DNA of 64,000 bases from Amycolatopsis nalaikhensis. Lineage in GTDB: Bacteria > Actinomycetota > Actinomycetes > Mycobacteriales > Pseudonocardiaceae. This document shows positions 1 through 64,000 of the stretch, in pieces. The stretch is taken from the NCBI RefSeq assembly GCF_030264295.1, contig NZ_CP127173.1, positions 689,501 to 753,500 on the forward strand, read 5' to 3'. A model generated the notes under the pieces. The model had not been told where the DNA came from. It made no database searches and saw nothing but the letters and a program-made list of their open reading frames with translations. Each line of letters begins with the position of its first letter. The stretch's first letter is position 1. Both the position numbers and the translations under genes were made by a program.

Positions 1-1
1 C

Positions 2-1366
2 TCGAGCCTGGGCCGGGCCGCGGCCCGGACACTGGCCACCACGACCAAGTCGGTCCCGCAGATGCAGGGCATCTCCTCCCGCTGGCTGCTCAAACTGCTG
101 CCCTGGGTCGAAGTCTCCGGCGGCGCCTACCGCGTCAACCGCCGCCTCTCCTACGCCGTGGGCGATGGCCGCGTCACCTTCACCACCACCGGCACCGACG
201 TCCGCGTCATCCCACCCGAACTCGGCGAACTCGCCCCCCTGCGCGGCTACGACGACGAAGACGTCCTGGCTGAGCTGGCGGGCCGGTTCACCCAGCACGA
301 ATACGCCCCCGGCGACGCCCTGGTCGAATTCGGCTCCCCCGCCGACCAGGTCTTCCTCATCGCCCACGGCAAAATCACCAAAACCGGCACCGGCGCCTAC
401 GGCGACCAAACCGTCCTCGGCACCCTCGCCGACGGCGACCACTTCGGCGAAACCGCCCTGGTCGACCCCGACGGCATCTGGGAATTCACCGCCAAAGCCG
501 TCACCACCTGCACCGTCCTCACCCTCCCCCGCACCGCCTTCGACGACCTCCTCACCCGCTCCGACACCCTCCAAGCCCATCTCGACCGCTACCGGGCCCG
601 CGGCTCCGCGGCCAGCAACGACCACGGCGAAGCCGAGATCTCCCTCGCCTCCGGCCACGACGGCGAACCCGTCCTGCCCGCCACCTTCGTCGACTACGAA
701 GCCCAACCGCGGGAATACGAACTCTCCGTCGCCCAAACCGTCCTCCGCGTCCACTCCCGCGTCGCCGACCTCTACAACCAGCCCATGAACCAGATCGAAC
801 AACAACTCCGCCTCACCATCGAAGCCCTCCGCGAACGCCAAGAACACGAACTGATCAACAACCCCGACTTCGGGCTCCTGCACAACGCCGACTTCGCCCA
901 GCGCATCCCCACCCGCACCGGCCCACCCACCCCCGACGACCTCGACGAACTCCTCACCCTGGTCTGGAAAGACCCCGCCTTCTTCCTCGCCCACCCTGCC
1001 ACCATCGCCGCCTTCGGCCGCGAATGCACCAAAGCCGGCCTCTACCCCGACGCCGTCGACCTCGGCGGCCACCACGTCCCCGCCTGGCGCGGCATCCCCC
1101 TCCTGCCCTGCAACAAAATCCCCGTCACCGACACCCGCACCAGCTCCATCCTGCTCATGCGCACCGGCGAACACACCCAAGGCGTCGTCGGCCTCCACCA
1201 AACCGGCCTCCCCGACGAATACCAACCCGGCCTCAACGTCCGCTTCATGGGCATCAACGACCAAGCCCTCATCTCCTACCTCGTCTCCGCCTACTACTCC
1301 GCCGCCGTCCTCGTCCCCGACGCCCTCGCCATCCTCGACAACGCCGAACTCGGCCGGGAGGGGTAA
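2..1366 (+). CDS. Family 2B encapsulin shell protein A (5' partial)
   Basis: Shell protomer of an EshA-type (family 2B) encapsulin: an HK97 phage-coat fold carrying a cyclic-nucleotide-binding (cNMP) domain, expected to self-assemble in the cytoplasm into a protein nanocompartment. The frame is open from base 2 and aligns there with the second shell gene ([19 protein letters not shown]), so the ATG at 62 is internal and the true start lies before the window. Counting from ATG62, the cNMP domain spans about residues 70-165 ([23 protein letters not shown]). The coat part follows, with REYEL, NQPMNQ, QQLRLT, FFLAHP and LLPCNKIPV. The stop overlaps the next ATG (TAATG), so translation of the small downstream ORF is probably coupled. 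Lysine is written AAA and glutamate often GAA, unlike the second shell gene. Family assignment is strong; the bound ligand is unknown. Confidence 0.88.
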
Positions 1367-1530
1367 TGCCCGAGCCCGTCACGCCCCCGCGCACCCCCGA
1401 CCGCGAGCCACCGCGTCCCGGCACCGGCCTGCCCGCGTCGGCGTTCGGCCCGACCGGGCTGGGCACCACCGCCGCCCGGGTCGTCCCCCGGCCACCCGCC
1501 GGCGCACCTGATCGGCAGGCGAAACCGTGA
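1366..1530 (+). CDS. Small Pro-rich protein with an encapsulin cargo-loading-like motif
   Basis: A 54-aa ORF fitted exactly between the two shell genes: its ATG overlaps the upstream stop (TAATG) and its TGA overlaps the GTG of the next gene (GTGA). The shell stop is preceded by GGGAGGGG, a usable ribosome binding site. The protein is disordered-looking, rich in Pro, Gly, Ala and Arg, with one non-random block at residues 26-39 ([14 protein letters not shown]). From memory, a GPTGxGT-AA block occurs in the disordered N-terminal domain of family 2B cargo enzymes such as 2-methylisoborneol synthase, where it directs loading into the shell. The cargo enzyme encoded here (2915) has no such N-terminal extension. 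The inference is that the loading segment is encoded as a separate polypeptide or adaptor. It could instead be a relic of a cargo N-terminus. Confidence 0.6.
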
Positions 1531-2918
1531 CCACCACCGAAGAAACGACGTCGCTGCAGCTGTCCCTGAGCGTCACGGCGGCGCGGACGCTGACCACGAC
1601 CACCAAGACCCCGCCGCAGATGCGCGGCATCAGCACGCGCTGGCTGCTGTCCCAGCTGCCGTGGGTCGAGGTCCCGGCGGGCAGCTACCGCGCCAACCGC
1701 CGCCTGACCTACACCGTCGGCGACGGCAAGCTTTCCTTCTACAACACCGGAGCCCGCGTCCAGGTCGTCCCCGCCGAACTCACCGAGCTCGCCCTGCTGC
1801 GCGACTTCGGCGACGAACAGGCCCTCGGCGCGCTCGCGGACGCGTTCGAGCAACGCGAGTACGAACGCGGTGACACGATCACCACGGCCGGTGCGCCCGT
1901 CGACACGCTGATCCTGGTGGCCCACGGCAAGATCACCCGCCACCGTCCGGGCCCGTACGGTGACGACCTCCTGCTGGGCACCGCCACCGACGGCGACCAC
2001 CTCGGCGCCGAAGTCCTCACGGGCACCGACGCGACGTGGTCGTTCACCGGCCGCGCCGCCACGCCGGTCACCGCGCTCGTCCTCACGGCCGCCGCGTACG
2101 CCCGGCTCAACGGCCGCTCGGAGTCCCTGCGCACGCACCTCGCCGACGCGGTCGCGCGGCCGCGGAAACCGCAGAACAGCAAGGGCGAAGCCGCCATCGA
2201 CCTGTCCGCGGGCCACGACGGCGAGCCGATCCTCGCCGGCACGTACGTCGACTACGACCCCGCGCCGCGGGAGTACGAGCTCGCCGTCGCGCAAACCCTG
2301 CTGCGGGTGCACAACCGCGTCGCCGACCTCTACAACCAGCCGATGAACCAGCTCGAACAGCAGCTGCGGCTGACCGTGGAAGCGTTGCGGGAGCGGCAGG
2401 AGCACGAGCTGGTCAACAACACGGACTTCGGGCTCCTGCACAACGTCGACCTCAAGCACCGCCTCGCCACCCGCATCGGGCCGCCGACCCCGCTCGACCT
2501 CGACGACCTCCTGTGCCGCCGCCGCAAGACGAAGTTCTTCCTCGCCCACCCGCGCGCCATCGCCGCGTTCGGCCGCGAATGCACGCGCCGCCGGATCTAC
2601 CCCGCGACGACGGTCCTGGACGGCAAGCGCGTCCACACCTGGCGCGGCGTCCCGCTGCTGCCCTGCGACAAGATCCCGGTCACGCCGAGCGGCACGACGT
2701 CGATCCTGGCGATGCGCACCGGCGAAGACGACGCGGGGGTCATCGGGCTTCGTCCGAAGGAGTTGCCGGACCAGTACCAGCCGGGGCTCAACGTGCGTTT
2801 CCTGGGCACCAGCGACCGCGCCGTCACGACGTACCTCGTCAGCGCGTACCACTCGGCCGCGGTGCTCGTGCCGGACGCCCTCGGCGTGCTCGACCACGTC
2901 GAGATCGGCCGCTCATGA
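1527..2918 (+). CDS. Family 2B encapsulin shell protein B
   Basis: Second EshA-type encapsulin shell protomer, 463 aa, a full-length member. It starts at GTG, overlapping the stop of the small ORF. After a Thr-rich N-terminal arm (residues 1-30) it has the cNMP-like domain (about 105-195) and the HK97 coat part ([47 protein letters not shown]). The phosphate-binding cassette is degenerate: where shell A has FGETAL this protein has HLGAEVL, so nucleotide binding may be lost or changed. The two proteins are alike over nearly their whole length and probably co-assemble into a mixed shell, as described for two-component family 2B systems. The stop overlaps the start of the polyprenyl synthase (ATGA), placing shell and enzyme in one operon. 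Confidence 0.9.
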
Positions 2919-3925
2919 CGGCGATGAACACGAGGACCCCGGCCCGGCCGCTCACCGACGTCCTCGCGTGGAGCAAGGGCCTGGTCGACCCGGCGCTGCG
3001 CACGGCGGCCGAGCGGCTGCCCGAGGTGATGCGGCGGATCGCCGGCTACCACCTCGGCTGGTGGGACGCGCACGGCACACCGTCCACAGCGGACGGTGGC
3101 AAGGCGTTGCGGCCGGCGCTGGTCCTGCTGTGCGCGGAAGCGGCGGGCGGCGACCCGGCGGACGCGGTGCCGGCGGCGGTCGCGGTCGAGCTGGTGCACA
3201 ACTTTTCGTTGCTGCACGACGACGTGATGGACGGCGACACGACCCGGCGTCATCGAGCGACGGCGTGGACGGTGTTCGGCACGGGCCCGGCGGTCCTGGC
3301 CGGGGACGCCCTGCTGAGCCTGGCGTTCGAAGAGCTGACCACGGAAGGCGCGAAGGTGCTGTCGGGGGCGGTGCTGGCGTTGCTCGAGGGGCAGGCGGCG
3401 GACCTGGACTTCGAGCAGCGCGACGACGTGACGCCGGGCGAGTGCGTCCGCATGGCGGAGGGCAAGACGGCGGCGCTGCTGGGCGCGTCGTGCGTGCTGG
3501 GCGCGGCGTCGGGACACCGGGACACGGACCGCTTCGGCGCGTTCGGCCGGGCGGTCGGGCTGGCGTTCCAGCACATCGACGACCTGCTCGGCATCTGGGG
3601 CGACCCGGCGGTCACGGGCAAGCCGGTGTATTCGGACCTCCAGAACCGCAAGAAGTCGCTCCCGGTGGTGACGGCGCTGTGTTCAGGCACGGCGGCGGGG
3701 GCCGAGCTGGCGGCGCTTTACCGGCGAAGGGAGCCGTTGGACGGGGGTGAGCTGGCCCGCGCGGCCGAGCTGGTCGAGGCCGCCGGGGGCCGCCAGTGGA
3801 GCCAGGCCCAGGCTGACGCGCTGCTGGCCAAGGGGATGCGCGAGCTGGCGGCGGTGAATCCCGTGCCGCGCGCGGGTGCGGAACTGGCGGCCATGGCCCG
3901 CACGGTCACCACCCGGACGCACTGA
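2915..3925 (+). CDS. Polyprenyl (geranylgeranyl-type) diphosphate synthase, presumed encapsulin cargo
   Basis: Trans-isoprenyl diphosphate synthase, 336 aa, condensing isopentenyl diphosphate with an allylic diphosphate. The first aspartate-rich motif is at residues 102-106 (HDDVMDGD, followed by RRHR). The second region reads [12 protein letters not shown], and GGKALRPAL is the substrate-binding block near residue 61. The N-terminus (to [15 protein letters not shown]) matches the subclass encoded beside family 2B encapsulins; polyprenyl synthases are known cargo of that family. Unlike typical cargo, only about 15 residues precede the catalytic domain and no Pro/Ala-rich loading segment is present. 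The ATG overlaps the stop of shell B, so expression is coupled. Product chain length cannot be read from the sequence. This is the last gene of the operon; a minus-strand gene ends 55 bp downstream. Confidence 0.9.
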
Positions 3926-3980
3926 AGCCCTGCCCCTCACCCACGCGAGCGCGCCAACTGGCGGCCGCGGCCCGAAGCGG

Positions 3981-5102
3981 CTACTTGCCGGGGCGAGTCA
4001 AGCCGTCCTTGTCCGCGCCCAGCGCCAGTACGTTCTTGTCCGTGTCCTGAAGAGCCTTCGTGACCTGCGCGGACGCCTCCGCTGTCGACAAGTCGACCAG
4101 GCGGATCGGGGCGTCCAACTTGATGAGCGTCGGGATGTATTCCGCCTTGTCGACCTTCCAGCCGTCGCCGTCGCGGATGAAGCGGAAGCGGGCCGCCGTG
4201 CCTTCCTCCGTGTCGCCTCGGGGTTCCGAATGCCGCGCGATGCTGTTGCCGAGCCCGTACGCCACCCACTTGCCGCCGAGCTTCTCGAACGGCTGGACCA
4301 CGTGCGCGTGGTGGCCGATGATCAGGTCCACGTCGTCCGAGGCCAGGATTTTCTTGGCCTGCGAGCGCTGCTCGGCCGTCGGGTCGTGCTGGTACTCGAC
4401 GCCCCAGTGCAGGCTCGCGATCACGACCTGCGCCCCAGCCTGCTTCGCCTTGCGCGCCGCCGCCAGGACGTCGTCGACGTCGATCTGGTTGGCCAGCCAC
4501 GGCTTCCCGGCCGGCACCTTGATGCCGTTGAACCCGAAGCTGTAGGACACCTGCGCGACCTTGACACCGTGCACGTCGAGGATCAGCGGCTTCGCGGCTT
4601 CCGTCGCCGAGCGCGCCGAGCCCGTGTGCTTGATCCCGGTCTCGTCGAGCTTGTCGAGCGTCCGCTTCACGCCGTCGGAGCCCTGGTCGATCGTGTGGTT
4701 GGACGACGTCGAGCACGTGTCGTAGCCGGTGTCCTTGAGCGCGTCGGCGATCTCCGGCGGCGCGCTGAACGACGGGTAGCCGCTGTACGGGCCACCTTCC
4801 GGCGCGAGCGGCGTCTCGAGGTGGCAGATCCCGAGGTCGGCGCCGGAGATCAGCGGCTTGACCCCGGCCAGCAGGGGCCGGTAGTCGATCTTGCCGCCGC
4901 CGTCGGCCTCGGCCTGCTCGGTCAGCACCGGGTGGATCAGGACGTCCCCGGTCGCGACCACGCTGAACGACCCTTCGGGCGCGGCGCTCGACGGAGCGGA
5001 CTCCGGGAACGGCGTCGGCGCCGGGCCGGACTGCGGCGGGCTGCTGCACGCGGCCGCCAGGAGGGCGACTCCGGCGAGCGCGGCGACGCGGTGCTTCGTC
5101 AT
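3981..5102 (-). CDS. CapA-family putative metallophosphatase lipoprotein
   Basis: CapA/PgsA-like protein (calcineurin-like fold related to poly-gamma-glutamate capsule proteins), 373 aa, predicted to be anchored outside the membrane. The start is the ATG giving MTKHRVAALAGVALLAAACSS, a lipoprotein signal with the lipobox cysteine at residue 19; the 82 codons open upstream do not look coding. Metal-site motifs appear in family order: ATGDVLIH, SSNHTIDQG (family ANNH), SLHWG and GHHAHV. Its true activity is unknown, since CapA homologues occur in many actinobacteria without a capsule operon. It is a single gene, convergent with the encapsulin operon. Confidence 0.85.
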   Translation of the reverse strand: MTKHRVAALAGVALLAAACSSPPQSGPAPTPFPESAPSSAAPEGSFSVVATGDVLIHPVLTEQAEADGGGKIDYRPLLAGVKPLISGADLGICHLETPLAPEGGPYSGYPSFSAPPEIADALKDTGYDTCSTSSNHTIDQGSDGVKRTLDKLDETGIKHTGSARSATEAAKPLILDVHGVKVAQVSYSFGFNGIKVPAGKPWLANQIDVDDVLAAARKAKQAGAQVVIASLHWGVEYQHDPTAEQRSQAKKILASDDVDLIIGHHAHVVQPFEKLGGKWVAYGLGNSIARHSEPRGDTEEGTAARFRFIRDGDGWKVDKAEYIPTLIKLDAPIRLVDLSTAEASAQVTKALQDTDKNVLALGADKDGLTRPGK

Positions 5103-5309
5103 CGGGCCATCCTGCCAGCCGGGCGAATCCGGCAGAGAGGGCAGTCCGGTCACCCCCAACTTCCACCACAGTCGACAACACCGATCAGAACATTCCCACA
5201 GGACAAAACCGGACAACGCGCAGGACAGCGCGGAAAAAATACGATAAATGGCGGCCACTCGTGCCACGATGCAACTACACAGAGTAGGTCTCGCTCCGCT
5301 AACTGCGGC

Positions 5310-5339
5310 TTGACGCTCCACGAACGGGTGTTTTGTAAT
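5310..5339 (+). promoter_or_regulatory. Probable promoter of the sugar-uptake operon
   Basis: TTGACG (5310-5315) and TGTAAT (5334-5339) are separated by 18 bp, a housekeeping-sigma-like pair, 60 bp before the ATG of the binding-protein gene. The gap 5103-5399 is visibly richer in A/T than its surroundings and otherwise holds no gene. Confidence 0.5.
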
Positions 5340-5399
5340 ACGAGTCACTCAGCGGCGCTCTCGCGCGCCACTCGACCCCCGGCCTCCTTGGGAGCAACG

Positions 5400-6426
5400 A
5401 TGTCCCCACACCCGCACAGGCTGCGTGCCTGGAGCGCTGTTGGTTGTTGTTTGATTTCCGGTGTCCTGATGGCTTCGTGTTCCTCGGGCAAGGACACCGC
5501 GGCACCGCAGCAGCAGGCGCCCGCGAACGGCAAGATCACCCTCTACTACCTGCAGAAACAGGGTGACCAGCAGTACTTCGTCGAGCAGGCGCAGGGGGCG
5601 CAGGAGAAGGCGAAGGAGCTCGGCGTCGAGCTGCAAGGTCGTCAACCTCGGCCAGGACGCCAACAAGGCGATCACCGAACTCGACGCGGCGGTCGCGCAG
5701 GGCGCCAACGGCGTCGCCATCGTCGTGCCGGACCAGGCCATCGGCCCGCAGGTGATCGACAAGGCCAAGAGCGCGGGCATCCCGCTCATCGCCTCCGACG
5801 ACGTCATCAAGGACGGCACCGGCGCGAAGGCCCCGTTCGTCGGCTTCAACGGCAGCCAGATGGGCGACTCGGTCGGCACCGAGGCCGGGAAGCTGTTCAA
5901 GGCCGCGGGCTGGACCGCCGCCGACACGAAGATCATCAGCGCCTACAAGCAGGACCTGACCGTCTGCACCGACCGCGTCACCGCCGCGAAGTCGGCATTC
6001 GCCAAGGCCGCGGGCGCGGACGTCCAGGTCATCGACGTCGGCACCGACAACTCCCCCGTCGACGCGCAGAACCGCTCCGGCGCCGTGATCGGCTCCAACC
6101 CGGGCGTCAAGCACTGGGTGGTCTGGGGCTGCAACGACGAGAACGAGACCGGTGTCGTGACCGCGCTGGCCAACTCCGGCGTGGCGGCGAACAACATCAT
6201 CGGCGTCGGGCTCGGCGCGTACCTCGACTGCAAGGACTGGGCCGCGGGCAAGGACACCGGCAACAAGGCCGCGCTCTACATCTCCGGCGCCGAGGTCGGC
6301 CGCTCGGCGATCCAGGTGCTCGTCGACAAGGTGAAGAACGGCAAGGAGCTGCCCGCGGAGACGATCGCGAAGACGACGATCGTCAACAAGGACAACTACA
6401 AGCAGGCCGGCGTCAACTGCACCTGA
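5400..6426 (+). pseudogene. AraF-like sugar ABC transporter binding lipoprotein, frameshifted
   Basis: Periplasmic-binding-protein type 1 family, closest in pattern to the L-arabinose binder AraF (CTDRVTAAKSAF, HWVVWGCNDENE, IIGVGLGAYLDC). It begins at ATG 5400 after a GGGAG site, with a lipoprotein signal (VLMASCSS). The frame breaks at codon 79: GVEL is followed by one surplus C at 5634, after which KVVNLGQDANKAI and everything to the stop at 6426 lie in the +1 frame. Removing that base gives a protein of about 341 aa. The rest is undamaged, so either the mutation is recent or this is a sequence error. It heads an operon with the ATPase and permease. The substrate is probably a pentose or uronic-acid-related sugar, given the GH105 gene downstream; this is an inference. 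Confidence 0.8.
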
Positions 6427-6436
6427 CCGACCCCCT

Positions 6437-6478
6437 CGTGAGTGTTTAGGGCGGTTCTAACCGCCCTAAACACTCACG
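6437..6478. repeat. Perfect 20-bp inverted repeat, possible attenuator hairpin
   Basis: Arms CGTGAGTGTTTAGGGCGGTT and its exact complement are separated by only CT, between the binding-protein stop and the ATPase start. It would fold into a strong hairpin within the operon mRNA and could raise the binding-protein to ATPase ratio. The CGTGAGTG ends recur in the hairpin at 27644-27689, so this may be a dispersed family. Confidence 0.8.
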
Positions 6479-6499
6479 ACCGCCGTACGGAAGGCGACC

Positions 6500-8038
6500 A
6501 TGTCCAGCTCTCCTCCCGCGCTCGCCGTCGAGGGCATCGGCAAGCGCTTCTCCGGTGTCACCGCCCTCGACGACGTCTCGCTGGAGTTCCGCTCCGGCGA
6601 GGTGCTCGCGCTGATGGGCGAGAACGGCGCCGGGAAGTCGACGCTGCTGCGCGTACTCTCCGGCGACCAGGGCCCCGACGACGGGCGGCTCCTGCTCGAC
6701 GGCACCGAGGTCGCGTTCGACACCCCGCGCGCGGCGATGGCCGCCGGGGTGCGCGTGATCTACCAGGAACCGGAGATCATCCCGCACGTTTCGGTGGCGG
6801 AGAACGTCTTCGTCGGCGAACTCCCCGCGAAGGCGCGCGTGTTCAGCCGCCGCACGCTCATGAAGGCGACGCACGACGCGCTCGTCGAGTACGGCTTCGA
6901 GGGCGTCCTCAACCCGGCGACGCTCGGGGTCGCCCTCTCGCCCGCGCAGCGCCAGCTCGTCGAGATCCTGCGCGTCCTCACCGCGGCGACGCCGCCGAAG
7001 GTGATCGCGTTCGACGAGCCGACGTCGTCGCTGTCGGAGCACGAGGTCGAGGCGTTGTTCCGGCTGATCGGGCGGCTGCGCGACAGCGGTGTCGCGGTCG
7101 TCTACGTCTCGCACCGGATGAAGGAGATCTTCCAGCTCGCCGACCGCGTCGCCGTGTTGCGCGACGGCAAGCTCGTCGGCGTCCAGCAGGTCGCGGAGAC
7201 CGACGAGCCCGGCTTGGTGCGGATGATGATCGGCCGCGACCTCTCGGCGCTGGAGCGTCGCGTCACCCAGGACACCGGCGACGTCGTGCTGAAGCTCGAC
7301 GACGTCACCACCGACGACGTCACCGGCATCTCCCTGCAGGTCCGCGCGGGCGAGGTCGTCTGCCTCGCCGGGCTGGTCGGCGCCGGACGCTCGGAGCTGG
7401 CCCGCGCGATCGTCGGCGACCTGCCGATCCGGTCCGGGACCGTCACGCTCGACGGGAAGCGGCTTCGCGCGCACAACCCCGGTGACGCCGTGAAGGCAGG
7501 CATCGGCTTCGCGCCCGAAGAACGCAAGACGGACGCGTTGCTCATGCAGCGGTCCGTACGCGACAACGTCTCCATCGCCGTCCTCGACCGGCTTCGCCGC
7601 TTCCGCGTGGTGAAGCGGGCGAAGGAACGCGCGCTCGTCGAGGAGTACGTACGCGAGCTTCGCGTGCGGACCCCGTCGATGGAGCAGGAAGTCCGCAAGC
7701 TCTCCGGCGGCAACCAGCAGAAGGCCGTCCTCGCGCGCTGGCTCGCGCGGCGGCCGAAGCTGCTGATCCTCGACGAGCCGACGCGCGGGGTCGACGTCGG
7801 CGCGAAGGCCGAGATCTACCGGATCATCGACGGCCTCGCCGCCGAGGGCATCGCGCTGCTGGTCATCTCCTCCGACCTGCCCGAGGTGCTGACGCTCGCC
7901 GACCGCATCCTCGTGATGCGCGCCGGGCGCCTGGCCGGGGAGATCGGCCGCGAAGAAGCGACCGAGGAAGCCGTGCTGACCCTCGCCATCCCCGAAACCG
8001 AACCAGCCGTGGAAGAAGCCCAGGAGATCGGCGCATGA
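6500..8038 (+). CDS. Sugar ABC transporter ATP-binding protein (AraG/RbsA type)
   Basis: Tandem-cassette ATPase of the CUT2 (ribose/arabinose) class, 512 aa, the usual length. The first cassette has Walker A GENGAGKST and a Walker B ending AFDEPTSSLS. The second has the degenerate loop GLVGAGRSELARAI normal for this class, the signature LSGGNQQKAVLARWL and Walker B ILDEPTRGVD. The start follows GGAAGG. It couples ATP hydrolysis at the inner face of the membrane to sugar import through the next gene's permease; the permease ATG overlaps its stop (ATGA). The sugar is not identifiable from the ATPase. Confidence 0.93.
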   Translation: MSSSPPALAVEGIGKRFSGVTALDDVSLEFRSGEVLALMGENGAGKSTLLRVLSGDQGPDDGRLLLDGTEVAFDTPRAAMAAGVRVIYQEPEIIPHVSVAENVFVGELPAKARVFSRRTLMKATHDALVEYGFEGVLNPATLGVALSPAQRQLVEILRVLTAATPPKVIAFDEPTSSLSEHEVEALFRLIGRLRDSGVAVVYVSHRMKEIFQLADRVAVLRDGKLVGVQQVAETDEPGLVRMMIGRDLSALERRVTQDTGDVVLKLDDVTTDDVTGISLQVRAGEVVCLAGLVGAGRSELARAIVGDLPIRSGTVTLDGKRLRAHNPGDAVKAGIGFAPEERKTDALLMQRSVRDNVSIAVLDRLRRFRVVKRAKERALVEEYVRELRVRTPSMEQEVRKLSGGNQQKAVLARWLARRPKLLILDEPTRGVDVGAKAEIYRIIDGLAAEGIALLVISSDLPEVLTLADRILVMRAGRLAGEIGREEATEEAVLTLAIPETEPAVEEAQEIGA

Positions 8039-9060
8039 GCACCCCCACGAAGGAAACGTCGGCCCCCGCCGCCCCCGCGCAACCGAGCGCCGCGCGCCGG
8101 GTCTTGACCGGCATCGGCGTGCAGAACTCCAGCCTGATCATCACGCTGATCGCGCTGGTGATCCTGCTGAGCGTGCTGAACGAGAACTTCTTCCGCACCA
8201 ACAACCTGCTGCTGATCGGCAGCGCGATCACCATCATGGGGCTGCTCGCCCTGGTCCAGACGCTGGTGATCATCCTGGGTGCGCTGGACATCTCGGTCGG
8301 CTCGATGGCCGGGCTCGCCTCGGTCGTCTCGGCGATGGTGTTCACCTCGACCGGCAACGCCGAGGTCGGCATCCTCGCCGCGGTCGGCATCGGCATCCTG
8401 TGCGGCCTGGTCAACGGAATGATCATCATCTTCGGCCGGGTCAACCCGGTCGTCGCGACGCTGGCGATGCTCGCCACCTACAAGGGCATCGCGCAGGTGA
8501 TCTCGGACGGCAAGTCGCAGGGCTACACCGGCGGCGACGACCTGTTCATCTTCCTGGCCAAGGGATCCGTGCTGGGACTGCCGTCGCTGGTGTGGGTGTT
8601 CCTGATCGTCGCGGCGCTGCTGCACTTCCTGCTCAAGTACACCGACATCGGCCGCAACGTCTACGCCATCGGCGGCAACGACACCGCGGCGCGGCTGGCC
8701 GGCATCAACATCAACCGGTACATCATCGGCGTCTACGCCCTCGCCGGCGTGGTCGCGGCGGTCGCCGGCGTGCTGATCACCGCGCGCACCGGCTCCGGCC
8801 AGCCCGTGTCCGGGTCCGAGGGCCTGGAGCTGCAGGCCGTCACCGGCGCCGCGCTCGGCGGCACGATGCTCAAGGGCGGCCGCGGGTCGATCATTTCGAC
8901 GGTGCTCGCGGTGGTCATCCTGGGCGTGCTCGACAACGGCATGTCGGGGCTGGGCATCAACCCGTTCTGGCAGAACGTCGCCCACGGCGCGCTGCTGGTG
9001 ATCGCGGTCGTGCTGCAGCAGCTGCGCAGCGGGGAGCGTCGCGTCGGCCTGCCCGAGTAG
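8035..9060 (+). CDS. Sugar ABC transporter permease (AraH/RbsC type)
   Basis: BPD_transp_2 family inner-membrane permease, 341 aa. About ten hydrophobic segments run from residue 35 onward (SLIITLIALVILL, ITIMGLLALVQTLVIILGALDISVG). The class motif GALDISVGSMAGL and the EAA-like loop GLELQAVTGAALGGTMLKGGRG are both present. It overlaps the ATPase stop by 4 bp and is followed 2 bp later by a GntR regulator, so transporter and regulator form one operon. Confidence 0.93.
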   Translation: MSTPTKETSAPAAPAQPSAARRVLTGIGVQNSSLIITLIALVILLSVLNENFFRTNNLLLIGSAITIMGLLALVQTLVIILGALDISVGSMAGLASVVSAMVFTSTGNAEVGILAAVGIGILCGLVNGMIIIFGRVNPVVATLAMLATYKGIAQVISDGKSQGYTGGDDLFIFLAKGSVLGLPSLVWVFLIVAALLHFLLKYTDIGRNVYAIGGNDTAARLAGININRYIIGVYALAGVVAAVAGVLITARTGSGQPVSGSEGLELQAVTGAALGGTMLKGGRGSIISTVLAVVILGVLDNGMSGLGINPFWQNVAHGALLVIAVVLQQLRSGERRVGLPE

Positions 9061-9062
9061 CG

Positions 9063-9731
9063 GTGGGCGCGCCGCGGAACCTCCACGCCCGGATCGTGGA
9101 CGAACTGGGCAGGCTCATCGTCGAAGGCGTTCTCGGGGACGGGCAGCCGCTCGTCCCCGAGGAGCTCGGCCGCCGATTTTCCGCGTCCCGGACGGTGGTC
9201 CGCGAGGCGCTGCGGGTGCTGGAGTCCAAGGGCATGGTCACCGCGCGGCCGCGGGTCGGCACGTGGACATTGCCGCCCGACGCGTGGGACGCGATCGACC
9301 CGGACGTCATCGCCTGGCGCGTCAACGGTCCCGACCGGCCCCGCCACCTGCGTGAGCTGGCGGAATTGCGGCTGGCGATCGAGCCGCAGGCGGCGCGGAT
9401 GGCGGCACAGCACCGGCGTCCGGACGAGCTGTCCGCGATGGCGGCGGCCTACGAACTGATGGCCGACGCGGTCGAACGGGCCGACGCGGAAGCGTTCCGG
9501 GCCGCCGATTCGCGCTTCCACGCGGCGCTGATCCGCGCGTCCGGCAACCCGTTGATCGCGCAGCTGCAGGTCCCGGTCGTCGCGGCACTGACCGCGCACG
9601 GCGAACCGCCGGAGCTGGTCGCGCATTCCCGCGTGCTCACGCTCGTGCTCGCGAAGAACGCCGACGGCGCCGAGTCGGCCGCGCGCCGGTTGCTGGAAAC
9701 CCTTGCGCCGTACCGCTCACCGGCACCTTGA
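9063..9731 (+). CDS. GntR-family (FadR/FCD) transcriptional regulator
   Basis: A 222-aa regulator starting at GTG 9063. The N-terminal winged helix spans residues 1-70 (ARIVDELGRLIVEGVLGDGQ, FSASRTVVREALRVLESKGMV, RPRVGTW). A helical FCD ligand-binding domain follows, with putative metal/ligand residues in LRLAIEPQAARMAA, DSRFHAALIRASGN and the final HS. The C-terminus is about 15 residues shorter than many FCD proteins. It is encoded directly behind the sugar permease and before the GH105 gene, so it probably represses the uptake operon until a sugar acid or oligosaccharide binds. That role is inferred from position. Confidence 0.88.
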   Translation: MGAPRNLHARIVDELGRLIVEGVLGDGQPLVPEELGRRFSASRTVVREALRVLESKGMVTARPRVGTWTLPPDAWDAIDPDVIAWRVNGPDRPRHLRELAELRLAIEPQAARMAAQHRRPDELSAMAAAYELMADAVERADAEAFRAADSRFHAALIRASGNPLIAQLQVPVVAALTAHGEPPELVAHSRVLTLVLAKNADGAESAARRLLETLAPYRSPAP

Positions 9732-9801
9732 CACGCCCACCGGGAAGCGCTTCACTCGCTCCGAATGACCGCCGCCATGACGTGCTGAGGAGGACGCTTC
9801 C

Positions 9802-10881
9802 ATGCGTTTCCCGGGTATTCGTGGCTTCGGCGTGCTCGCGGCCGCGGCCGTGGCGGGCAGTCTGCTGACGGCGCCGGTCGCTTCGGCGGCCGCTTCCTGC
9901 GCCGTTTCGGACGAAATGGTCGCCGCGGGCAACTACTGGGCCGCGAACGGGACGAACCCCGACCCCGCCGACTGGCAGAACGCGACGTTCCACGTCGGCA
10001 ACCTGGCACTGGTCCGGACCACCGGCCAGTCCAACCACAAGACGTACCCGTGGGCGCAGGCCAACGGCTACCAGCTGCCGTCCGACCCGGACCGGCCGTT
10101 CTTCCCGGACGACCAGGCGGCGGGCGAGGCGTACCTGGACCTGTACACGTACTTCCACCCGGAGATCCCCCTGGATTCGATCCGCACCCGGATCCAGGCC
10201 GAAGTGGCGTCCGTGCAGGCGGGGCACCGCGACTACTGGAACTACGTCGACGCGCTGAACATGGCGATGCCGTCGTTCGCCCGGATGAGCCTGATCGACC
10301 ACGATCCGTCCTATTTGGACGCAATGGACCAGCTGTTCGCCGCCGCCGAGCACAAGCTGTTCAACGAGTTCACCGGCCTCTGGTACCGCGACGAGCGGTT
10401 CAAGGGCTCGGCCGTGTTCTGGTCCCGCGGCAACGGCTGGGCCCTCGCCGCCCTGGCGAAGGTGCTGCAGGTCCTCCCGACGGACGACCCGAGGCGGCCG
10501 GAGTACCTGCGGGTGTTCAAGAAGATGGCGTTCTCGTTGTCCTTGCTGCAGCGGCGTGACGGCTTCTGGAACTCCGGTCTGCTGAACCCGTGGGACCACC
10601 GCGGCCCGGAGTCGAGCGGCACGGCGCTGTTCACGTTCGGCATCGGCTGGGGCGTCAACGCGGGCATCTTGGACGCCGCCCGCTACCGCCCGGTGGTCGA
10701 CAAGGCGTGGACGGCGCTGTCGACGAAGGCGTTGCAGGCCGACGGCAAGGTGGGCTACGTCCAGCCGGTCGGTGACCGCCCGGCAACGGCCCACCCGACC
10801 GACACGGCGGCGTACGGCGTGGGCGCGTTCCTGCTGGCGGGCCAGGAAGTGGCCAAGCTCCAAGGCTGCTCAGCCGAGTAG
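9802..10881 (+). CDS. Secreted GH105-type unsaturated rhamnogalacturonyl hydrolase
   Basis: Glycoside hydrolase of the YteR/YesR group, 359 aa, which removes unsaturated galacturonyl residues from pectin fragments cut by lyases. A clear signal peptide ends near ASAAAS (residues 1-33). The (alpha/alpha)6 barrel shows YWNYVDALNMAMPSFA (catalytic Asp region), FWSRGNGWALAAL, LQRRDGFWNSGL and ESSGTALFTFGIGWGV. GAGGAGG before the ATG is a strong ribosome site. Most family members are intracellular; export here suggests outside action feeding the adjacent importer. It ends just before a large palindromic repeat. Confidence 0.88.
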   Translation: MRFPGIRGFGVLAAAAVAGSLLTAPVASAAASCAVSDEMVAAGNYWAANGTNPDPADWQNATFHVGNLALVRTTGQSNHKTYPWAQANGYQLPSDPDRPFFPDDQAAGEAYLDLYTYFHPEIPLDSIRTRIQAEVASVQAGHRDYWNYVDALNMAMPSFARMSLIDHDPSYLDAMDQLFAAAEHKLFNEFTGLWYRDERFKGSAVFWSRGNGWALAALAKVLQVLPTDDPRRPEYLRVFKKMAFSLSLLQRRDGFWNSGLLNPWDHRGPESSGTALFTFGIGWGVNAGILDAARYRPVVDKAWTALSTKALQADGKVGYVQPVGDRPATAHPTDTAAYGVGAFLLAGQEVAKLQGCSAE

Positions 10882-10886
10882 GCCCC

Positions 10887-10975
10887 AAGCGCCCCAATGT
10901 GGCGTTGGTTGCGTCCAACGCACCCAATGTGGCGTTCGGTGCGTCCAACGCACCGAACGCCACATTGGGGCGCTT
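10887..10975. repeat. Compound palindrome with two 30-bp direct repeats
   Basis: The outer arms AAGCGCCCCAATGTGGCGTT (10887-10906) and their exact complement (10956-10975) enclose a second copy of the same 30-bp unit (units start near 10892 and 10922) and an inner hairpin GGTGCGT-CCA-ACGCACC. It lies between converging genes and touches the dinB stop codon, so it may act as a bidirectional terminator. A relative with the same 30-bp period sits at 14991-15075. Confidence 0.85.
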
Positions 10976-12282
10976 CAGGCCAGGCAGTCGCCCGGGTCGC
11001 CGCGCGTCAAGGCCGGGTCGGACTGGGGGAACGTGCGCGCTACGCCCGGGCCCGAAGAGCGGGACTCGAAACGGACCGTCACGCGGCCGTGGCCCGCGCC
11101 CTGGACCCAGCCCGTTCCGTAGTCGGCGTGGACGACGTCGTCGCCCTGGCGCCACTCCGAAGGCGGGGCGACCGGCGCCGGAGCGGCCACCACCGTCGAC
11201 GTCGAGGGAGCCGCGGGCGCCGCCACCGTGAACAGCGCGTCCTGGTGCGGCACCGACAGGCCGCTGAACGCCACGCCCGCGAGGCGGATCCCGCCGAACT
11301 CCGCCGGGTCCAGCAGCAGCCGCTCGGCCACCGCCGACAGCTCCGCCAGGTCGTCCGTCGGGGCCGAGATCGTCTCCGACCGCGTCACCGTGTGCATGTC
11401 CGTGTGGCGCAGCTTGACCACCACCGTCCGTGCCACCCGCTCGGCCTTCACCAGCCGTTTGTGCGCGCCCACCGCGATCCGGCGGACCTCCGCGCGCAGC
11501 GTGGCCAGGTCGATGATGTCCGTGTCGAACGTCGTCTCCGCGCTGACCTGCTTGGTCTCGCCGCGGTCGGCGACCGGGCGGTCGTCGAACCCCGTCGCCA
11601 GACGACGCAGGTCGCGGCCCACCACGCCACCCAGCGTCGCCACGGCGTCCTGTTCGGACAGTGCCGCCAGCTGCCCGAGCGTCTGGACGCCGATGAACCG
11701 CAGCTTCCCCTCGGCGACCGGCCCGATCCCCCACAGCGCGCGCACCGGCAGCGGCGCGAGGAACTCGCGTTCGGTGCCCTGCGGCACGACGAGCAGCCCG
11801 TCCGGTTTGGCCTCGTCCGACGCGATCTTCGCGATCTGCTTGCCGTTGCCCGCGCCGATCGACGCCACCAGCCCCGTCTCGGCGCGGATCCGCGCGCGCA
11901 ACGACGCGCAAAACGACGTCACCTCTTCAAGAGAAGCGCCGACGAGCGACGGCGGTTCGGCGAACGCTTCGTCGAGCGAGATCTTCTCCAGCACCGGCGC
12001 CACCGCCGTGACGACGGCGAAGACCTCCTGGCTCAGCCGCTCGTAGACGCGGAACCGCGGCGGCACGATCACGCCGTTCGCCGGCAGCAACCGCCGCGCC
12101 TGCGCCATCGGCATCGCCGACCGGATGCCGAACACGCGCGACTCGTAGCTCGCGCCCGCGACGACGCCCCGCGGCCCGGTGCCGCCGACGAGCACCGGCC
12201 GCCCGGCCAGCGTCGGGCGGGTGAGCTGCTCGGCCGACGCGTAGAAGGCGTCCAGGTCGAGGTGGATCACCCAGCGGGCCAC
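10975..12282 (-). CDS. dinB: DNA polymerase IV (Y family) with an extra C-terminal domain
   Basis: Error-prone translesion polymerase, 435 aa, starting at GTG. The palm motifs are intact: DLDAFYASAEQ (residues 8-18), SYESRVFGIRSAMPMAQA and the catalytic EKISLDEAF near residue 100. The helix-hairpin-helix thumb (LWGIGPVAEGKL, VQTLGQLAAL) and little-finger region follow. After an Ala/Pro/Thr linker the last 60 residues (EWRQGDDVVHADYGTGWVQGAG) resemble the Tudor-like tail of UvrD/PcrA helicases, an add-on not found in enterobacterial DinB. The gene lies 1 bp behind a small regulator and may be co-transcribed with the exporter genes upstream. Confidence 0.92.
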   Translation of the reverse strand: MARWVIHLDLDAFYASAEQLTRPTLAGRPVLVGGTGPRGVVAGASYESRVFGIRSAMPMAQARRLLPANGVIVPPRFRVYERLSQEVFAVVTAVAPVLEKISLDEAFAEPPSLVGASLEEVTSFCASLRARIRAETGLVASIGAGNGKQIAKIASDEAKPDGLLVVPQGTEREFLAPLPVRALWGIGPVAEGKLRFIGVQTLGQLAALSEQDAVATLGGVVGRDLRRLATGFDDRPVADRGETKQVSAETTFDTDIIDLATLRAEVRRIAVGAHKRLVKAERVARTVVVKLRHTDMHTVTRSETISAPTDDLAELSAVAERLLLDPAEFGGIRLAGVAFSGLSVPHQDALFTVAAPAAPSTSTVVAAPAPVAPPSEWRQGDDVVHADYGTGWVQGAGHGRVTVRFESRSSGPGVARTFPQSDPALTRGDPGDCLA

Positions 12283-12283
12283 G

Positions 12284-12595
12284 TCAGTCCCCGCCGGTGG
12301 CGTCCAGCAGCTGGTGCAACGCCTTCGTGTAGCTCTCGAACGCGGCCCGGCCGCGCGCGGTCAGCCGGACCAGCGTGACCGGCGTGCGGTGCTCGTAGGC
12401 CTTGGTGATCTCGACGTACTCGGCGTCCTCGAGCTTGCGCAGGTGCGTCGACAGGTTGCCCGCCGTCATGTCCAGCAGCTGCTGCAGCCGCGGGAACGTG
12501 ATCTGGTCGCCCGCGCGCAGCCCGGCGAGCGCGACCGTGACCCGCAACCGCGCCTGGGCGTGGATGACCGGGTCGAGCTGGGGCAGTTCGCTCAT
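12284..12595 (-). CDS. Small winged-helix transcriptional regulator
   Basis: A 103-aa DNA-binding protein of the MarR/HTH_27 kind. FPRLQQLLDMTAGNLSTHLRKLEDAEYVEI is the recognition helix region, and PVTLVRLTARGRAAFESY is the wing and dimer helix. The start overlaps the stop of the membrane-protein gene (ATGA). It sits at the end of an ABC-2 exporter operon, the usual place for its regulator, and probably acts at the palindrome upstream of the ATPase gene (14934). Ligand unknown. Confidence 0.85.
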   Translation of the reverse strand: MSELPQLDPVIHAQARLRVTVALAGLRAGDQITFPRLQQLLDMTAGNLSTHLRKLEDAEYVEITKAYEHRTPVTLVRLTARGRAAFESYTKALHQLLDATGGD

Positions 12596-13218
12596 CGGCG
12601 GCCGGACTTTTCGCGCACGAAGTAGACGATCGAGCCGAGGAGGAACCCGCCGCCACCGCAGACGGTGAGCACGAGGAAGTTCGCCGGGTACCCGACCCAC
12701 ACGCTGAGCGCGGCCGACACGATCATCCACGCGCCGAGGCCGTACATCAGCTTGTCCTGCCAGACCATCCCGCCCGCGAGGTACATGACGCCGGTGAACA
12801 GCAGCCACGTGCCGGTCCACAGCAGCGACACCTGGTCGGAGGCCAGCGCCTGGAACTGCGTGATCCGGATGTCGACGGCCATCAGGCCGATCGCGCCGAG
12901 CGCCCAGCCGTAGCCGTACATCGCGCCGACCGTGCGGGACGGCCCGCGGATCCCGCGGCCGGTGCGGATGCCGGTGTAGGTCGTGTACGCCATGGCGCCG
13001 AGGAACAGGACCGGGACGACGACGCCGCCGGCGACCCAGCCGGGCACGCCCACGCCGGGCAACGTCGTCACGTAGGTGAAGCCCCAGCCGACCAGCCAGG
13101 CGAGCGCCCAGGCGAGGAGCATCCGCGCCGGGCCGCCGCCGAGTTCGCGGCGCATCCGCCGGTTCTGCCGGGCGATCAGGTCCAGTGACTCCTCGGCCGA
13201 CATCGGCTCGTCATCCAC
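12592..13218 (-). CDS. Six-segment membrane protein of unknown function
   Basis: A 208-aa protein with a charged N-terminal tail (about 30 residues) and roughly six hydrophobic segments (MLLAWALAWLVGWGF, VAGGVVVPVLFLGAMAYT, MYGYGWALGAIGLMAV, LLWTGTWLLFTGVMYL, GAWMIVSAALSVWVG, FLVLTVCGGGGFLLGS). The GTG at 13218 is chosen because GGAGGAGGG lies about 8 bp upstream; an ATG 15 bp later is possible. It lies between the ABC-2 exporter and the regulator, so it is probably part of the same export or sensing unit. No family recognised. Confidence 0.8.
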   Translation of the reverse strand: MDDEPMSAEESLDLIARQNRRMRRELGGGPARMLLAWALAWLVGWGFTYVTTLPGVGVPGWVAGGVVVPVLFLGAMAYTTYTGIRTGRGIRGPSRTVGAMYGYGWALGAIGLMAVDIRITQFQALASDQVSLLWTGTWLLFTGVMYLAGGMVWQDKLMYGLGAWMIVSAALSVWVGYPANFLVLTVCGGGGFLLGSIVYFVREKSGRR

Positions 13219-13262
13219 CTGATCGCCCTCCTCCCGTCCGCTGCACGGAAGCTAACACGCTC

Positions 13263-13994
13263 CTACAGCCGTGCCGTGTCCAGCCGGAACCGGCGCAGGA
13301 CGACCAGTGCGGGCACGACCAGCCAGCCCGCCAGCACGACCGCCGCGACCCAGGTCCCGGAGGCGTGCGTGAGCGGGTCGAGGCCGACGCGGCGCAGCCA
13401 GTAGGTGGGCACGAAGTGCGCGACCGTCGCCATCCAGCCCGGCAGGATCTCCAGCGGGATCCACAGCCCGCCGAGCATGCCGAGCGGCATCATCAGGGCG
13501 CCGGTGACCGCGCCGACGGTGTCGCCCTTGCCGAACAGCCCGATCGCCAGGCCGAGGACCGCGAACGGCAGCGTGGCCACCCACAGGAGCACGAGCTGGC
13601 GCCCCCACTCGGCCATCGTGAGCGGCTCGCCGCGCAGGAAGCCGACGAGGAAGATCGCCACCAGCACCGGCAGCGCGACGGCCATCGCCGACGCGACCTT
13701 GACGGCCAGGTAACCGCCACCGCGCATCGGCGTCAGGCGGAGCTGGCGCTGCCAGCCGTCGGTGCGTTCCTGCGCCACCCGGGTGCCGGTGAACAGCGCG
13801 CCGCCGCTGGCGCCGTAGGCGGCCATCCCGATCATCGTCTGGGTGCTCGAGCGCAGGCCGTTGTCCAGGACGACGTCGCCGAAGATCGAGCCGAACAGCA
13901 GGTACATCGCCACCGGCATGCCGATGGTGAAGATCGTGAACTGCGGGCTGCGGACGATCCGCTTGATCTCGAGGCTCAGGTAGGTCGGGTTCAC
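13263..13994 (-). CDS. ABC-2 type exporter permease
   Basis: A 243-aa permease with six hydrophobic segments and the ABC-2 layout (VNPTYLSLEIKRIVRSPQF at the N-terminus, GALMMPLGMLGGLWIP and HFVPTYWLRRVG near the C-terminus). The GTG start overlaps the stop of the ATPase gene by 4 bp. With that ATPase it would form a half-transporter dimer exporting a drug, lipid or peptide. This subfamily is often labelled daunorubicin-resistance-like, but the substrate cannot be read here. Confidence 0.9.
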   Translation of the reverse strand: MNPTYLSLEIKRIVRSPQFTIFTIGMPVAMYLLFGSIFGDVVLDNGLRSSTQTMIGMAAYGASGGALFTGTRVAQERTDGWQRQLRLTPMRGGGYLAVKVASAMAVALPVLVAIFLVGFLRGEPLTMAEWGRQLVLLWVATLPFAVLGLAIGLFGKGDTVGAVTGALMMPLGMLGGLWIPLEILPGWMATVAHFVPTYWLRRVGLDPLTHASGTWVAAVVLAGWLVVPALVVLRRFRLDTARL

Positions 13995-14890
13995 GCGGCG
14001 GCCTCCTCGGCGGTCAGCGCCAGGAAGGCCTCTTCGAGGCCGAGCGCGGTGATTTCGATGTCGGCCGCGTCCGGGTGCGCGGTCAGCAGCGCGCGGATCG
14101 CGGCGTCGGAGTCGGCGCAGGCCAGCTCGGCCCGCCCGGCACGCACCTGCGCGCTCGTGACCCCGGGCAGCAGGGCCAGTTCGGTTTCGGTCGCGCCGGG
14201 CACGACGGCCTTGAGCACCCGCCCGGACACCGCGGCCCGGACCTCGGCGACCGGGCCGTCGGCGACGACGGTGCCGTGCCGCATCAGCACGACGCGGTCG
14301 GCGTAGTCCTCGGCCTCGGCGAGGTAGTGCGTCGCGAACAGGACGGTCCGGCCGGTGGCGGCGAACTCGCGGATGGCGGCCCAGAACGCCCGCCTGCCGT
14401 CGACGTCCATCGCCGCGGTGGGCTCGTCCAGCACCAGCAGCTGGGGATCGCCCGCCAGGGCGAGCGCGAACCGGACGCGCTGCCGTTCGCCGCCGGAAAG
14501 CTTGCCGCAGCGGCGTTTCACGAGGTGCCCGAGCCCCGCGCGGGCGATCACCTCGGCGGCGGGCAGCGGGTTCGCGTGCGTCGAGACGACCAGGCCGACG
14601 ATCTCGCCGACCGTGACGTCCGGCAGCAGCGCGCCGTTCTGCATCATCGCGCCGACGAGCCCCCGGTCGACGGCTTCGCGCGGGCTGCCGCCGGCGACGG
14701 CGACCTCCCCCGCGTCCGGCGCGGTCAGGCCCAGCAGCATGTCGACGGTGGTCGACTTGCCCGCGCCGTTCGGCCCGAGCAGCGCGACGACCTCGCCCCG
14801 CGCGACCTCGACCGAGACCCCCGACACGGCCGTGACCCGGCCGAACCGCTTGGTCAGGCCGCGCAGCGCGAACGCCGGTCCCCCAGTCAT
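13991..14890 (-). CDS. ABC-2 exporter ATP-binding protein
   Basis: Drug-export type ATPase, 299 aa. Walker A LLGPNGAGKST (about residues 37-47), Q-loop MMQNGALLPDVTV, signature LSGGERQRVRFALAL, Walker B LLVLDEPTAAMDV and switch histidine in LFATHYLAEAEDYAD. A C-terminal regulatory tail follows (about residues 220-299). The ATG follows GGGAGAA. It is the first gene of a minus-strand operon: ATPase, permease, membrane protein, regulator and perhaps dinB. Confidence 0.93.
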   Translation of the reverse strand: MTGGPAFALRGLTKRFGRVTAVSGVSVEVARGEVVALLGPNGAGKSTTVDMLLGLTAPDAGEVAVAGGSPREAVDRGLVGAMMQNGALLPDVTVGEIVGLVVSTHANPLPAAEVIARAGLGHLVKRRCGKLSGGERQRVRFALALAGDPQLLVLDEPTAAMDVDGRRAFWAAIREFAATGRTVLFATHYLAEAEDYADRVVLMRHGTVVADGPVAEVRAAVSGRVLKAVVPGATETELALLPGVTSAQVRAGRAELACADSDAAIRALLTAHPDAADIEITALGLEEAFLALTAEEAAA

Positions 14891-14933
14891 GGCGTTCTCC
14901 CTTCGTGAACTTTGAAACGCAAACTCGACTCGC

Positions 14934-14950
14934 ACTTTGTAACACAAAGT
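14934..14950. promoter_or_regulatory. Candidate operator of the exporter operon
   Basis: ACTTTGT-AAC-ACAAAGT is a perfect 7-bp inverted repeat 44 bp before the ATPase ATG. A looser half (ACTTTG and CAAACT around 14909-14925) lies between it and the start. It is the most likely target of the small winged-helix regulator encoded in the same operon. Confidence 0.55.
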
Positions 14951-14990
14951 CGACGTGAGTTCAAAGCACGCGGCGTCGGAGAGCACCCGA

Positions 14991-15075
14991 GCGCCCCAAG
15001 GCGGCCTTGGTTGCGTCTCACGCACCGAAGGCCGCCTTGGTTGCGTCTCACGCACCGAAGGCCACATTGGGGCGC
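14991..15075. repeat. Second member of the 30-bp-period palindromic repeat family
   Basis: Two 30-bp units (15001-15030 and 15031-15060) share GCCTTGGTTGCGTCTCACGC and differ by about two bases. They are bounded by GCGCCCCAA on the left and TTGGGGCGC on the right, as in the element at 10887-10975. Each unit holds a small hairpin (TGCGT-CTC-ACGCA). Confidence 0.8.
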
Positions 15076-15094
15076 TTGAGGTGACCACGCGAAA

Positions 15095-15127
15095 ACGGGG
15101 TGCCGGGCGCAGTGCCCGACACCCCGT
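15095..15127 (-). terminator. Rho-independent terminator of the aminopeptidase gene
   Basis: On the minus strand a 14-bp stem (ACGGGGTGTCGGGC and its partner, one mismatch) with a 5-nt loop is followed by TTTT, 12 bp after the stop codon. Confidence 0.8.
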
Positions 15128-15138
15128 CAATCGGGGGT

Positions 15139-16707
15139 TCAGCCGGTGAACCGTCCGGCGACGAGCCCGGTGTCGGCGCGCGCGGCGGCCGCCGTCGGCG
15201 CGGGCGGCGTCGGCTGCGGCAGCGGGGCGCACTCGACGTCGGCCGTGCGGCCCGGCTTGCGGGCCGGGAGCGCGCCCGTCGCCAGGTAGTCGGCGATCTT
15301 CGTGTCGACGCACGCGTTTCCGCGCGGGGTGATCGCGTGGCTCGTGCCGCCCGGTTCCGCGATCAGCGACGCACCCGGGAAGCGGCTGCGGACCTCGAGG
15401 CTGCCCTCGTACGGCGTCGCCGCGTCGAGCGTCTCGTCGATCATCAGCACGCTCTGCACGCCACTGCCGTCGATCTTCGTCGGCTTGCCCGGCTTCGCGG
15501 GCCAGTACAGGCAGGGCGCGTTGAACCACGCGTTCTGCCAGGTGAAGTACGGCGCCTTGGCGAAGGTCTTCCAGTTGTCGCGCTTCCACTGGTTCCAGCT
15601 CCGCGGCCACTGGACGTCGGTGCACTGCACGGCGAGGTACACCGCGTAGCCGTTGTCGTCGCCGCGGCCGCCGAAGGCCTCGAAGAGCGACTTCCAGTTC
15701 TGCCAGTCACCCTGGTTGACGAACCGCGAAAGCGCGTCGCCGAGCAGCGTCCACCGCAGCTGGTAGTACGACGCCTGCTGGATGACGTCGAGGATCTCGT
15801 CCGGGCCGATCACCCCGCCGGCGGGGGTGAAGGACGTCTTGAGCAGCTGCTCGTCGACCACGTGCCGGACCGCGGACTGCGTCTTGCCGAGGTGGTAGAC
15901 GTCGTCGTGCTGGGCGAGCCAGCCGAACCAGATGAGGATGTTCTTGTCGAAGGCGACGTCCTGGTTGAGGTTGTCGCCGTACCAGACACCACGCGGGTCG
16001 ACCGTCGAGTCGAGCACCATCCGCCGCACGTTCCGCGGGTAGAGGGAGCCGTAGACCTGGCCGAGGTAGGTGCCGTAGGAGTAGCCGTAGAAGTTGAGCT
16101 GCCGCTGGCCGAGCGCCTGGCGGATCGAGTCCATGTCCTTGACCGTGTCGGTCGTCTTCATGTTCTCGAGCAGGGCCTTCGGGTTGTTCTTCGCGCATGC
16201 TTCGGCGTAACCCTTGGCCCGGTTGAGCCAGGTTCGCTCCAGCTGCGGGGTGAACGGCACGTACTCCGGCCGGTCGTAGTCCATGTAGTCCGGGTCGCAG
16301 CTGAGCGCGGGCTTGCTGGCGCCGACACCGCGCGGGTCGAAACCGACCCAGTCGTAGGCGTCACCGGCGTGGTTCGGCACGCGGGAGCCGCGGGTGGCCA
16401 GCAGCAGGCCGGAACCGCCCGGGCCGCCGGGGTTGGTCAGCATGACGCCCTGGTACTGCGCGTCGGCGACCTTGTGCTTGACGCGGCTGACGGCGAGCTG
16501 GACCTGCGCGCCATCGGGCTTCGCGTAGTCGAGCGGCACCCCGAGGTACCCGCATTCGGCACCGGCGCCGGCGAGCGTGGGATCGGTGCAGGGGCCCCAA
16601 GCGATCGTCGCCGGTCCTTCGGCGGGCGCCGCGGTGGCGGCCGGCGCGGTCACGAGCGCGGCCGCCACCGAAGCGGCGGCCAGCGCGCCGATCAAGGCAC
16701 GTCTCAC
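15139..16707 (-). CDS. Secreted tripeptidyl aminopeptidase-like serine peptidase (S33)
   Basis: Alpha/beta-hydrolase of the Streptomyces Tap/SlpD group, 522 aa, which removes N-terminal tripeptides or pro-segments from secreted proteins. It starts at GTG with a signal peptide ending near TAAPAEG (residues 1-28). The oxyanion/entry motif NPGGPGGSG is followed by the nucleophile elbow GYSYGT. The acid is in DETLDAATPYEGS and the histidine in GGTSHAIT. Length and layout are typical, including the C-terminal TAP-like domain. It is a single gene with its own terminator. Confidence 0.92.
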   Translation of the reverse strand: MRRALIGALAAASVAAALVTAPAATAAPAEGPATIAWGPCTDPTLAGAGAECGYLGVPLDYAKPDGAQVQLAVSRVKHKVADAQYQGVMLTNPGGPGGSGLLLATRGSRVPNHAGDAYDWVGFDPRGVGASKPALSCDPDYMDYDRPEYVPFTPQLERTWLNRAKGYAEACAKNNPKALLENMKTTDTVKDMDSIRQALGQRQLNFYGYSYGTYLGQVYGSLYPRNVRRMVLDSTVDPRGVWYGDNLNQDVAFDKNILIWFGWLAQHDDVYHLGKTQSAVRHVVDEQLLKTSFTPAGGVIGPDEILDVIQQASYYQLRWTLLGDALSRFVNQGDWQNWKSLFEAFGGRGDDNGYAVYLAVQCTDVQWPRSWNQWKRDNWKTFAKAPYFTWQNAWFNAPCLYWPAKPGKPTKIDGSGVQSVLMIDETLDAATPYEGSLEVRSRFPGASLIAEPGGTSHAITPRGNACVDTKIADYLATGALPARKPGRTADVECAPLPQPTPPAPTAAAARADTGLVAGRFTG

Positions 16708-16860
16708 GGTTTTCTCCCTCTTTTCGCTCCGAAGAAAGCGGGTGAACCCTAGACCCGCGCCGGGCGCGCCGGGACGGCAAATGGTGGTGGCGGCGCGAAT
16801 GCCCTACGAAAGGGGGAAATCGGGTGGCGCGGGACATCCGGGATCCCGTACGGTCCGGTC

Positions 16861-16893
16861 ATGATCTTCTTCATCCGGCTCCGCTCCGCCTGA
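16861..16893 (+). CDS. Putative macrolide-sensing leader peptide MIFFIRLRSA
   Basis: A 10-codon ORF (ATG to TGA) ending 85 bp before a macrolide-type glycosyltransferase. Residues 6-8 are Arg-Leu-Arg. In leader peptides of erm-type resistance genes (for example ErmDL) an RLR or +X+ motif makes the ribosome stall when a macrolide occupies the exit tunnel, which switches on the gene behind it. Downstream RNA has nested stems and a hairpin covering the next ribosome site. The ribosome site of the leader itself is weak. The role is inferred from motif and position. Confidence 0.55.
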   Translation: MIFFIRLRSA

Positions 16894-16973
16894 GACGGCG
16901 TGACCGCCGGGCTCCCCGCGTACCGGGTGAGCCCCTGATCTGCGCGCCGTCGTTCTTCCTTTCGTTCGAAGGA
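16894..16973 (+). promoter_or_regulatory. Putative translation attenuator before the glycosyltransferase
   Basis: Directly after the leader stop, GACGGCG (16894-16900) can pair with CGCCGTC (16945-16951), enclosing GGGCTC (16909-16914) paired with GAGCCC (16929-16934). Next, TCCTT (16957-16961) pairs with AAGGA (16969-16973), masking the AAGGAG ribosome site of the glycosyltransferase. A ribosome held on the leader could rearrange these stems. Confidence 0.5.
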
Positions 16974-16978
16974 GCGTC

Positions 16979-18151
16979 ATGCTGCGCAAGCACATCGTCA
17001 TGGTCGGCTGCACCGCGCCGAGCCACGTCTACCCGTCGCTGGGCGTGATCCGCGAGCTGGTGCGCCGCGGGCACCGGGTGTCCTACGTCGTCGGTTCGCC
17101 GCTGGCGTCGCTGGTTTCCCCGACGGGCGCCGACGTCGTCGAGCACCCGACGATCTTCCCGCTGAGCGAGGCGGCGGTCTGGCCGGACGACCCGGCCGAC
17201 GCGATGCGGGTGTTCTTGGACGAGGCGATCGCGATCCACCCGGCGTTGACGGCCCGGTTCGACACCGACCGGCCCGACCTGCTGCTGTACGACATCGGCG
17301 GGCTGGGCGCGCCGCTGCTGGGCGAGCGGTACGGCGTCCCGGCGGTCCAGCTGTCGCCGACGCTGGTGGCCTGGGAGGGCTACGACGAGGACATGGCCGA
17401 GGTGATGGACCCGATCAAGACGTCACCGTCCGGAGTGGACTACGCGGCGACGTTCACCCGCTGGCTGGAGTCGAACGGCATCGTCGCCGACGCGTGGGAG
17501 TGGCTGAGCCGCCCGGCGCGGATCCTGTCGCTGATCCCGCGGGCGATGCAGCCGAACGCCGACCGGGTCGGTGCACACGTCCGGTTCGTGGGTCCGTGCC
17601 TGGATCCCTCGCGGTTGGCGGACCGGAGCTGGACACCGCCGGAGTCCGGGCGGCGGGTGCTGCTGGTGTCGTTCGGGACGGCTTTCACGGACCAGCTAGA
17701 CGTATACCGGGCGTGCGTTTCGGCGTTCGCGTCGGATTGGCACGTGGTGATTTCGTTGGGGAAACATGTTTCCGCTGCTTCGCTGGGGCCGTTGCCCGAT
17801 TCGGTGGAGGTGTACGAGTCGGTGCCGCAGCTGGCGGTGCTCGAGGCGGCGTCGGCATTCATCACGCACGCGGGCATGGGAGGGGCGACGGAGTCGTTGT
17901 GGTTCGGCGTCCCGACGGTGGCGATCCCCCAGGCGGCGGACCAGTTCGGCAACGCGGACCGGCTGGAAGCGCTCGGAGTGGGCCGTCATCTTCCGGCGGC
18001 GTCGGTGACGGAGTCTTCGCTGCGGGCGGCGGTCGAGGAGGTCGCGTCGCCGGCTTCGGTGGCGGCGCGGCTGGCCGAGCTGAAGGCTGAGGTTCGCAGT
18101 CACGGTGGCGTGTCCGCCGCGGCTGATGCCGTTGAGTCCTATTTGGAGTGA
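16979..18151 (+). CDS. Macrolide-type UDP-glycosyltransferase (OleD/MGT family)
   Basis: GT1-fold enzyme, 390 aa, the normal length for OleD/Mgt proteins that inactivate macrolides by adding glucose; others of the family glycosylate natural products. The N-terminal acceptor domain begins MVGCTAPSHVYPSLGVIRELVRRGH, with the conserved base histidine of the family possibly the His in SHVYPS. The C-terminal donor site has VLLVSFGTAF, VPQLAVLEAASAFITHAGMGGATESLWFGVPTVAIPQAADQ split over residues 280-320, including the phosphate-binding HAG and the DQ pair. The ATG follows AAGGAG. The leader ORF and hairpins upstream suggest drug-inducible expression. Its 3' end overlaps the converging caspase gene by 13 bp. 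Confidence 0.88.
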   Translation: MLRKHIVMVGCTAPSHVYPSLGVIRELVRRGHRVSYVVGSPLASLVSPTGADVVEHPTIFPLSEAAVWPDDPADAMRVFLDEAIAIHPALTARFDTDRPDLLLYDIGGLGAPLLGERYGVPAVQLSPTLVAWEGYDEDMAEVMDPIKTSPSGVDYAATFTRWLESNGIVADAWEWLSRPARILSLIPRAMQPNADRVGAHVRFVGPCLDPSRLADRSWTPPESGRRVLLVSFGTAFTDQLDVYRACVSAFASDWHVVISLGKHVSAASLGPLPDSVEVYESVPQLAVLEAASAFITHAGMGGATESLWFGVPTVAIPQAADQFGNADRLEALGVGRHLPAASVTESSLRAAVEEVASPASVAARLAELKAEVRSHGGVSAAADAVESYLE

Positions 18152-19470
18152 CGGAGGGCGAAAACCCCGAGGCCGAGGAAGATCCCGAAGAGCACCACGA
18201 GAAGCAGCATCAGCCAGCTTCCCGCGGCGCCGGACGCGAAGTACACGACGATCAGGACGAGGAGCAGCCCGGCCTGGATGAAGTGGATCTTCGCGTTCCG
18301 GATGGCTTTCTCGGCCTCGGGGCTCTTCGCAGCAGGTTGCGGCGGGCTCGCGGCCGCCTGAGCGGTGGGCCGGGGTGGTCGCCCGGCGGGTGGGACTTCG
18401 CGAGCAGGCACAGAGGGATTCGGCGCCACTGCGGCTGCCGGTCGCTCATCAGCAGCGGGAACTTCGGCTACCGGCGGCACCTCGGCAACCACCTGCACTT
18501 CCGCCGTCCCGCCGGATTCGCCCGGCCCGGCCGCCTCCGCCACCCAGGCGGCCGCGGCTCCCGACACCGTCCGGCTGTCGTCCTCGACCAACCTCCGGAT
18601 CTCCGCCGCGGTCCGCTCCCGCACCACGTCATTCCCCACCCGGTTCAGCCGCTTCAACCCCTCGAGCGCGCTCAACCGGTCGGCCGCGATCGGGCTCGAC
18701 AGACCGTGTCCCAAGTACTCCGGCAACGTCCACCGCGGGTTCCTCGCCAGCACGATGCGTCCCTCCACATCGGACTGGTGCTTCGGCCGCTGGCGGGGCA
18801 TCTCCGCCACCACCCGCTCGTGGACGTAGCTGTACAGCTCGTCCACCGTCACGTCGCCGTCGCCGTCGAGGTCCGCGCTTCCGTCTCGCAGGCCCGCCAC
18901 CAGGTGCCTCGTGAACACCGAACGGGCCGCCGAGCCCACCACCGCGTCGCCTTCGAACGAATACTGCGTCGCGTCCGATGCCGTCAGCACCGCGCGGCCC
19001 CGGCCCTGGAACCGCTCCAGCGTGTGCACGTCCGTGCCCGCCTTCGCCAGCCTTCCCGCCGGGAACGCCCCGCTGTAGCAGCAGTCCAGCACCAGCACCT
19101 TCTGCCGCGACGCGCAGCCCGCCATCGCCCGGTCGACCAGCTCCGCCGCCAGTCCCGTGAACATCAGGCTGTCCCGGCGCGTGTTCGTCATCGCCAGGTA
19201 CAGGCTCCCGTCGTCGTCCTTGACGCCGTGGCCGGTGAAGTACAGCAACGTCAGCTCGTCGCGACGGCGGCCGCGGTAGAACTCGCCGATCGCCTCCCCC
19301 ACCACGTGGTGCGGCTGGTCGATCAGCGTCGTGACTTCGAAGCCCGCGATCGACGGGTCGCGCAGCACCGAAGCCAGCTCGCGCGCGTCCCCGCCGGGGG
19401 CGGTCAAGCGCTTCAACGCCGGGTCGGCGTACGTTTCGGTGGCGATCAGCAGCGCGTGCCGGCTAGGCAT
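18139..19470 (-). CDS. Caspase-like (C14) protease with C-terminal membrane anchor
   Basis: A 443-aa protein. The N-terminal caspase/metacaspase domain (residues 1-250) has the His in LLYFTGHGVKD and the Cys in VLVLDCCYSGAF. A GDGDVTVDELYSYVHERV segment ends the domain, a helical stretch follows (250-310), then an Ala/Pro/Glu-rich linker (about 310-390), and two hydrophobic helices close the C-terminus (IQAGLLLVLIVVYFA, LMLLLVVLFGIFLGLGV). It overlaps the EACC1 gene by 8 bp. In the conflict systems described by the Aravind group, caspase effectors are paired with EACC1 and act as toxins released on infection. Membrane attachment suggests surveillance at the inner membrane. Confidence 0.88.
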   Translation of the reverse strand: MPSRHALLIATETYADPALKRLTAPGGDARELASVLRDPSIAGFEVTTLIDQPHHVVGEAIGEFYRGRRRDELTLLYFTGHGVKDDDGSLYLAMTNTRRDSLMFTGLAAELVDRAMAGCASRQKVLVLDCCYSGAFPAGRLAKAGTDVHTLERFQGRGRAVLTASDATQYSFEGDAVVGSAARSVFTRHLVAGLRDGSADLDGDGDVTVDELYSYVHERVVAEMPRQRPKHQSDVEGRIVLARNPRWTLPEYLGHGLSSPIAADRLSALEGLKRLNRVGNDVVRERTAAEIRRLVEDDSRTVSGAAAAWVAEAAGPGESGGTAEVQVVAEVPPVAEVPAADERPAAAVAPNPSVPAREVPPAGRPPRPTAQAAASPPQPAAKSPEAEKAIRNAKIHFIQAGLLLVLIVVYFASGAAGSWLMLLLVVLFGIFLGLGVFALRHSK

Positions 19471-19846
19471 GGCGCCGGACGAAGGCGTCGATCAGCTGCT
19501 GCCGCTCCGCCGAGGACGCGCGCTCCAGCTCGACCGTGTCGCCGTCGATCGTCAGCTTGATCCTGTGCTTGCCCGACTGCCTGCCCAGCCAGTCCTTCAG
19601 CGTCTCCACCAGCCCCGGGAACACCCCGCCCGCCGCGCTGAACGCCACCATCAACGACCCGATCGTCACCGGGTCCGCGCCCTTCGCCCCTTCGGGCAGC
19701 TCACCCGCCGGGACGGCCGCCCGCACGTCGACGTCCAGCTCGCCCAGCTCGGCCCGCAGCCGCCGGGACAGCAGGTCCAGCTCCTCGGCGTCCGAGTCGT
19801 CCGCCGACAGGCTCAGCAACGCCCGGCGCGTGTCCGGTTCGGTCAT
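19463..19846 (-). CDS. EACC1-type effector-associated component
   Basis: A 127-aa protein matching the effector-associated constant component 1 pattern: SADDSDAEELDLLSRRLRAEL, then VDVRAAVPAGELPEGAKGADPVTIGSLMVAF, a hydrophobic Gly-rich middle, LVETLKDWLGRQ and a C-terminal strand pair (IKLTIDGDTVELERASS). ATG 19846 is preferred; an ATG 9 bp upstream (MARMTEP) is possible. EACC1 proteins are found with varied effectors in actinobacterial NTP-dependent conflict systems. Here the effector is the caspase encoded immediately behind it with an 8-bp overlap. Confidence 0.85.
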   Translation of the reverse strand: MTEPDTRRALLSLSADDSDAEELDLLSRRLRAELGELDVDVRAAVPAGELPEGAKGADPVTIGSLMVAFSAAGGVFPGLVETLKDWLGRQSGKHRIKLTIDGDTVELERASSAERQQLIDAFVRRHA

Positions 19847-19899
19847 GCGCGCCATGGTCCGCCCGGAGTGCCCGGGGGACAAGGGCCGATCGGGCAACG

Positions 19900-21618
19900 T
19901 CAGGCGCGGATCTCGTTGAGGTAGTTGTAGATCGTGTAGCGCGTGACGTCGAGGCGCCCGGCCAGGTGGTCGACCGCGTCCTTGATGAGGAAATAACCGG
20001 CTTCGTCGAGCTCCCGCACCACCGCCGCCTTGTGGCGCTTCTTCATCAGGTCCACCGGGATGCCCGCCTTCGCCACCGCCCGGTCGACCAGGAACCGCTG
20101 CAGGCTGTCGACGTCCGGTGGGAAAGTCTCCGGCTCGCCGTTGCCGCCGGGGGACGCACCCGTGTCGACGCTGTTGACGCACAGGCAGCCGACCGCGACG
20201 CCGTCGGCGTCGCGCAGGAACAGCGTCGACGAGCGGATCGGGCGGCCGTCCGGGCCGTGCGTGCGGTAGTTCGTCAGGTCCTGTGTCGTGCCGCGGCGGA
20301 CCAGGCCGAGCAGCAGGTCCGTCATCGGCCCGCCGACGCTGCGGCCGGTCAGGTCGCCCGCGATGGCGATGATCGAGTCCGGCAGCCTGCTCAGGTCGTG
20401 CAGCAGCACCTCGTTGCCCGGCCCGAGCATCGCCGCCAGCCCCGGGATCGCCGGGACCAGCGCGGTCAGCACGTCGTGCGTCGTCGCCCCGGCCGCCGGG
20501 ACGACCAGGGGCTCCCGCGGCGCGGTCAGGGTTTCCAGCGCCGAGCGCAGCAGGTCGGCCGCGGCCGCCGGGGTCGAGGCGTGCGGGGACAGCCGGACGT
20601 GCTCGGGCCGCACGGTCGCCGCGATCCCGGCGTTGGCCAGCGCCGCCCCGACCTGCTCGGCCGGGTGGCCGGGCAGGGTGAACGCCAGGATTCCGGCGCG
20701 GCGGTCGACCGCCGAGACGACTTCGGCGCCGCACGAGGCCAGGACCTCTTCGAACGACGCGAGCCGTTCGGCGATGCGGGCCGCGATCGCGCCGACCCCG
20801 GCGTCCTCGACCAGTTCGAGGGCCTCGGCGAACGCGCCGGACGTGATCGGGCTCAGGTTCGAGATCGACCACGCCTGCGCGGTGCCGTCCGGCGGGTGGA
20901 TCTCGTCGTCGAACAGGCCCGGGTCGCGGGCGCCGGTCCAGCCCGACAGGATCGGGTCCATCCGGTCCAAAGCGCGGTCCGAAAGCACCGCGAAGCCGGT
21001 GCCCCAGCCCGCGCGCAGCCACTTCTGCCCGCCGACGACCAGGACGTCGGCGACCTCCCACGGCTCCTCGACGACGCCGAAGCCCTGGATGCCGTCGACG
21101 ACCAGCAGCCGGTCGCCGACGACGTCGCGCAGCGCGGCGAGGTCGGCGCGGTAGCCGGTGCGGAAGTCGACCGCGCTGACGCTGACGGTCGTGATCTCCG
21201 GCGTCAGCGCTTCGGCGACGCGCTCAGGCGTGACATAACCGCTGGTCAGGCGACGCACGCGAAGCCGCCCGGCTTGCTCGGCCCGGGCCCACGGGTAGGT
21301 GTTGGCGGGGAACTCCGCCGCCGACACGAGCACCTCGCCGGAGCTGTGGAACGCGGCCTGGAACAAGCCGAGGCTCGTGTGCGGCAGCAGGACCGTGTGG
21401 TCGGTGTCCGAACCGGACAGCCGCGCGGCGGCGGCCTTGGCGCGGACCTCCTGCCGCATCAGCTTGTCCACAGTGGACGGACCGGAGGTGGTGGCCTGGT
21501 CGAGCAGGGCGGCCGTCGTGTCGAGCACCGCGTGCGACGGCGGCCCGAAGCGGGCGAAGTCGAGGTAGCCGGCGGGCTCGTCGAACTGGAGCAGGTACCG
21601 GGGCGAAATCCGCGTCAC
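19900..21618 (-). CDS. Class V aminotransferase fused to a YheO/DauR-type regulator
   Basis: A 572-aa fusion. Residues 1-355 are a PLP-dependent class V aminotransferase/cysteine-desulfurase fold (LLPHTSLGLFQAAF cofactor site, VSAVDFRTGYRADL, LLVVDGIQGFGV, and the Schiff-base lysine in VVGGQKWLRAGWG). From about 365 the protein continues as a YheO-like PAS domain (LGPGNEVLLHDLSRLPDSIIAIAGDLTGRSVGG broken over residues 385-420) and ends in a DauR-type helix-turn-helix (KAAVVRELDEAGYFLIKDAVDHLA, VTRYTIYNYLNEIR). It starts at GTG overlapping the ABC ATPase stop, so it is the last gene of an amino-acid uptake operon. It could sense the imported amino compound, act on it and control the operon; the substrate is unknown. 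Confidence 0.85.
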   Translation of the reverse strand: MTRISPRYLLQFDEPAGYLDFARFGPPSHAVLDTTAALLDQATTSGPSTVDKLMRQEVRAKAAAARLSGSDTDHTVLLPHTSLGLFQAAFHSSGEVLVSAAEFPANTYPWARAEQAGRLRVRRLTSGYVTPERVAEALTPEITTVSVSAVDFRTGYRADLAALRDVVGDRLLVVDGIQGFGVVEEPWEVADVLVVGGQKWLRAGWGTGFAVLSDRALDRMDPILSGWTGARDPGLFDDEIHPPDGTAQAWSISNLSPITSGAFAEALELVEDAGVGAIAARIAERLASFEEVLASCGAEVVSAVDRRAGILAFTLPGHPAEQVGAALANAGIAATVRPEHVRLSPHASTPAAAADLLRSALETLTAPREPLVVPAAGATTHDVLTALVPAIPGLAAMLGPGNEVLLHDLSRLPDSIIAIAGDLTGRSVGGPMTDLLLGLVRRGTTQDLTNYRTHGPDGRPIRSSTLFLRDADGVAVGCLCVNSVDTGASPGGNGEPETFPPDVDSLQRFLVDRAVAKAGIPVDLMKKRHKAAVVRELDEAGYFLIKDAVDHLAGRLDVTRYTIYNYLNEIRA

Positions 21619-22388
21619 GCGAGGATCCTCGCCAGGAACTGCCGGGTCCGTTCGTGCTTCGGCGCACTCAGCACCTGCGACGGCGGCCCGGTCTCGACGA
21701 CGGCGCCGTCGGCCAGGAACACCACTTCGTCGGCGGCCTCCGCGGCGAAGCTCATCTCGTGCGTCACGACGACCATCGTCATCCCCTCCCCCGCCAACGT
21801 ACTCATCACTTCCAGGACCTCGCCGACCAGCTCCGGGTCCAGCGCGGACGTCGGTTCGTCGAACAGCATCAGCTTCGGCTTCATCGCCAGCGACCGCGCG
21901 ATCGCGACGCGCTGCTGCTGCCCGCCGGACAGCTGCGCCGGGTAGGCGTCGGCGCGGTGCGCGAGCCCGACCCGGTCCAGCAGTTCGAGGCCCTGCTTGC
22001 GGGCGTCTTCGGCGCGCAGGCCGAGCACCCGGATCGGGCCCTCGACGACGTTCTCCAGCGCCGTCCGGTGCGCGAACAGGTTGAACCGCTGGAACACCAT
22101 CCCGATGTCCCGGCGTTGGCGCGCCACGTCGCGTTCGCGCAGCTCGTACAGCTTGCCGCCGCGCTGCCGGAACCCGATCGGCTCGCCGTCGACCCAGATC
22201 TGCCCGGCGTCGATCGTCTCCAGGTGGTTGATGCAGCGCAGGAACGTGCTCTTCCCGGCGCCGGACGGCCCGAGCAGGCAGACGACCTGTCCCTTGTGGA
22301 CGTCGAGGTCGATGCCGCCGAGGACTTCGGTGTGGCCGTAGGACTTCCGGACGCCGACGGCGCGCAGCAGTGGTTCAGACACGGGCAC
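21615..22388 (-). CDS. Polar amino-acid ABC transporter ATP-binding protein
   Basis: GlnQ/HisP-type ATPase, 257 aa. Walker A LLGPSGAGKSTFLRCIN, Q-loop MVFQRFNLFAH, signature LSGGQQQRVAIARSLAM, Walker B LMLFDEPTSALDPE and switch VVTHEMSFAAEAAD. It overlaps the permease gene by 14 bp upstream and the aminotransferase-regulator fusion by 4 bp downstream, so these form one operon with the binding protein. Confidence 0.94.
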   Translation of the reverse strand: MPVSEPLLRAVGVRKSYGHTEVLGGIDLDVHKGQVVCLLGPSGAGKSTFLRCINHLETIDAGQIWVDGEPIGFRQRGGKLYELRERDVARQRRDIGMVFQRFNLFAHRTALENVVEGPIRVLGLRAEDARKQGLELLDRVGLAHRADAYPAQLSGGQQQRVAIARSLAMKPKLMLFDEPTSALDPELVGEVLEVMSTLAGEGMTMVVVTHEMSFAAEAADEVVFLADGAVVETGPPSQVLSAPKHERTRQFLARILA

Positions 22389-23253
22389 TCCTCACCAGCG
22401 GCACGCCGCGCAACGCCTTGCCCGCGCGAGCGAGCGGCCCGCGGTCCGCTTGACCGAACGCGCGTTCCAGGTAGTGCTGGCCGACCCCGGCGACGGTCAC
22501 CACGACCATGTACCAGACGGCCGCGGCCAGCAGCGTCTCCATGACCAGCAGGTTGTTGGACGAGATGTTGTTGGCCGCGTGGATCAGCTCGGTCACGCCG
22601 ATCACCGACGCCATCGACGTGCCCTTGAGCATGTTGATGAAGTCGTTGCCGGTCGGCGGGATGATCACGCGCATGGCCTGCGGCAGCACGACCCGGCGCA
22701 GCGTCGCCGCCGGGGTCATGCCGATCGACTTCGCCGCCTCGGTCTGCCCGTTGTCGACGCTGTTCAGCCCGGCCCGGACGATCTCGGCCATGTACGCGCT
22801 TTCGTTGAGCGCCAGGCCGAGGAACGCGGCGGTGAACGCGCTGATCAGCACGTTCGTCTGCTCGTGGACCAGGAACGGGATGTCGATCACCGGGAAGACG
22901 AGCGCCAGGTTGTACCAGAGCAGGATCTGCAGCAGCACCGGCAGCCCGCGGAAGATCCAGATGTACCCGGCGGCGAACCACCGGGCGACCGGGTTGGCGC
23001 TGCGCCGCAGCAGGGCGATGACGATGCCCAGCACGATCGCGACGGCCTGCGACAGCACCGCCAGGACGACCGTGTTGAGCAGGCCGGTCGCCATCACCCT
23101 GTAGAAGACGAAGTCCGGGACCTGGTCCCACGCGATCTGCGCGTTGCCGAGGGCGATGCCCAGCAGCACGAGCAGCGCGATGATGATCGCCGCGGCGACC
23201 CACCGGCCCCAGTGGCGGAGCCGGACGATGGGCAATGGCTCAGGAGCCGCCAT
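22375..23253 (-). CDS. Polar amino-acid ABC transporter permease
   Basis: HisMQ-type permease, 292 aa, with about five or six membrane segments (WGRWVAAAIIIALLVLLGIA at the N-terminus, LLNTVVLAVLSQAVAIVLGIVIAL, LLAAAVWYMVVVTVAGVGQHYLE). The family motif ALNESAYMAEIVRAGLNSVDNGQTEAAKSIGM, spread over about residues 150-182, is the ATPase contact loop. The single permease probably forms a homodimer. It overlaps both neighbours by 14 bp. Confidence 0.93.
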   Translation of the reverse strand: MAAPEPLPIVRLRHWGRWVAAAIIIALLVLLGIALGNAQIAWDQVPDFVFYRVMATGLLNTVVLAVLSQAVAIVLGIVIALLRRSANPVARWFAAGYIWIFRGLPVLLQILLWYNLALVFPVIDIPFLVHEQTNVLISAFTAAFLGLALNESAYMAEIVRAGLNSVDNGQTEAAKSIGMTPAATLRRVVLPQAMRVIIPPTGNDFINMLKGTSMASVIGVTELIHAANNISSNNLLVMETLLAAAVWYMVVVTVAGVGQHYLERAFGQADRGPLARAGKALRGVPLVRSARV

Positions 23254-24187
23254 TGATGGCAGCCTCCTTGATCGCGCCCTGCTCGACGCCCCAGGCCTGC
23301 AGGATCTTGCCGTAGGTGCCGTCGGCGATCAGGGCCTGCAGCGCCTTCCGCACGGAGTCGCGCAACGCCGTGTTGGCCTTGTTGACGCCGATGCCGTACG
23401 GGCCGCCGTCGATCGGCTCGCCCGGGACGACCTCGAAGAACTTGCCGTCACCGGCCGTGCGCGAGATGTAGACGGCGCTGGGGAGGTCGTTGAGGATCGC
23501 CTGGACGCGGCCGGTGCGCAGCTGGTTCTGGTTCTGGTTGTCGCTGTCGGTCGCGGTGACGGTGAGCGCGGGCTTGCCGGCCTGGGTGCACTTCGTGCTC
23601 TGCGCCTCGGCGAACTTCTGGTGGCTGGTGCCCTGCACGACGGCGACGTTCTTGCCGCACAGGGTGTCCGGGCCGGTGATGCCGTCCGGGTTGCCCTTGC
23701 GGATCATGATCGTGATGCCCGAGGTGAAGTAGTCGACGAAGTCGATCTGCGCCTGGCGGGCCTTGGTGTCGTTCATCCCGGCCATGGTCAGGTCGATGCG
23801 GCCGGACTGGAGGCTGGTGATCAGCGAGCCGAACGCCATGTCCTGATGGCTCACGGTGACGCCGAGCTTGGCGGCGATGGCCTTGGCGAGGTCGACCTCG
23901 TAGCCGATCGGCGTCTTGCCGTCGGCGGCGTAGAAGTTGTTGGGCGCGGACTGCAGGTTCGACGCCAGGTGCAGGCCCGCCTGCTTGACGGTGTCCGGCA
24001 GACCCGCGTTGAGCTGGGCGTCCTTCTGCACGCCCTGGACGATCGCGGCGGTGTCCGGGATGCCGGACGCGGGCGCGCCGGCGGCCTGCGACGTCCCGCC
24101 CGCGCCGTCCGGACCGCCACCACAAGCCGTCACGAGGACGGCAAGGCTCGCGAGCAACACCGCCTGCGCGGCACGGGAACGGGACAT
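23240..24187 (-). CDS. Polar amino-acid ABC transporter substrate-binding lipoprotein
   Basis: SBP family 3 protein, 315 aa, with a lipoprotein signal (AVLLASLAVLVTACGGG, lipobox Cys near residue 22). The bilobed domain shows NNFYAADGKTPIGYEVDLAKAIAAKLG, GRIDLTMAGMNDTKARQAQIDFVDYF spread over residues 138-170, and TLCGKNVAVVQGTSHQKFA, the usual amino-acid-binding signatures. Specificity is not readable. It is the first gene of the uptake operon; paired direct repeats in the promoter gap are a likely operator. Confidence 0.93.
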   Translation of the reverse strand: MSRSRAAQAVLLASLAVLVTACGGGPDGAGGTSQAAGAPASGIPDTAAIVQGVQKDAQLNAGLPDTVKQAGLHLASNLQSAPNNFYAADGKTPIGYEVDLAKAIAAKLGVTVSHQDMAFGSLITSLQSGRIDLTMAGMNDTKARQAQIDFVDYFTSGITIMIRKGNPDGITGPDTLCGKNVAVVQGTSHQKFAEAQSTKCTQAGKPALTVTATDSDNQNQNQLRTGRVQAILNDLPSAVYISRTAGDGKFFEVVPGEPIDGGPYGIGVNKANTALRDSVRKALQALIADGTYGKILQAWGVEQGAIKEAAINGGS

Positions 24188-24222
24188 AACGGACCTCCAC
24201 TGTTCGGCTGGCCGGAACGCTA

Positions 24223-24258
24223 CAACTCGTTGTTGAAGAGGTCAACTGGCTGTTGAAG
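24223..24258. promoter_or_regulatory. Two 16-bp direct repeats, candidate operator
   Basis: CAACTCGTTGTTGAAG (24223-24238) and CAACTGGCTGTTGAAG (24243-24258) repeat with a 20-bp period, two helical turns, and each contains CAAC-N5-GTTG. They lie between the divergent binding-protein and oxidoreductase starts. The DauR-type domain of the fusion protein at 19900-21618 is a plausible binder. Confidence 0.6.
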
Positions 24259-24284
24259 TTTTTGCCCACTGCTAGCTTCGCGGC

Positions 24285-25268
24285 ATGAACCTGCGGATCG
24301 GCATCCTGGGCGCGGCCCGCATCGCTCCGGCCGCCCTGGTCAAGCCCGCCTCATCGCTGTCGACGGTCTCGGTCACGGCGGTCGCCGCCCGGTCTCTCGA
24401 GCGCGCGCAAGCGTTTGCCTCGCGGCATCGGATCCCGGCCGCGTACGGGTCCTACGAGGAGCTGCTGGCGGATCCGGACATCGACGCCGTGTACAACCCG
24501 CTGCCGAACGGCCTCCACGGCCGCTGGACCCGGGCGGCGCTGGAAGCGGGCAAGCACGTGCTGTGCGAGAAGCCGTTCACGGCGAACGCGGCGGAGGCCC
24601 GGGAGATCGCTTCGCTGGCTGAGACCTCGGGCCGCGTCGTGATGGAGGCGTTCCACTACCGCTACCACCCGCTGGCGCTGCGGGCCGAGGAGATCGTGGC
24701 GTCGGGCGAGCTGGGTTCTCTCGTCCGCGTCGAGACGGCGTTGTGCTTCCCGCTGCCGAAGTTCTCGGACATCCGCTACGACTACCGCCTGGCGGGCGGC
24801 GCGACGATGGACGCGGGCTGCTACGCGGTCCACATGGCCCGGGTGTTCGGCGGCGAGACGCCGTCGGTGGTCTCGGCGTCGGCGAAGCTGCGGTCACCCG
24901 GGATCGACCGGGCGATGACGGCGGAGCTGCGGTTTCCGTCCGGGCACACCGGGCGGGTGACGTGCTCGATGTGGTCGTCGTCGCTGCTGCGGATCAGCGC
25001 GAAGGTGGTGGGCTCGAAGGGGTCGTTGTCGGTGCTGAACCCGGTGATGCCCCAGGCGTACCACCGGTTTTCGGTGCGGGTCGGCGGGCACCGGCGCACG
25101 GAGAAGTTCCCGCGCCGGGCGTCGTACGACTACCAGCTGGACGCGTTCGCGGCGGCGGTGCTGGAGGGGGCACCGGTGAAGACGTCGGCGGCGGACGCGG
25201 TCGAGACGATGACGGTGATCGACGAGATCTACCGCGCGGCCGGGCTCCCGCTGCGCGAACCGAGCTGA
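24285..25268 (+). CDS. Gfo/Idh/MocA-family oxidoreductase
   Basis: NAD(P)-dependent sugar or polyol dehydrogenase family, 327 aa. The Rossmann start is IGILGAARIAPAALV; YNPLPNGLHGRWTRAALEAGKHVLCEKPF, over residues 70-100, holds the conserved EKP motif. The C-terminal alpha/beta domain has MDAGCYAVHMARVFGG in the active-site position. Substrate unknown. It is divergent from the amino-acid transporter and its last 40 bp overlap the converging NADAR gene. Confidence 0.9.
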   Translation: MNLRIGILGAARIAPAALVKPASSLSTVSVTAVAARSLERAQAFASRHRIPAAYGSYEELLADPDIDAVYNPLPNGLHGRWTRAALEAGKHVLCEKPFTANAAEAREIASLAETSGRVVMEAFHYRYHPLALRAEEIVASGELGSLVRVETALCFPLPKFSDIRYDYRLAGGATMDAGCYAVHMARVFGGETPSVVSASAKLRSPGIDRAMTAELRFPSGHTGRVTCSMWSSSLLRISAKVVGSKGSLSVLNPVMPQAYHRFSVRVGGHRRTEKFPRRASYDYQLDAFAAAVLEGAPVKTSAADAVETMTVIDEIYRAAGLPLREPS

Positions 25269-25810
25269 GCCCGGACGTCGGCCAGGGCGAAGCCGAGCAG
25301 GTTGAGTCCTCGCCACGCACGCGGCTTACCGGCGCGCGGATCGTCGGCGGCGAGGCCGACTCCCCAGACGCGGTCCACCGGGCTGGCCTCCACGAGGACG
25401 CGCTGCCCCGTCCCGGCCAGGTAGCGGCCCAGCTCGGCGTGCTGCCCGAACTTGGCGGCGTTGCCCTCGACCACGATCTCGAAGCGGTGTGCGGTCCACG
25501 TGGCCTCGTCGAAGCCCCGCACCCGGCGGCCGAAGTCCTTGGCCTGCTTCGGGTGCCTGGCGGTGAGCACCTGCGCGGCCACCTCGTCGTCGCCGAAGAG
25601 CCGGGCCTTGCGCCACATCATGTAGTGCTCGGCGGTCGCGAACCGGACACCGTCGAGTTCGAACGGCGACGGCCACCACTGGCTGAAGCATCCCGAGCCC
25701 ACCCCGCCCCCGCGGGGCGGCTGGTGGCCCCAGAAGTACACGTACTTGAACCGCTTCCCCGCGTCGAGGGCGCGGGTCAGCTCCTCGACACTGCGCGGGT
25801 GACCGGTCAT
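25229..25810 (-). CDS. NADAR (YbiA-like) family protein
   Basis: A 193-aa protein of the NADAR superfamily, N-glycosidases acting on ADP-ribose or riboflavin-pathway intermediates. Motifs: KYVYFWGH, CFSQWWPSPFELDGVRFATAEHYMMWRKARLF within residues 40-73, AKDFGRRVRGFDEATW and RVWGVGLAADDP. ATG 25810 is used; 12 upstream codons are open but unlike coding. NADAR proteins occur both in housekeeping and in ADP-ribosylation defence settings. No toxin partner is visible here. The 3' end overlaps the oxidoreductase gene by 40 bp. Confidence 0.9.
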   Translation of the reverse strand: MTGHPRSVEELTRALDAGKRFKYVYFWGHQPPRGGGVGSGCFSQWWPSPFELDGVRFATAEHYMMWRKARLFGDDEVAAQVLTARHPKQAKDFGRRVRGFDEATWTAHRFEIVVEGNAAKFGQHAELGRYLAGTGQRVLVEASPVDRVWGVGLAADDPRAGKPRAWRGLNLLGFALADVRAQLGSRSGSPAAR

Positions 25811-25830
25811 GCCGCCAGTCTCACGCACGG

Positions 25831-25872
25831 ACCGGCCGCCCCGCACCCGAAATAGCGGGCGAGGCGGCCGGT
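25831..25872 (-). terminator. Terminator hairpin behind the GH8 gene
   Basis: ACCGGCCGCC (25831-25840) and GGCGGCCGGT (25863-25872) form a 10-bp stem just after the GH8 stop. There is no U-run, so it may be an I-shaped actinobacterial terminator. Confidence 0.55.
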
Positions 25873-25879
25873 TCGCGAG

Positions 25880-27085
25880 CTACGCGGCCACGTAGTTGCC
25901 GCTCAGGATGAGCAGGACCTGGATCGTGATGCCGGTCCCGTAGTAGTCCGTCGCGTCCGGGGACCACGACGACACCGCCGTCCACAGCTTGTCCAGCCAG
26001 GCCTGGCTGCCCGGGTCCGTCATCGCCGCCACCGCGAACGGCGCCGTGAAGCACGGGTGCCGGCCACTCTCGGTCCGCGAGCCCGACAGCGAGTAGCCGC
26101 TCTGGATCTTGGCCGGGTCGCCGCCCGTGGCGGACTTGATCCACGTGTTCATCTTGCGGACCTGCGCCGCCGCCGCGCTGCCGGAGAACGAGATCGCGTC
26201 CGCGCCGAGGCGCCACGGGTCGCGGCAGGCGTTCCAGCTGTACTTGCCGTCGTAGGGGCCCTCGAGGAAGTCCGCCGGCGCCGGCTTCGGCGTCGTGTTC
26301 GTGCTCACCACGAAGTCCGGCAGGAGTCCGGTGTTCGGCGCGTACGACGACTGCAGCTGGCTCACCGCCGTCTCGGAGCGGGTGCGCACCGAGTCCCAGA
26401 AGCTGTCGCCGGTGGCCTTCGCGAACGCGCGCAGGTGACCCGGCATCCAGTCCGACGACCGGGAGCTGTTCCGGTACTCCGCGTCGTTGCCCCAGTCGCC
26501 GAGCAGCGTGAACTTCGTGCTGCCGTTGACCTCGCTCGCCTTGATCGCGTTGATGATCCGGACGGCTTCGGCCTTGTAGTTGACCGTTCCCGCGCTACCC
26601 CACTTCTTGTCCGCGATCAGCAGGCCGTAGGCGATTTCGAGGTCGCCGTCGGTGGCGGAGTCGCTGCCGTTGACGCTGCGGCAGTTCGAGTCCTGCTCAG
26701 CCGCGTGCAGGTCTCTGTTGTTGACCGACGGGTGCGCCTTCACGAACTTGAGGATCCCGTCGACGATCGAGCGCGCCTGCGGGTCCTTGTCCGCCATCAT
26801 CGCCGAGATCGTCATGCCGTAGCCCTCGCCCTCGGCGACGAACGAGTGGTCGGCGTCCTTCGACAGCACGGCGTAGGTGCCGGAGCCGCACTTGGTCGTC
26901 AGGAAGTTCTGCTTCCAGAAGTCGTAGTACTTCTGCAGCGCGGCGTCCTGCGTGGCCTGCGAGACGGACGGCCGCAGGGTTCCCGGCACGTACGGCGTGC
27001 CCGCCGCGAACGCGGTCGTCGGCACGCTCAGCAGCCCGGCGGCGAGCGCGGCCGTGGCCACCACCGCCCGGAAGCTCTTCTTCAT
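25880..27085 (-). CDS. Secreted glycoside hydrolase family 8 enzyme
   Basis: GH8 (alpha/alpha)6 hydrolase, 401 aa, which cuts beta-1,4-glucan, chitosan, xylan or lichenan internally. A signal peptide ends near TAFAAG (residues 1-28). VAEGEGYGMTISAMM carries the general-acid Glu, SATDGDLEIAYGLL the conserved Asp, and LLGDWGNDAEYRNSSRSSDWMPGHLRAF (about residues 195-222) is the aromatic floor. No carbohydrate-binding module. Chitosanase is as likely as endoglucanase. A palindrome upstream (27166) may control it. Confidence 0.88.
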   Translation of the reverse strand: MKKSFRAVVATAALAAGLLSVPTTAFAAGTPYVPGTLRPSVSQATQDAALQKYYDFWKQNFLTTKCGSGTYAVLSKDADHSFVAEGEGYGMTISAMMADKDPQARSIVDGILKFVKAHPSVNNRDLHAAEQDSNCRSVNGSDSATDGDLEIAYGLLIADKKWGSAGTVNYKAEAVRIINAIKASEVNGSTKFTLLGDWGNDAEYRNSSRSSDWMPGHLRAFAKATGDSFWDSVRTRSETAVSQLQSSYAPNTGLLPDFVVSTNTTPKPAPADFLEGPYDGKYSWNACRDPWRLGADAISFSGSAAAAQVRKMNTWIKSATGGDPAKIQSGYSLSGSRTESGRHPCFTAPFAVAAMTDPGSQAWLDKLWTAVSSWSPDATDYYGTGITIQVLLILSGNYVAA

Positions 27086-27165
27086 CGCTCCTCCGTAATG
27101 GACATCGTTGTCTGCGGCGACGGCGGTTCCGAGCCTGACAGACGGCCCGAGACCAGGTCAAGACT

Positions 27166-27184
27166 GTTAGGAAACTTTCCTTAC
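27166..27184. promoter_or_regulatory. AGGAAA-C-TTTCCT palindrome
   Basis: GTTAGGAAA-C-TTTCCTTAC (one mismatch in 9-bp arms) lies 80 bp before the GH8 start and 60 bp before the divergent PPOX gene. From memory, similar GGAAA/TTTCC palindromes precede secreted polysaccharide-hydrolase genes in actinomycetes; the cognate regulator is not in this window. Confidence 0.5.
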
Positions 27185-27243
27185 TATGACGGTGAGTGGT
27201 CCCGCGCCCCGTTCCGCCACCCGGACGGACTAGCGTGGAGGCC

Positions 27244-27639
27244 ATGAAGATCGACGACCGCGGCGACGACTTCCGCGCTTTCTGGACCGAACGGCGCCTG
27301 GCCACCCTCACCACGGTGCGCCCGGACGGCACGCCGCACGTCGTCGCGGTCGGGGTGACCGTGGACTTCGAGGCCGGGCTCGCGCGGGTGATCACCTTCG
27401 GCACGTCCGTCAAGGCCCGGCTGGTGCGGGCCGCGGGCGCCGAGGGCGTCCCGGTCGCCGTCTGCCAGCTGGAGGGCCCGAAGTGGTCCACTTTGGAGGG
27501 ACGCGCGGTGCTGCGCGACGACCCGGACTCGGTGCGCGACGCGGAAAACCGCTACGCCGCCCGCTACCGGCAGCCCAAGCCGAACCCCCAGCGCGTGGTC
27601 CTGGAGATCGCCATCACCCGGGTGCTCGGCAACGCCTGA
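27244..27639 (+). CDS. PPOX-class (FMN/F420) oxidoreductase-like protein
   Basis: Split-barrel flavin/deazaflavin-binding protein, 131 aa: FWTERRLATLTTVRPDGTPHVVAVGVTVDFE, over residues 12-42, is the typical opening, followed by RVITFGTSVKARLVRAA and the strand VAVCQLEGPKWSTLEGRAVL. Actinobacterial members often use F420. ATG 27244 is used because the upstream 16 codons lack a ribosome site. Its stop is followed at once by a bidirectional hairpin. Confidence 0.87.
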   Translation: MKIDDRGDDFRAFWTERRLATLTTVRPDGTPHVVAVGVTVDFEAGLARVITFGTSVKARLVRAAGAEGVPVAVCQLEGPKWSTLEGRAVLRDDPDSVRDAENRYAARYRQPKPNPQRVVLEIAITRVLGNA

Positions 27640-27643
27640 CGCC

Positions 27644-27689
27644 GTCGTGAGTGGCAATTCGGGTTAGAACCCTAATCGCCACTCACGAC
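27644..27689. terminator. Bidirectional hairpin with CGTGAGTG ends
   Basis: GTCGTGAGTGGC-A-ATT (27644 onward) pairs with the segment ending at 27689 over 21 bp with two mismatches. It sits between converging genes and covers the stop codon of the TetR gene. The CGTGAGTG/CACTCACG ends match the palindrome at 6437-6478. Confidence 0.75.
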
Positions 27690-28224
27690 GCGCGGGAGTG
27701 GACCAGGCTCGTGTACTCGGCCAACAGCGTCGCCAGCTCGGTGTGCTCGCCCGCCGACGCCAGTTGCTGGTGTCCCACCAGCATCGCCATCCCGAGCGAC
27801 GTCAGCGTCCTGGCCAGTGCCCGGTCGCCGACGATGCCCTCGACCGCGCGGCCGACCGTCCGCAGCCGGGCCTGGTCGACGCGCTTCTGGGCCGCGCGCA
27901 CGGTTTCGTCGTTCATCGCCCACGCCCGGATGGCCGCCTCGGCCTCGTGCGGCAGCCCGAGCGTCAGGTCCATCAGGGCCGCGAAGTCCGCCGCCGGGCC
28001 GCCGGTGCCGAAGTTCCGCTCGCGCAGGATCAGCACCTGCCGGTTCTCCCAGTGCTCCAGCAGCCCGTCGACGAACCCCGGCCAGCCGCCGAAGTGGTGG
28101 TAGAACGACCCGCTCGTGACGCCGAGGGCCCGGCACAACGCGCCGACGTTCAACCCGGTGAACCCGTGCTCCGCCAGCAGGTCCAGCGCGGCGTCGAAGT
28201 ACGCGCGCCGGGTCGCCGCCGGCA

Positions 28225-28225
<1 letters not shown>
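27683..28225 (-). CDS. TetR-family regulator
   Basis: A 180-aa repressor-type protein. The N-terminal helix-turn-helix reads YFDAALDLLAEHGFTGLNVGALCRALGVTSGSFYHHFGG over residues 9-47. The C-terminal domain is helical. Its ATG overlaps the stop of the acyl-CoA ligase (ATGA), so the two are co-transcribed; the palindrome at 29807 in front of the ligase is its probable operator. A fatty-acyl or aromatic CoA effector would fit the neighbour, but this is an inference. Confidence 0.88.
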
Positions 28226-29778
<1,553 letters not shown>

Positions 29779-29806
29779 GGCGGGGTTCCCTTCGGGCCGG
29801 CGCTGG

Positions 29807-29826
29807 ACCATAGACCGCTCTATGGT
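29807..29826. promoter_or_regulatory. Probable TetR operator
   Basis: ACCATAGA-CCGC-TCTATGGT, a perfect 8-bp inverted repeat 28 bp before the ligase ATG. Size and place fit autoregulation by the TetR protein at the end of the same operon. Confidence 0.65.
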
Positions 29827-29900
29827 GCGCCGCGGTCCCCCAGCCGTCAATACCGGTGTTTTGGGCGATTTTTCCCGTTCTCGGGCAGTAGTGTGGCGAA

Positions 29901-30440
29901 ATGCGACCCCTTCGATATTCGATCAACATCACGCTGGACGGGTGCTGTGACCCGCAGGCCGGGATCCCGAGCGAGGACCTGCACCGCTACCACCGGGAGA
30001 ACCTCGAGCAGGCCGACGCGGTCCTCTACGGCCGGGTGCTCTACGAGATGATGGAAACGGCGTGGCGGCCGGTGGGCGGCAGACCCGAGTGGATGGAGCC
30101 CTTCGCCAGGGTGATCAGTGCGACCAAGAAGTACGTCGTGTCCAGCACCCTCGAGAGTGTCGACTGGAACGCCGAGCTGGTGCGCGGCGATCTGCGCGAA
30201 GCCGTCGAGGAACTCAAGCGGGAGCCGGGCGACGGGCTGCTCGTCTCCGGAGTGCGGCTGCCGCGCGCACTGGCCGAGCTGGACCTGATCGACGAGTACG
30301 AGTTCGCCGTGCACCCGGTCGTCGCGGGTCACGGGCCGACGGTGTTCGCGGGCCTGCCCAAGCCGGTCGACCTGGAACTGGTGAGCCAGTCCGAGATCGG
30401 CTCGGGCGTGGTGGCGATGCGGTACGCGCGGAAGCGCTGA
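29901..30440 (+). CDS. RibD C-terminal / dihydrofolate-reductase-like protein
   Basis: A 179-aa protein of the DHFR/RibD_C fold common in actinobacteria. It opens RYSINITLDGCCD, contains DAVLYGRVLYEMMETAW, ATKKYVVSSTL and GDGLLVSGVRLPRALAELDLIDEYEFAVHPVVAGHG over residues 110-146, the usual NADPH-site pattern. The reductase substrate is unknown. It is divergent from the acyl-CoA ligase and could share its operator. Confidence 0.88.
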   Translation: MRPLRYSINITLDGCCDPQAGIPSEDLHRYHRENLEQADAVLYGRVLYEMMETAWRPVGGRPEWMEPFARVISATKKYVVSSTLESVDWNAELVRGDLREAVEELKREPGDGLLVSGVRLPRALAELDLIDEYEFAVHPVVAGHGPTVFAGLPKPVDLELVSQSEIGSGVVAMRYARKR

Positions 30441-30447
30441 CGTCGGC

Positions 30448-31208
30448 CTAACCGTCCAAACGGGACCAGAACGCGGTCAGGGCGCGCGCCACCGGGTGCG
30501 GGTCCGTCACCGGCCACCAGTGCCCGACGTCGGCGAGCTCGGCGAGCCGGCCCCCGCGGCCTCGCCCGCGGCCCGGTGCTGCGCGGGCGTTCCGCTGGCT
30601 TGGTCGACGTCCGCGAGGGCGATCAGCGCCAGGCCGGGCCGCTGTCGCGCCTTCGCGAGGTCGCGGCCCGCCTCGGCCATCACCGGCTGGGCGGCCGACC
30701 GCAGCAGCGAGAGCACCGCCCGCCCCATGCCGTCGTCCATCCCGGCGGCCACGCGTTCCGCGAACGGGCCGGTCATGCCGAGCGCGTGGACGACCTCCAG
30801 CCGCTGCGCCAGCGTGCCGCCGAAGATCTCCTTCGCCGAAGCCTCGCCCGCTCCTTCCTGTTGCCACACCTGGGCTCGCGCGTGCCAGACGTAGCCCGGG
30901 TCGAAGAGGCCGAGGGCGTCCGACGCCCAGCTGCGGATCAGGTCCGGGTGGTGCATCGCGATCTGGACGACGTGCGCACCACCCCAGTCGTGGCCGACGA
31001 GGTCGACGGGTTCCCGGAACTGCTCCAGCCGCGCGGCGAGCCACTCGCGGTAGCCGTCGACGGTGGCGGCGAAGCCGTCCGGCGCGGGCACGCCGAAGCC
31101 GGGCGGGGACAGCGCTATCGCGTCGTCCCGGCCGAGTGCCTCGATCAGCGGGCCCCACACGCCGGAGTTCTCCGGGTTGCCGTGCACGAGTACCAGGGGA
31201 ACAGCCAT
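30448..31208 (-). pseudogene. Alpha/beta-hydrolase (epoxide-hydrolase-like), frameshifted
   Basis: It starts MAVPLVLVHGNPENSGVWGPL and has the nucleophile elbow DLVGHDWGGAHV, as in haloalkane dehalogenase/epoxide hydrolase relatives. The original frame runs past EAAGAG into non-coding sequence; the true C-terminus (LAELADVGHWWPVTDPHPVA, with the catalytic His) lies in another frame and stops at 30448. One extra base in the five-C run at 30551-30555 would restore a protein of about 253 aa. A short homopolymer makes sequencing error quite possible. It lies behind a TetR gene, separated by a palindromic operator. Confidence 0.8.
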
Positions 31209-31219
31209 TTTCACTCCTA

Positions 31220-31241
31220 ACTTGCGTGCATGTACGCAAGT
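31220..31241. promoter_or_regulatory. Probable TetR operator
   Basis: ACTTGCGT-GCATGT-ACGCAAGT, a perfect 8-bp inverted repeat 11 bp before the hydrolase ATG and between it and the TetR gene on the same strand. The likely ligand of the adjacent TetR protein is the hydrolase substrate or product. Confidence 0.7.
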
Positions 31242-31282
31242 AACTGTAGCAGCGTCCGGCACCCCGAGACCACTGCCGGAAG

Positions 31283-31891
31283 CTACGGCGTGACCGCGAA
31301 GGCCGCGCGCACCGAGCGCGTCGCCTCGCGGATGAGGGCCGGGACGCCCCGCACTGGGGGCTGGGCGATGAGCTGCAGCCCGGTCCCCCGGACCAGGGCG
31401 ACGACCAGCACGGCGGCCGCGGCCGGGTTCGCGTCGGACCGGATCGACCCGTCGGCGACGCCCTGGCGGACCACGTTCGCCAGCAGCAGCCGGAAGTCGG
31501 CGTCCCGGCGGGCGAACAGCGGCGCCAGCACGGGGTCGGCCGCGATCGCCTCGCCCCACAGCTGCAGGAACGCGCGCGCCGACGGCGTCCGCCGCACGAC
31601 GTTGCGCAAGTACGCCTCGACAATCCGCACCAGGTGCTCGAGGCCGTCGCCCTGGTAGGCCGGGACGTCGAACCGCTGCGCCTCGTCGACCACGGCCTCC
31701 AGCAGGCGTTCCCGGCTGCCGAAGTGGTGGTAGACGATGCCGCGGCTGTAGCCGGCCGCCTCCCCGACCTCGGCGAGCGTGACGGCGCGGGACCCGCTGC
31801 GCGCGATGAGCGCCATCGCCGCGTCCAGCACCCGCCGCTCGGTCTCGGCGCGTCGTTGCTCCTGCGTTCGCCTGGCCGGGCGGTCGGTCAT
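31283..31891 (-). CDS. TetR-family regulator
   Basis: A 202-aa regulator. Helix-turn-helix VLDAAMALIARSGSRAVTLAEVGEAAGYSRGIVYHHFGS covers about residues 20-58. The C-terminal ligand domain is helical (LEHLVRIVEAYLRNVV, FLQLWGEAIAADP). ATG 31891 gives a standard N-terminus; the GTG 75 bp upstream gives an unlikely extension. It probably represses the alpha/beta-hydrolase gene behind it through the palindrome at 31220. Confidence 0.9.
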   Translation of the reverse strand: MTDRPARRTQEQRRAETERRVLDAAMALIARSGSRAVTLAEVGEAAGYSRGIVYHHFGSRERLLEAVVDEAQRFDVPAYQGDGLEHLVRIVEAYLRNVVRRTPSARAFLQLWGEAIAADPVLAPLFARRDADFRLLLANVVRQGVADGSIRSDANPAAAAVLVVALVRGTGLQLIAQPPVRGVPALIREATRSVRAAFAVTP

Positions 31892-31966
31892 GCGTCGTGC
31901 TCCCCTGACTGGCTGCGTGGTCGACGCAGTGTGCCACGGCGTCCTCCCGCCGCCCGGCCCCGGCAC

Positions 31967-34948
31967 CTACGCGAACAACGCCAAGAGCCCTTCGGTCGAG
32001 CGGACGACGACGTGCGCCGCGGTCCGCTCCGCGTGCGGCTTGTCCGGGCGCTCCGCCTCGTGCCGCCAGCGCCGCAACGCGTCCAGGCCCGCTTCGTAGA
32101 TCTCGCCGGCGTCCGCGTCCGGCTCCAGGCCGAGGCGGTCCGCCGGGGCCGTGCCCTCGGCGCCCAGCAACCGGACGGCCTCCTCCGCGGGCTCGCCCGA
32201 CAACGCCGTCCGGCCGCCGCGGATGTCGGCGATCAGCCGCAGCTCGCGGAAGTCGTGCGCGGCCGCGGCGAACCGCTCCACCCGGGACACGAGCCGGTCG
32301 CCGCCCGGGCGGGGCTGGGCCGCCAGCAGCGCCTCCAGCCGGATGATCGCCGTGCGGGCCTTCAACGCGTCGGCCCGCGCGACGAAACACCCGGCCAGCG
32401 TGTCGCGCAGTTCGCCGAGACCGCTGCGGCGGACCAGCTCCGCCGAGAGCTTCAGCCGGTCGTCGCAGCCCGTGCGGATCAGGGTGAGCGCCAGCCGGAC
32501 GCCGAACATGCCGAACCGCACCACCAGCGACCGGCGCGTCTCCACCGGGATCGGGCCGGGGAACGCCGGATCGGTGAACGAGTCCACCGAAAGCACGTGC
32601 CGTTCCAGCTCTTCGCGCGGCACCGCGGCGAACGCGGCGAGCAGGTCGAACTCGTCGTCGCGCAGGGACCGGCCGCCGTAGGCCAGCTGCCCGGCGACGG
32701 CGATCACGCCCAGGAACCCCGTGCACAGCGGGTCTTCCCGCCACGCGCGGCGCGCCAGCTGCTTCGCGGTCAGCAGCGCGTCGATCCGGCCCGCCCCGAC
32801 CTCGTCGGCCCGGGACAGCACCAGCACGGAGTTGACCGCGCTCTGCCGCGCGAACGCCGAGCCGCCCGGCGGGTGGGCCGCGGCGAGCTCGTCGGGTTCG
32901 AGGTGACGCACCAGCCGCACCGTCGCGTCGGGAACTTCGTCGGCCGGGCCGGGGTCGTCCAGCAGCACCAGGTCGCGCAGGGCGCGCGTCGGCCACTCGC
33001 CGAGCGCGGCGGCCAAGGTCGTCTTGCCCGACGACGGCGCCCCGGCGAACGCGACGCGCAGCGGCTGCTCCAGCCGGTTCAGGCAGTCGTGCAGCATCGC
33101 CGACGCGCGCGGGTCGTCGCGGTAGAGCCCGGCCGCGGCGTGCAGCAGGTCGCGGACGTCCTGCGTCACGCCGAAAGCTCCCGCCGCCGCCGTCCGGCGA
33201 TCGTGCCGCTCGCCCGCGCGCTGGTGCAACCCGGCGAGGCGGTCGATCTCCTTGCGGATGTGCCCGGTCCGGCGCTCGCGCTCGGCCGAGCCGGCCAGGA
33301 TCGTCTCCCGCTCGCGCGTCAGCTCGTCGGCGAGGTCCTCGGCCAGCCCGGTGAAGTGGTCACGCAGCCGCCGCTGCACGACGCGGATCGCGTCGCGGCT
33401 TTCCTTGCTGAACCGCAGGAAGACGTCGTCGACGTGCCGTTGCGCGGCCTGCTTGGCGACGGCTTGGCGCCGCTGCAGCCGCATCCCGCCCTCGTCGCGG
33501 ATCGTCTTCACGGCGAACGCGGCACCGGCGCTGATCGACACCGGGTTGATCAGCGGCAGGCCCAGCCAGGGCAGGCTGGTGACGAGGCCGAACATCAGCA
33601 CACCGCCGTACGAGCCGCGCAGGCCGGTGAACGCCTGCTGGCCGATCTTGAACTTCTCGATCTTGGGCCGGCGGACGTCGTCGAGGCTGTCGACGCCCGA
33701 GCCGTCGAGCGGGAGGTCCGGCAGCGCGCGGTCGTACTGGGCGCCGAAGCACGCGGCGACCGCCTGCGCGGTCCACTGCGCTCGTTCGGTCAGCCACGAG
33801 TAGTTCGTTTCGACGGCGTCGGCCAGCGCGCCGTCGAGCCAGGGCGCGAACTCGTCCCAGACCTTCGCCGGGTCGCCCTCGTCGAAGGTCTGGTCGATGG
33901 TGTTGACGATCTTGCGGGTCCGCTCGCGCAGGTCGTACTCGACGTCGGCCATCAGGTCGGCGATCTCGTCGGCGAGCAGGTTCTGCCACCGGGTGTTCTG
34001 CCGCCGGAGGTCGTCGGCGCGGCGCTGGGCCCGCTGCAGCAACGCCGCTTGGCCGAGCCCGGCGTCTTGTCCCGCGGCTTCGATGCGATCGCGCAGCGAC
34101 TCGACGAGTTCCGCGGCGGCGGCGCGCACGCCCACGGCGGCGAGCAGCGCCCTGGACTGCTCCGGCGGCCGCGCGGCCTGCTCGGCGATCCACGCGAGCA
34201 GCTCGGGGAAACCCGAGCGGGCGTTGAGTTCGGCGTCACCGGACTTCGCGGCGGCTTGGCGCACCACGGCCGAAACGGGCAGCACGGGCGCGTCGATCCC
34301 GGCTTCGGCGAGCATCGCGCGGTTGCGCTCGGCGACCGCGCGCCAGCCCGGGCTGGCGTCGATCTTGGTCAAGGCCAGCAGGACGTGCGGGCACCAGGTG
34401 CGGACGTGCCGGGCCAGCGCGAGTTCGGCGGCGCTCAACGGCGCGGTCGCGTCGGAGACGAGGATCACCGCGTCCGCTTCGGCCAGCACGTCGAGCGCGG
34501 CGGCGGTGCGCGGCGCCCGCGGGTCACCGACCGGCGGGGTGTCGATCAGGACGAGCCCGGCCGAAAGGAGTTCGCGCGGCACACCGACTTCGACGCGGCT
34601 GAGCGTGCCGGCGGGCCGGGCGCCCAGCTCGCCGGAGAGCCGGTCGACCGCCACGGGGATCCGTTCGCGGGACCGGCCGACGAGCGTGGCGGCGGGTTCG
34701 GCGGCGTAGCCGATTTCGGTGGGCACCGCCGGGGTCGGGGCGTCGCCGACCGCGCACACGGGCGCGTTCAGCACCGCGTTGAGCAGGTAACCCTTGCCCT
34801 GTTTGGGAAAGCCGAGCACGCCGAGCCGGGTCTGCCCCGGTGGGGCGTCCCGGCGTCTGCGCAGGCGCTCGGCGAGATCGGCGCGGCCGTGGGTGCGGCA
34901 CGCGTCCAGGGTCTCGTTGAGCACTTCGAGCCAAGCCGGTGCGGTCAC
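31967..34948 (-). CDS. Fused double dynamin-like GTPase (IniA/IniC-like)
   Basis: A 993-aa protein that appears to join two bacterial dynamin-like GTPases. First half: P-loop GFPKQGKG (residues 46-53, with Gly where Ser/Thr normally binds Mg), VLIDTPPVGD, ALTKIDASP, then long helices and a hydrophobic paddle (GGVLMFGLVTSLPWLGLPLI). Second half from about residue 620: P-loop AGAPSSGKTTLAAAL, LLDDPGPAD and LVLSRADEV. Mycobacteria encode IniA and IniC as separate partner proteins that remodel the membrane under cell-wall stress. Here partnership would be built in. GTG 34948 is preferred over an upstream GTG. It lies behind iniB, separated by a strong hairpin. Confidence 0.85.
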   Translation of the reverse strand: MTAPAWLEVLNETLDACRTHGRADLAERLRRRRDAPPGQTRLGVLGFPKQGKGYLLNAVLNAPVCAVGDAPTPAVPTEIGYAAEPAATLVGRSRERIPVAVDRLSGELGARPAGTLSRVEVGVPRELLSAGLVLIDTPPVGDPRAPRTAAALDVLAEADAVILVSDATAPLSAAELALARHVRTWCPHVLLALTKIDASPGWRAVAERNRAMLAEAGIDAPVLPVSAVVRQAAAKSGDAELNARSGFPELLAWIAEQAARPPEQSRALLAAVGVRAAAAELVESLRDRIEAAGQDAGLGQAALLQRAQRRADDLRRQNTRWQNLLADEIADLMADVEYDLRERTRKIVNTIDQTFDEGDPAKVWDEFAPWLDGALADAVETNYSWLTERAQWTAQAVAACFGAQYDRALPDLPLDGSGVDSLDDVRRPKIEKFKIGQQAFTGLRGSYGGVLMFGLVTSLPWLGLPLINPVSISAGAAFAVKTIRDEGGMRLQRRQAVAKQAAQRHVDDVFLRFSKESRDAIRVVQRRLRDHFTGLAEDLADELTRERETILAGSAERERRTGHIRKEIDRLAGLHQRAGERHDRRTAAAGAFGVTQDVRDLLHAAAGLYRDDPRASAMLHDCLNRLEQPLRVAFAGAPSSGKTTLAAALGEWPTRALRDLVLLDDPGPADEVPDATVRLVRHLEPDELAAAHPPGGSAFARQSAVNSVLVLSRADEVGAGRIDALLTAKQLARRAWREDPLCTGFLGVIAVAGQLAYGGRSLRDDEFDLLAAFAAVPREELERHVLSVDSFTDPAFPGPIPVETRRSLVVRFGMFGVRLALTLIRTGCDDRLKLSAELVRRSGLGELRDTLAGCFVARADALKARTAIIRLEALLAAQPRPGGDRLVSRVERFAAAAHDFRELRLIADIRGGRTALSGEPAEEAVRLLGAEGTAPADRLGLEPDADAGEIYEAGLDALRRWRHEAERPDKPHAERTAAHVVVRSTEGLLALFA

Positions 34949-34989
34949 GATGGACGAGTGTCCCCGGTTCACTCCCCGTGCGCACACCG

Positions 34990-35032
34990 GGTGCCCGTCC
35001 CGCGGCTGCACCCAGACCGCGGGACGGGCACC
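34990..35032 (-). terminator. 16-bp hairpin between iniB and the dynamin gene
   Basis: GGTGCCCGTCCCGCGG and its perfect complement enclose an 11-nt loop. No U-run follows, so it may be a partial terminator or processing site that lowers dynamin expression relative to iniB. Confidence 0.65.
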
Positions 35033-35049
35033 GGTGACCGGTTCGGGGA

Positions 35050-36078
35050 TCAGTGCCCGATGTGGATGTCGTTGTTCGACGCGATGTCACCGATGTGCAG
35101 GTTGCCCAGCGCGTTGTGGCTGACGTCCGCGACGTCGGAGACCACGTCGTGCACGGCCGAGCCGTTGCCGCTGGCGAGCTCGCCGACCTGGCCGACCGCG
35201 TTGTGGTCGACGTTGATGCCGGTGGCGTTCGACACGACGTTGGTGACCTCGCCGAGCGGGCCGTGACCGTGGCCACCGTGGTGCTCGCCACCCTCGGAGC
35301 GGGCGGAGGCGAGGTCGCCGGCGCCCTGGAGGATGCCGGTGAAGTCGCCCACGTGCGTCACGGAACCGGTGAGGTTCTCGACCGTGCCGGTCAGGTCGCC
35401 GACGTGCGAAGCGACCTCGCCGACCGGGCCGGCGGTCGCGCCCAGCACCTCGGTGCCGACGGTGTGGGCGGTGCCCACGCCACCGACGAGCGGCTGCTCG
35501 GCCAGCGTCGTCACCTGCGCGAGCTGGTTGGCGTCGGTCAGGTACGCCGGCGCCGCGGTCAGGTTCGACAGCGCGGCCGAGTCGAGGCCGTTCGCCAGGT
35601 CGCCACCGAGGAGCGCACCGGTCGCGTTGCCGGCCAGCGCGGTCACGTTGGCGGCGTTGGTGATGTCGTTCACGCCCGGCAGGGAGCCGACGCCCGGGAC
35701 GGCGGGCAGGTCGCCCACGGCCGGGAGCTCGCCGACGCCGAGGTCGCCGACACCCGGCAGCGCCGGGGTGGCCGGCAGGCCGAGGCCCGCGGTGAGGGCG
35801 GTGAGCTGGTCGATCGCGCCCTGGATCCCGGCCTGCGGGGCGTCGGTGCCCAGCGCGGACAGGTCGCCGGCCTGCGGCAGGCCGCCGACGGCCGGGAGGC
35901 TGTCGACCGGCACGTAGTCGAGCACCAGCGGGATGACCTCGTGCACGTCGGCGGCGCTGACGTCGCCGAGGCCGGCGGCCGCGAGGGCGCCCTGCGGGTC
36001 CGTCCCGAAGGCCGCGAGCGCGGTCGGGTCGTTGAGCAGGTTCAGGGCGAAGTCGTGCAAGGTCTGCACGGAGTCCAT
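35050..36078 (-). CDS. iniB: IniB N-terminal domain protein
   Basis: A 342-aa protein. The first 55 residues (DSVQTLHDFALNLLNDPTALAAF, DPQGALAAAGLGDVSAADVHEVIPLVLDYVPV) match the IniB N-terminal domain. The rest is low-complexity, Gly/Ala/Val/Asp-rich, with repeated VGDL, LPAVGDLP and HVGDLTGTV-type units, ending in a His-rich stretch (EHHGGHGHG). The mycobacterial gene is strongly induced by cell-wall inhibitors. The ATG follows GGAGAAA. It has no signal peptide and its molecular role is unknown. It is the first gene before the dynamin fusion and is divergent from the Hsp70-like/regulator pair. Confidence 0.88.
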   Translation of the reverse strand: MDSVQTLHDFALNLLNDPTALAAFGTDPQGALAAAGLGDVSAADVHEVIPLVLDYVPVDSLPAVGGLPQAGDLSALGTDAPQAGIQGAIDQLTALTAGLGLPATPALPGVGDLGVGELPAVGDLPAVPGVGSLPGVNDITNAANVTALAGNATGALLGGDLANGLDSAALSNLTAAPAYLTDANQLAQVTTLAEQPLVGGVGTAHTVGTEVLGATAGPVGEVASHVGDLTGTVENLTGSVTHVGDFTGILQGAGDLASARSEGGEHHGGHGHGPLGEVTNVVSNATGINVDHNAVGQVGELASGNGSAVHDVVSDVADVSHNALGNLHIGDIASNNDIHIGH

Positions 36079-36380
36079 GGGGGTTTCTCCTGGTCCGGTG
36101 GTTCGGGGGACAGCATCGGCCGCAGGGACCGGTGCTCCGTGATCAAGGTAGGGAGACCGTCCCCCAGCGCACATCGGGGATCACTCCGAGTCGCACTCCG
36201 ATCAGCCGATAGGGGATCGATATGTCATCGTTAGGGAGTTAGGGGCTCATCCGAGACGCGCTCAGTTGGGTTAAATCCCTCCAACCCCTTGCCTGACTAA
36301 CCCGTTTGGGTGAGGATGCCCCGAGCCCTAGGGGGATTTCGTTCCCCTGTTCGGCCCCACGAGGTGAGGAGGAAGCGCCG
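36079..36380. promoter_or_regulatory. Divergent promoter region of the ini-like locus
   Basis: This 302-bp gap holds no gene. It is relatively A/T-rich near 36205-36300, with GTTAGGGA/GTTAGGGG tandem motifs (about 36231-36244), ACCC-GTTT-GGGT (about 36300-36311) and AGGGG-N9-CCCCT (about 36331-36350). These are candidate sites for the IniR-like regulator and both promoters. No single operator stands out. Confidence 0.5.
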
Positions 36381-37511
36381 TTGCCCTACGTCCTCGGGAT
36401 CGATGTGGCACAGGGACGGACCCACGCCGCGACCTGCCGTCGACAGGGCCCCGGCTGGGGTGACCCGGAACCCCTCTGGCTGGGCGAGCGCTCCCCGGCC
36501 GCGGCGTCCGCGCTGTTCCTGGACGACGAGGGGTACCTGCTCACCGGCGACGCCGCCGCGCAGGCGGGCGCCCGGGTGCCGTCGCGGCTGCTCACCGGCT
36601 TCCACCGGCGGATCGGCGACGACGTCCCGATGCTCGTCGAAGGCGAGGCGTTCCCGCCCGAGACGCTCACCACCGTGCTCGTCGAAGGCATCGCCGAGCA
36701 CGCGGCGAACCTGTTCGGCGGACCCCCGCACCACCTGGTGCTGACCCACCCCGGCGATTGGGGCGCCTACCGCCGCGACGTGCTGCGGCGCGCGCTCGCC
36801 GACGCCGGGTTCACCGCGGTCACGCTGGTCCCGGGCTCGGTCGCCGCACTCGGGGCGCACCTGCCCCAGCCCGGCCCGGGCGCGACGGCGGCCGGGGTGT
36901 GCGAGTTCGGCGCGGACGGCGTGAACGTGACACTGGCCACCGCGACCGGCGCGAGCGGCTGGCAGCCGGGCGCGAGCGCCGAAGGCGTCGCCCCCGCGGC
37001 GGCGCTCAGCACCCTCTTCGCCCTGGCGGGAGCGGCGTCGACGTCGCCTGCCGGGCTCGCCGGTGTCGTGTTCTGCGGCGACGTCCCCCCGCACGCGCTG
37101 CCGGCCCGCCCGCCGTGCCCGGTGTTCGCGGGACCGGTTCCGCCGGCGACCACCGCGCTCGGCGCGGCCGCCCTCGCGGCCCTGCGCGCGGACCACCGGG
37201 GCACCCCGCAGGAGCCCCCGCCGGTCGAGACCACCTTGCTGCCCAAGGTGGACACGCTCGGTGATCTCGGCGAGCGGCCACCCCGGCCGCCGGTCGACAT
37301 CACGCCGTTCGAACTGCCCGAGCGCAGCAGCCCGCTGAACCTGTTCCGGCGGCGGCGCCCCCTCGCCGCCGCGATCCTGGTGCTCGCCGCGGCCGTCTCG
37401 GCCGTGCTGATCACCGTCACCGCCCGCGAAGCCACCGCCGGCCCCGACCAGTCCCCCGCTCCGAGCCACTGCGCCCAGTCCGGCGCCCCCTCCGGTGAAG
37501 GTCACTGTTGA
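36381..37511 (+). CDS. Hsp70-like ATPase-domain protein with C-terminal membrane anchor
   Basis: A 376-aa protein starting at TTG behind GAGGAGG. Residues 1-270 have the actin/Hsp70 ATPase pattern: phosphate-1 YVLGIDVAQGRTHAATC, LVLTHPGDWGAYRRDVLRRALADAGF over residues 115-140, VPGSVAALGAH, and phosphate-2-like GVCEFGADGVNVTLA. A Pro-rich linker leads to one transmembrane helix (LAAAILVLAAAVSAVLITVTA, about 325-345) and a short outside tail with two Cys. There is no substrate-binding domain, so it is more likely a sensor or scaffold than a chaperone. Its stop overlaps the regulator start by 4 bp. Confidence 0.82.
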   Translation: MPYVLGIDVAQGRTHAATCRRQGPGWGDPEPLWLGERSPAAASALFLDDEGYLLTGDAAAQAGARVPSRLLTGFHRRIGDDVPMLVEGEAFPPETLTTVLVEGIAEHAANLFGGPPHHLVLTHPGDWGAYRRDVLRRALADAGFTAVTLVPGSVAALGAHLPQPGPGATAAGVCEFGADGVNVTLATATGASGWQPGASAEGVAPAAALSTLFALAGAASTSPAGLAGVVFCGDVPPHALPARPPCPVFAGPVPPATTALGAAALAALRADHRGTPQEPPPVETTLLPKVDTLGDLGERPPRPPVDITPFELPERSSPLNLFRRRRPLAAAILVLAAAVSAVLITVTAREATAGPDQSPAPSHCAQSGAPSGEGHC

Positions 37512-40196
37512 ACACACTGCTCACGCAGGTCTCCCCGCTCGTCCCCGTGCACCCGGCCGCCCGGCAGCTGCTCGACCAGGTCGCGGCCGCCCCGGCCACG
37601 CCGTTGCGGCTCGCCGTCGTCGCGCCCGGCGGGTACGGCAAGAGCGTGCTGCTCGCCGCGCTCGACCAGCGGTACCGGGAAGCCGGCATCGAGGCCCTGC
37701 TCGTCGACGACGCCGACCGGCTCGGCCCCGACCAGCTCGAGGAATTGCTCACCGGCGCGGACGGGCCGATCGTCGTCGCGCACCGGCCGGCGGCGGTGGC
37801 CCCGGGCTGGACGTTGCTGCAGCTCGGCCCGCTGGGCGTCGAGGACATCGCCCGGCTGATGACAACGGTGTCGGGAAAGCCGGCCGACCCCACCGCGGCG
37901 GCCGACCTGCACGCCCGCAGTGGCGGCGTGCCGAGGCTGGCCGAGCGCGCGCTGCGCGGGCGGCTGGAGGAGTTCCGCCCGGAGCTCGACGAGCTGGACG
38001 ACGACGTGCTCCGCTACTTGATAGCGGCCGAAGCGGGGGCGGGCCGCAATCTCGACCTGCTGTGCGCGCTGCTGGACCGAGGCCCGGACCAGCTGCCCAC
38101 GATCGTCGAGGGCGCCCGCGCAACGGGCCTGCTGGCCCCGGACGACACGCTCCTCCCCTTGGCGGCGGTGGCGGTCCGCGACTTCGGGCCACCCGCCCGT
38201 CGGCTCACGACGCTGCAGCGGCTGGTCGAGCTTCCAGCTGGCGAACGGCCTGCCGGTGCTGGACTTGGCCCAAGCGCTGCTCGGCACGGGAAGCTCGGGA
38301 ACATCGGCGGCGGCGGCGTTCGCAGCGGCGGCGGCCGAGGCATTGCCGACGGACGCCCGCCTGGCGACCAGGCTGTTCGAAGCGGCGGCCGAGGCGGGCG
38401 ACAGGTCAGCGGTGGTGACGGCGGGCTGGGCCCGAGCGGCGGCGTTGTCCGGCGACCTGGACACGGCACTGCGCCTGGGCGACGGAATGCTCGGCGCGGC
38501 GGACCCGGCAACCCGCGCGGTAGGCGCGGCGATCGCGGCGACCGTGCTGGCCCACCGGGGCGAGCTGGCGCGGAGTGCGGAGCTGTATCACTGGGCTTCG
38601 CGCAGTAGCGCCGCCGCGGGCAACGGTTGGGGTGCCGCGAACGCGCCGGGCAACGGTGGAGCGCCGGGCGGTGGCGGGGCGCCGGGCAGTGCCAGCGCGC
38701 CGGGCAACCTGTGGGCCGCCGCGGATGCGTCGGGAAGCGCAGCCTCGGCGAACCCTTCGACGGGCGGCACTGCATCGGCGAACCCTGCGGCGGGCACCTG
38801 GACGGGCGGCGCCGCTCCAGCCTCGGCAGGTACCTGGGCGGGCAGCGCTCCCGCGAACCTGGCGGGCGCCTGGGCGAGTAGCGCCGCTTCGGCGGGCACC
38901 TGGGCGGGCACTTGGGCGGGCGCCGATGCGTTCGCGGCGATCGCTCTGCTCGGCACCGGTGATCTCGACGGTGCCCGGCGGCTGCTCGACTCGCCCGCGC
39001 CCGGCGTCGCCCCGACGTTGTTCGCGGGCGCGGCCACCCGGATGGCCCGCGGCATCGCCGATTCCGTGTCCGGCTGCGCGACCGAGACGTTGTCCACCCT
39101 GCTCGGCGCGGCCGCGATGCTGGAGCCCGCGCTGGGCGGCACCCTGCTCCCGGACAGCCCGGCGGCGCTCGCCGGGCTCGCCGCCCTGCACACCGGCGAG
39201 CTGGCGCTGGCGGAGTCCGTGTTGACGCGCGCACTGGACGGCCGGATCGGTGGCGACCTCCTCGAAGCCCGCCACCGGCTGCTGCTCGGCTGGGTCGCGA
39301 TGACGGCCGGCGATCTCGCCGCGGCCGCGGAGCACCACGACGCCGTCGCCGGACAGCCACTCGAGGCCCGCGACGAGCTGTTCTTCGCGACGCTGGAACT
39401 CGGCCTCGCACGACGAGCCAGCGACCTGGTCGGCCTGCAGCGGTCGTGGAACCGCGCGTACCAGGCCTCGATGCGGCAGCAGACGGACCTGTTCACCCTG
39501 CTGCCGCTGGGCGAGCTGGCGATCGCGGCGGCCCGCACAGGAGCGTTCGCCAAACTCTCCGGCCAGCTCGAACGCGCCCACGGATTGCTCGCCCGGCTCG
39601 GCGAGCCTCCACTGTGGACGGTGTGGCTGGTCTGGCACGAGCTCCACGCGGCGATCACGCTGGAGGACGCGGACGCGGCGAAGGCCCACCTGGCGACGTT
39701 GATGACACACGCCCATTGCGGCCGCCACCCACGCGCACTCGCGACGGCGGCCCAGAGCTGGCTGGCCGTGCTGAGCGGCTCGTTCGACCCGGACACGATC
39801 TCCGCGGCCGCGGCCGAGCTGCACGACCTCGGCCTGCGCTGGGACGCGTCCCGGCTGGCCGGCCAAGCCGCGATCCGGACATCGGACCGCAAGGCGATGG
39901 TCCAGCTGCTGGAGGCGGCCCGCCAGTTCCAGGGCACGGCGGCCCGCCGCGACCCGGGCACCGCCGAGCCGGCGGCGGCCGGGACGGGCCTGGCGGCGCT
40001 GAGCGAGCGCGAGCTGGAGGTGGCCCGCCTGGTCGTCGAAGGGCTGACCTACAAGCAGGCCGGCAGCAAGCTGTTCATCTCGGGCAAGACGGTCGAGCAC
40101 CACATGGCCCGCATCCGCGGCAAGCTCGGTGCGGCCGACCGGCGGGAGCTGCTGGCCACGCTGCGGGAGCTGCTGTCCCGCCCGGACGCCCCGTAG
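37508..40196 (+). pseudogene. IniR-like large LuxR-family regulator, frameshifted
   Basis: An ATPase-regulator of LAL/MalT type. N-terminal P-loop VVAPGGYGKSVLLAAL (GK at residues 44-45), Walker B ALLVDDADRL, helical repeats, and a C-terminal LuxR helix-turn-helix (LSERELEVARLVVEGLTYKQA, GKTVEHHMARIRGKL). The frame changes at 38231: LVE is followed by one surplus C, then FQLANGLPVLDLAQALL continues to the stop. Without it the protein would be about 895 aa. Beside mycobacterial iniBAC lies the LuxR-type activator IniR, so the same role is likely here. Residues encoded at about 38620-38930 form a Gly/Ala/Thr/Trp low-complexity insert (GTWAG, APGNGGAPGG) unusual for the family. Confidence 0.8.
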
Positions 40197-40200
40197 CCGC

Positions 40201-40944
40201 TCAGTCCCGGCTGGGGCCGAACCGTTCGGTGCGGACCCGGTGCGGGTCGTGCCCGAGCGCGACGAGGATGTCCGCGACCGTCTCCACGAACCCCGTCGGC
40301 CCGCAGACGAAGCACGACGCGCCGAACTCCGCGGGCCACCCGGCGGTGTTGATCGTGGCGACGTCGATGCGCCGCGGAATCCCGGGGCGGCCTTCCGGCA
40401 GCTCCCGCGTGTAGACGTAGGTGACGTCCAAGCCCGCCACCGGCTTGCGCAGCTCCTCGGCGTAGTACAGCTCCGCCGGGGTGCGCAGCGAGTAGATCAG
40501 CTTGAACGGCGTCCGGACGCCCGCCGCCCGCCGGGCGCGGATCATCGCCATCAGCGGCACGATGCCCGAGCCACCGGCGACGAGCAGCACCGGCGCCGGG
40601 TCCGTCGGCCGCCAGACGAACCAGCCGCCCACCGGGCCCCGGATCTCGACGGGGTCCCCGATCGCGTACGGGCCCGTGAGGTGTTCGGAGACTTCCCCGC
40701 CGGCGACGCGCTGGACGGTGAGTTCGACCCGGTCGCCGTCGGCGGGCGCGGCGAGCGAGTAGCTGCGCTGCGCCCGGTAGCCATCAGCGGCGGTGAGCCG
40801 GACGTCGACGTGCTGGCCCGCCAGGTGCCCCGGCCAGCCGGGCAGGTCGAAGACGAGCGTGCGGGCCGTCGGGGTCTCGTCGCGGATGTCGGCCAGGCGG
40901 GCGACCCGCCAGGCTAGTCGCCCTGATACCGCTGTTCGCGCCAT
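40201..40944 (-). CDS. Ferredoxin-NADP reductase-type FAD oxidoreductase
   Basis: A 247-aa flavin reductase: FAD domain with QRSYSLAAPADG, VEIRGPVGGWFVW, then the NAD(P) domain VLLVAGGSGIVPLMAMIR, LIYSLRTPAELYYAEEL and ASCFVCGPTGFVETV. There is no iron-sulfur domain. It overlaps the molybdopterin protein by 31 bp and presumably passes electrons to or from it. Such pairs occur widely in actinobacteria, with unknown physiological substrate. Confidence 0.9.
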   Translation of the reverse strand: MARTAVSGRLAWRVARLADIRDETPTARTLVFDLPGWPGHLAGQHVDVRLTAADGYRAQRSYSLAAPADGDRVELTVQRVAGGEVSEHLTGPYAIGDPVEIRGPVGGWFVWRPTDPAPVLLVAGGSGIVPLMAMIRARRAAGVRTPFKLIYSLRTPAELYYAEELRKPVAGLDVTYVYTRELPEGRPGIPRRIDVATINTAGWPAEFGASCFVCGPTGFVETVADILVALGHDPHRVRTERFGPSRD

Positions 40945-41513
40945 GGATCCCCGTAGTCGTGGTAGCCGACGTTCTCCCAGAAGCCCGGCTCGTCCCGGGT
41001 CTTCAGTTCGAGTCCGCGAACCCACTTCGCGGACTTCCAGAAGTAGAGGTGCGGCACGAGCAGCCGCGCCGGCCCGCCGTGCTCGGGGGTGAGCGGCTTG
41101 CCGTCGTATTCGTAGGCGACCCAGGCCTGCCCGTCGAGCAGGTCGGCGAGCGGCAGGTTCGTGGTGTACCCGCCGTAGGCGTGCACCATGACGTAGTCGG
41201 CCTCGGTGGCGAGCCCGCCGACGAACGTGTCCACCGGGACGCCCCGCCACCGCGTGTCCAGTTTGGACCACTGGGTGACACAGTGGATGTCCACTGTGGG
41301 CTTCTCGCTGGGCAGGGCCATCAGGTCGGCCCAGCTCCAGGAGTGCTTCTCGCCGGTCTCCGTGGTGACGGTGAATTCCCACGTCTCCGTGCGCACGCGC
41401 GGGGTCGGGCCCGCGGAGAGAACGGGGAAGTCCTGCGCCAGGTACTGCCCGGGCGGCAGGCGCGGGTCGCCCCCGCGGGACCGGCCCTGGAAACCCGGCG
41501 TCACGACACCCAT
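40914..41513 (-). CDS. Molybdopterin-dependent oxidoreductase (sulfite-oxidase fold)
   Basis: A 199-aa protein of the YedY/SuoX molybdopterin fold. VDIHCVTQWSKLDTRWRGV carries the Cys that ligates molybdenum; VMVHAYGGYTTNLPLADLL, GGPARLLVPHLYFWKSAKWVRGLEL (residues 145-170) and the final GYHDYGDPW complete the pattern. No Tat signal and no dimerisation domain, so it is probably cytoplasmic. Its electron partner is the flavin reductase encoded with a 31-bp overlap. Confidence 0.9.
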   Translation of the reverse strand: MGVVTPGFQGRSRGGDPRLPPGQYLAQDFPVLSAGPTPRVRTETWEFTVTTETGEKHSWSWADLMALPSEKPTVDIHCVTQWSKLDTRWRGVPVDTFVGGLATEADYVMVHAYGGYTTNLPLADLLDGQAWVAYEYDGKPLTPEHGGPARLLVPHLYFWKSAKWVRGLELKTRDEPGFWENVGYHDYGDPWREQRYQGD

Positions 41514-41541
41514 GCGGCACTCCTCCCGGTCGCGGTCGAGC

Positions 41542-42150
41542 CTACGCCCGGACGTGCAGCCCGAGCGACGTGACGAGCACCGCAGCCTGTTCGGGTGACA
41601 CGATCGCCCCGGCCAGCTCGGCGTTCACCGGGTCGAGCGCAGAGAGGTCACTGCCCCGCAGGTCGGCCCGCGCCAGCTTGACGGCGTGCAGCACCGCGCC
41701 CGAGAGGTCGACGTCCGCGAACACGGCGTCGGCACAGTTCGCCCCGGCGAGGTCGGCTTCGCGCATCCGCACGCCGTGGAAGGCGACGGACCGCAGGTCG
41801 GCGCCCGCCAGCCCGGCGAAGGACCAGTCGCCCCCGGTGACCCGGAGCGGCCGCAGCTCGCACTCGCTGAACGAGGCGCCGACGAGCTTGCACCCGGTGA
41901 ACTCGGCGTCGAAGAAGTTGCACCGTTTGAAGGAGCACCCGGTGAAGGCCGAGTCCGTGTGCCGCGACGCGTTGAAGCGCACGTTGCCGAACACGCAGTC
42001 GGTGAAGGTCGAGTTCCGCGTGACGGCTTCGGAGAAGTCGACCTCGTGGAACTCACACCGCAGGTAGTGCCGTCCGGTGATCTCCTCCCCGTACCAGTCG
42101 TCACGGACGAACCGCTGCTCTTCGACGGGATCTTGCGTGGCATCGGACAC
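41542..42150 (-). CDS. Pentapeptide-repeat protein
   Basis: A 202-aa protein starting at GTG, built mostly of A(D/N)LxX-type pentapeptides from residue 25 to 180 (FHEVDFSEAVTRNSTFTDC, ADLRSVAFHGVRMREADL, ADLRGSDLSALDPVNAEL). It should fold as a right-handed quadrilateral beta-helix. Some relatives protect DNA gyrase from quinolones by mimicking DNA, but most have unknown roles. No topoisomerase gene is nearby. Confidence 0.88.
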   Translation of the reverse strand: MSDATQDPVEEQRFVRDDWYGEEITGRHYLRCEFHEVDFSEAVTRNSTFTDCVFGNVRFNASRHTDSAFTGCSFKRCNFFDAEFTGCKLVGASFSECELRPLRVTGGDWSFAGLAGADLRSVAFHGVRMREADLAGANCADAVFADVDLSGAVLHAVKLARADLRGSDLSALDPVNAELAGAIVSPEQAAVLVTSLGLHVRA

Positions 42151-42194
42151 CCGGCCAGGCTAGCGGCAAGTTCCCGACCCCGGAGGGCCAGCGC

Positions 42195-43088
42195 ATGCTC
42201 GACGCCGAAGACGTCCGCAAGGCCGTACCGATGACGGCCGCCGTCAACGCGGTGCGCGAGGCATTTCTCGAGTTGGGCCATTTCGAGGTGCCCCAACGGT
42301 TGTCCTTCGGCGGCGGCACGACATTGGTGATGAGCGCCTGTCACACGCCGACATCCACGACGGTGGTGAAGACGCTCAACCTGGCCCCCGGCCGGACGCC
42401 GATGATCCTGGGGACGCTCGTGTGGAACACCGCCGAGGGGCAGGTGGTGGCTGACGCCGTCGAGGTGACCACTCTGCGCACTGGAGCTGCTTCGGGTGTG
42501 GCGACTGATCTCCTGGCCCCGCCGTCCGCCTCGCGGCTCGCCTTGCTGGGTACCGGTGCGCAGGCCGCCGATCAGGTGCGTGCCGTGGCTGCCGTTCGGC
42601 CGGTGCGTAGCTTGGCGGTGTTCGGGCGCGATCGGGCTCGTGCCTCCGCTTTCGCCTCGCGGATTCGGCTTGAGTTTCCCGGGGTGGACGTTGTGGTGGC
42701 TCCCTCCGCCGCGGATGCCGTGGCTGATGCCGAGGTCGTTTGCTGTGCTACCTCGTCGAGTACTCCTCTCTTCGACGTGGATGCGTTGCCTGAGCGGGTT
42801 CATGTCAACGCGATCGGGTCTTATCTGCCCTCCATGCGGGAGCTTCCCGCGGAGTTGCTCGCCAGCGCGGGGTGTTTGGTGGTGGATCAGGTGAGCGCCG
42901 TGCTCGAGGAAGCCGGTGAGGTGATCCATGCCGTGGAGAACGGGTTGGTGGCGCGGGACTCGCTCATCGAGCTTGGGGATGCGTTGCGGAAACCTCCTGT
43001 CGTGAGTGGGCGGACGGTGTTCAAGTCGGTGGGGCTCGCCGTGCAGGACTGGGCTGTCGCCCGGTTACTCGGCGAGGCCCGTGTCTAG
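42195..43088 (+). CDS. Ornithine cyclodeaminase / mu-crystallin family protein
   Basis: A 297-aa NAD(P)-binding enzyme. MTAAVNAVREAFLELG and VVKTLNLAPGRTPMILGTLV begin the substrate domain, with TLRTGAASGVATDLLAPP as the active-site stretch. The Rossmann domain is LALLGTGAQAADQVRAVAAV, followed by VVCCATSSSTPLF and HVNAIGSYLPSMRELP. Family members are ornithine cyclodeaminase, alanine dehydrogenase or ketimine reductase; the activity here is not settled. Confidence 0.9.
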   Translation: MLDAEDVRKAVPMTAAVNAVREAFLELGHFEVPQRLSFGGGTTLVMSACHTPTSTTVVKTLNLAPGRTPMILGTLVWNTAEGQVVADAVEVTTLRTGAASGVATDLLAPPSASRLALLGTGAQAADQVRAVAAVRPVRSLAVFGRDRARASAFASRIRLEFPGVDVVVAPSAADAVADAEVVCCATSSSTPLFDVDALPERVHVNAIGSYLPSMRELPAELLASAGCLVVDQVSAVLEEAGEVIHAVENGLVARDSLIELGDALRKPPVVSGRTVFKSVGLAVQDWAVARLLGEARV

Positions 43089-43109
43089 GCGACGGTCGGG
43101 GTTGCGGTG

Positions 43110-43460
43110 CGGACTGCCAGCCGCTGCACGTAATGCGCGGCCGACCGGGGTGCAGGCGCGCGCGGTCTGCGGGGGCGCGGTGCGCTGGCCGCAGGCGGCC
43201 GACCGCCGCACGTGGCGCTCGGGCCGCGCGGTCCGCGGGCGCGGAGCGCTGGGCGGCCAACCGCCGTACATCGCGGGCGCCACGCGGCGCGGTCCGCGAT
43301 GCGCTGGCGCGGTGTGCTGGGCGCGGGCGGCAACTGCCGCACATGGCGCGCGGCACGCGGCACCCGGTACGCGTGCGCGAGGCGCGGGCGGCCAACCGCC
43401 GCGCGTGGCGCGCCGCGCCGCCTCCGGCCGCGGAGCGCACACCTCCGCATCGGCGCCCGC
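43110..43460. repeat. GC-extreme degenerate repeat region, no credible gene
   Basis: Between the cyclodeaminase stop and 43658 no frame looks coding. The core GGCGG-CCAA-CCGCC (small hairpin) recurs at 43194-43207 (with CCGA), 43252-43265, 43326-43338 (one base shorter) and 43387-43400. Each copy is followed by CGYRY-type GCGCACGTGGCGCG-like sequence, at spacings of 58, 74 and 61 bp. It reads as a decayed tandem array or structured RNA. Bases 43460-43658 show nothing recognisable. Confidence 0.55.
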
Positions 43461-43658
43461 CCACCCCGGCCGCCTTCCGCCCGGCCGTCAGCCGCACGCG
43501 AGCGGTAGAGGCGAGCCCCGCCAAACTGGCGCCCAAGTGCGAGCGACAGCTCACTGAGCGTTCCGATCCCGGCGTCGGAGAGCAACGGAAGCGGCCGAAC
43601 GGCGCAATCTGAGGCTTGGCGCGTTTGATCGGTCACCCGATCCGGGAATTTTCTGGAC

Positions 43659-43949
43659 ATGTCTCCTTGGCGAACCACCACCAGACGGAACACGGCCGTG
43701 CGGGTCATCACGGCGATCGGCGCGATCTTCGCGGGGATCGAAGTGCTCTACATGATCATGGTGCTTGCCGGTGCCAACGCCGGGAACGCCTTCTTCGTTT
43801 TCATCAAGTCACTGGCGGTTCCTCTCGCCTTGTTCTTCCCGGGCCTGTTCCCGGTGGACAACCCGAGCCTGGCCGTGATTCTCGACTTCGGCCTGGCCGC
43901 GGTGTTCTGGCTGGTCATCACCGGCATCATCGCCCGCTTCGCGGGTTGA
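43659..43949 (+). CDS. Small membrane protein
   Basis: A 96-aa protein with a basic N-terminus (TTRRNT) and three hydrophobic helices (VITAIGAIFAGIEVLYMIMVLAG, FFVFIKSLAVPLALFFPGLF, LAVILDFGLAAVFWLVITGII), the YggT-like size class. No family is recognised with confidence. Codon use is normal for the window and there is a weak ribosome site (GGGAA, 15 bp upstream). Function unknown. Confidence 0.7.
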   Translation: MSPWRTTTRRNTAVRVITAIGAIFAGIEVLYMIMVLAGANAGNAFFVFIKSLAVPLALFFPGLFPVDNPSLAVILDFGLAAVFWLVITGIIARFAG

Positions 43950-44007
43950 TGACCCGCGGGACCACCCGCCGTCGCCGCCTTCAGTGTTCTTCGGCGACAC
44001 TGGACGG

Positions 44008-44826
44008 ATGAGCGACGGCAGGTGGTTCGACGGCTGGGCGCCCTGGCCTGAGCTGGCTGGGCTGGCCGCGGCCGGGCGTTCGCTGCTCCCGAACGTCCCG
44101 GTGACGCCCGCGGCCCTCGTGCGCACCGTCACCGAACAGCTCGTCGGGCGCCGCCTCACCGCCAAGGTCGGGGACCGCGAAGTCGGCCTCACCCTCGCCG
44201 AACTCGACTACCCGGCCGACAGCCTCCGGCTGGCCACCGGACGGGTCGGCGACGTCCGGATCGTCGCCGAGGACGTCGACTGGCCCGAGCCCGAACCCGA
44301 CGGCGGGAGCATCCTCCTGCGCCGGGTCACCGTGCTCGCCGAAGACGTCCGCCTCCGCTCGCTGCCCACGCCTGCCGCCATCCCCGCGCGGGTCGAACTG
44401 CGGATCGCGGTGTCCGCGGACGTGCTGCGGGAACGGGTGGCGGCGGTCCGCCCCGGGATCGTCGCGGCCCCGGCGGAAAACGGTCTGCTGCGGATCCACT
44501 GGGCCAAGCGCCCGCACTGGGGCCACCTGACCCTCGAGCCGCACGTGGCGGACGACGCCGTCGTGCTCGAACCGCGAACCCTCCACATCGGACAGAAGTC
44601 ACTCCGGCCGCCGAAGCGCTTCCGCCCCATCGTGCTCCCCCTGCCGGAACTCCCGCCGGGGATAAAGCTGACGAAGGTCGAACCGCGCCACGACGAGCTC
44701 GTGCTGCACACAGTGGCGGAGGAATGGCCGGAACGGCTTTCCCGCATTCCGCTGGCCGACCTGCTGAGCTGGCTGACCACCGCGGCCATGACCCTGACCC
44801 TGCCGAAACTCGGTACGCGTCCATAG
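44008..44826 (+). CDS. DUF2993 (LmeA-like) putative lipid-binding protein
   Basis: A 272-aa protein. RSLLPNVPVTPAALVRTVTEQLVGRRLTAKVG and VRIVAEDVDWPEPE-type strands, with repeated VELRIAVSADVLRERV and VVLEPRTLHIG segments, fit the DUF2993/LmeA group (BPI/tubular lipid-binding-like, linked in mycobacteria to lipomannan maturation). No signal peptide is visible from ATG 44008, unlike mycobacterial LmeA. Function unproved. Confidence 0.7.
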   Translation: MSDGRWFDGWAPWPELAGLAAAGRSLLPNVPVTPAALVRTVTEQLVGRRLTAKVGDREVGLTLAELDYPADSLRLATGRVGDVRIVAEDVDWPEPEPDGGSILLRRVTVLAEDVRLRSLPTPAAIPARVELRIAVSADVLRERVAAVRPGIVAAPAENGLLRIHWAKRPHWGHLTLEPHVADDAVVLEPRTLHIGQKSLRPPKRFRPIVLPLPELPPGIKLTKVEPRHDELVLHTVAEEWPERLSRIPLADLLSWLTTAAMTLTLPKLGTRP

Positions 44827-44933
44827 CTTCCCCTCCGTCCACGCGGACCCGGACCGGCCCGCACAGACCAAGCTACTCGAACGCGCGTTCGAACATCATC
44901 ACCCACACAGGTATGTCCACAAGGGACGGACGA

Positions 44934-46427
44934 TCAGCCCACCGGGAACCAGGTCCCGGACGCCCATTCCGTGTCGCCCCAAGCCTTCCGCTCGTCCGCC
45001 CGCGGATCCAGCACCAGGTCCGTGTCCTCCCGGAACACCATCACGGGCCGCAGTTCCGGCCCGTACGGCGGCCACTCGGGACCATCGGCGGAGGCGACGC
45101 CGTCCCGGATGAACCGCACCCAGCAGCGGTGGATCAGCAACGCCGCCCGCTCCCGCGCGGGATTGACGTCGGCGGCCTGCGCGTACAGCGGCAACGGCGT
45201 CTTCCACGCCATGGTCGTCTCGGTGCCGTGGCCGCCGTCGAGCTGCTCGGGCACGCCGGGCGCGGCGATGTCGATGCGGTAGCGGTAAACCCGCGCGTGC
45301 GCGGACTGCGCGTCGGCGAGCCGCTGCGTCGGGACGCCGTAGCGCTCATCGCCCATCGCGGCGATCTTCGCGGCCCGCAAATCCGGCACGCGGCGAAGAT
45401 AAGTGTCGAGGAGGTGCGAAGCCCCGTCCACGCCGAGGATGCCCGTCAGCACACCGGACGCCGGGGCCGTCGCGACGTCGTCGCCGAGCATCATGGCGTA
45501 CGTGCTGCCTTCGTTGCTGTTGCAGCCGATCAGCAGCGGGATCCCGGCCGCGCTCCCCCGCCGGATCGGCTCGATCGGCACCTCGGGCAGCACGCGCGGG
45601 TGCACCGTCGGCCGCCACAGCCACAGCGCCTGGAACCCCGTCAGGATCCGCTCCTGCGCCTCGACGAACTCCTTGGCGGGCAACGCCCGCAGCGCCTCGA
45701 GGTCGTGGCAGCCGACTTCGTCCAGGAGCCGTCGCGCCAGCGCCGTCCCGGCTTCCGGCGTCGCGACGTGGTCCGCGCCGCCGGAGCTGCTGATCGCCTG
45801 CGCGAACAACCCCGCTCCCAGCGGGCTGCCCATCAGGTTCCCGAGGCTCTTCGCGCCCGCGGAAACGCCGTAAACAGTGATCCGCGCGGGGTCGCCGCCG
45901 AACGCGGAAACGTTGCGGCGCACCCACTTCAGCGCCTCGATCTGGTCGAGCAGCCCGCACACCCCGGCGTCCGCCTCGGCGTCACCGAAGATCCCGGCGA
46001 GGTGCAGGAACCCGAGCGAGCCGAGCCGGTAGTTGATCGTGACGACGACGATCCCGGCGCGCGCGAACTCCTCGCCGTCGCCCAGCTGCTCGCCGTGCCC
46101 GACGCGGTAACCGCCGCCGTGCAACCAGAACAGCACCGGCCAGCCGCCCTCCGGCGCGGGCCCTTCCGGCGTGCACACGTTGAGGTACAAGCAGTCCTCG
46201 TCGCACACCGCGGTCGGGTTCATCGGGTCCGGCGCCTGCATCGCGTGCGGGCCGTACTCCGTCGCGACGTGCACCCCGCGGGGCAGCGAAGGCGGCTGCG
46301 GTGCCTTCCACCGCAGCTCCCCCACCGGCGGGCGGGCGTACGGGATCCCGCGCCAGACGCGGACGCCGTCGCCCGCCAGCCCCACCAGCGCCCCGAGCTC
46401 GGTCGTGACCGTCGGGACGGCCGCCAT
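44934..46427 (-). CDS. Type-B carboxylesterase
   Basis: Carboxylesterase/para-nitrobenzyl esterase family, 497 aa. RGIPYARPPVGELRWKAP, EDCLYLNVCTPEG and WLHGGGYRVGHG (oxyanion hole) are followed by the nucleophile in ITVYGVSAGAKS. Glu and His complete the triad further on (CNSNEGSTYAM, and a C-terminal region in which the expected His-containing segment reads MAWKTPLPLYAQ, so the catalytic His is not obvious). No signal peptide. Its ATG overlaps the histidine-kinase stop, so it is the third gene of the two-component operon. Confidence 0.88.
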   Translation of the reverse strand: MAAVPTVTTELGALVGLAGDGVRVWRGIPYARPPVGELRWKAPQPPSLPRGVHVATEYGPHAMQAPDPMNPTAVCDEDCLYLNVCTPEGPAPEGGWPVLFWLHGGGYRVGHGEQLGDGEEFARAGIVVVTINYRLGSLGFLHLAGIFGDAEADAGVCGLLDQIEALKWVRRNVSAFGGDPARITVYGVSAGAKSLGNLMGSPLGAGLFAQAISSSGGADHVATPEAGTALARRLLDEVGCHDLEALRALPAKEFVEAQERILTGFQALWLWRPTVHPRVLPEVPIEPIRRGSAAGIPLLIGCNSNEGSTYAMMLGDDVATAPASGVLTGILGVDGASHLLDTYLRRVPDLRAAKIAAMGDERYGVPTQRLADAQSAHARVYRYRIDIAAPGVPEQLDGGHGTETTMAWKTPLPLYAQAADVNPARERAALLIHRCWVRFIRDGVASADGPEWPPYGPELRPVMVFREDTDLVLDPRADERKAWGDTEWASGTWFPVG

Positions 46428-47848
46428 CAGAGCGAGGCCTGCTCGACCGTCGGCAGGCAGACCTCGAACCGGGTGTTCCCCGGCTCGGACTCGACGCGCA
46501 GGTCACCCTGGTGGCGCTCGACGACGATCTTCCACGAGATGTCCAGGCCCAGCCCGGTGCCCTCGCCGACCGGCTTCGTGGTGAAGAACGGCTCGAAGAT
46601 CCGCGGCTTGATGTCGGCGGGGATGCCCGGGCCCGTGTCGCCGATTTCGACGCGGATCTGGTCGTTGACGCGCCAGGTGCGCAGCGTCAGCGTGCCCTCG
46701 CCCTTCATCGCGCCGAGGGCGTTGTCGATGATGTTCGTCCAGACCTGGTTCAGCTCGGCCGGGTACGCCGGCACCTTCGGCAGGCTCCGGTCGTACTCCT
46801 TGACGACGCGGACGCCGTCGCCGATCTTGCCGGACAGCATCACCAGCGTGGAGTCGAGGCCGTCGTGGACGTCGACCCACTGGTGCGGCGCGCGGTCCAT
46901 CTGGGAGTACTGCTTGGCCTTGCCGACCAGCGCCGAAATCCGCGTGGTGGAGTCCTCGATCTCGCCCATCAGCATCTCGGTCTCGAGCGCGTAGGCGAGC
47001 CAGCGGACGGCGCCGTCGATGAAGGTGTCGCCGACCTGCTCCAGCACGTTGTCCAGGTCGGCCGTGGTCAGCCCGGCGCGGACGTAGATGTCGGCGAGGT
47101 CCCAGCCGCCGTCGATGCCGCGGTCCTCGAACCAGTCGCCGATCTCGTCCTCGCGGTCGGCCTGCTGCATCGCCGTCAGCTTCTCGGCCTGCGCGACCTG
47201 CTTGACCAGGCGTTCCTGGACGTCGATGAGCTGGTAGAGCAGCTCGGGTTCGATGTCCTTCTTGGCCAGGAAGGCGAGCTTGTGGCGCATCCCGGCGACG
47301 CGCTCGCGCAGGGCGGACGTCGCCCGGACGGCGGCCGCGGCCGGATTGTTCAGCTCGTGCGTCAGGCCCGCCGACAGCTCACCCAGAGCCAGGAGGCGGC
47401 GGCGGGAGCCGATCACCGTGTCGCTGTTGCGCCAGCCGAGGTACATGCCCTCCAGCAGGTGCGTGGCCATCGGGAACCACTGGCGGAACTCGACGGCGAA
47501 CTCGTTCGCCGGGAGCGCCAGCAGCGTCAGGTCGCTCAACGCCTGCACCGAAGCGCCGTAGCGGTGCTCGGCTTCCTGGTGGACGAAGAACTGCGTCGCA
47601 CCGAAGTAGGCACCGCGCTGGTCGGACCGGTTCGTCTCGACTTCGGTGCCGCTGACCAGCCGCGTCATCCGGACGGCGCCGGACAGGATCACGTAGAAGC
47701 AGGTCGCCTCGTCGCCCTCGCGGATGACGAAGGTGTCGCCGTCGTACCGCTCGAGGACGCCGTTGGCGGCGACCCAGTCGAGCTGCTCCTCGGAAAGGTG
47801 TTCGAACAGGAAGAGCCCGCGAAGCTCCTCCCGCGGCAGTGCGCTCAT
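46427..47848 (-). CDS. Histidine kinase with N-terminal cNMP-binding domain
   Basis: A 473-aa soluble kinase. Residues 1-140 are a Crp-like cyclic-nucleotide-binding domain (FVIREGDEATCFYVILSGAV, LTLLALPANEFAVEF). The phospho-acceptor is in LGELSAGLTHELNNPAAAAV, and the catalytic domain has VWTNIIDNALGAM (N box), IGDTGPGIPADI and GEGTGLGLDISWKIV (G boxes). A long helical stretch (about 180-330) lies between H and N boxes. Its start overlaps the receiver/oxidoreductase gene stop (ATGA), making a clear kinase-response pair. Confidence 0.92.
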   Translation of the reverse strand: MSALPREELRGLFLFEHLSEEQLDWVAANGVLERYDGDTFVIREGDEATCFYVILSGAVRMTRLVSGTEVETNRSDQRGAYFGATQFFVHQEAEHRYGASVQALSDLTLLALPANEFAVEFRQWFPMATHLLEGMYLGWRNSDTVIGSRRRLLALGELSAGLTHELNNPAAAAVRATSALRERVAGMRHKLAFLAKKDIEPELLYQLIDVQERLVKQVAQAEKLTAMQQADREDEIGDWFEDRGIDGGWDLADIYVRAGLTTADLDNVLEQVGDTFIDGAVRWLAYALETEMLMGEIEDSTTRISALVGKAKQYSQMDRAPHQWVDVHDGLDSTLVMLSGKIGDGVRVVKEYDRSLPKVPAYPAELNQVWTNIIDNALGAMKGEGTLTLRTWRVNDQIRVEIGDTGPGIPADIKPRIFEPFFTTKPVGEGTGLGLDISWKIVVERHQGDLRVESEPGNTRFEVCLPTVEQASL

Positions 47849-49497
47849 TGTTCCTCCAGGTACCGGTGTACCAGCGTCACGGCCATCGCGCCCTCGCCGA
47901 CCGCCGAGGCCACCCGCTTGACCGACTGCGACCGCACGTCACCGGCCACGAACACGCCGGGGATCGACGACTCGAGGTAGTGCGGATCACGGTCGAGCGG
48001 CCAGCCCGCCGGCCGCTGCCCGCCGCTCAGCAGGTCCGGCCCCGTGCACACGAAGCCGTGGTCGTCGCGGTGGATGCCCTCGCCCAGCCAGTCCGTGCGC
48101 GGGGCGGCGCCGATGAAGATGAACAGGTGCCCGGTCTCGACCGTCTCGGTGACGCCGTTCTCGCACAGCGTGAGCCGCTCGAGGTGCTCGGTGCCGTGGG
48201 CCTGCTTGACGGTGGTGTGCGTGCGCACGTGGATGTTTTCGATGCCGGCGATCTGCTCGATCAGGTAGTGCGACATCGACGCCTCCAGCGACGCGCCGCG
48301 CACCAGGATCGTGACGTCGCTGGCGTGCCGGGAGAAGAACACCGCGGCCTGCCCGGCGGAGTTCGCGCCGCCGACGATGTAGACGTGCTCGCCCTTGCAC
48401 TCGGGGGCCTCGGTCGCCGCCGAGCCGTAGTAGACGCCGCGGCCGGTCAGTTCCTCGATGCCCTCGGCCTCCAGCGCGCGGTAGGTGACGCCGCTGGCCA
48501 GGATCACCGAGTGCGCGGCGATCTCGCTGCCGTCGCCGAAGGTGATCACGCGCTGCGACCCGCGGGCCTCCAGGCCGACGACGTCGCGCGCGGTCAGCAC
48601 CTCGGCGCCGAACTTCTGCGCCTGGCGCCGCGCCCGGTCGGTCAGCTGCGCGCCGGAGACGCCGTCGGGGAAGCCCAGGTAGTTCTCGATGCGCGAGCTC
48701 GTGCCCGCCTGGCCGCCGGTGGCCTTCTTCTCGACGAGCACCGTGCGCAGGCCCTCGGACGCGCCGTACACCGCGGCGCCCAGCCCGGCGGGCCCGCCGC
48801 CGATCACGACGAGGTCGTAGAACTCCTGCGCGGGCCGGGTCGACAACCCGACGGCGTCGGCGATCTCGCTGCCGGAGGGGTTCTTGAGGACGGTGCCGTC
48901 CGGCGTGACGACGACCGGGATGTCCTTGTCGGTCGCCTCCGCGGCCTGCAGGATCCGGGCGCCCTCCTCGTCGTCGACGGAGAACCAGCGGTACGGCACG
49001 GCGTTGCGCGCGAGGAAGTCGCGCATCTGGAACGACGGCGAGTTGTACCGGTGGCCGATGAGCTTGACCTCCTCGACCGGCCGGTCGCCGACCGCCTTCC
49101 ACGTCTCGACCAGCGCGTCGATCACCGGGTAGAGCTTCTCCTCCGGCGGGTCCCACGGCTTGAGCAGGTAGTGGTCGACGTCGACGACGTTGATCGCCTG
49201 GATGGCGGCATCGGTGTCGGCGTAGGCGGTCAGCAGGGCGCGGCGGGCGTGCGGGAACAGGTCCATCGCCTTCTCGAGGAAGGCGATCCCGTCCATCTGC
49301 GGCATCCGGTAGTCGGCGAGGATGGCCGCGACGGCGTCGCCGCGCAGCTTGATCTCGCGCAGCGCGTCGAGGGCGTCCGGGCCGGAGTCGGCGCGGATGA
49401 CGCGGTAGTCCTTCCCGTAGCGTCGGCGCAGGTCTCGGGCGACCGAGCGGGACACGGCGGGATCGTCGTCGACGGTCATCAGGATCGGCTGGCTCAC
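47845..49497 (-). CDS. Response-regulator receiver fused to thioredoxin-reductase-like FAD protein
   Basis: A 550-aa fusion starting at GTG. Residues 1-125: CheY-like receiver with acidic pair VDDDP, phospho-Asp in ILADYRMPQMDG, and LLKPWD lysine. A thioredoxin-like/GST-like linker (about 140-215) follows, then a pyridine-nucleotide-disulfide-type flavoprotein: VVIGGGPAGLGAAVYGASEG (FAD), VYIVGGANSAGQAAVFF (NADPH), VFVAGDVRSQSVKRVASAVGEG. Where thioredoxin reductase has CxxC this protein reads YYGSAATEAPECKG, so it lacks the redox-active pair. Phosphorylation by the cNMP kinase behind it could gate flavin chemistry with no DNA-binding output. The reductant acceptor is unknown. Confidence 0.92.
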   Translation of the reverse strand: MSQPILMTVDDDPAVSRSVARDLRRRYGKDYRVIRADSGPDALDALREIKLRGDAVAAILADYRMPQMDGIAFLEKAMDLFPHARRALLTAYADTDAAIQAINVVDVDHYLLKPWDPPEEKLYPVIDALVETWKAVGDRPVEEVKLIGHRYNSPSFQMRDFLARNAVPYRWFSVDDEEGARILQAAEATDKDIPVVVTPDGTVLKNPSGSEIADAVGLSTRPAQEFYDLVVIGGGPAGLGAAVYGASEGLRTVLVEKKATGGQAGTSSRIENYLGFPDGVSGAQLTDRARRQAQKFGAEVLTARDVVGLEARGSQRVITFGDGSEIAAHSVILASGVTYRALEAEGIEELTGRGVYYGSAATEAPECKGEHVYIVGGANSAGQAAVFFSRHASDVTILVRGASLEASMSHYLIEQIAGIENIHVRTHTTVKQAHGTEHLERLTLCENGVTETVETGHLFIFIGAAPRTDWLGEGIHRDDHGFVCTGPDLLSGGQRPAGWPLDRDPHYLESSIPGVFVAGDVRSQSVKRVASAVGEGAMAVTLVHRYLEEQ

Positions 49498-49507
49498 GAC
49501 GTGCAGC

Positions 49508-50434
49508 CTACGGCGCCCGGTGGCCGGCTGGGGAGGACCGGCGTTTCGGCACCTGGACCCGCTCCAGGTCCTCGGCCACCACGATCTCGCCGTCGAACTC
49601 GGCCTTGGCCTCGGCCAGGAACCGCTCCGACTCGGGGTAGCGCTGCGAGAAGTGCGTCAGCACGAGCTGGCGGACGCCGCTCTCGGCCGCGACACGGGCC
49701 GCCTGCTGCGCGGTCAGGTGCCCGAAGTCTTTCGCCAGGGCGGCGTCCTCGGCGAGGAACGTCGACTCGATCACCAGCATGTCGGCGTTTTCGCTGAGGG
49801 CGTACACCGCGTCGCAGAGGCGGGTGTCCATGACGAACGCGAACCGCTGGCCGCGGCGGGGGACGCTGACGTCCTCGAGGCGGACGTCGCCCAACCGTCC
49901 CTCGCGCTGCAGCCGGCCGACGTCCGGGCCCTCGATGCCGTGCTCGCGCAGCCGCTCGGCCAGCATCGTGCGGCCGTCCGGCTCGACCAGCCGGTAGCCG
50001 AACGCCTCCACGGGGTGGCTCAGCCGCCGGGCCTCGAGGGTGAACTTCCCGGTGGCGATCGGGCCGTCGTCGGTGATCGGGTGTTCGCGCAGGTCGGCCT
50101 GCTCGTAGAACGCCGTCGCGTGCCGCATCCGCGCGAAGTAGTGCGCGCCCGACGCCGGGAAGTGGGCGTGGACCGGGTGCTGGACCTTGTCGAGGGACAG
50201 CCGCTGGATCACCCCGGGCAGGCCCAGGCTGTGGTCGCCGTGGAAGTGGGTGACGCAGATCCGCGTGAGGTCCGTGGCCGCCACCCCCGCGCGCAGCATC
50301 TGGCGCTGGGTGCCTTCGCCGGGGTCGAAGAGGATGCCCTCGCCGTCCCAGCGCAGGAGGTAGCCGTTCTGGTTGCGGTGGCGCGTGGGCGCCTGGCTCG
50401 CGGTGCCCAGCACCACCAGTTCGCGGGTCGACAC
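49508..50434 (-). CDS. rnz: Ribonuclease Z
   Basis: tRNA 3'-processing endonuclease of the metallo-beta-lactamase fold, 308 aa, starting at GTG. Metal motifs: [14 protein letters not shown] (HxHxDH), [18 protein letters not shown] and LTHFSQRYP. Length and order match the short RNase Z form. It matures tRNA 3' ends, relevant to genes such as tRNA-Ala here that lack an encoded CCA. Separated by 10 bp from the receiver fusion gene. Confidence 0.93.
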
Positions 50435-50447
50435 CCCCGCACGCTAC

Positions 50448-51017
50448 TCAGGCGGCGGGCGTGGTGTCCCCCAGTTTGCGCAACCGGAAGGCCAGCACCA
50501 GCAGCATGATCCCGTAGAGCAGGGCGTAGATGCCGACGAGCAGCGCGATGCCGTACGCGCCGGCGATCGGGTTGATCACGATCAGGATGCCCGCGAGCAC
50601 CGAGATGGCGCCGGCCGCGATGAGGAACGCTTCTCCTCGGATCTGCTTGCGCAGCCGGACCGCGGCGGCGATTTCGGCGATGCCGGTGACGATCGCCCAC
50701 AGGCCGACGAGCAGGGCCAGCAGCAGCACCGTGATGCCGGGCCAGACGAGGACGAGGATCCCGGCGATGATGCCGAGCGCGCCGAGGATCCCGTAGGCGG
50801 CGCGGTGGGCGGCGTCGCCCGGGCGGAAGGCCTGCATCAGGCCGCCGATGCCGTCGACGATCGCGTACACGCCGTACAGGATGGCCAGGACGAGCACCGT
50901 GGCACCGGGCCAGATCAGCGCGAAGAGCCCGAAGAGCACGGCGAACACGCCGCGGACGGCGGCGATCGGCCAGGCCTTGCGGGGTTCGACGACGGAAAAC
51001 GCTGCGAAGGAGGTCAT
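50448..51017 (-). CDS. HdeD-like (DUF308) membrane protein
   Basis: A 189-aa protein with six short hydrophobic segments in three similar pairs (VRGVFAVLFGLFALIWPG, YGILGALGIIAGILVLVWPGITVLLLALLVGLWAIVTG over residues 75-112, LIAAGAISVLAGILIVINP), the DUF308 repeat. In enterobacteria HdeD helps acid resistance; its role in actinobacteria is unknown. The ATG follows GGAGG. Confidence 0.88.
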   Translation of the reverse strand: MTSFAAFSVVEPRKAWPIAAVRGVFAVLFGLFALIWPGATVLVLAILYGVYAIVDGIGGLMQAFRPGDAAHRAAYGILGALGIIAGILVLVWPGITVLLLALLVGLWAIVTGIAEIAAAVRLRKQIRGEAFLIAAGAISVLAGILIVINPIAGAYGIALLVGIYALLYGIMLLVLAFRLRKLGDTTPAA

Positions 51018-51123
51018 GCGCCGCTCCTCGGGTGACGGGGCACCCAGTATCGCGGCAAAACGCCTGGTTGGCGCGGTTCACCACCCGTTCGGGCCATGCG
51101 TCCTTTGTGTCCGGACACTTAGG

Positions 51124-51163
51124 ACCGGCGTGCGCCGCGGCCGCCACCACGGCGCACGCCGGT
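51124..51163 (-). terminator. 14-bp stem terminator of the RICIN/beta-helix gene
   Basis: ACCGGCGTGCGCCG and its exact complement with a 12-nt loop lie 4 bp after the stop. No U-run. Confidence 0.65.
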
Positions 51164-51166
51164 TGC

Positions 51167-53350
51167 TCAGGGGTAGCTGACCAGGTTGACCGGCTTGGTG
51201 CCGGTCGGGGTCGTGTCACCCGTGGTGTTGATGACGTGCGTGATCGTGCCCTGGTAGTTGAGCGACACGGTCACCATGTCGTGGAACCGGACACCCGGCG
51301 TGTTCGGCGCCTCGAACGCGTGCGCGCTGGCGACCGACGGGTTGGTGCTGAAGTAGCAGTAGCTGCCCAGCCCCCACGCCTCGTGGGTGGTGACGTTCGG
51401 GCCCACCTTGTAGGCGGAGAAGCCCTTCGTGGACCCGTTCATCCAGCCCGCCTGGTCCGGCACGTCGTAGGGCATCTCGTTCTGGAAGAAGTACGTCCGG
51501 CCGCCGTTGCCGTTCCAGACGACCTGCGTCTTCTGGTAGTGCTCGACGAACAACCCGTACGTCGTCACGTTGTTTCCGTTGACGATGAGCCCGGTGTCGG
51601 CGGTGTTGGTGTTCCAGCCGACGTAGGCGTTGTTGTCGGCGTGGTCGGCGCGCCAGATCCACATGTGGTCGCCGATCACGTTGTTGCTGTTGACGACCAG
51701 GCTGTTCGTCGCCTTCCCGACGTTGGCGCCGCCGATCCGGAAGAAGACGTCGTGCAGCGACGTCGGGTTCGCCGCGTGGTCCGCGCTCGAGCCCGCGGCA
51801 CCGACCTGCATGAGGGTGTTCGAGTTGGTCGTGCCGGCGTCGATCAGCAGGCCGGCGACCTTGACGCCGTCGACGTCGTCGACGTTCATCGCGGTGACGC
51901 CGCCGTCCGGCACCAGGGTCGCGATGCCGAGGCCGAGCACGACGGTGTCCGGCCGCGTCACGTGCAGCGCCTGGTTCAGGTGGTAGACACCGGGCGTGAC
52001 CAGCAGGTTCTTGCCCGCGGCGAGCGCGGCGTTCATGTCCGCCGCGGTGGCGCCCGGCTTGGCGATGTAGAACTGGTCGATCGGGATCGAGGTGCCGGGT
52101 GCGGCGCCGCCCGCCCAGGTCGCGCCGGACGCGTTGGTCTTCACGCCGGGGACGAACACCTGGTAGTTGCCCGAGCCGTCGATGTAGAGGAACGGCTTCT
52201 CGCGCACGACCGGCGTCTGGGCGACCGTGGTGTAAGGCGGGGTCGGGAAGGTGTTGGCCGGAGCACCCTGGACGCCCGCGAAGACCATGTTCCAGTTCGA
52301 GCCGGACCAGCTGCCGAACTGCGAGTTGCGCGAGATCCACTGCTGCTGCGAGCCGGAGCGGACCTGGCCGTCGACCTTCGTGTCGGAGATCCAGCCACCG
52401 CTGGCCCAGCCGCCGTCGTCGAGCTGCAGGTTGCCGCGGACGTGCATGCGGCGGTACGGCGCGGCCTGGCTGACGGCCCACCGGTCGGTGCCCCCGTTCG
52501 GGTTCACGGACAGGTTCTCGGCGCCGCGCCAGAAGTTCTGCGTCGCGTTCTGCGGCGGGAACCAGTCGGCTTCGACGTGCACGGCGCCGTTGATCGTGAC
52601 GGCGTCGGGGCTCAAGCCCAGGCCCAGCACCTGCGTGTAGAAGCCGACGTTGACGTCGTTGGCGTAGGTGCCCGGCTTGAACATGACGGCGTAGCGCTGG
52701 CCGCCGAACTGGTTGCGTTCCTGTTGGCTGAAGATGCTGTTGAGCCGGCTCTGGATGGTGGAGCTCGGCATGGAGGGGTCGAAGACGACCACGTTCGGGC
52801 CGAAGTCGGGCTGGCCGGGCTGCGTCGTGTTCACGGGGTTCAGGGTGAAGGACTGCGCGGCGGTGCCGTTGCAGGCGTACTGCTGGAGTTGGACATCGCT
52901 GGTGGACGCGCCGGGGACGTCGAGGCACTTCCCGCTGTTGCGGCTGACGAAGTGGTAGCGGCCGTTGCCCTCGTCGACGGCCTGCCACTGCTGGTTGGCG
53001 CCGCCGCCGTAGGTCCAGAGCTGCACGAGGCCGCCATCGGCGGTGGAGACGTTCGTGACGTCCCAGGCGGCGGCCGGGTTGGTGCGGGCGTTCACCCGGA
53101 AGTAGCCGTCACCGGTGGACTGGAACTGCCACTCCTGCGACGCGGTCTGGTTGCAGGAGTACTGCTGCACGACGGTGCCGTTCGCCGTCCCGGCGGCCCG
53201 GGCATCGACGCACTTGCCGCTGTTGGCGGCGGTGACGGTGTACCAACCGTCGGGGGTGACCGCGGCTTGGGCCTGACTCATCGTCAGCAGGCCCGCGACC
53301 AGGGCGGATGCCGCGGAGAGCAGCACCACCGCCCGCCGTCTCGTCATCAT
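51167..53350 (-). CDS. Secreted RICIN-lectin and right-handed beta-helix protein
   Basis: A 727-aa exported protein; AGGAGG lies six bases before the first of two adjacent ATGs. The signal peptide ends near AQAAVT (residues 1-30). A ricin-type beta-trefoil follows (about 33-165; NSGKCVDARAAG, QQWQAVDEG, NSGKCLDVPGAS with repeated Q-W motifs), which binds sugars. The large C-terminal part (180-727) is a pectate-lyase-like beta-helix (FKPGTYANDVNVGFYTQVLGLG, VLGLGIATLVPDGGVTAMNV, NSNNVIGDHMWIWRADHAD). Homologues carry misleading names such as adenylyl cyclase or coagulation-factor domain protein. A polysaccharide-active enzyme is likely, substrate unknown. Confidence 0.85.
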   Translation of the reverse strand: MMTRRRAVVLLSAASALVAGLLTMSQAQAAVTPDGWYTVTAANSGKCVDARAAGTANGTVVQQYSCNQTASQEWQFQSTGDGYFRVNARTNPAAAWDVTNVSTADGGLVQLWTYGGGANQQWQAVDEGNGRYHFVSRNSGKCLDVPGASTSDVQLQQYACNGTAAQSFTLNPVNTTQPGQPDFGPNVVVFDPSMPSSTIQSRLNSIFSQQERNQFGGQRYAVMFKPGTYANDVNVGFYTQVLGLGLSPDAVTINGAVHVEADWFPPQNATQNFWRGAENLSVNPNGGTDRWAVSQAAPYRRMHVRGNLQLDDGGWASGGWISDTKVDGQVRSGSQQQWISRNSQFGSWSGSNWNMVFAGVQGAPANTFPTPPYTTVAQTPVVREKPFLYIDGSGNYQVFVPGVKTNASGATWAGGAAPGTSIPIDQFYIAKPGATAADMNAALAAGKNLLVTPGVYHLNQALHVTRPDTVVLGLGIATLVPDGGVTAMNVDDVDGVKVAGLLIDAGTTNSNTLMQVGAAGSSADHAANPTSLHDVFFRIGGANVGKATNSLVVNSNNVIGDHMWIWRADHADNNAYVGWNTNTADTGLIVNGNNVTTYGLFVEHYQKTQVVWNGNGGRTYFFQNEMPYDVPDQAGWMNGSTKGFSAYKVGPNVTTHEAWGLGSYCYFSTNPSVASAHAFEAPNTPGVRFHDMVTVSLNYQGTITHVINTTGDTTPTGTKPVNLVSYP

Positions 53351-53627
53351 GCGAAACCTCCTCTGCCGCGCATCGCGGCGTGCGTAGAGCAGGAAACGGC
53401 AGAGGCGTGCCCGGTCTGGGGGTAGACGCGGCGTAACGGGCGGGGACCTCGGCGTCACAACCGCGCAAAATGTAACGGCGACCACACCCGGAGTCAATAC
53501 ACGACTAAAAATAAGGTGTAAAACCGCAGGTCAGGGGCTGGGCGCGACGGAGGGGACCCCCGTGTGGAGGGGCTCTGGGCGGGGTGTAATGTATGGACAC
53601 ACGAGATGCGGAGTTGAACTTCGCTCC

Positions 53628-53700
53628 GGGGCTATGGCGCAGCTGGTAGCGCACCTCACTGGCAGTGAGGGGGTCAGGGGTTCGAGTCCCCTTAGCTCCA
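53628..53700 (+). tRNA. tRNA-Ala (anticodon GGC)
   Basis: 73 nt forming a full cloverleaf: acceptor GGGGCTA/TAGCTCC (one G-T pair), D arm GCGC-AGCTGGTA-GCGC, anticodon stem CCTCA/TGAGG around CTGGCAG (GGC anticodon), T arm GGGG-TTCGAGT-CCCC, discriminator A. CCA is not encoded. It is the integration target of the element to the right. Confidence 0.95.
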
Positions 53701-53712
53701 CCGTGACGAAAC

Positions 53713-53753
53713 ACCGCCCACCGGTTCCGAAGATCCAGGTAGGGCGGTTTTTT
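53713..53753 (+). terminator. Terminator of the tRNA-Ala gene
   Basis: ACCGCCC pairs with GGGCGGT over a 22-nt loop and is followed by a run of T (53748-53753). Confidence 0.75.
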
Positions 53754-53807
53754 CGTTGTGCCGGATCTTGAGTTTCGTCAAGGACAAGTCCAGCTACCGG
53801 CTAGTAG

Positions 53808-53870
53808 CTGGGGCAAAACTGGGGCACAGGCCGGATGGCGGAGAAATGGGGTCACGAAAAGTGCCCCAGT
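53808..53870. other. Candidate arm-type integrase binding sites
   Basis: CTGGGGCA occurs at 53808-53815 and 53819-53826 as direct repeats with a 3-bp gap, and inverted (TGCCCCAG) at 53862-53869. ACTGGGGCAC and GTGCCCCAGT form perfect 10-bp arms. Position between the tRNA and the excisionase gene suggests recombination-protein sites; a simple hairpin is the alternative. No gene is credible between 53701 and 54059. Confidence 0.5.
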
Positions 53871-54059
53871 AGCGTCCCCCGGACGGGTGGACGCCAGAGG
53901 TTCTTTGCGCGCACCTTCGTGCCGCCGGCGGCAAGCTCAGCTCCCTCGTCGAGTCTCGGCTCGAAGCGGTTCGCCGCGCATCAGCGCAGTCCTGTCTCCT
54001 CCGCTGCGGCTGGACGGAGTTAGCAGCGACCACGACCCGTCGCTCACTGCGAGGCAGCC

Positions 54060-54380
54060 ATGCAGACCGACGATGAAGCCCTGCGGCGATCCGACCCCAT
54101 AGCACTCGAGCCACCGAGCCACTCCCAGCCCACCAACTCCTCCACCGACGAAGTGGGCCGGCTTCTCTACACGCCGACAGCCGCGGCCGAGCGACTGACC
54201 GTCGGCGAGTCCTGGCTCCGCCGCAAAGCCGGCCAGCGCCTCATTCCCTGCACCTTCGTCGGCAAACACCTGCGCTTCACCGAAGACGACCTCCGCTCCA
54301 TCGTCGCCGCCGGCCACCGCGGACCGAGCAACCGCGACCAGACCGGCCGCCCCGGACGCCGACGCCGCACCCGTCGCTGA
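54060..54380 (+). CDS. Excisionase-like small DNA-binding protein
   Basis: A 106-aa protein with a MerR/Xis-type helix-turn-helix in the middle (LLYTPTAAAERLTVGESWLRRKAG, FVGKHLRFTEDDLRSIVAAG at about residues 35-85), a polar N-terminal arm and a basic Arg-rich tail. It lies 120 bp before the tyrosine integrase, as recombination directionality factors do. It could also be a transcriptional regulator of the element. Confidence 0.75.
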   Translation: MQTDDEALRRSDPIALEPPSHSQPTNSSTDEVGRLLYTPTAAAERLTVGESWLRRKAGQRLIPCTFVGKHLRFTEDDLRSIVAAGHRGPSNRDQTGRPGRRRRTRR

Positions 54381-54499
54381 CACCCGTTCCGGTACCACGA
54401 CGAGGTTCTTCGCCGAACACGCTTCCCCTCTGTCGCCTATGGAGCGGTCCTGGACACGCACCACCACGCGACCCCCTCACCACAGCGCAGGAGTTCACC

Positions 54500-55696
54500 G
54501 TGCCCTGGACCGAACCCGCCGGCGACGACACCTGGCGAGTCCGCTACCGCCGCACCGACGGCACCAAAGGCGCCATCTCCGGCTTCGCCGACGCCACCGC
54601 AGCCGAAGACCACATCAGCACCATGCTCCACGAACAACGCACCGGAACCTGGATCGACCCCGAAGACAGCCGCATAACTGTGGCCGAATTCGCCCCTGCC
54701 TGGCTCGACTCCCTCGACATCGACCAACGCACCGAAGAGAACTACCGCAGCTTCCTCAAAGTCCACATCCTCCCCCGCTGGGGCACCACCGGCTTCGGCG
54801 AACTCACCAACCTCGGCATCCGCACCTGGGAGAAGAAGCTCCGCGCCTCCGGGCTGGCGAAGACCACGGTCGACAGCATCATCAAGTGTTTCTCGCTTCT
54901 GCTCTCCGACGCCGTGCCGGAGAAGCTGATCGCCGCGAACCCTCTCGTCGCCCGCCGCCGCGGGCGCCGCCGCCGCGCCCAGCGCACCCCGCGCAAGATC
55001 TGGGGCGAACCAGCCGAGGTCCTCCACGTTGCCGACCAGGTCGCCCTCAAGTACGGACCATGCGGAGCGATCCTCGTCGTCACCGGCGGCTGGACCGGAG
55101 CCCGCTGGGGCGAACTCACCGGCCTCGACCGAGCCAACGTCCACCTCTACGACGACGACACCGGCTCCATCTACCTCGACCCCGACATCGGCGCCCTCCA
55201 CGAACCCTGCAGCGGCCCGCTTTACCTCGGCCACCTCAAAACCGACGAGTCCGAACGCACCATCAGCCTGCCCCCGTTCCTCGTCCGCCTCCTCCGCTGG
55301 CACCTGACCACCCACAACCACCGCCAGGTCTTCGTCACCCCCAACCTCGAATGGCACCGACGCAGCAACTTCTCCCGCCGAGCCTTCCGCCCCGCCGCCG
55401 ACGGCAACCTCCACATCCCCAACCCCGCCATCCGCCTCCAACCAACCAAACCCGGCCTCACCTTCCACGGCCTCCGCCACAGCCACAAAACCTGGATGAT
55501 CGACGACGGCATCCCCGAAATCGCCCAGGCCCTCCGCCTCGGCCACGTCCTCCAAGACAAAGTCCAAGAGACCTACTCCCACGTCGCCGCCGCAGTCGAA
55601 CAACGCCTCCTCGACAGCCTGCAAGCACGATGGGACAAAGCAGTCGCCGACTCCAAGACCACAGCTGCAGACGCACTGTGGCGCACCTGCGCATGA
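54500..55696 (+). CDS. Tyrosine site-specific integrase
   Basis: A 398-aa phage-type recombinase starting at GTG. The N-terminal arm-binding part (residues 1-60, VRYRRTDGTKGAISGFADATAAEDH), the SAM-like core-binding domain (70-150, TEENYRSFLKVHILPRWG) and the catalytic domain follow in order: Arg in GGWTGARWGELTGLD, HGLRHSHKTWMID (HxxR), LRLGH, and the nucleophile Tyr in VQETYSHVAAAV. All catalytic residues are intact, so it is probably active on the adjacent tRNA-Ala site. Confidence 0.93.
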   Translation: MPWTEPAGDDTWRVRYRRTDGTKGAISGFADATAAEDHISTMLHEQRTGTWIDPEDSRITVAEFAPAWLDSLDIDQRTEENYRSFLKVHILPRWGTTGFGELTNLGIRTWEKKLRASGLAKTTVDSIIKCFSLLLSDAVPEKLIAANPLVARRRGRRRRAQRTPRKIWGEPAEVLHVADQVALKYGPCGAILVVTGGWTGARWGELTGLDRANVHLYDDDTGSIYLDPDIGALHEPCSGPLYLGHLKTDESERTISLPPFLVRLLRWHLTTHNHRQVFVTPNLEWHRRSNFSRRAFRPAADGNLHIPNPAIRLQPTKPGLTFHGLRHSHKTWMIDDGIPEIAQALRLGHVLQDKVQETYSHVAAAVEQRLLDSLQARWDKAVADSKTTAADALWRTCA

Positions 55697-55814
55697 GTCG
55701 TGCAACTAGCTGTCACCCCGAGTAGCCGACGAGGCCTTGAAGAATGATCGTGGTTTAGGCCAACGCGGAGCATAATGAATTCATGCCACGTCTCCCTTCG
55801 GGAGTGACCGTATT

Positions 55815-56066
55815 GTGCGGCGCCGGCGCGTCTGGATACTCACGCCTCCCCCGCGGCGTAGAACTCGCATTGTTAGCGTTCAACGAGGTTGCGCGCGGAG
55901 CTGGTGTATATCCACCAGCGGCCATCGATGCGGTCGCCAGCAGCTCGACAGCGATGAGTTGCGCCTGGAAGTGCTCCTTGACCTGATGGCCCGTGAGGTG
56001 CCCACGCGGACCCTGGCCGGGGTGTACTCCGTTCTAGAAGGTGCGAAGCCGACACGGCCGATGTAA
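55815..56066 (+). CDS. Possible small ORF (hypothetical)
   Basis: An 83-codon frame from GTG 55815. Only its second half (LDSDELRLEVLLDLMAREVPTRTLAGVYSVLEGAKP, about residues 43-78) reads like protein; the first half is Arg-rich and atypical, and a different frame starting at ATG 55783 looks better before 55900. It may be a short gene damaged by a frameshift, or chance. No ribosome site stands out. Confidence 0.25.
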   Translation: MRRRRVWILTPPPRRRTRIVSVQRGCARSWCISTSGHRCGRQQLDSDELRLEVLLDLMAREVPTRTLAGVYSVLEGAKPTRPM

Positions 56067-56330
56067 GCGGCGCGAGGTCACCGCACCCGGCTGAAATGTA
56101 AGCGCGAAGGGTATACGGACCGCAAACAATTACCCGACCGAGCTGTCCGACAGTCACGCAATACCATACAACGAAGCGGCAGCGTCACAAATTTCTCCAT
56201 GTCAAACCACCTTCAGCACGGAAATTATCGACGTGCGTAACAATACTCGGCAGCTTCCGACTCTGAACAAGCTCGATCCGTCGACGAAGAGGACCGAACT
56301 ACTCACCGTCAACCGTGAAGCTGGTGACAA
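56067..56330. other. AT-richer intergenic gap before the metalloprotease
   Basis: No gene, RNA or clear repeat is visible. Stretches such as ACAAATTTCTCCATG and GAAATTATC are unusually A/T-rich for this genome and may hold the promoter of the metalloprotease gene. Confidence 0.4.
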
Positions 56331-58343
56331 ATGTCAGCACCCGATGATTTACGAGGTCCCCGATCCCTCGTCAAGGGACGAACCAGAGCTCGGCAGAACC
56401 GCAAGTACAGGCGAGGCATGTGCGTCATCCTGGCCGCTGCTCTGACCATGGCCTTGGGTGGCGGCGCGGCCACAGCGTCGGCGGACACGCCGACGTCGAC
56501 GACGCCCCCATTTCACCAATGCCCGGCCGTCGGCTCGGCACCAGGTTGTGCCATCCTGCTGATCGTCAACGCGGACAGAACCGTTTCCGTGGCCGGCGAC
56601 AACGGAGTCGGCCCCTACGACGGAGCTGACGACAGCCTGATCGGCATCGTGAACCTGTCGTCGACCGCTGTCGACGCTGTCACCGTCACCGGGACCGGCA
56701 GCGATCTGTCCGGTTTCGACGGGGACGGGCTCTGCACTTACGTCGGCTGTTCGTATCCGGCTCCTACCGGCTACGAAGGGCCGGACAACACGTTCACCAC
56801 CGACCCGGCGATTCCGGACTCTGCGGAGGTGGACTTCACCACCCCGCTCGCCCCCGGCAGCAGTTCGTACTTCTCGCTGGAAGGCGCTTTGACCGCGGCG
56901 TCCCTCACCGCACGCCCAGGGCACCTCGCCAAGGACACCGACGGAGACGGGATCCCCGACAGCTGGGAGGACTCGCCTGGGCGCGACCTCGGCGGAGGAG
57001 TGTTCGACGGCGCGCTGCACTCCCTCGGTGCCAGCAGCCTGCACAAAGACATCTTCCTCCACATCGATAGCGAGAAAGGCGCCGAGCTCAGCGACAAGGC
57101 GACACAACTGCTCATCGACGCCTTCGCGAAAGCTCCAGTTCAGAACCAAGACCAGCAACCGGGCATCCGGTTGCATGTGATCAAGGGCACGACGACACTG
57201 TCCGAATCCGAGTCCGACGCCCTTCGCGCATCGAAAAACGATCCGGACTGGCTGAAGATCTTCGAACGCTATAAGGCGGACCCCGAACTGAACGCGTTCC
57301 ACTACGTCGTGTCCGCTCACTGGGACCGAGCCGACTACGCGGGCCAAACGGACAGAATTCCCGGGCAGTTCATCGTCGTGAACAACTGCGGAACGCGGCG
57401 AGTGCCCCGGTTCCTGTTCTTCGGCGGCGGTCTCCGCCACACGTGCGCTGCGTCGGACGCCGACCAAGCCGCCAACCTCATGCACGAACTGGGCCACAAC
57501 CTCGGTTTGCATCACGGCGGAGCCGGCCCCATGGCCACCGACGACCTGGAAGACCAGTTCAAACCAAACTACCTGTCGGTCATGAGTTACAACTTCTCCC
57601 ACAGCGGCGTACCCGGTATCGGCCTCACATACTCCCAATGGGGCCCCGCCAGCCTCCCCGTTCTCGACGAAAACTCGCTGTCGGAGCCCGCCGGTATCCA
57701 GAAACTGGACAATTCGATCCCTGCAGCGGCCCGCACATTTTACTACTGCCCGGCCGACGGAAAGATGCGGACCGTCAAGCTCGGGGCCGGGATCGACTGG
57801 AACTGCAAGTCCGGACGCGAGCCCAGCCCAGTTTCAGCGAACATCGACTTCCCAAGGTACGTCCGACAAAAGGATGGGTTCGCGTTCTTGAACACCAAAC
57901 GCACGCTGTCTCCCCACGAAGACTGGAGCACCCTGCTCTACGGCGGCGACCTGATCGGCCAGTCCTCGACCACCTACCCCGGGCCGATCGCGCTCGCGGA
58001 CCAGCGCGCTCTCGCCGAGCCGACACGAGAGGAACGGACCCGATTGGCCGCGGAGGTCAATCCGATCCCGACGCTCACGGCGAAGGTCACCGCACGAGAC
58101 CGGTCGTCAGTCACCCTCACCGTACCGGTATCGACCACAACAGACGGCGTCCTGACTTGGTCGCCGGTCGAGCCTGACGGATCACCGGGGCAGCCGGTTC
58201 CCGGTTCGACCGTCCGCGCCGGAAACGGGCAGACCTTCGAGGTGCGCATTCCGCTGAATGCCTTGACAGGCCGCCAAGGCGTAGTCGTGAACTTCACCAA
58301 TGACGACTGGACAGTCTCCGGCGTCACGCCCACAAGGCTCTGA
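56331..58343 (+). CDS. Secreted metzincin-type zinc metalloprotease
   Basis: A 670-aa protein. A basic n-region then a hydrophobic segment (CVILAAALTMALGGGAATASAD) forms the signal peptide; ATG 56418 is an alternative start giving a shorter n-region. A calcium-binding thrombospondin-type repeat (DTDGDGIPDSWED, about residue 205) precedes the catalytic part, with zinc motif HELGHNLGLHH and Met-turn LSVMSYNF. Cysteines suggest disulfides in the mature enzyme. The C-terminal 120 residues are an Ig-like/beta domain (VTLTVPVSTTTDGVLTWSPV). It is probably cargo of the integrated element. Target protein unknown. It is followed by a clear terminator. Confidence 0.85.
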   Translation: MSAPDDLRGPRSLVKGRTRARQNRKYRRGMCVILAAALTMALGGGAATASADTPTSTTPPFHQCPAVGSAPGCAILLIVNADRTVSVAGDNGVGPYDGADDSLIGIVNLSSTAVDAVTVTGTGSDLSGFDGDGLCTYVGCSYPAPTGYEGPDNTFTTDPAIPDSAEVDFTTPLAPGSSSYFSLEGALTAASLTARPGHLAKDTDGDGIPDSWEDSPGRDLGGGVFDGALHSLGASSLHKDIFLHIDSEKGAELSDKATQLLIDAFAKAPVQNQDQQPGIRLHVIKGTTTLSESESDALRASKNDPDWLKIFERYKADPELNAFHYVVSAHWDRADYAGQTDRIPGQFIVVNNCGTRRVPRFLFFGGGLRHTCAASDADQAANLMHELGHNLGLHHGGAGPMATDDLEDQFKPNYLSVMSYNFSHSGVPGIGLTYSQWGPASLPVLDENSLSEPAGIQKLDNSIPAAARTFYYCPADGKMRTVKLGAGIDWNCKSGREPSPVSANIDFPRYVRQKDGFAFLNTKRTLSPHEDWSTLLYGGDLIGQSSTTYPGPIALADQRALAEPTREERTRLAAEVNPIPTLTAKVTARDRSSVTLTVPVSTTTDGVLTWSPVEPDGSPGQPVPGSTVRAGNGQTFEVRIPLNALTGRQGVVVNFTNDDWTVSGVTPTRL

Positions 58344-58349
58344 AGACCG

Positions 58350-58386
58350 GTGCGGTGGCCCCTCAGCCCGCAGCGGGCCACCGCAC
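58350..58386 (+). terminator. 12-bp hairpin behind the metalloprotease gene
   Basis: GTGCGGTGGCCC and its exact complement around a 13-nt loop, 6 bp after the stop. No U-run. Confidence 0.7.
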
Positions 58387-58810
58387 CACTTCCAGACGCC
58401 GAGCCCTGCCGGTGCCATACCCAGACCGAGCGACCGCAGCTCTGCGGTCTCGCCAGCCCCTCGGCGTGCCGGGCGTCCGGCACACCAGCAGGATGGTGTA
58501 AACGCCGCTGGTGCTCGACTGGAGCGTGGTTGATCAGCGCCCGGTGCTGCACGCACGCCAGGGCCTCCGTCCGCTGTGCAGCCCATGGCCGGACGGCTCC
58601 GGAGGGGCGATCACCAGAAGCTGCAGGGTCGTTGGGGGCCAGCCGGAGCTGCGCCGAAGCGCCCGTGAACGCTGCGAACGGTCGCTGCGAACCGAGATCA
58701 CCCAGCTGCATTTGCGGTGCATCGAGATCTTCGCAATCCCGATCAGCAGACCCGATGTCAGCTCGGCTCCGACTGTCGATCATGCTCCGCGCGTAACAGA
58801 GAAGCACGGG
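58387..58810. other. Gap before the kinase/vWA operon
   Basis: No convincing gene. The downstream reading frame stays open back to about 58511, but its residues there do not look like protein and contain no conserved pattern. The promoter of the operon probably lies here. Confidence 0.4.
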
Positions 58811-60208
58811 TTGCGACTTCATGGCATGTTGTTGAGTCTGACGCGGGTCGGGGCGACACTCCAGGGCCTGGACAAAGCTGTCGCTGTCCTCGGCGCCGAC
58901 CCTGCCCGGGTCACCGGTCAGCTCACCCGGACTGCCCGCAGCGACGAGCTCGCCCGGCGGATCGAGCAGGTCGACGCAGCGCCCGGCTTGTTCGTGGTAC
59001 GTCAGGAACCGGCTTGGCTGGGTACCCGTCCGGCGCGTGATCAAGCTTTCGACGAGCTGGCGCGGACCCTTCGCCTGCTCGCGGACGCTGCGCGGACAGC
59101 CGGTGGCGTGCTGGTGCCGACTGCGGTCGGGACGAATCGGCAGCCTGCCGTTCTAGGTGGTGATACCCATGTCATCGAAGCCCTTTCGCCGGTAGAGCAG
59201 GAAGTTCTGACGAACCTGCTTCGTGACCAAGTGCCCACGCTCATCGCCATGGCTGGACGCGGTGTGACGACGGCCGGGGATCCCCGTGACCGTATCGGGT
59301 CACGCTGGCTGACATCCTCGCGAGCCCATCTCGCGGCTCGGTTCTTCGCCTCGACGGCGCCAGCACACCTGGAGCGGGTCAAGGCGGAGTTGCGGCGGCG
59401 GGACGGTGTGGCGCGGCTGGACCGGATGGACGTGGTGCCCGGCCAGAGCGCCGACGGCCGCTTGTTCGTGACGGTGCGGTGCCTGGACGCCGCCGCGAGC
59501 CTGGCCACAGCGCGCGCTCACACGATCGTCCTGGCAGCCATGGGATTACGTGCTCGCAGGATGGTGCGGGAAGGCCAACGTATCGGCCACTCGCCGCAGA
59601 AACGACTGGAGGAAAACCGTGCTCGCGCCATCGCGGACGGCCTCCGTGCCCGGTTGGTCCTCGAAGACCGGGACGGGCCACCTCGCCGCGGGCAGGCGCG
59701 GACTACCCGGCAGGTGGATGGGCGGACCGCGGTCCGCGAGTTGCTGCTGGACCTCTGCCGGGAATTCGCAAACCTCGGTGCCTCGGCCGACGAGCTGGCC
59801 CCGGTGCTCCTGCCGGTCGAGCTGCCACGGCTTGGACTGCGTCGCCTGGCGACCGAACACGACCTGCTGTCCACCTGGTCCGAGCGCGGCGAGTCCACTT
59901 TGGTCAACTCGGCGGCCGGTGAGCTGGGCAATCCCGCTGCAGGTGGTCGGCTTCTCGGTCACGCCAGGGAAACGGCGCCCGGACGGGTGTCCGTTGCGCT
60001 CGATATCTGGGAAGCCAACCTTTCCGGCGGCGCCCGCACCCGCAAACCGAAGAACGACGCCCCGAGACACGCCCGCGATCGGGCACGCGGATCGGCTCGT
60101 CGGGAACGCGACGGCCGGCCGGAGAAGCCTGCCCGGCGATCCCGTGGCGATCAGCGACGGGGCGGCAGTGGTGGACCCGGCAACAACGGGAGGTCGTCGC
60201 ATGACTGA
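58811..60208 (+). CDS. Possible amidoligase-like (GCS2/glutamine-synthetase-fold) protein
   Basis: About 465 aa. The start is uncertain: TTG 58811 has AGAGAAG upstream, ATG 58826 has none. No family is certain. The middle resembles the carboxylate-amine ligase (GCS2) group: AFDELARTLRLLADAARTAGGVLVPTAVG, then LLRDQVPTLIAMAGRGVTTAGDPRDRIGSRWL over about residues 145-177, and VTVRCLDAAASLATARAHTIVLAAM where GCS2 enzymes have E-R-D followed by a helix. The N-terminal Glu cluster of active enzymes is not visible. The C-terminal 60 residues are an Arg/Lys/Gly-rich tail suited to nucleic acid binding. It overlaps the next gene by 8 bp in a four-gene operon with a zinc-finger protein, a vWA protein and a kinase. 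Confidence 0.6.
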   Translation: MRLHGMLLSLTRVGATLQGLDKAVAVLGADPARVTGQLTRTARSDELARRIEQVDAAPGLFVVRQEPAWLGTRPARDQAFDELARTLRLLADAARTAGGVLVPTAVGTNRQPAVLGGDTHVIEALSPVEQEVLTNLLRDQVPTLIAMAGRGVTTAGDPRDRIGSRWLTSSRAHLAARFFASTAPAHLERVKAELRRRDGVARLDRMDVVPGQSADGRLFVTVRCLDAAASLATARAHTIVLAAMGLRARRMVREGQRIGHSPQKRLEENRARAIADGLRARLVLEDRDGPPRRGQARTTRQVDGRTAVRELLLDLCREFANLGASADELAPVLLPVELPRLGLRRLATEHDLLSTWSERGESTLVNSAAGELGNPAAGGRLLGHARETAPGRVSVALDIWEANLSGGARTRKPKNDAPRHARDRARGSARRERDGRPEKPARRSRGDQRRGGSGGPGNNGRSSHD

Positions 60209-61484
60209 GGCGTTGCCCGTGGACGTCGAGCTCGTCATGGACGTGCGGCATCTGCCGGTCGCGCCCACCGACGCGAAGGAGTACGGCGCCCTCTGGGCCA
60301 AGCTCGAACCCGCCCTCGTCGGCCGGAACCTCCGGGCCAAGAAGGTTCACCAGCTCACCGGCGCGGACGGATCGGTCAGGCTGGAGGTCGTGCGCATCGC
60401 AGACGGGCTGGGCGTAGTCTCCCCGGCGACCCGGTTCAGCATCGTCGCGGTCCGCGAATCCGCCCAGCTACGCTATCGGTGCCGGCAGTGCTCGGCCGAA
60501 GGGACTGCCTGCTACGGGCCGTTCCCTTGTTCGGTGCGCGACGGCGGGGCGGAACACCGCGTGTGTGACGCGCACGTGAGCATTCTGGACGGGTCACTGA
60601 CCGCGACCTGTGCCGAACACCGCCCGACATGCCGTGACTGCGGCCAGCCCGCCACGTTCCGATGCGCCGGGGAGGTGTGCCATCGGGAGCGCGCCTGGTG
60701 CGACGACCACCGCCGTCCGCATCCTCGGGACCGGGACGTCGACTTCTGTCCATCGTGCTACGACCGGGAGTTCCCGCGGTGCGAAGCGCCTGGCTGCCAG
60801 GACATCGGCACCGTCACCTGCGAGCACGCCTCTCCCGCCTACGAGCTGTGCAGAGTCCGGATGTGCACCCGCCATGCCCGGCGGTGGCAGGTGTTCGGTG
60901 GCGAACGGATGGGGCTCGGCCGGTGCTCCCGCCACGCGGGTCTCGGCGATCTGTCGGCTGAACAGCTGATGTTCCAGATCGTCGTCGGCGCATCGGCTCG
61001 CCGGCGCCGGCAGCGGCTTCCCAGCCTGCAGGGAATCGCGCATACGTTGCGCAACGGCGGTCACGCCCAGCTGGCCCTGGACTACCGGAAGATCCATAGC
61101 ATGCTGGGCCACCTGGCCGGCACGCTGGGCCGAGGTGGCCCGAGGGCGGCGATCGAAGCAATGGCGGAGATGCAGCGGCCTTGGGATCGGCAGCTGCAGG
61201 ACACCGGAGCGGCGGCGCAGGAAGGACTGCAGCTGGTCGAGAAGCTCAAACAGCTTGTCTTGGCCGAAGACCGGAAGTTCGGCCAGGCCATCGCCGCGGC
61301 GCTCTCTCTCGCCGAGTTCAAGCCCGCTGTCATGCGTAGTGGCCGGCCAACCCCGGTCCTGTTCGTCAATCTCGCGGATGACCTGCGGGGGCTGTTCATC
61401 GGCAAAGGCGGTATACGCAAGAAGGCCTATGCGGCTCGGTTGGGAGTCGAGATCGAGTTCGAAGGAGGGAGGCGCCGCCGATGA
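60201..61484 (+). CDS. Cys-rich zinc-finger and KH-like protein
   Basis: A 427-aa protein; GGGAGG precedes the ATG. The N-terminal 90 residues are alpha/beta (VDVELVMDVRHLPV, RLEVVRIADGLGVV). Residues 94-243 contain about eighteen Cys and many His in CxxC and CxxH pairs (RCRQCSAEG, CRDCGQPATFRC, CPSCYDREFPRCEAPGC, CTRH), resembling B-box/treble-clef fingers. A helical stretch (250-375) follows, and the end has the KH-type loop VNLADDLRGLFIGKGGIRKKAYAARL (GKGG at residues 401-404), suggesting RNA or DNA binding. It may be an adaptor or an RNA sensor. It overlaps both neighbours (8 and 4 bp). Confidence 0.7.
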   Translation: MTEALPVDVELVMDVRHLPVAPTDAKEYGALWAKLEPALVGRNLRAKKVHQLTGADGSVRLEVVRIADGLGVVSPATRFSIVAVRESAQLRYRCRQCSAEGTACYGPFPCSVRDGGAEHRVCDAHVSILDGSLTATCAEHRPTCRDCGQPATFRCAGEVCHRERAWCDDHRRPHPRDRDVDFCPSCYDREFPRCEAPGCQDIGTVTCEHASPAYELCRVRMCTRHARRWQVFGGERMGLGRCSRHAGLGDLSAEQLMFQIVVGASARRRRQRLPSLQGIAHTLRNGGHAQLALDYRKIHSMLGHLAGTLGRGGPRAAIEAMAEMQRPWDRQLQDTGAAAQEGLQLVEKLKQLVLAEDRKFGQAIAAALSLAEFKPAVMRSGRPTPVLFVNLADDLRGLFIGKGGIRKKAYAARLGVEIEFEGGRRRR

Positions 61485-63316
61485 GCACGCGTATGGCGGA
61501 CTCCGCCGCACACCGCCTGGCTCCGGTGCCGCCTGGCGGGCCGATCGGCGGACACTCCGTCGCCGTGCCCCGGGGCACCGCGGGCACCGGACCTTGCGTC
61601 TTCACCGTACGCTCCGCCGAAGGTGAATTAGCCAGCGCGGTACGGGCCGTTCCGCTGGCTGAAGTTCCGTCCGGCGTCGTGGCAATCGGCGAGGATCTGG
61701 TCGGCGAATGGGACATCGACGTCGATCAGGCCGAGTGGACCCTGACCCGCGTCGACCCGGTGCCGATCGGAACCCTGACGCTCGAGTTGCCCACCGAGCG
61801 CGAGCCGGATGCCTCGGCGCGGGAGATCGCCGGAGCCGGGCTGGTTGACGAGTTGTTGTGGGTCCCTGCCGACGGCTCGGACTGCTGGCTCACCGTCGGT
61901 GGGGTACCGCATCGCGTCCGCAACATCGACGTCGGCGGGCGCACCGGGATCGTCGCCGTGATCACCGGGAATACCGCGATCGAGCTGTACGCCTCAGCGG
62001 TCCGGGCTGGCGTGGACATCGTCATCCTGGCCGACTGCAGCGGATCGATGCAGATCGACGACCTTCCCGCAGGCGGGGAAAGCCGCCGGCTGACGCCTGG
62101 CGGGGCACGCTGGCTCACCCGGATGGAGGCACTTCAGCAGGCACTCCATGACCTCCTGCGGATGCGCCTGCAGATCTCTGGCAGAATCTCCCGGCTGGCC
62201 CTGCTTGAGTTCAACCACCAGACGCGGCAACGGTTTCCGCGCGACGGCGGAATGGCACAACTCGACGCCGGGTCCACCAGCCACCAAATCGACGAGTTTC
62301 GCCACGGCGTCGCGCTGCTGCGCCCGTTCGGCACCACCGACATCGGCAACGCCCTGCACGAAGCGGCCAACCTGCTCTACCAGCACGGGCACGCCGGCAA
62401 CGACAAACTCATCGTGCTCGTCAGCGACGGCGCGGACTGGTCGCCCAAGGGCGAGAAGGGCAGCGGCGAGGTCGTCTACGCAGTGCAAGAACCGGTGAGC
62501 CTGATGGCTCACCTGCACCGGGACATGGGCATCCGGCTGCACGCCATCGGCATCGGCACGGCGGAGCTGTTCCACCGGCGAGGCGGCTGGGAGCCCAACG
62601 CGGCCTCGGTCCCCAACCACACCCTCCTGGCGGAGCTGGTCAAAGTCGGAGGCGGTGATCCGGCTACCGTCGGTGGCCTGGACGTGCTCGAGGACTACTT
62701 CTCCGGCCTGGCAGCCGGGATGGTCCACCGGATCCGTGACCGGCTCACCGAACGACGGGCACCCGGCCCGCTGCCGGACCACACCCGCGCCGCCCTGGCC
62801 CGGCTGACCGCCTCGGCAGGCCAGGACCACGGGGCGCTCCGCACCGAACTGCGCGGTCAGATCATCGAACTGGTCGGCCGGTGCAGCAACGAGAGCCAAC
62901 GTGCGCTTGGGGGCCCGATCTGGGACGTCCAGCGGGTGGACGCCCTGTGCCAGCGCCACATGATCGCGTCCACAAGCACCGACGACGCGCTGACGCGCTT
63001 CCTCGCCACCGCGGCGCGGACGCTGCGGCCGAACGCACTGGCGGACGATATCGGCGAGGTCACGGCCGCGTGGTGTGGCACGCTGGACCGGCTCGAGTCG
63101 ATGTCCCGCCACCAGGGCCCGGTCGCGCCGCGATTCGGCCTCGAATTCAGCGTCCGGGCGGACACACCGGCCGAGGTCCACCTGCACGTGATGGACCGGC
63201 TGCGCGACGAGTTGACGCAGCTGCACGTCCGGCTCGGGAAACTGCCGGACCACGAACCCGTCTCCCCCCGGCAAGCAAACCCGGTGTCGTCGGCCGGCTT
63301 CTTCTACCAGGACTGA
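61481..63316 (+). CDS. von Willebrand factor A domain protein
   Basis: A 611-aa protein starting at ATG overlapping the preceding stop (ATGA). Residues 35-175 are beta-rich (VFTVRSAEGELASAVRAVP, WTLTRVDPVPIGTLTLELP, GVPHRVRNIDVGGRTGIVAVI) and may be a double-psi-barrel of the CDC48-N kind; this is tentative. The vWA domain has a complete metal site (DCSGSM at 185-190, the Thr in FGTTDIGNAL, the Asp in VLVSDGADW). The C-terminal 200 residues are helical with no recognised family. vWA proteins act as scaffolds for kinases and AAA+ or ligase partners in bacterial conflict and stress systems, which fits its place before a kinase. Confidence 0.8.
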   Translation: MSTRMADSAAHRLAPVPPGGPIGGHSVAVPRGTAGTGPCVFTVRSAEGELASAVRAVPLAEVPSGVVAIGEDLVGEWDIDVDQAEWTLTRVDPVPIGTLTLELPTEREPDASAREIAGAGLVDELLWVPADGSDCWLTVGGVPHRVRNIDVGGRTGIVAVITGNTAIELYASAVRAGVDIVILADCSGSMQIDDLPAGGESRRLTPGGARWLTRMEALQQALHDLLRMRLQISGRISRLALLEFNHQTRQRFPRDGGMAQLDAGSTSHQIDEFRHGVALLRPFGTTDIGNALHEAANLLYQHGHAGNDKLIVLVSDGADWSPKGEKGSGEVVYAVQEPVSLMAHLHRDMGIRLHAIGIGTAELFHRRGGWEPNAASVPNHTLLAELVKVGGGDPATVGGLDVLEDYFSGLAAGMVHRIRDRLTERRAPGPLPDHTRAALARLTASAGQDHGALRTELRGQIIELVGRCSNESQRALGGPIWDVQRVDALCQRHMIASTSTDDALTRFLATAARTLRPNALADDIGEVTAAWCGTLDRLESMSRHQGPVAPRFGLEFSVRADTPAEVHLHVMDRLRDELTQLHVRLGKLPDHEPVSPRQANPVSSAGFFYQD

Positions 63317-63319
63317 CAC

Positions 63320-64000
63320 GTGGCGGAACCGCAGAGCGGTTATCGCGTCGGCGATGACGACAAGCCGGACCTCTACGAGCTGAGACGCCCGGCGCGCGTC
63401 GGCGGCGAAGGCGAGGTATGGCAGGCGGCGACGATCCGCCAGGACGGAATCTCCGACCACCTCTGGGCGGTCAAGATCCTGCACGCCAAGCACCTCCTCG
63501 GGACTGGCGACGAGACGATGAACTCGGCGTTGCGGCACTGGCATGACCGGTACCGCGAAGCCCAGCACGAGACCGCGCAGCTGCAGGACGACGTTCCCGG
63601 CATCGTCGGACCAGCCCGGGTCTTCCCCGGCGACGCACCGCACTCCCCCGGCGAGCCGGGCCACGGCCGGTGTCTCTACGTGGTTTCCCGCTGGATCGAC
63701 GGGGACAACCTCGAAGAGTGGCGGAGCCGGTGTCCCCGCACGTTCGACGACATCTGCGACGTGCTGACCGACCTGGCTTCCATCGTGGATGGCCTGGCCG
63801 AGCGGCCCCAACCGGTCCTACACCGGGACATTTCGCCGGACAACGTGATGGTGCGACCGGACGGGCAGGTGCGGCTGATCGACTTCACGTTCGTCCGCCC
63901 GCCGGACAGCTCGGCCGGCACAGCCGCAGTACTTAAGCGGGGCTACACCGCTCCCGAGGCCCGCAACGCTCAGGCCGGGCTGCCGTCCGACCGCTACTCC
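63320..64000 (+). CDS. Serine/threonine protein kinase (3' partial)
   Basis: Starts at GTG 4 bp after the vWA stop; 227 codons are in the window and the frame is open at its end. Hanks-type kinase: Gly-rich loop RVGGEGEVWQA, ATP lysine in WAVKILHAK, catalytic loop LHRDISPDNVMV, metal loop IDFTF (Thr replaces Gly of DFG) and the substrate loop GYTAPEARNAQ. An insertion follows the lysine (ALRHWHDRYREAQHETAQLQDD, residues 68-89). The remaining C-terminal part may hold a sensor or membrane domain but is outside the window. It is the signalling member of the operon. Confidence 0.9.
   Translation, partial: MAEPQSGYRVGDDDKPDLYELRRPARVGGEGEVWQAATIRQDGISDHLWAVKILHAKHLLGTGDETMNSALRHWHDRYREAQHETAQLQDDVPGIVGPARVFPGDAPHSPGEPGHGRCLYVVSRWIDGDNLEEWRSRCPRTFDDICDVLTDLASIVDGLAERPQPVLHRDISPDNVMVRPDGQVRLIDFTFVRPPDSSAGTAAVLKRGYTAPEARNAQAGLPSDRYS

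Follow-up and report, generated by a model that had tools for sequence, protein, structure and literature searches.

What does a tightly packed set of genes, which joins an amidoligase-like fold to a KH-bearing zinc-finger adaptor, a vWA protein and a Ser/Thr kinase, do for the actinobacterium that carries it? The set closes a 64,000-nucleotide stretch of Amycolatopsis nalaikhensis DNA, referred to here as the window. We read it as an RNA- or ribosome-sensing, phosphorylation-gated conflict or stress module with exchangeable outputs, a function that we infer and that may well be right, at slightly less than even confidence. A conflict role had been raised in the initial annotation, and as a possibility it is supported by the analysis below.

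The genes in the window are four ORFs of one direction, packed tightly from 58826, and the operon described earlier was borne out: an 8-bp overlap, a 4-bp overlap and a 3-bp gap separate them (spacing -8/-4/+3). The ATG at 58826 was preferred over the TTG at 58811 as the start of gene 1, because the N-terminus ML.SLTR, conserved in the four nearest relatives, starts at this codon. Looking to the right of 64000, as the initial annotation had advised, revealed another conserved operon gene after the kinase, encoding a DUF7019 protein; the phosphatase, AAA+ or protease partner sought on that side is not present inside the operon. The features are as follows.

58826 to 60208, + strand: protein 1, of GCS2/YbdK fold and predicted to be a pseudo-amidoligase, its C-terminal tail rich in R/G
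60201 to 61484, + strand: protein 2, an adaptor with a weak Cdc48/p97-N-like part, a Cys/His cluster and a C-terminal KH domain
61481 to 63316, + strand: protein 3, a vWA protein with an intact metal site and an N-terminal region of about 175 residues
63320 to 64000 in the window, the ORF continuing to 64855, + strand: protein 4, a Ser/Thr kinase
65173 to 65901 (window-equivalent), after the kinase: fifth gene, DUF7019 (SAVMC3_10250; NF040893 E 1.1e-36, PF22880 E 2.2e-7)

All 14 loci have the core genes in the order GCS-like / Zn-KH / vWA; these loci come from at least three families and were every one found via the Zn-KH adaptor gene. Between the three core proteins, pairwise distances correlate, with r of 0.95-0.97 when kinship between the genomes is ignored. 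Together, the conserved order and this correlation exclude a chance arrangement. The kinase accompanies the core in 11 of the 14 loci (L030, L031 and L037 lack it), and all five genes, DUF7019 included, occur together in 5/5 loci of the window's family. Beyond the genes described here, no further gene is common to the loci. Two weak adaptor matches, G338 (E 2.4e-4) and G1136 (E 8.4e-4), were left out; their loci, of 2.0 kb and 3.3 kb respectively, gave no GCS-like, vWA or kinase match, though neither is long enough to rule one out.

The cluster is sporadic in soil actinobacteria, and the accessory location first proposed for the operon is supported. The core was found in 5 of 297 genomes of the window's family, its own genome counted, and in two other genome sets in 5 of 295 and, as strong matches, 3 of 200, centre genomes counted. 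A phage or plasmid origin gained no support: phage and plasmid records contained no copy of protein 2, plasmid records contained no copy of protein 3, and a peptide-pattern search of viral contigs did not find proteins 1 and 2.

A possible but doubtful alternative is that the cluster is a regulator of stress or development rather than of immunity, with the kinase acting as a switch that controls RNA turnover or translation as the actinobacteria differentiate. The same anatomy would fit such a role. The species-wide pattern scan returned actinobacterial records only (the other genome searches were confined to Actinomycetota), the 14 host genomes are large at 7.6-10.7 Mb in absolute size, and SbcCD-like or metabolic genes, recognised by eye, flank L018, L020 and L037. 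However, none of the 20 other congeners listed in the family search gave a match, the partner slot beside the core is variable, and defence-type genes lie near the window's copy and near L029, L012 and L013.

The amidoligase-like fold first noticed in protein 1 held up by profile, Foldseek and structure alignment. The AF2 model (pLDDT 75, pTM 0.75; pLDDT below 50 from residue 404) matched 1tt4 and 1r8g in Foldseek at E 7e-9 to 4e-8 and aligned with 1r8g_A over 293 residues (VIA Z 24.5, rmsd 3.4). TIGR02050 matched 13 of the 14 members (best E 1.2e-7); the window member gave E 0.25, its 10.7 bits falling below the curated cut-off of 176.4. By hhalign there was no significant match between protein 1 and its own-genome homologues. 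Nine weak extra matches cover profile positions 213-339 only and are presumably canonical GCS2 genes.

The peptide-bond-forming enzyme and the tagging part that had been read into this fold were not supported. Canonical proteins for comparison were E. coli YbdK and three distinct homologues from the window's own genome (L040 and L041 yielded one and the same sequence, and L039 gave none). These share Glu residues in ExE, in a second motif (ESMLELAT/QVETAT) and in VEVR, which we take to be catalytic, and at those columns none of the 14 protein-1 members keeps them. In all 14 members the ExE columns read [DTAS][KR][ATG] and the VEVR columns V[TVLS][VIL][RS], and the second motif has no conserved Glu. 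Because these residues are absent throughout, protein 1 is, to judge from its sequence, probably a pseudo-enzyme, which argues against a tagging role.

It is improbable that protein 1 is an active amidoligase, directed by the adaptor to attach a residue or a small protein in the manner of Pup tagging, and this was rejected as the main reading for loss of the shared Glu residues. The fold match to YbdK, followed by those to plant GCL, Dop and PafA, would favour activity, as would the retention of H115 in 14/14 members and R218 in 13/14, and several near misses: Asp stands at the first Glu of ExE in five members, and in the window member, L017 and L018 the second motif has a Glu that is displaced by one column. 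Against activity, besides the missing Glu residues, no Pup-like partner, protease or proteasome gene was recognised among the gene matches within the operon.

The KH domain suggested for the zinc-finger adaptor is supported by profile matches and by predicted structure (AF2 pLDDT 79, pTM 0.49). Pfam KH_1 matched 9 of 14 adaptors (best E 1.9e-4), the window member not among them, and 9 of the 10 weak matches in a PDB profile search were KH proteins. The region, at about residues 361-420, has the alpha-beta-beta-alpha-alpha-beta order of a KH fold (H361 E369 E386 H393 H402 E417) and aligns with ERA (1ega, VIA Z 7.2) and NusA (2cxc, Z 7.4). Its fold matches at Z 7-8 also include SirA at 8.1, which to our knowledge is not known as a KH protein. 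The G..G loop is kept in 10 of 14 adaptors and is missing from L014, L020, L031 and L036. The Cys/His cluster occupies residues 94-245, and 24 Cys/His of the adaptor are invariant in all 14. Residues 7-87 weakly resemble the p97 N domain (Z about 7, rmsd about 2.9, 75 residues aligned), and the whole model gave a best Foldseek E of 0.042. PF02933 (CDC48_2) produced four sub-cut-off matches in the window's genome, every one outside the operon. By hhalign, the adaptor N-terminus and KH region had no significant match to the N-terminus of the vWA protein.

The vWA metal site is intact, as first reported. It consists of D185, S187, S189, T286 and D316 in the window member, and D-S-S-T-D is invariant in 14/14 proteins. 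PF00092 matched the window protein at E 2.9e-7, and VWA and VWA_2 matches were found in all 14. A Cdc48-N-like fold of its N-terminus, suspected by eye, was not supported by Pfam or by a PDB profile search, in which the profile of this region retrieved a single chain at E 1.5.

The kinase domain of protein 4 matched PF00069 at E 5.4e-12. The replacement of DFG by DFT, seen from the start in the window member, is real: 11/11 kinases have D[FIL]T at this position and keep the catalytic Lys and Asps. The C-terminal half appears propeller-like by eye. In four relatives the last 115-121 residues of the kinase match another frame at window-equivalent 64774-65136, and the C-terminus in the window's genome looks frameshifted. 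The domain also matched the defence kinases PD-T4-6 (E 8e-21) and MAD6 (E 1.2e-17). This likeness extends to the kinase domain in general terms only, since among NCBIfam families the lanthionine synthetase LanL matches best, by its kinase part (E 6.5e-21), and the MAD6 score of 63.7 is far below the cut-off of 460. PADLOC gave no match to proteins 1, 2 and 3 or to DUF7019.

The slot upstream of the core differs by locus and can hold an RNase-like gene with FHA, RtcB, a caspase, an NTPase or a membrane protein. At L017, L020 and L029 a NYN/PIN-like gene with FHA, the phospho-Thr reader domain, lies directly upstream at 65-198 bp. The FHA profile was found in all three of these genes (best E 1.7e-5), and the Zc3h12a-like NYN profile PF11977 in one, weakly (E 0.011). 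At L021, on a contig end, the upstream gene retains the FHA half only. FHA genes adjoin kinase-bearing copies only (4/11 against 0/3, numbers too small for a test). In Saccharothrix the upstream gene, 112 bp away, is RtcB (PF01139 E 4.6e-121); in Goodfellowiella, at a distance of 96 bp, it is an EACC1-type caspase (NF047832 E 4.7e-48). Each occurs at 1 of 14 loci and may be a chance neighbour. At L013 an NTPase gene (NPHP3_N E 1.5e-9, NACHT E 1.7e-5) stands upstream in a divergent pair. No nuclease adjoins the window's copy, and the gene next to it on the upstream side encodes a secreted protein that weakly matches M66 peptidase. On its downstream side lie HEPN_AbiV (E 2.1e-38), an OLD/AriA-like ATPase and a weak Mrr-like gene, and GmrSD is found downstream of L029. 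PADLOC had no match to RtcB, AbiV, the L013 NTPase or the two tested genes after L014. An RNA-repair operon, in which the core recognises broken RNA that a ligase such as RtcB seals, would suit the Saccharothrix RtcB, the KH domain and a chance-level Hen1 match in two protein-1 members (E 0.046), but is very improbable with RtcB at a single locus, a NYN-like RNase-FHA or caspase gene at others, and no RtcA or Pnkp among the neighbours given a family search.

The conflict-module reading draws on the core synteny in 14/14 loci, the kinase in 11/14 and the KH domain, and also on the variable FHA-RNase/RtcB/caspase/NTPase slot, the AbiV, OLD-like and GmrSD neighbours and the sporadic spread. In such a module, the adaptor, with its KH and zinc parts, and protein 1, through its basic tail, would bind nucleic acid or ribonucleoprotein, while the vWA protein, via its metal site, and the pseudo-amidoligase would form a scaffold that restrains the kinase. 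Binding of foreign or damaged RNA would release the kinase, and its phosphate mark would recruit or activate the partner in the variable slot: the NYN/PIN-like RNase with FHA in Streptomyces, and at other loci perhaps the caspase, the NTPase, RtcB or the membrane protein. The window's copy would act through its own kinase and through DUF7019. Growth arrest or RNA cleavage that halts the phage is the likely outcome, and repair a less likely one. Several observations count against the conflict module: the three kinase-less loci, the window copy without an adjoining nuclease and with an apparently frameshifted kinase, the lack of PADLOC matches to proteins 1 to 3, DUF7019 and the neighbours tested, the loss of G..G in 4/14 adaptors, and the lack of copies, for the proteins tried, in phage or plasmid records or viral contigs.

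A bolder version of the conflict module is rather unlikely. The cluster would then represent a new class of RNA-triggered bacterial immunity, in which two proteins on a vWA scaffold, a Cys/His-KH sensor and an inactive amidoligase, restrain the D[FIL]T kinase, foreign RNA frees it, and the phosphate mark recruits FHA-borne RNases or other exchangeable killers, a counterpart in logic of ZAP-KHNYN. If true, RNA sensing would be joined to phospho-signalling in bacterial immunity, and an amidoligase fold would have been reused as a non-catalytic part. The FHA-RNase version opens a direct biochemical test. The three-gene core is also a simple rule for finding further copies; annotation pipelines are likely to miss its proteins, as two of the three have no Pfam match in the window member.

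The gene set is undescribed in the available portions of the literature, including PMC7159879, PMC8195603, PMC12839542 and PMC11090510, and the term amidoligase is absent from the main text of the first two as available; earlier amidoligase or Ter papers may describe it. The closest relatives of protein 1 are the YbdK/GCS2 carboxylate-amine ligases (TIGR02050; 1r8g), with which it shares the fold, the C-terminal NR.RA...G region and one His of HVHVG. Unlike them, it lacks the shared Glu residues, has an R/G-rich tail and has KH, vWA and kinase genes as its operon partners.

Membership in the vWA ternary systems, to which the initial annotation had likened the operon, did not hold. No P-loop-motif ORF lies inside the conserved operon at the 14 loci (P-loop genes occur outside it), and none of the window's five proteins matched PP2C. 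We rejected membership in the MoxR-vWA ternary systems since the MoxR AAA+ partner is absent from the operon, and in TerY-P since PP2C is absent. As far as the available text of PMC7159879 and PMC8195603 goes, vWA-MoxR systems share with the cluster a vWA scaffold and actinobacterial occurrence, and their effectors include caspases, kinases, FHA and RNA-binding domains; unlike them, the cluster has no MoxR AAA+, VMAP or iSTAND in its operon. The accessible parts of PMC11090510 cover TerY-P triads and OB-fold variants, and those of PMC7159879 an actinobacterial kinase / PP2C / vWA set beside GAP1-N2 systems. Like both, the cluster combines a vWA protein, a Ser/Thr kinase and a beta-rich, zinc or nucleic-acid-binding module, with a proposed phosphorylation switch and a defence context. 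Unlike both, it has no PP2C, its zinc module is a separate KH protein, and a pseudo-amidoligase is added. Finally, human ZAP-TRIM25-KHNYN antiviral RNA decay, as outlined in the available text of PMC6615859, has no whole-system homology to the cluster, and the bacterial RNase-like partner bears FHA, not KH. It is an analogy only, in which a zinc-finger RNA sensor, a KH domain and a NYN endonuclease come together.

The four tightly packed genes of the initial annotation are present, with the spacing reported there: an 8-bp overlap, a 4-bp overlap and a 3-bp gap. The first gene, originally started at TTG 58811, should begin at ATG 58826. The kinase open reading frame ends at 64855, past the window edge, and a fifth gene follows (positions beyond 64000 continue the window numbering).

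65173-65901: DUF7019/SAVMC3_10250 gene (NF040893, E 1.1e-36)

Another frame at 64774-65136 (L004:9275-9637, an own-genome stretch) encodes the last ~120 kinase residues of relatives, so the window copy may be damaged or mis-sequenced. From its reading frames, the kinase gene of this 10.67-Mb, single-contig genome, in which the window spans bases 689501-753500, appears to be frameshifted near its end.

The first three genes, encoding a GCS-like protein, a Cys/His-KH adaptor and a vWA protein, form a conserved core. They are contiguous and in fixed order in 14/14 loci, a set comprising all strong matches, every one found via the adaptor gene: the window and L011, L012, L013 and L014 in its family; L017, L018 and L020 in Streptomyces; L029, L030 and L031 in the genus of S. 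caeruleatus; L021 in Nonomuraea; and L036 and L037 in the family of Nonomuraea cavernae. A peptide-pattern scan of 84,980 species genomes gave seven loci, three of them among the four other window-family loci, and sampling the genus of S. caeruleatus and the family of N. cavernae added five. A 4-bp overlap occurs at 23 of 26 tabulated core junctions (13 loci; L012 left out). The kinase gene follows the core in 11 of the 14 loci (not in L030, L031 or L037) and DUF7019 is present in five; the five-gene order is identical in all four other window-family loci. When the four proteins are compared by their pairwise distances, the correlations are 0.94-0.97, raw values that include genome relatedness. 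The module is sporadic, with matches in 5/297 genomes of the window's family, 5/295 of the genus of S. caeruleatus (two already known), 4/200 of the family of N. cavernae (including one weak match and the centre genome) and 2/394 of a class sample (the own genome and one weak match).

The surroundings of the operon, and of two relatives, hold the following genes.

53628-53702: tRNA-Ala
after the tRNA, in the window: integrase gene (PF00589, E 6.7e-5, below cut-off)
56331-58343: putative secreted protein, between integrase and operon (weak Peptidase M66, E 0.0084, below cut-off)
beyond the operon: Mrr-like gene (weak, E 7.5e-4, below cut-off)
68004-70926: OLD/AriA-like ATPase and adjoining AbiV (HEPN_AbiV) gene, divergent, beyond the operon
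L029:14991-16853: GmrSD-type restriction gene, split across two ORFs, 3' of a Streptomyces-type copy
L014:14171-17799: kinase-like gene (by eye; no Pfam match), unknown gene and second vWA gene, after the Lentzea copy

The 3' part of the tRNA recurs 22 kb away as a 45-bp exact, inverted copy (75622-75666). By eye this copy lies near transposase genes; a simple island would predict a direct copy.

The C-terminus of the adaptor is a KH domain. KH_1 matches 9/14 adaptors (the window member is not among them), nine of ten weak matches in a PDB profile search are KH chains, and the modelled order of secondary-structure elements is that of a type-II KH. Fold matches include ERA (1ega, Z 7.2), NusA (2cxc, Z 7.4) and two chains at Z 8.3-8.4 that we take to be Era-type. 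SirA, which is not known as a KH protein, also matches at Z 8.1, and therefore the fold match by itself is not decisive. The G..G loop of KH is found in 10/14. Across residues 94-245, 24 Cys/His are invariant in all 14 members, which would suffice for about six zinc ions; one more Cys is common to 13 and missing only from the window member. A possible lead is a similarity between residues 7-87 of the model and the latter half of the p97/Cdc48 N-domain (75 aligned, Z about 7, below the tool's caution line).

The intact vWA metal site noted in the window extends to all 14 members, and the DFT motif, in the form D[FIL]T, to all 11 kinases, each keeping the Asp with Thr for Gly. The kinase Lys and catalytic Asp are likewise retained in 11/11; the HRD Arg is Gly in two and Gln in one. 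A literature search yielded no paper naming DUF7019.

The gene upstream of the core varies.

L017, L020, L029: NYN/PIN-like + FHA gene, directly upstream (65-198 bp)
L021:59-1114: FHA half only of the NYN-FHA protein, at a contig end; N-terminus differs (cytochrome P450-like by eye)
L011/L015 (Saccharothrix): RtcB, directly upstream
L012/L019 (Goodfellowiella): EACC1-type caspase, directly upstream
L013: NPHP3/NACHT-type NTPase gene paired divergently with a gene for a 182-residue protein of no assigned family, directly upstream
L018: divergent P-loop gene, directly upstream

The three kinase-less loci have in common a different gene 3-24 bp upstream; by eye, hydrophobic helices close the C-terminus of its product, and a family search of one member gave nothing above cut-off. 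FHA domains bind phosphothreonine, and an RNase-like partner carrying one would thus be tied to the kinase.

We tentatively favour, at a little under an even chance, a conflict or stress switch with exchangeable partners. The module would sense RNA, its scaffold would keep the kinase inhibited and then release it, and FHA would recruit the partner, with an anti-phage end result. A regulator with this same anatomy is possible, if rather unlikely.

Protein 1, the GCS-like product, has the YbdK fold; that it is an active ligase is improbable. Pfam found nothing in the window protein 1 and no GCS family in any of the 14 members; the NCBIfam YbdK model matches 13/14 (best E 1.2e-7). The AF2 model (pLDDT 75, pTM 0.75) has YbdK as its best structural match (Foldseek 7e-9; Z 24.5, 293 residues), followed by plant GCL, Dop and PafA. 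We compared the 14 members with E. coli YbdK and three distinct own-genome YbdK-family proteins at Glu and His positions with which the superfamily binds metal and ATP. In YbdK's GIELE motif, the final three positions read Asp/Thr/Ala/Ser, Lys/Arg, Ala/Thr/Gly in every member, the first Glu becoming Asp in five; the VEVR Glu is replaced by Thr, Val, Leu or Ser in all 14; the ESMLELAT/QVETAT Glu is absent from all, with a Glu shifted one column in the window, L017 and L018 members; and one His of HVHVG is retained. Because these Glu residues are lost, we read protein 1 as a predicted pseudo-amidoligase. Its C-terminal tail has Arg+Gly of at least 0.42 in 11/14 members, a raw composition from high-G+C genomes, and two of these tails are under 20 residues. 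The own genome has five YbdK-family genes above cut-off, two adjoining at 7471044-7473514.

That the module performs RNA repair is very improbable. As a conflict or stress switch, it lacks the defining partners of TerY-P and of the vWA conflict modules, but it would work as both do.
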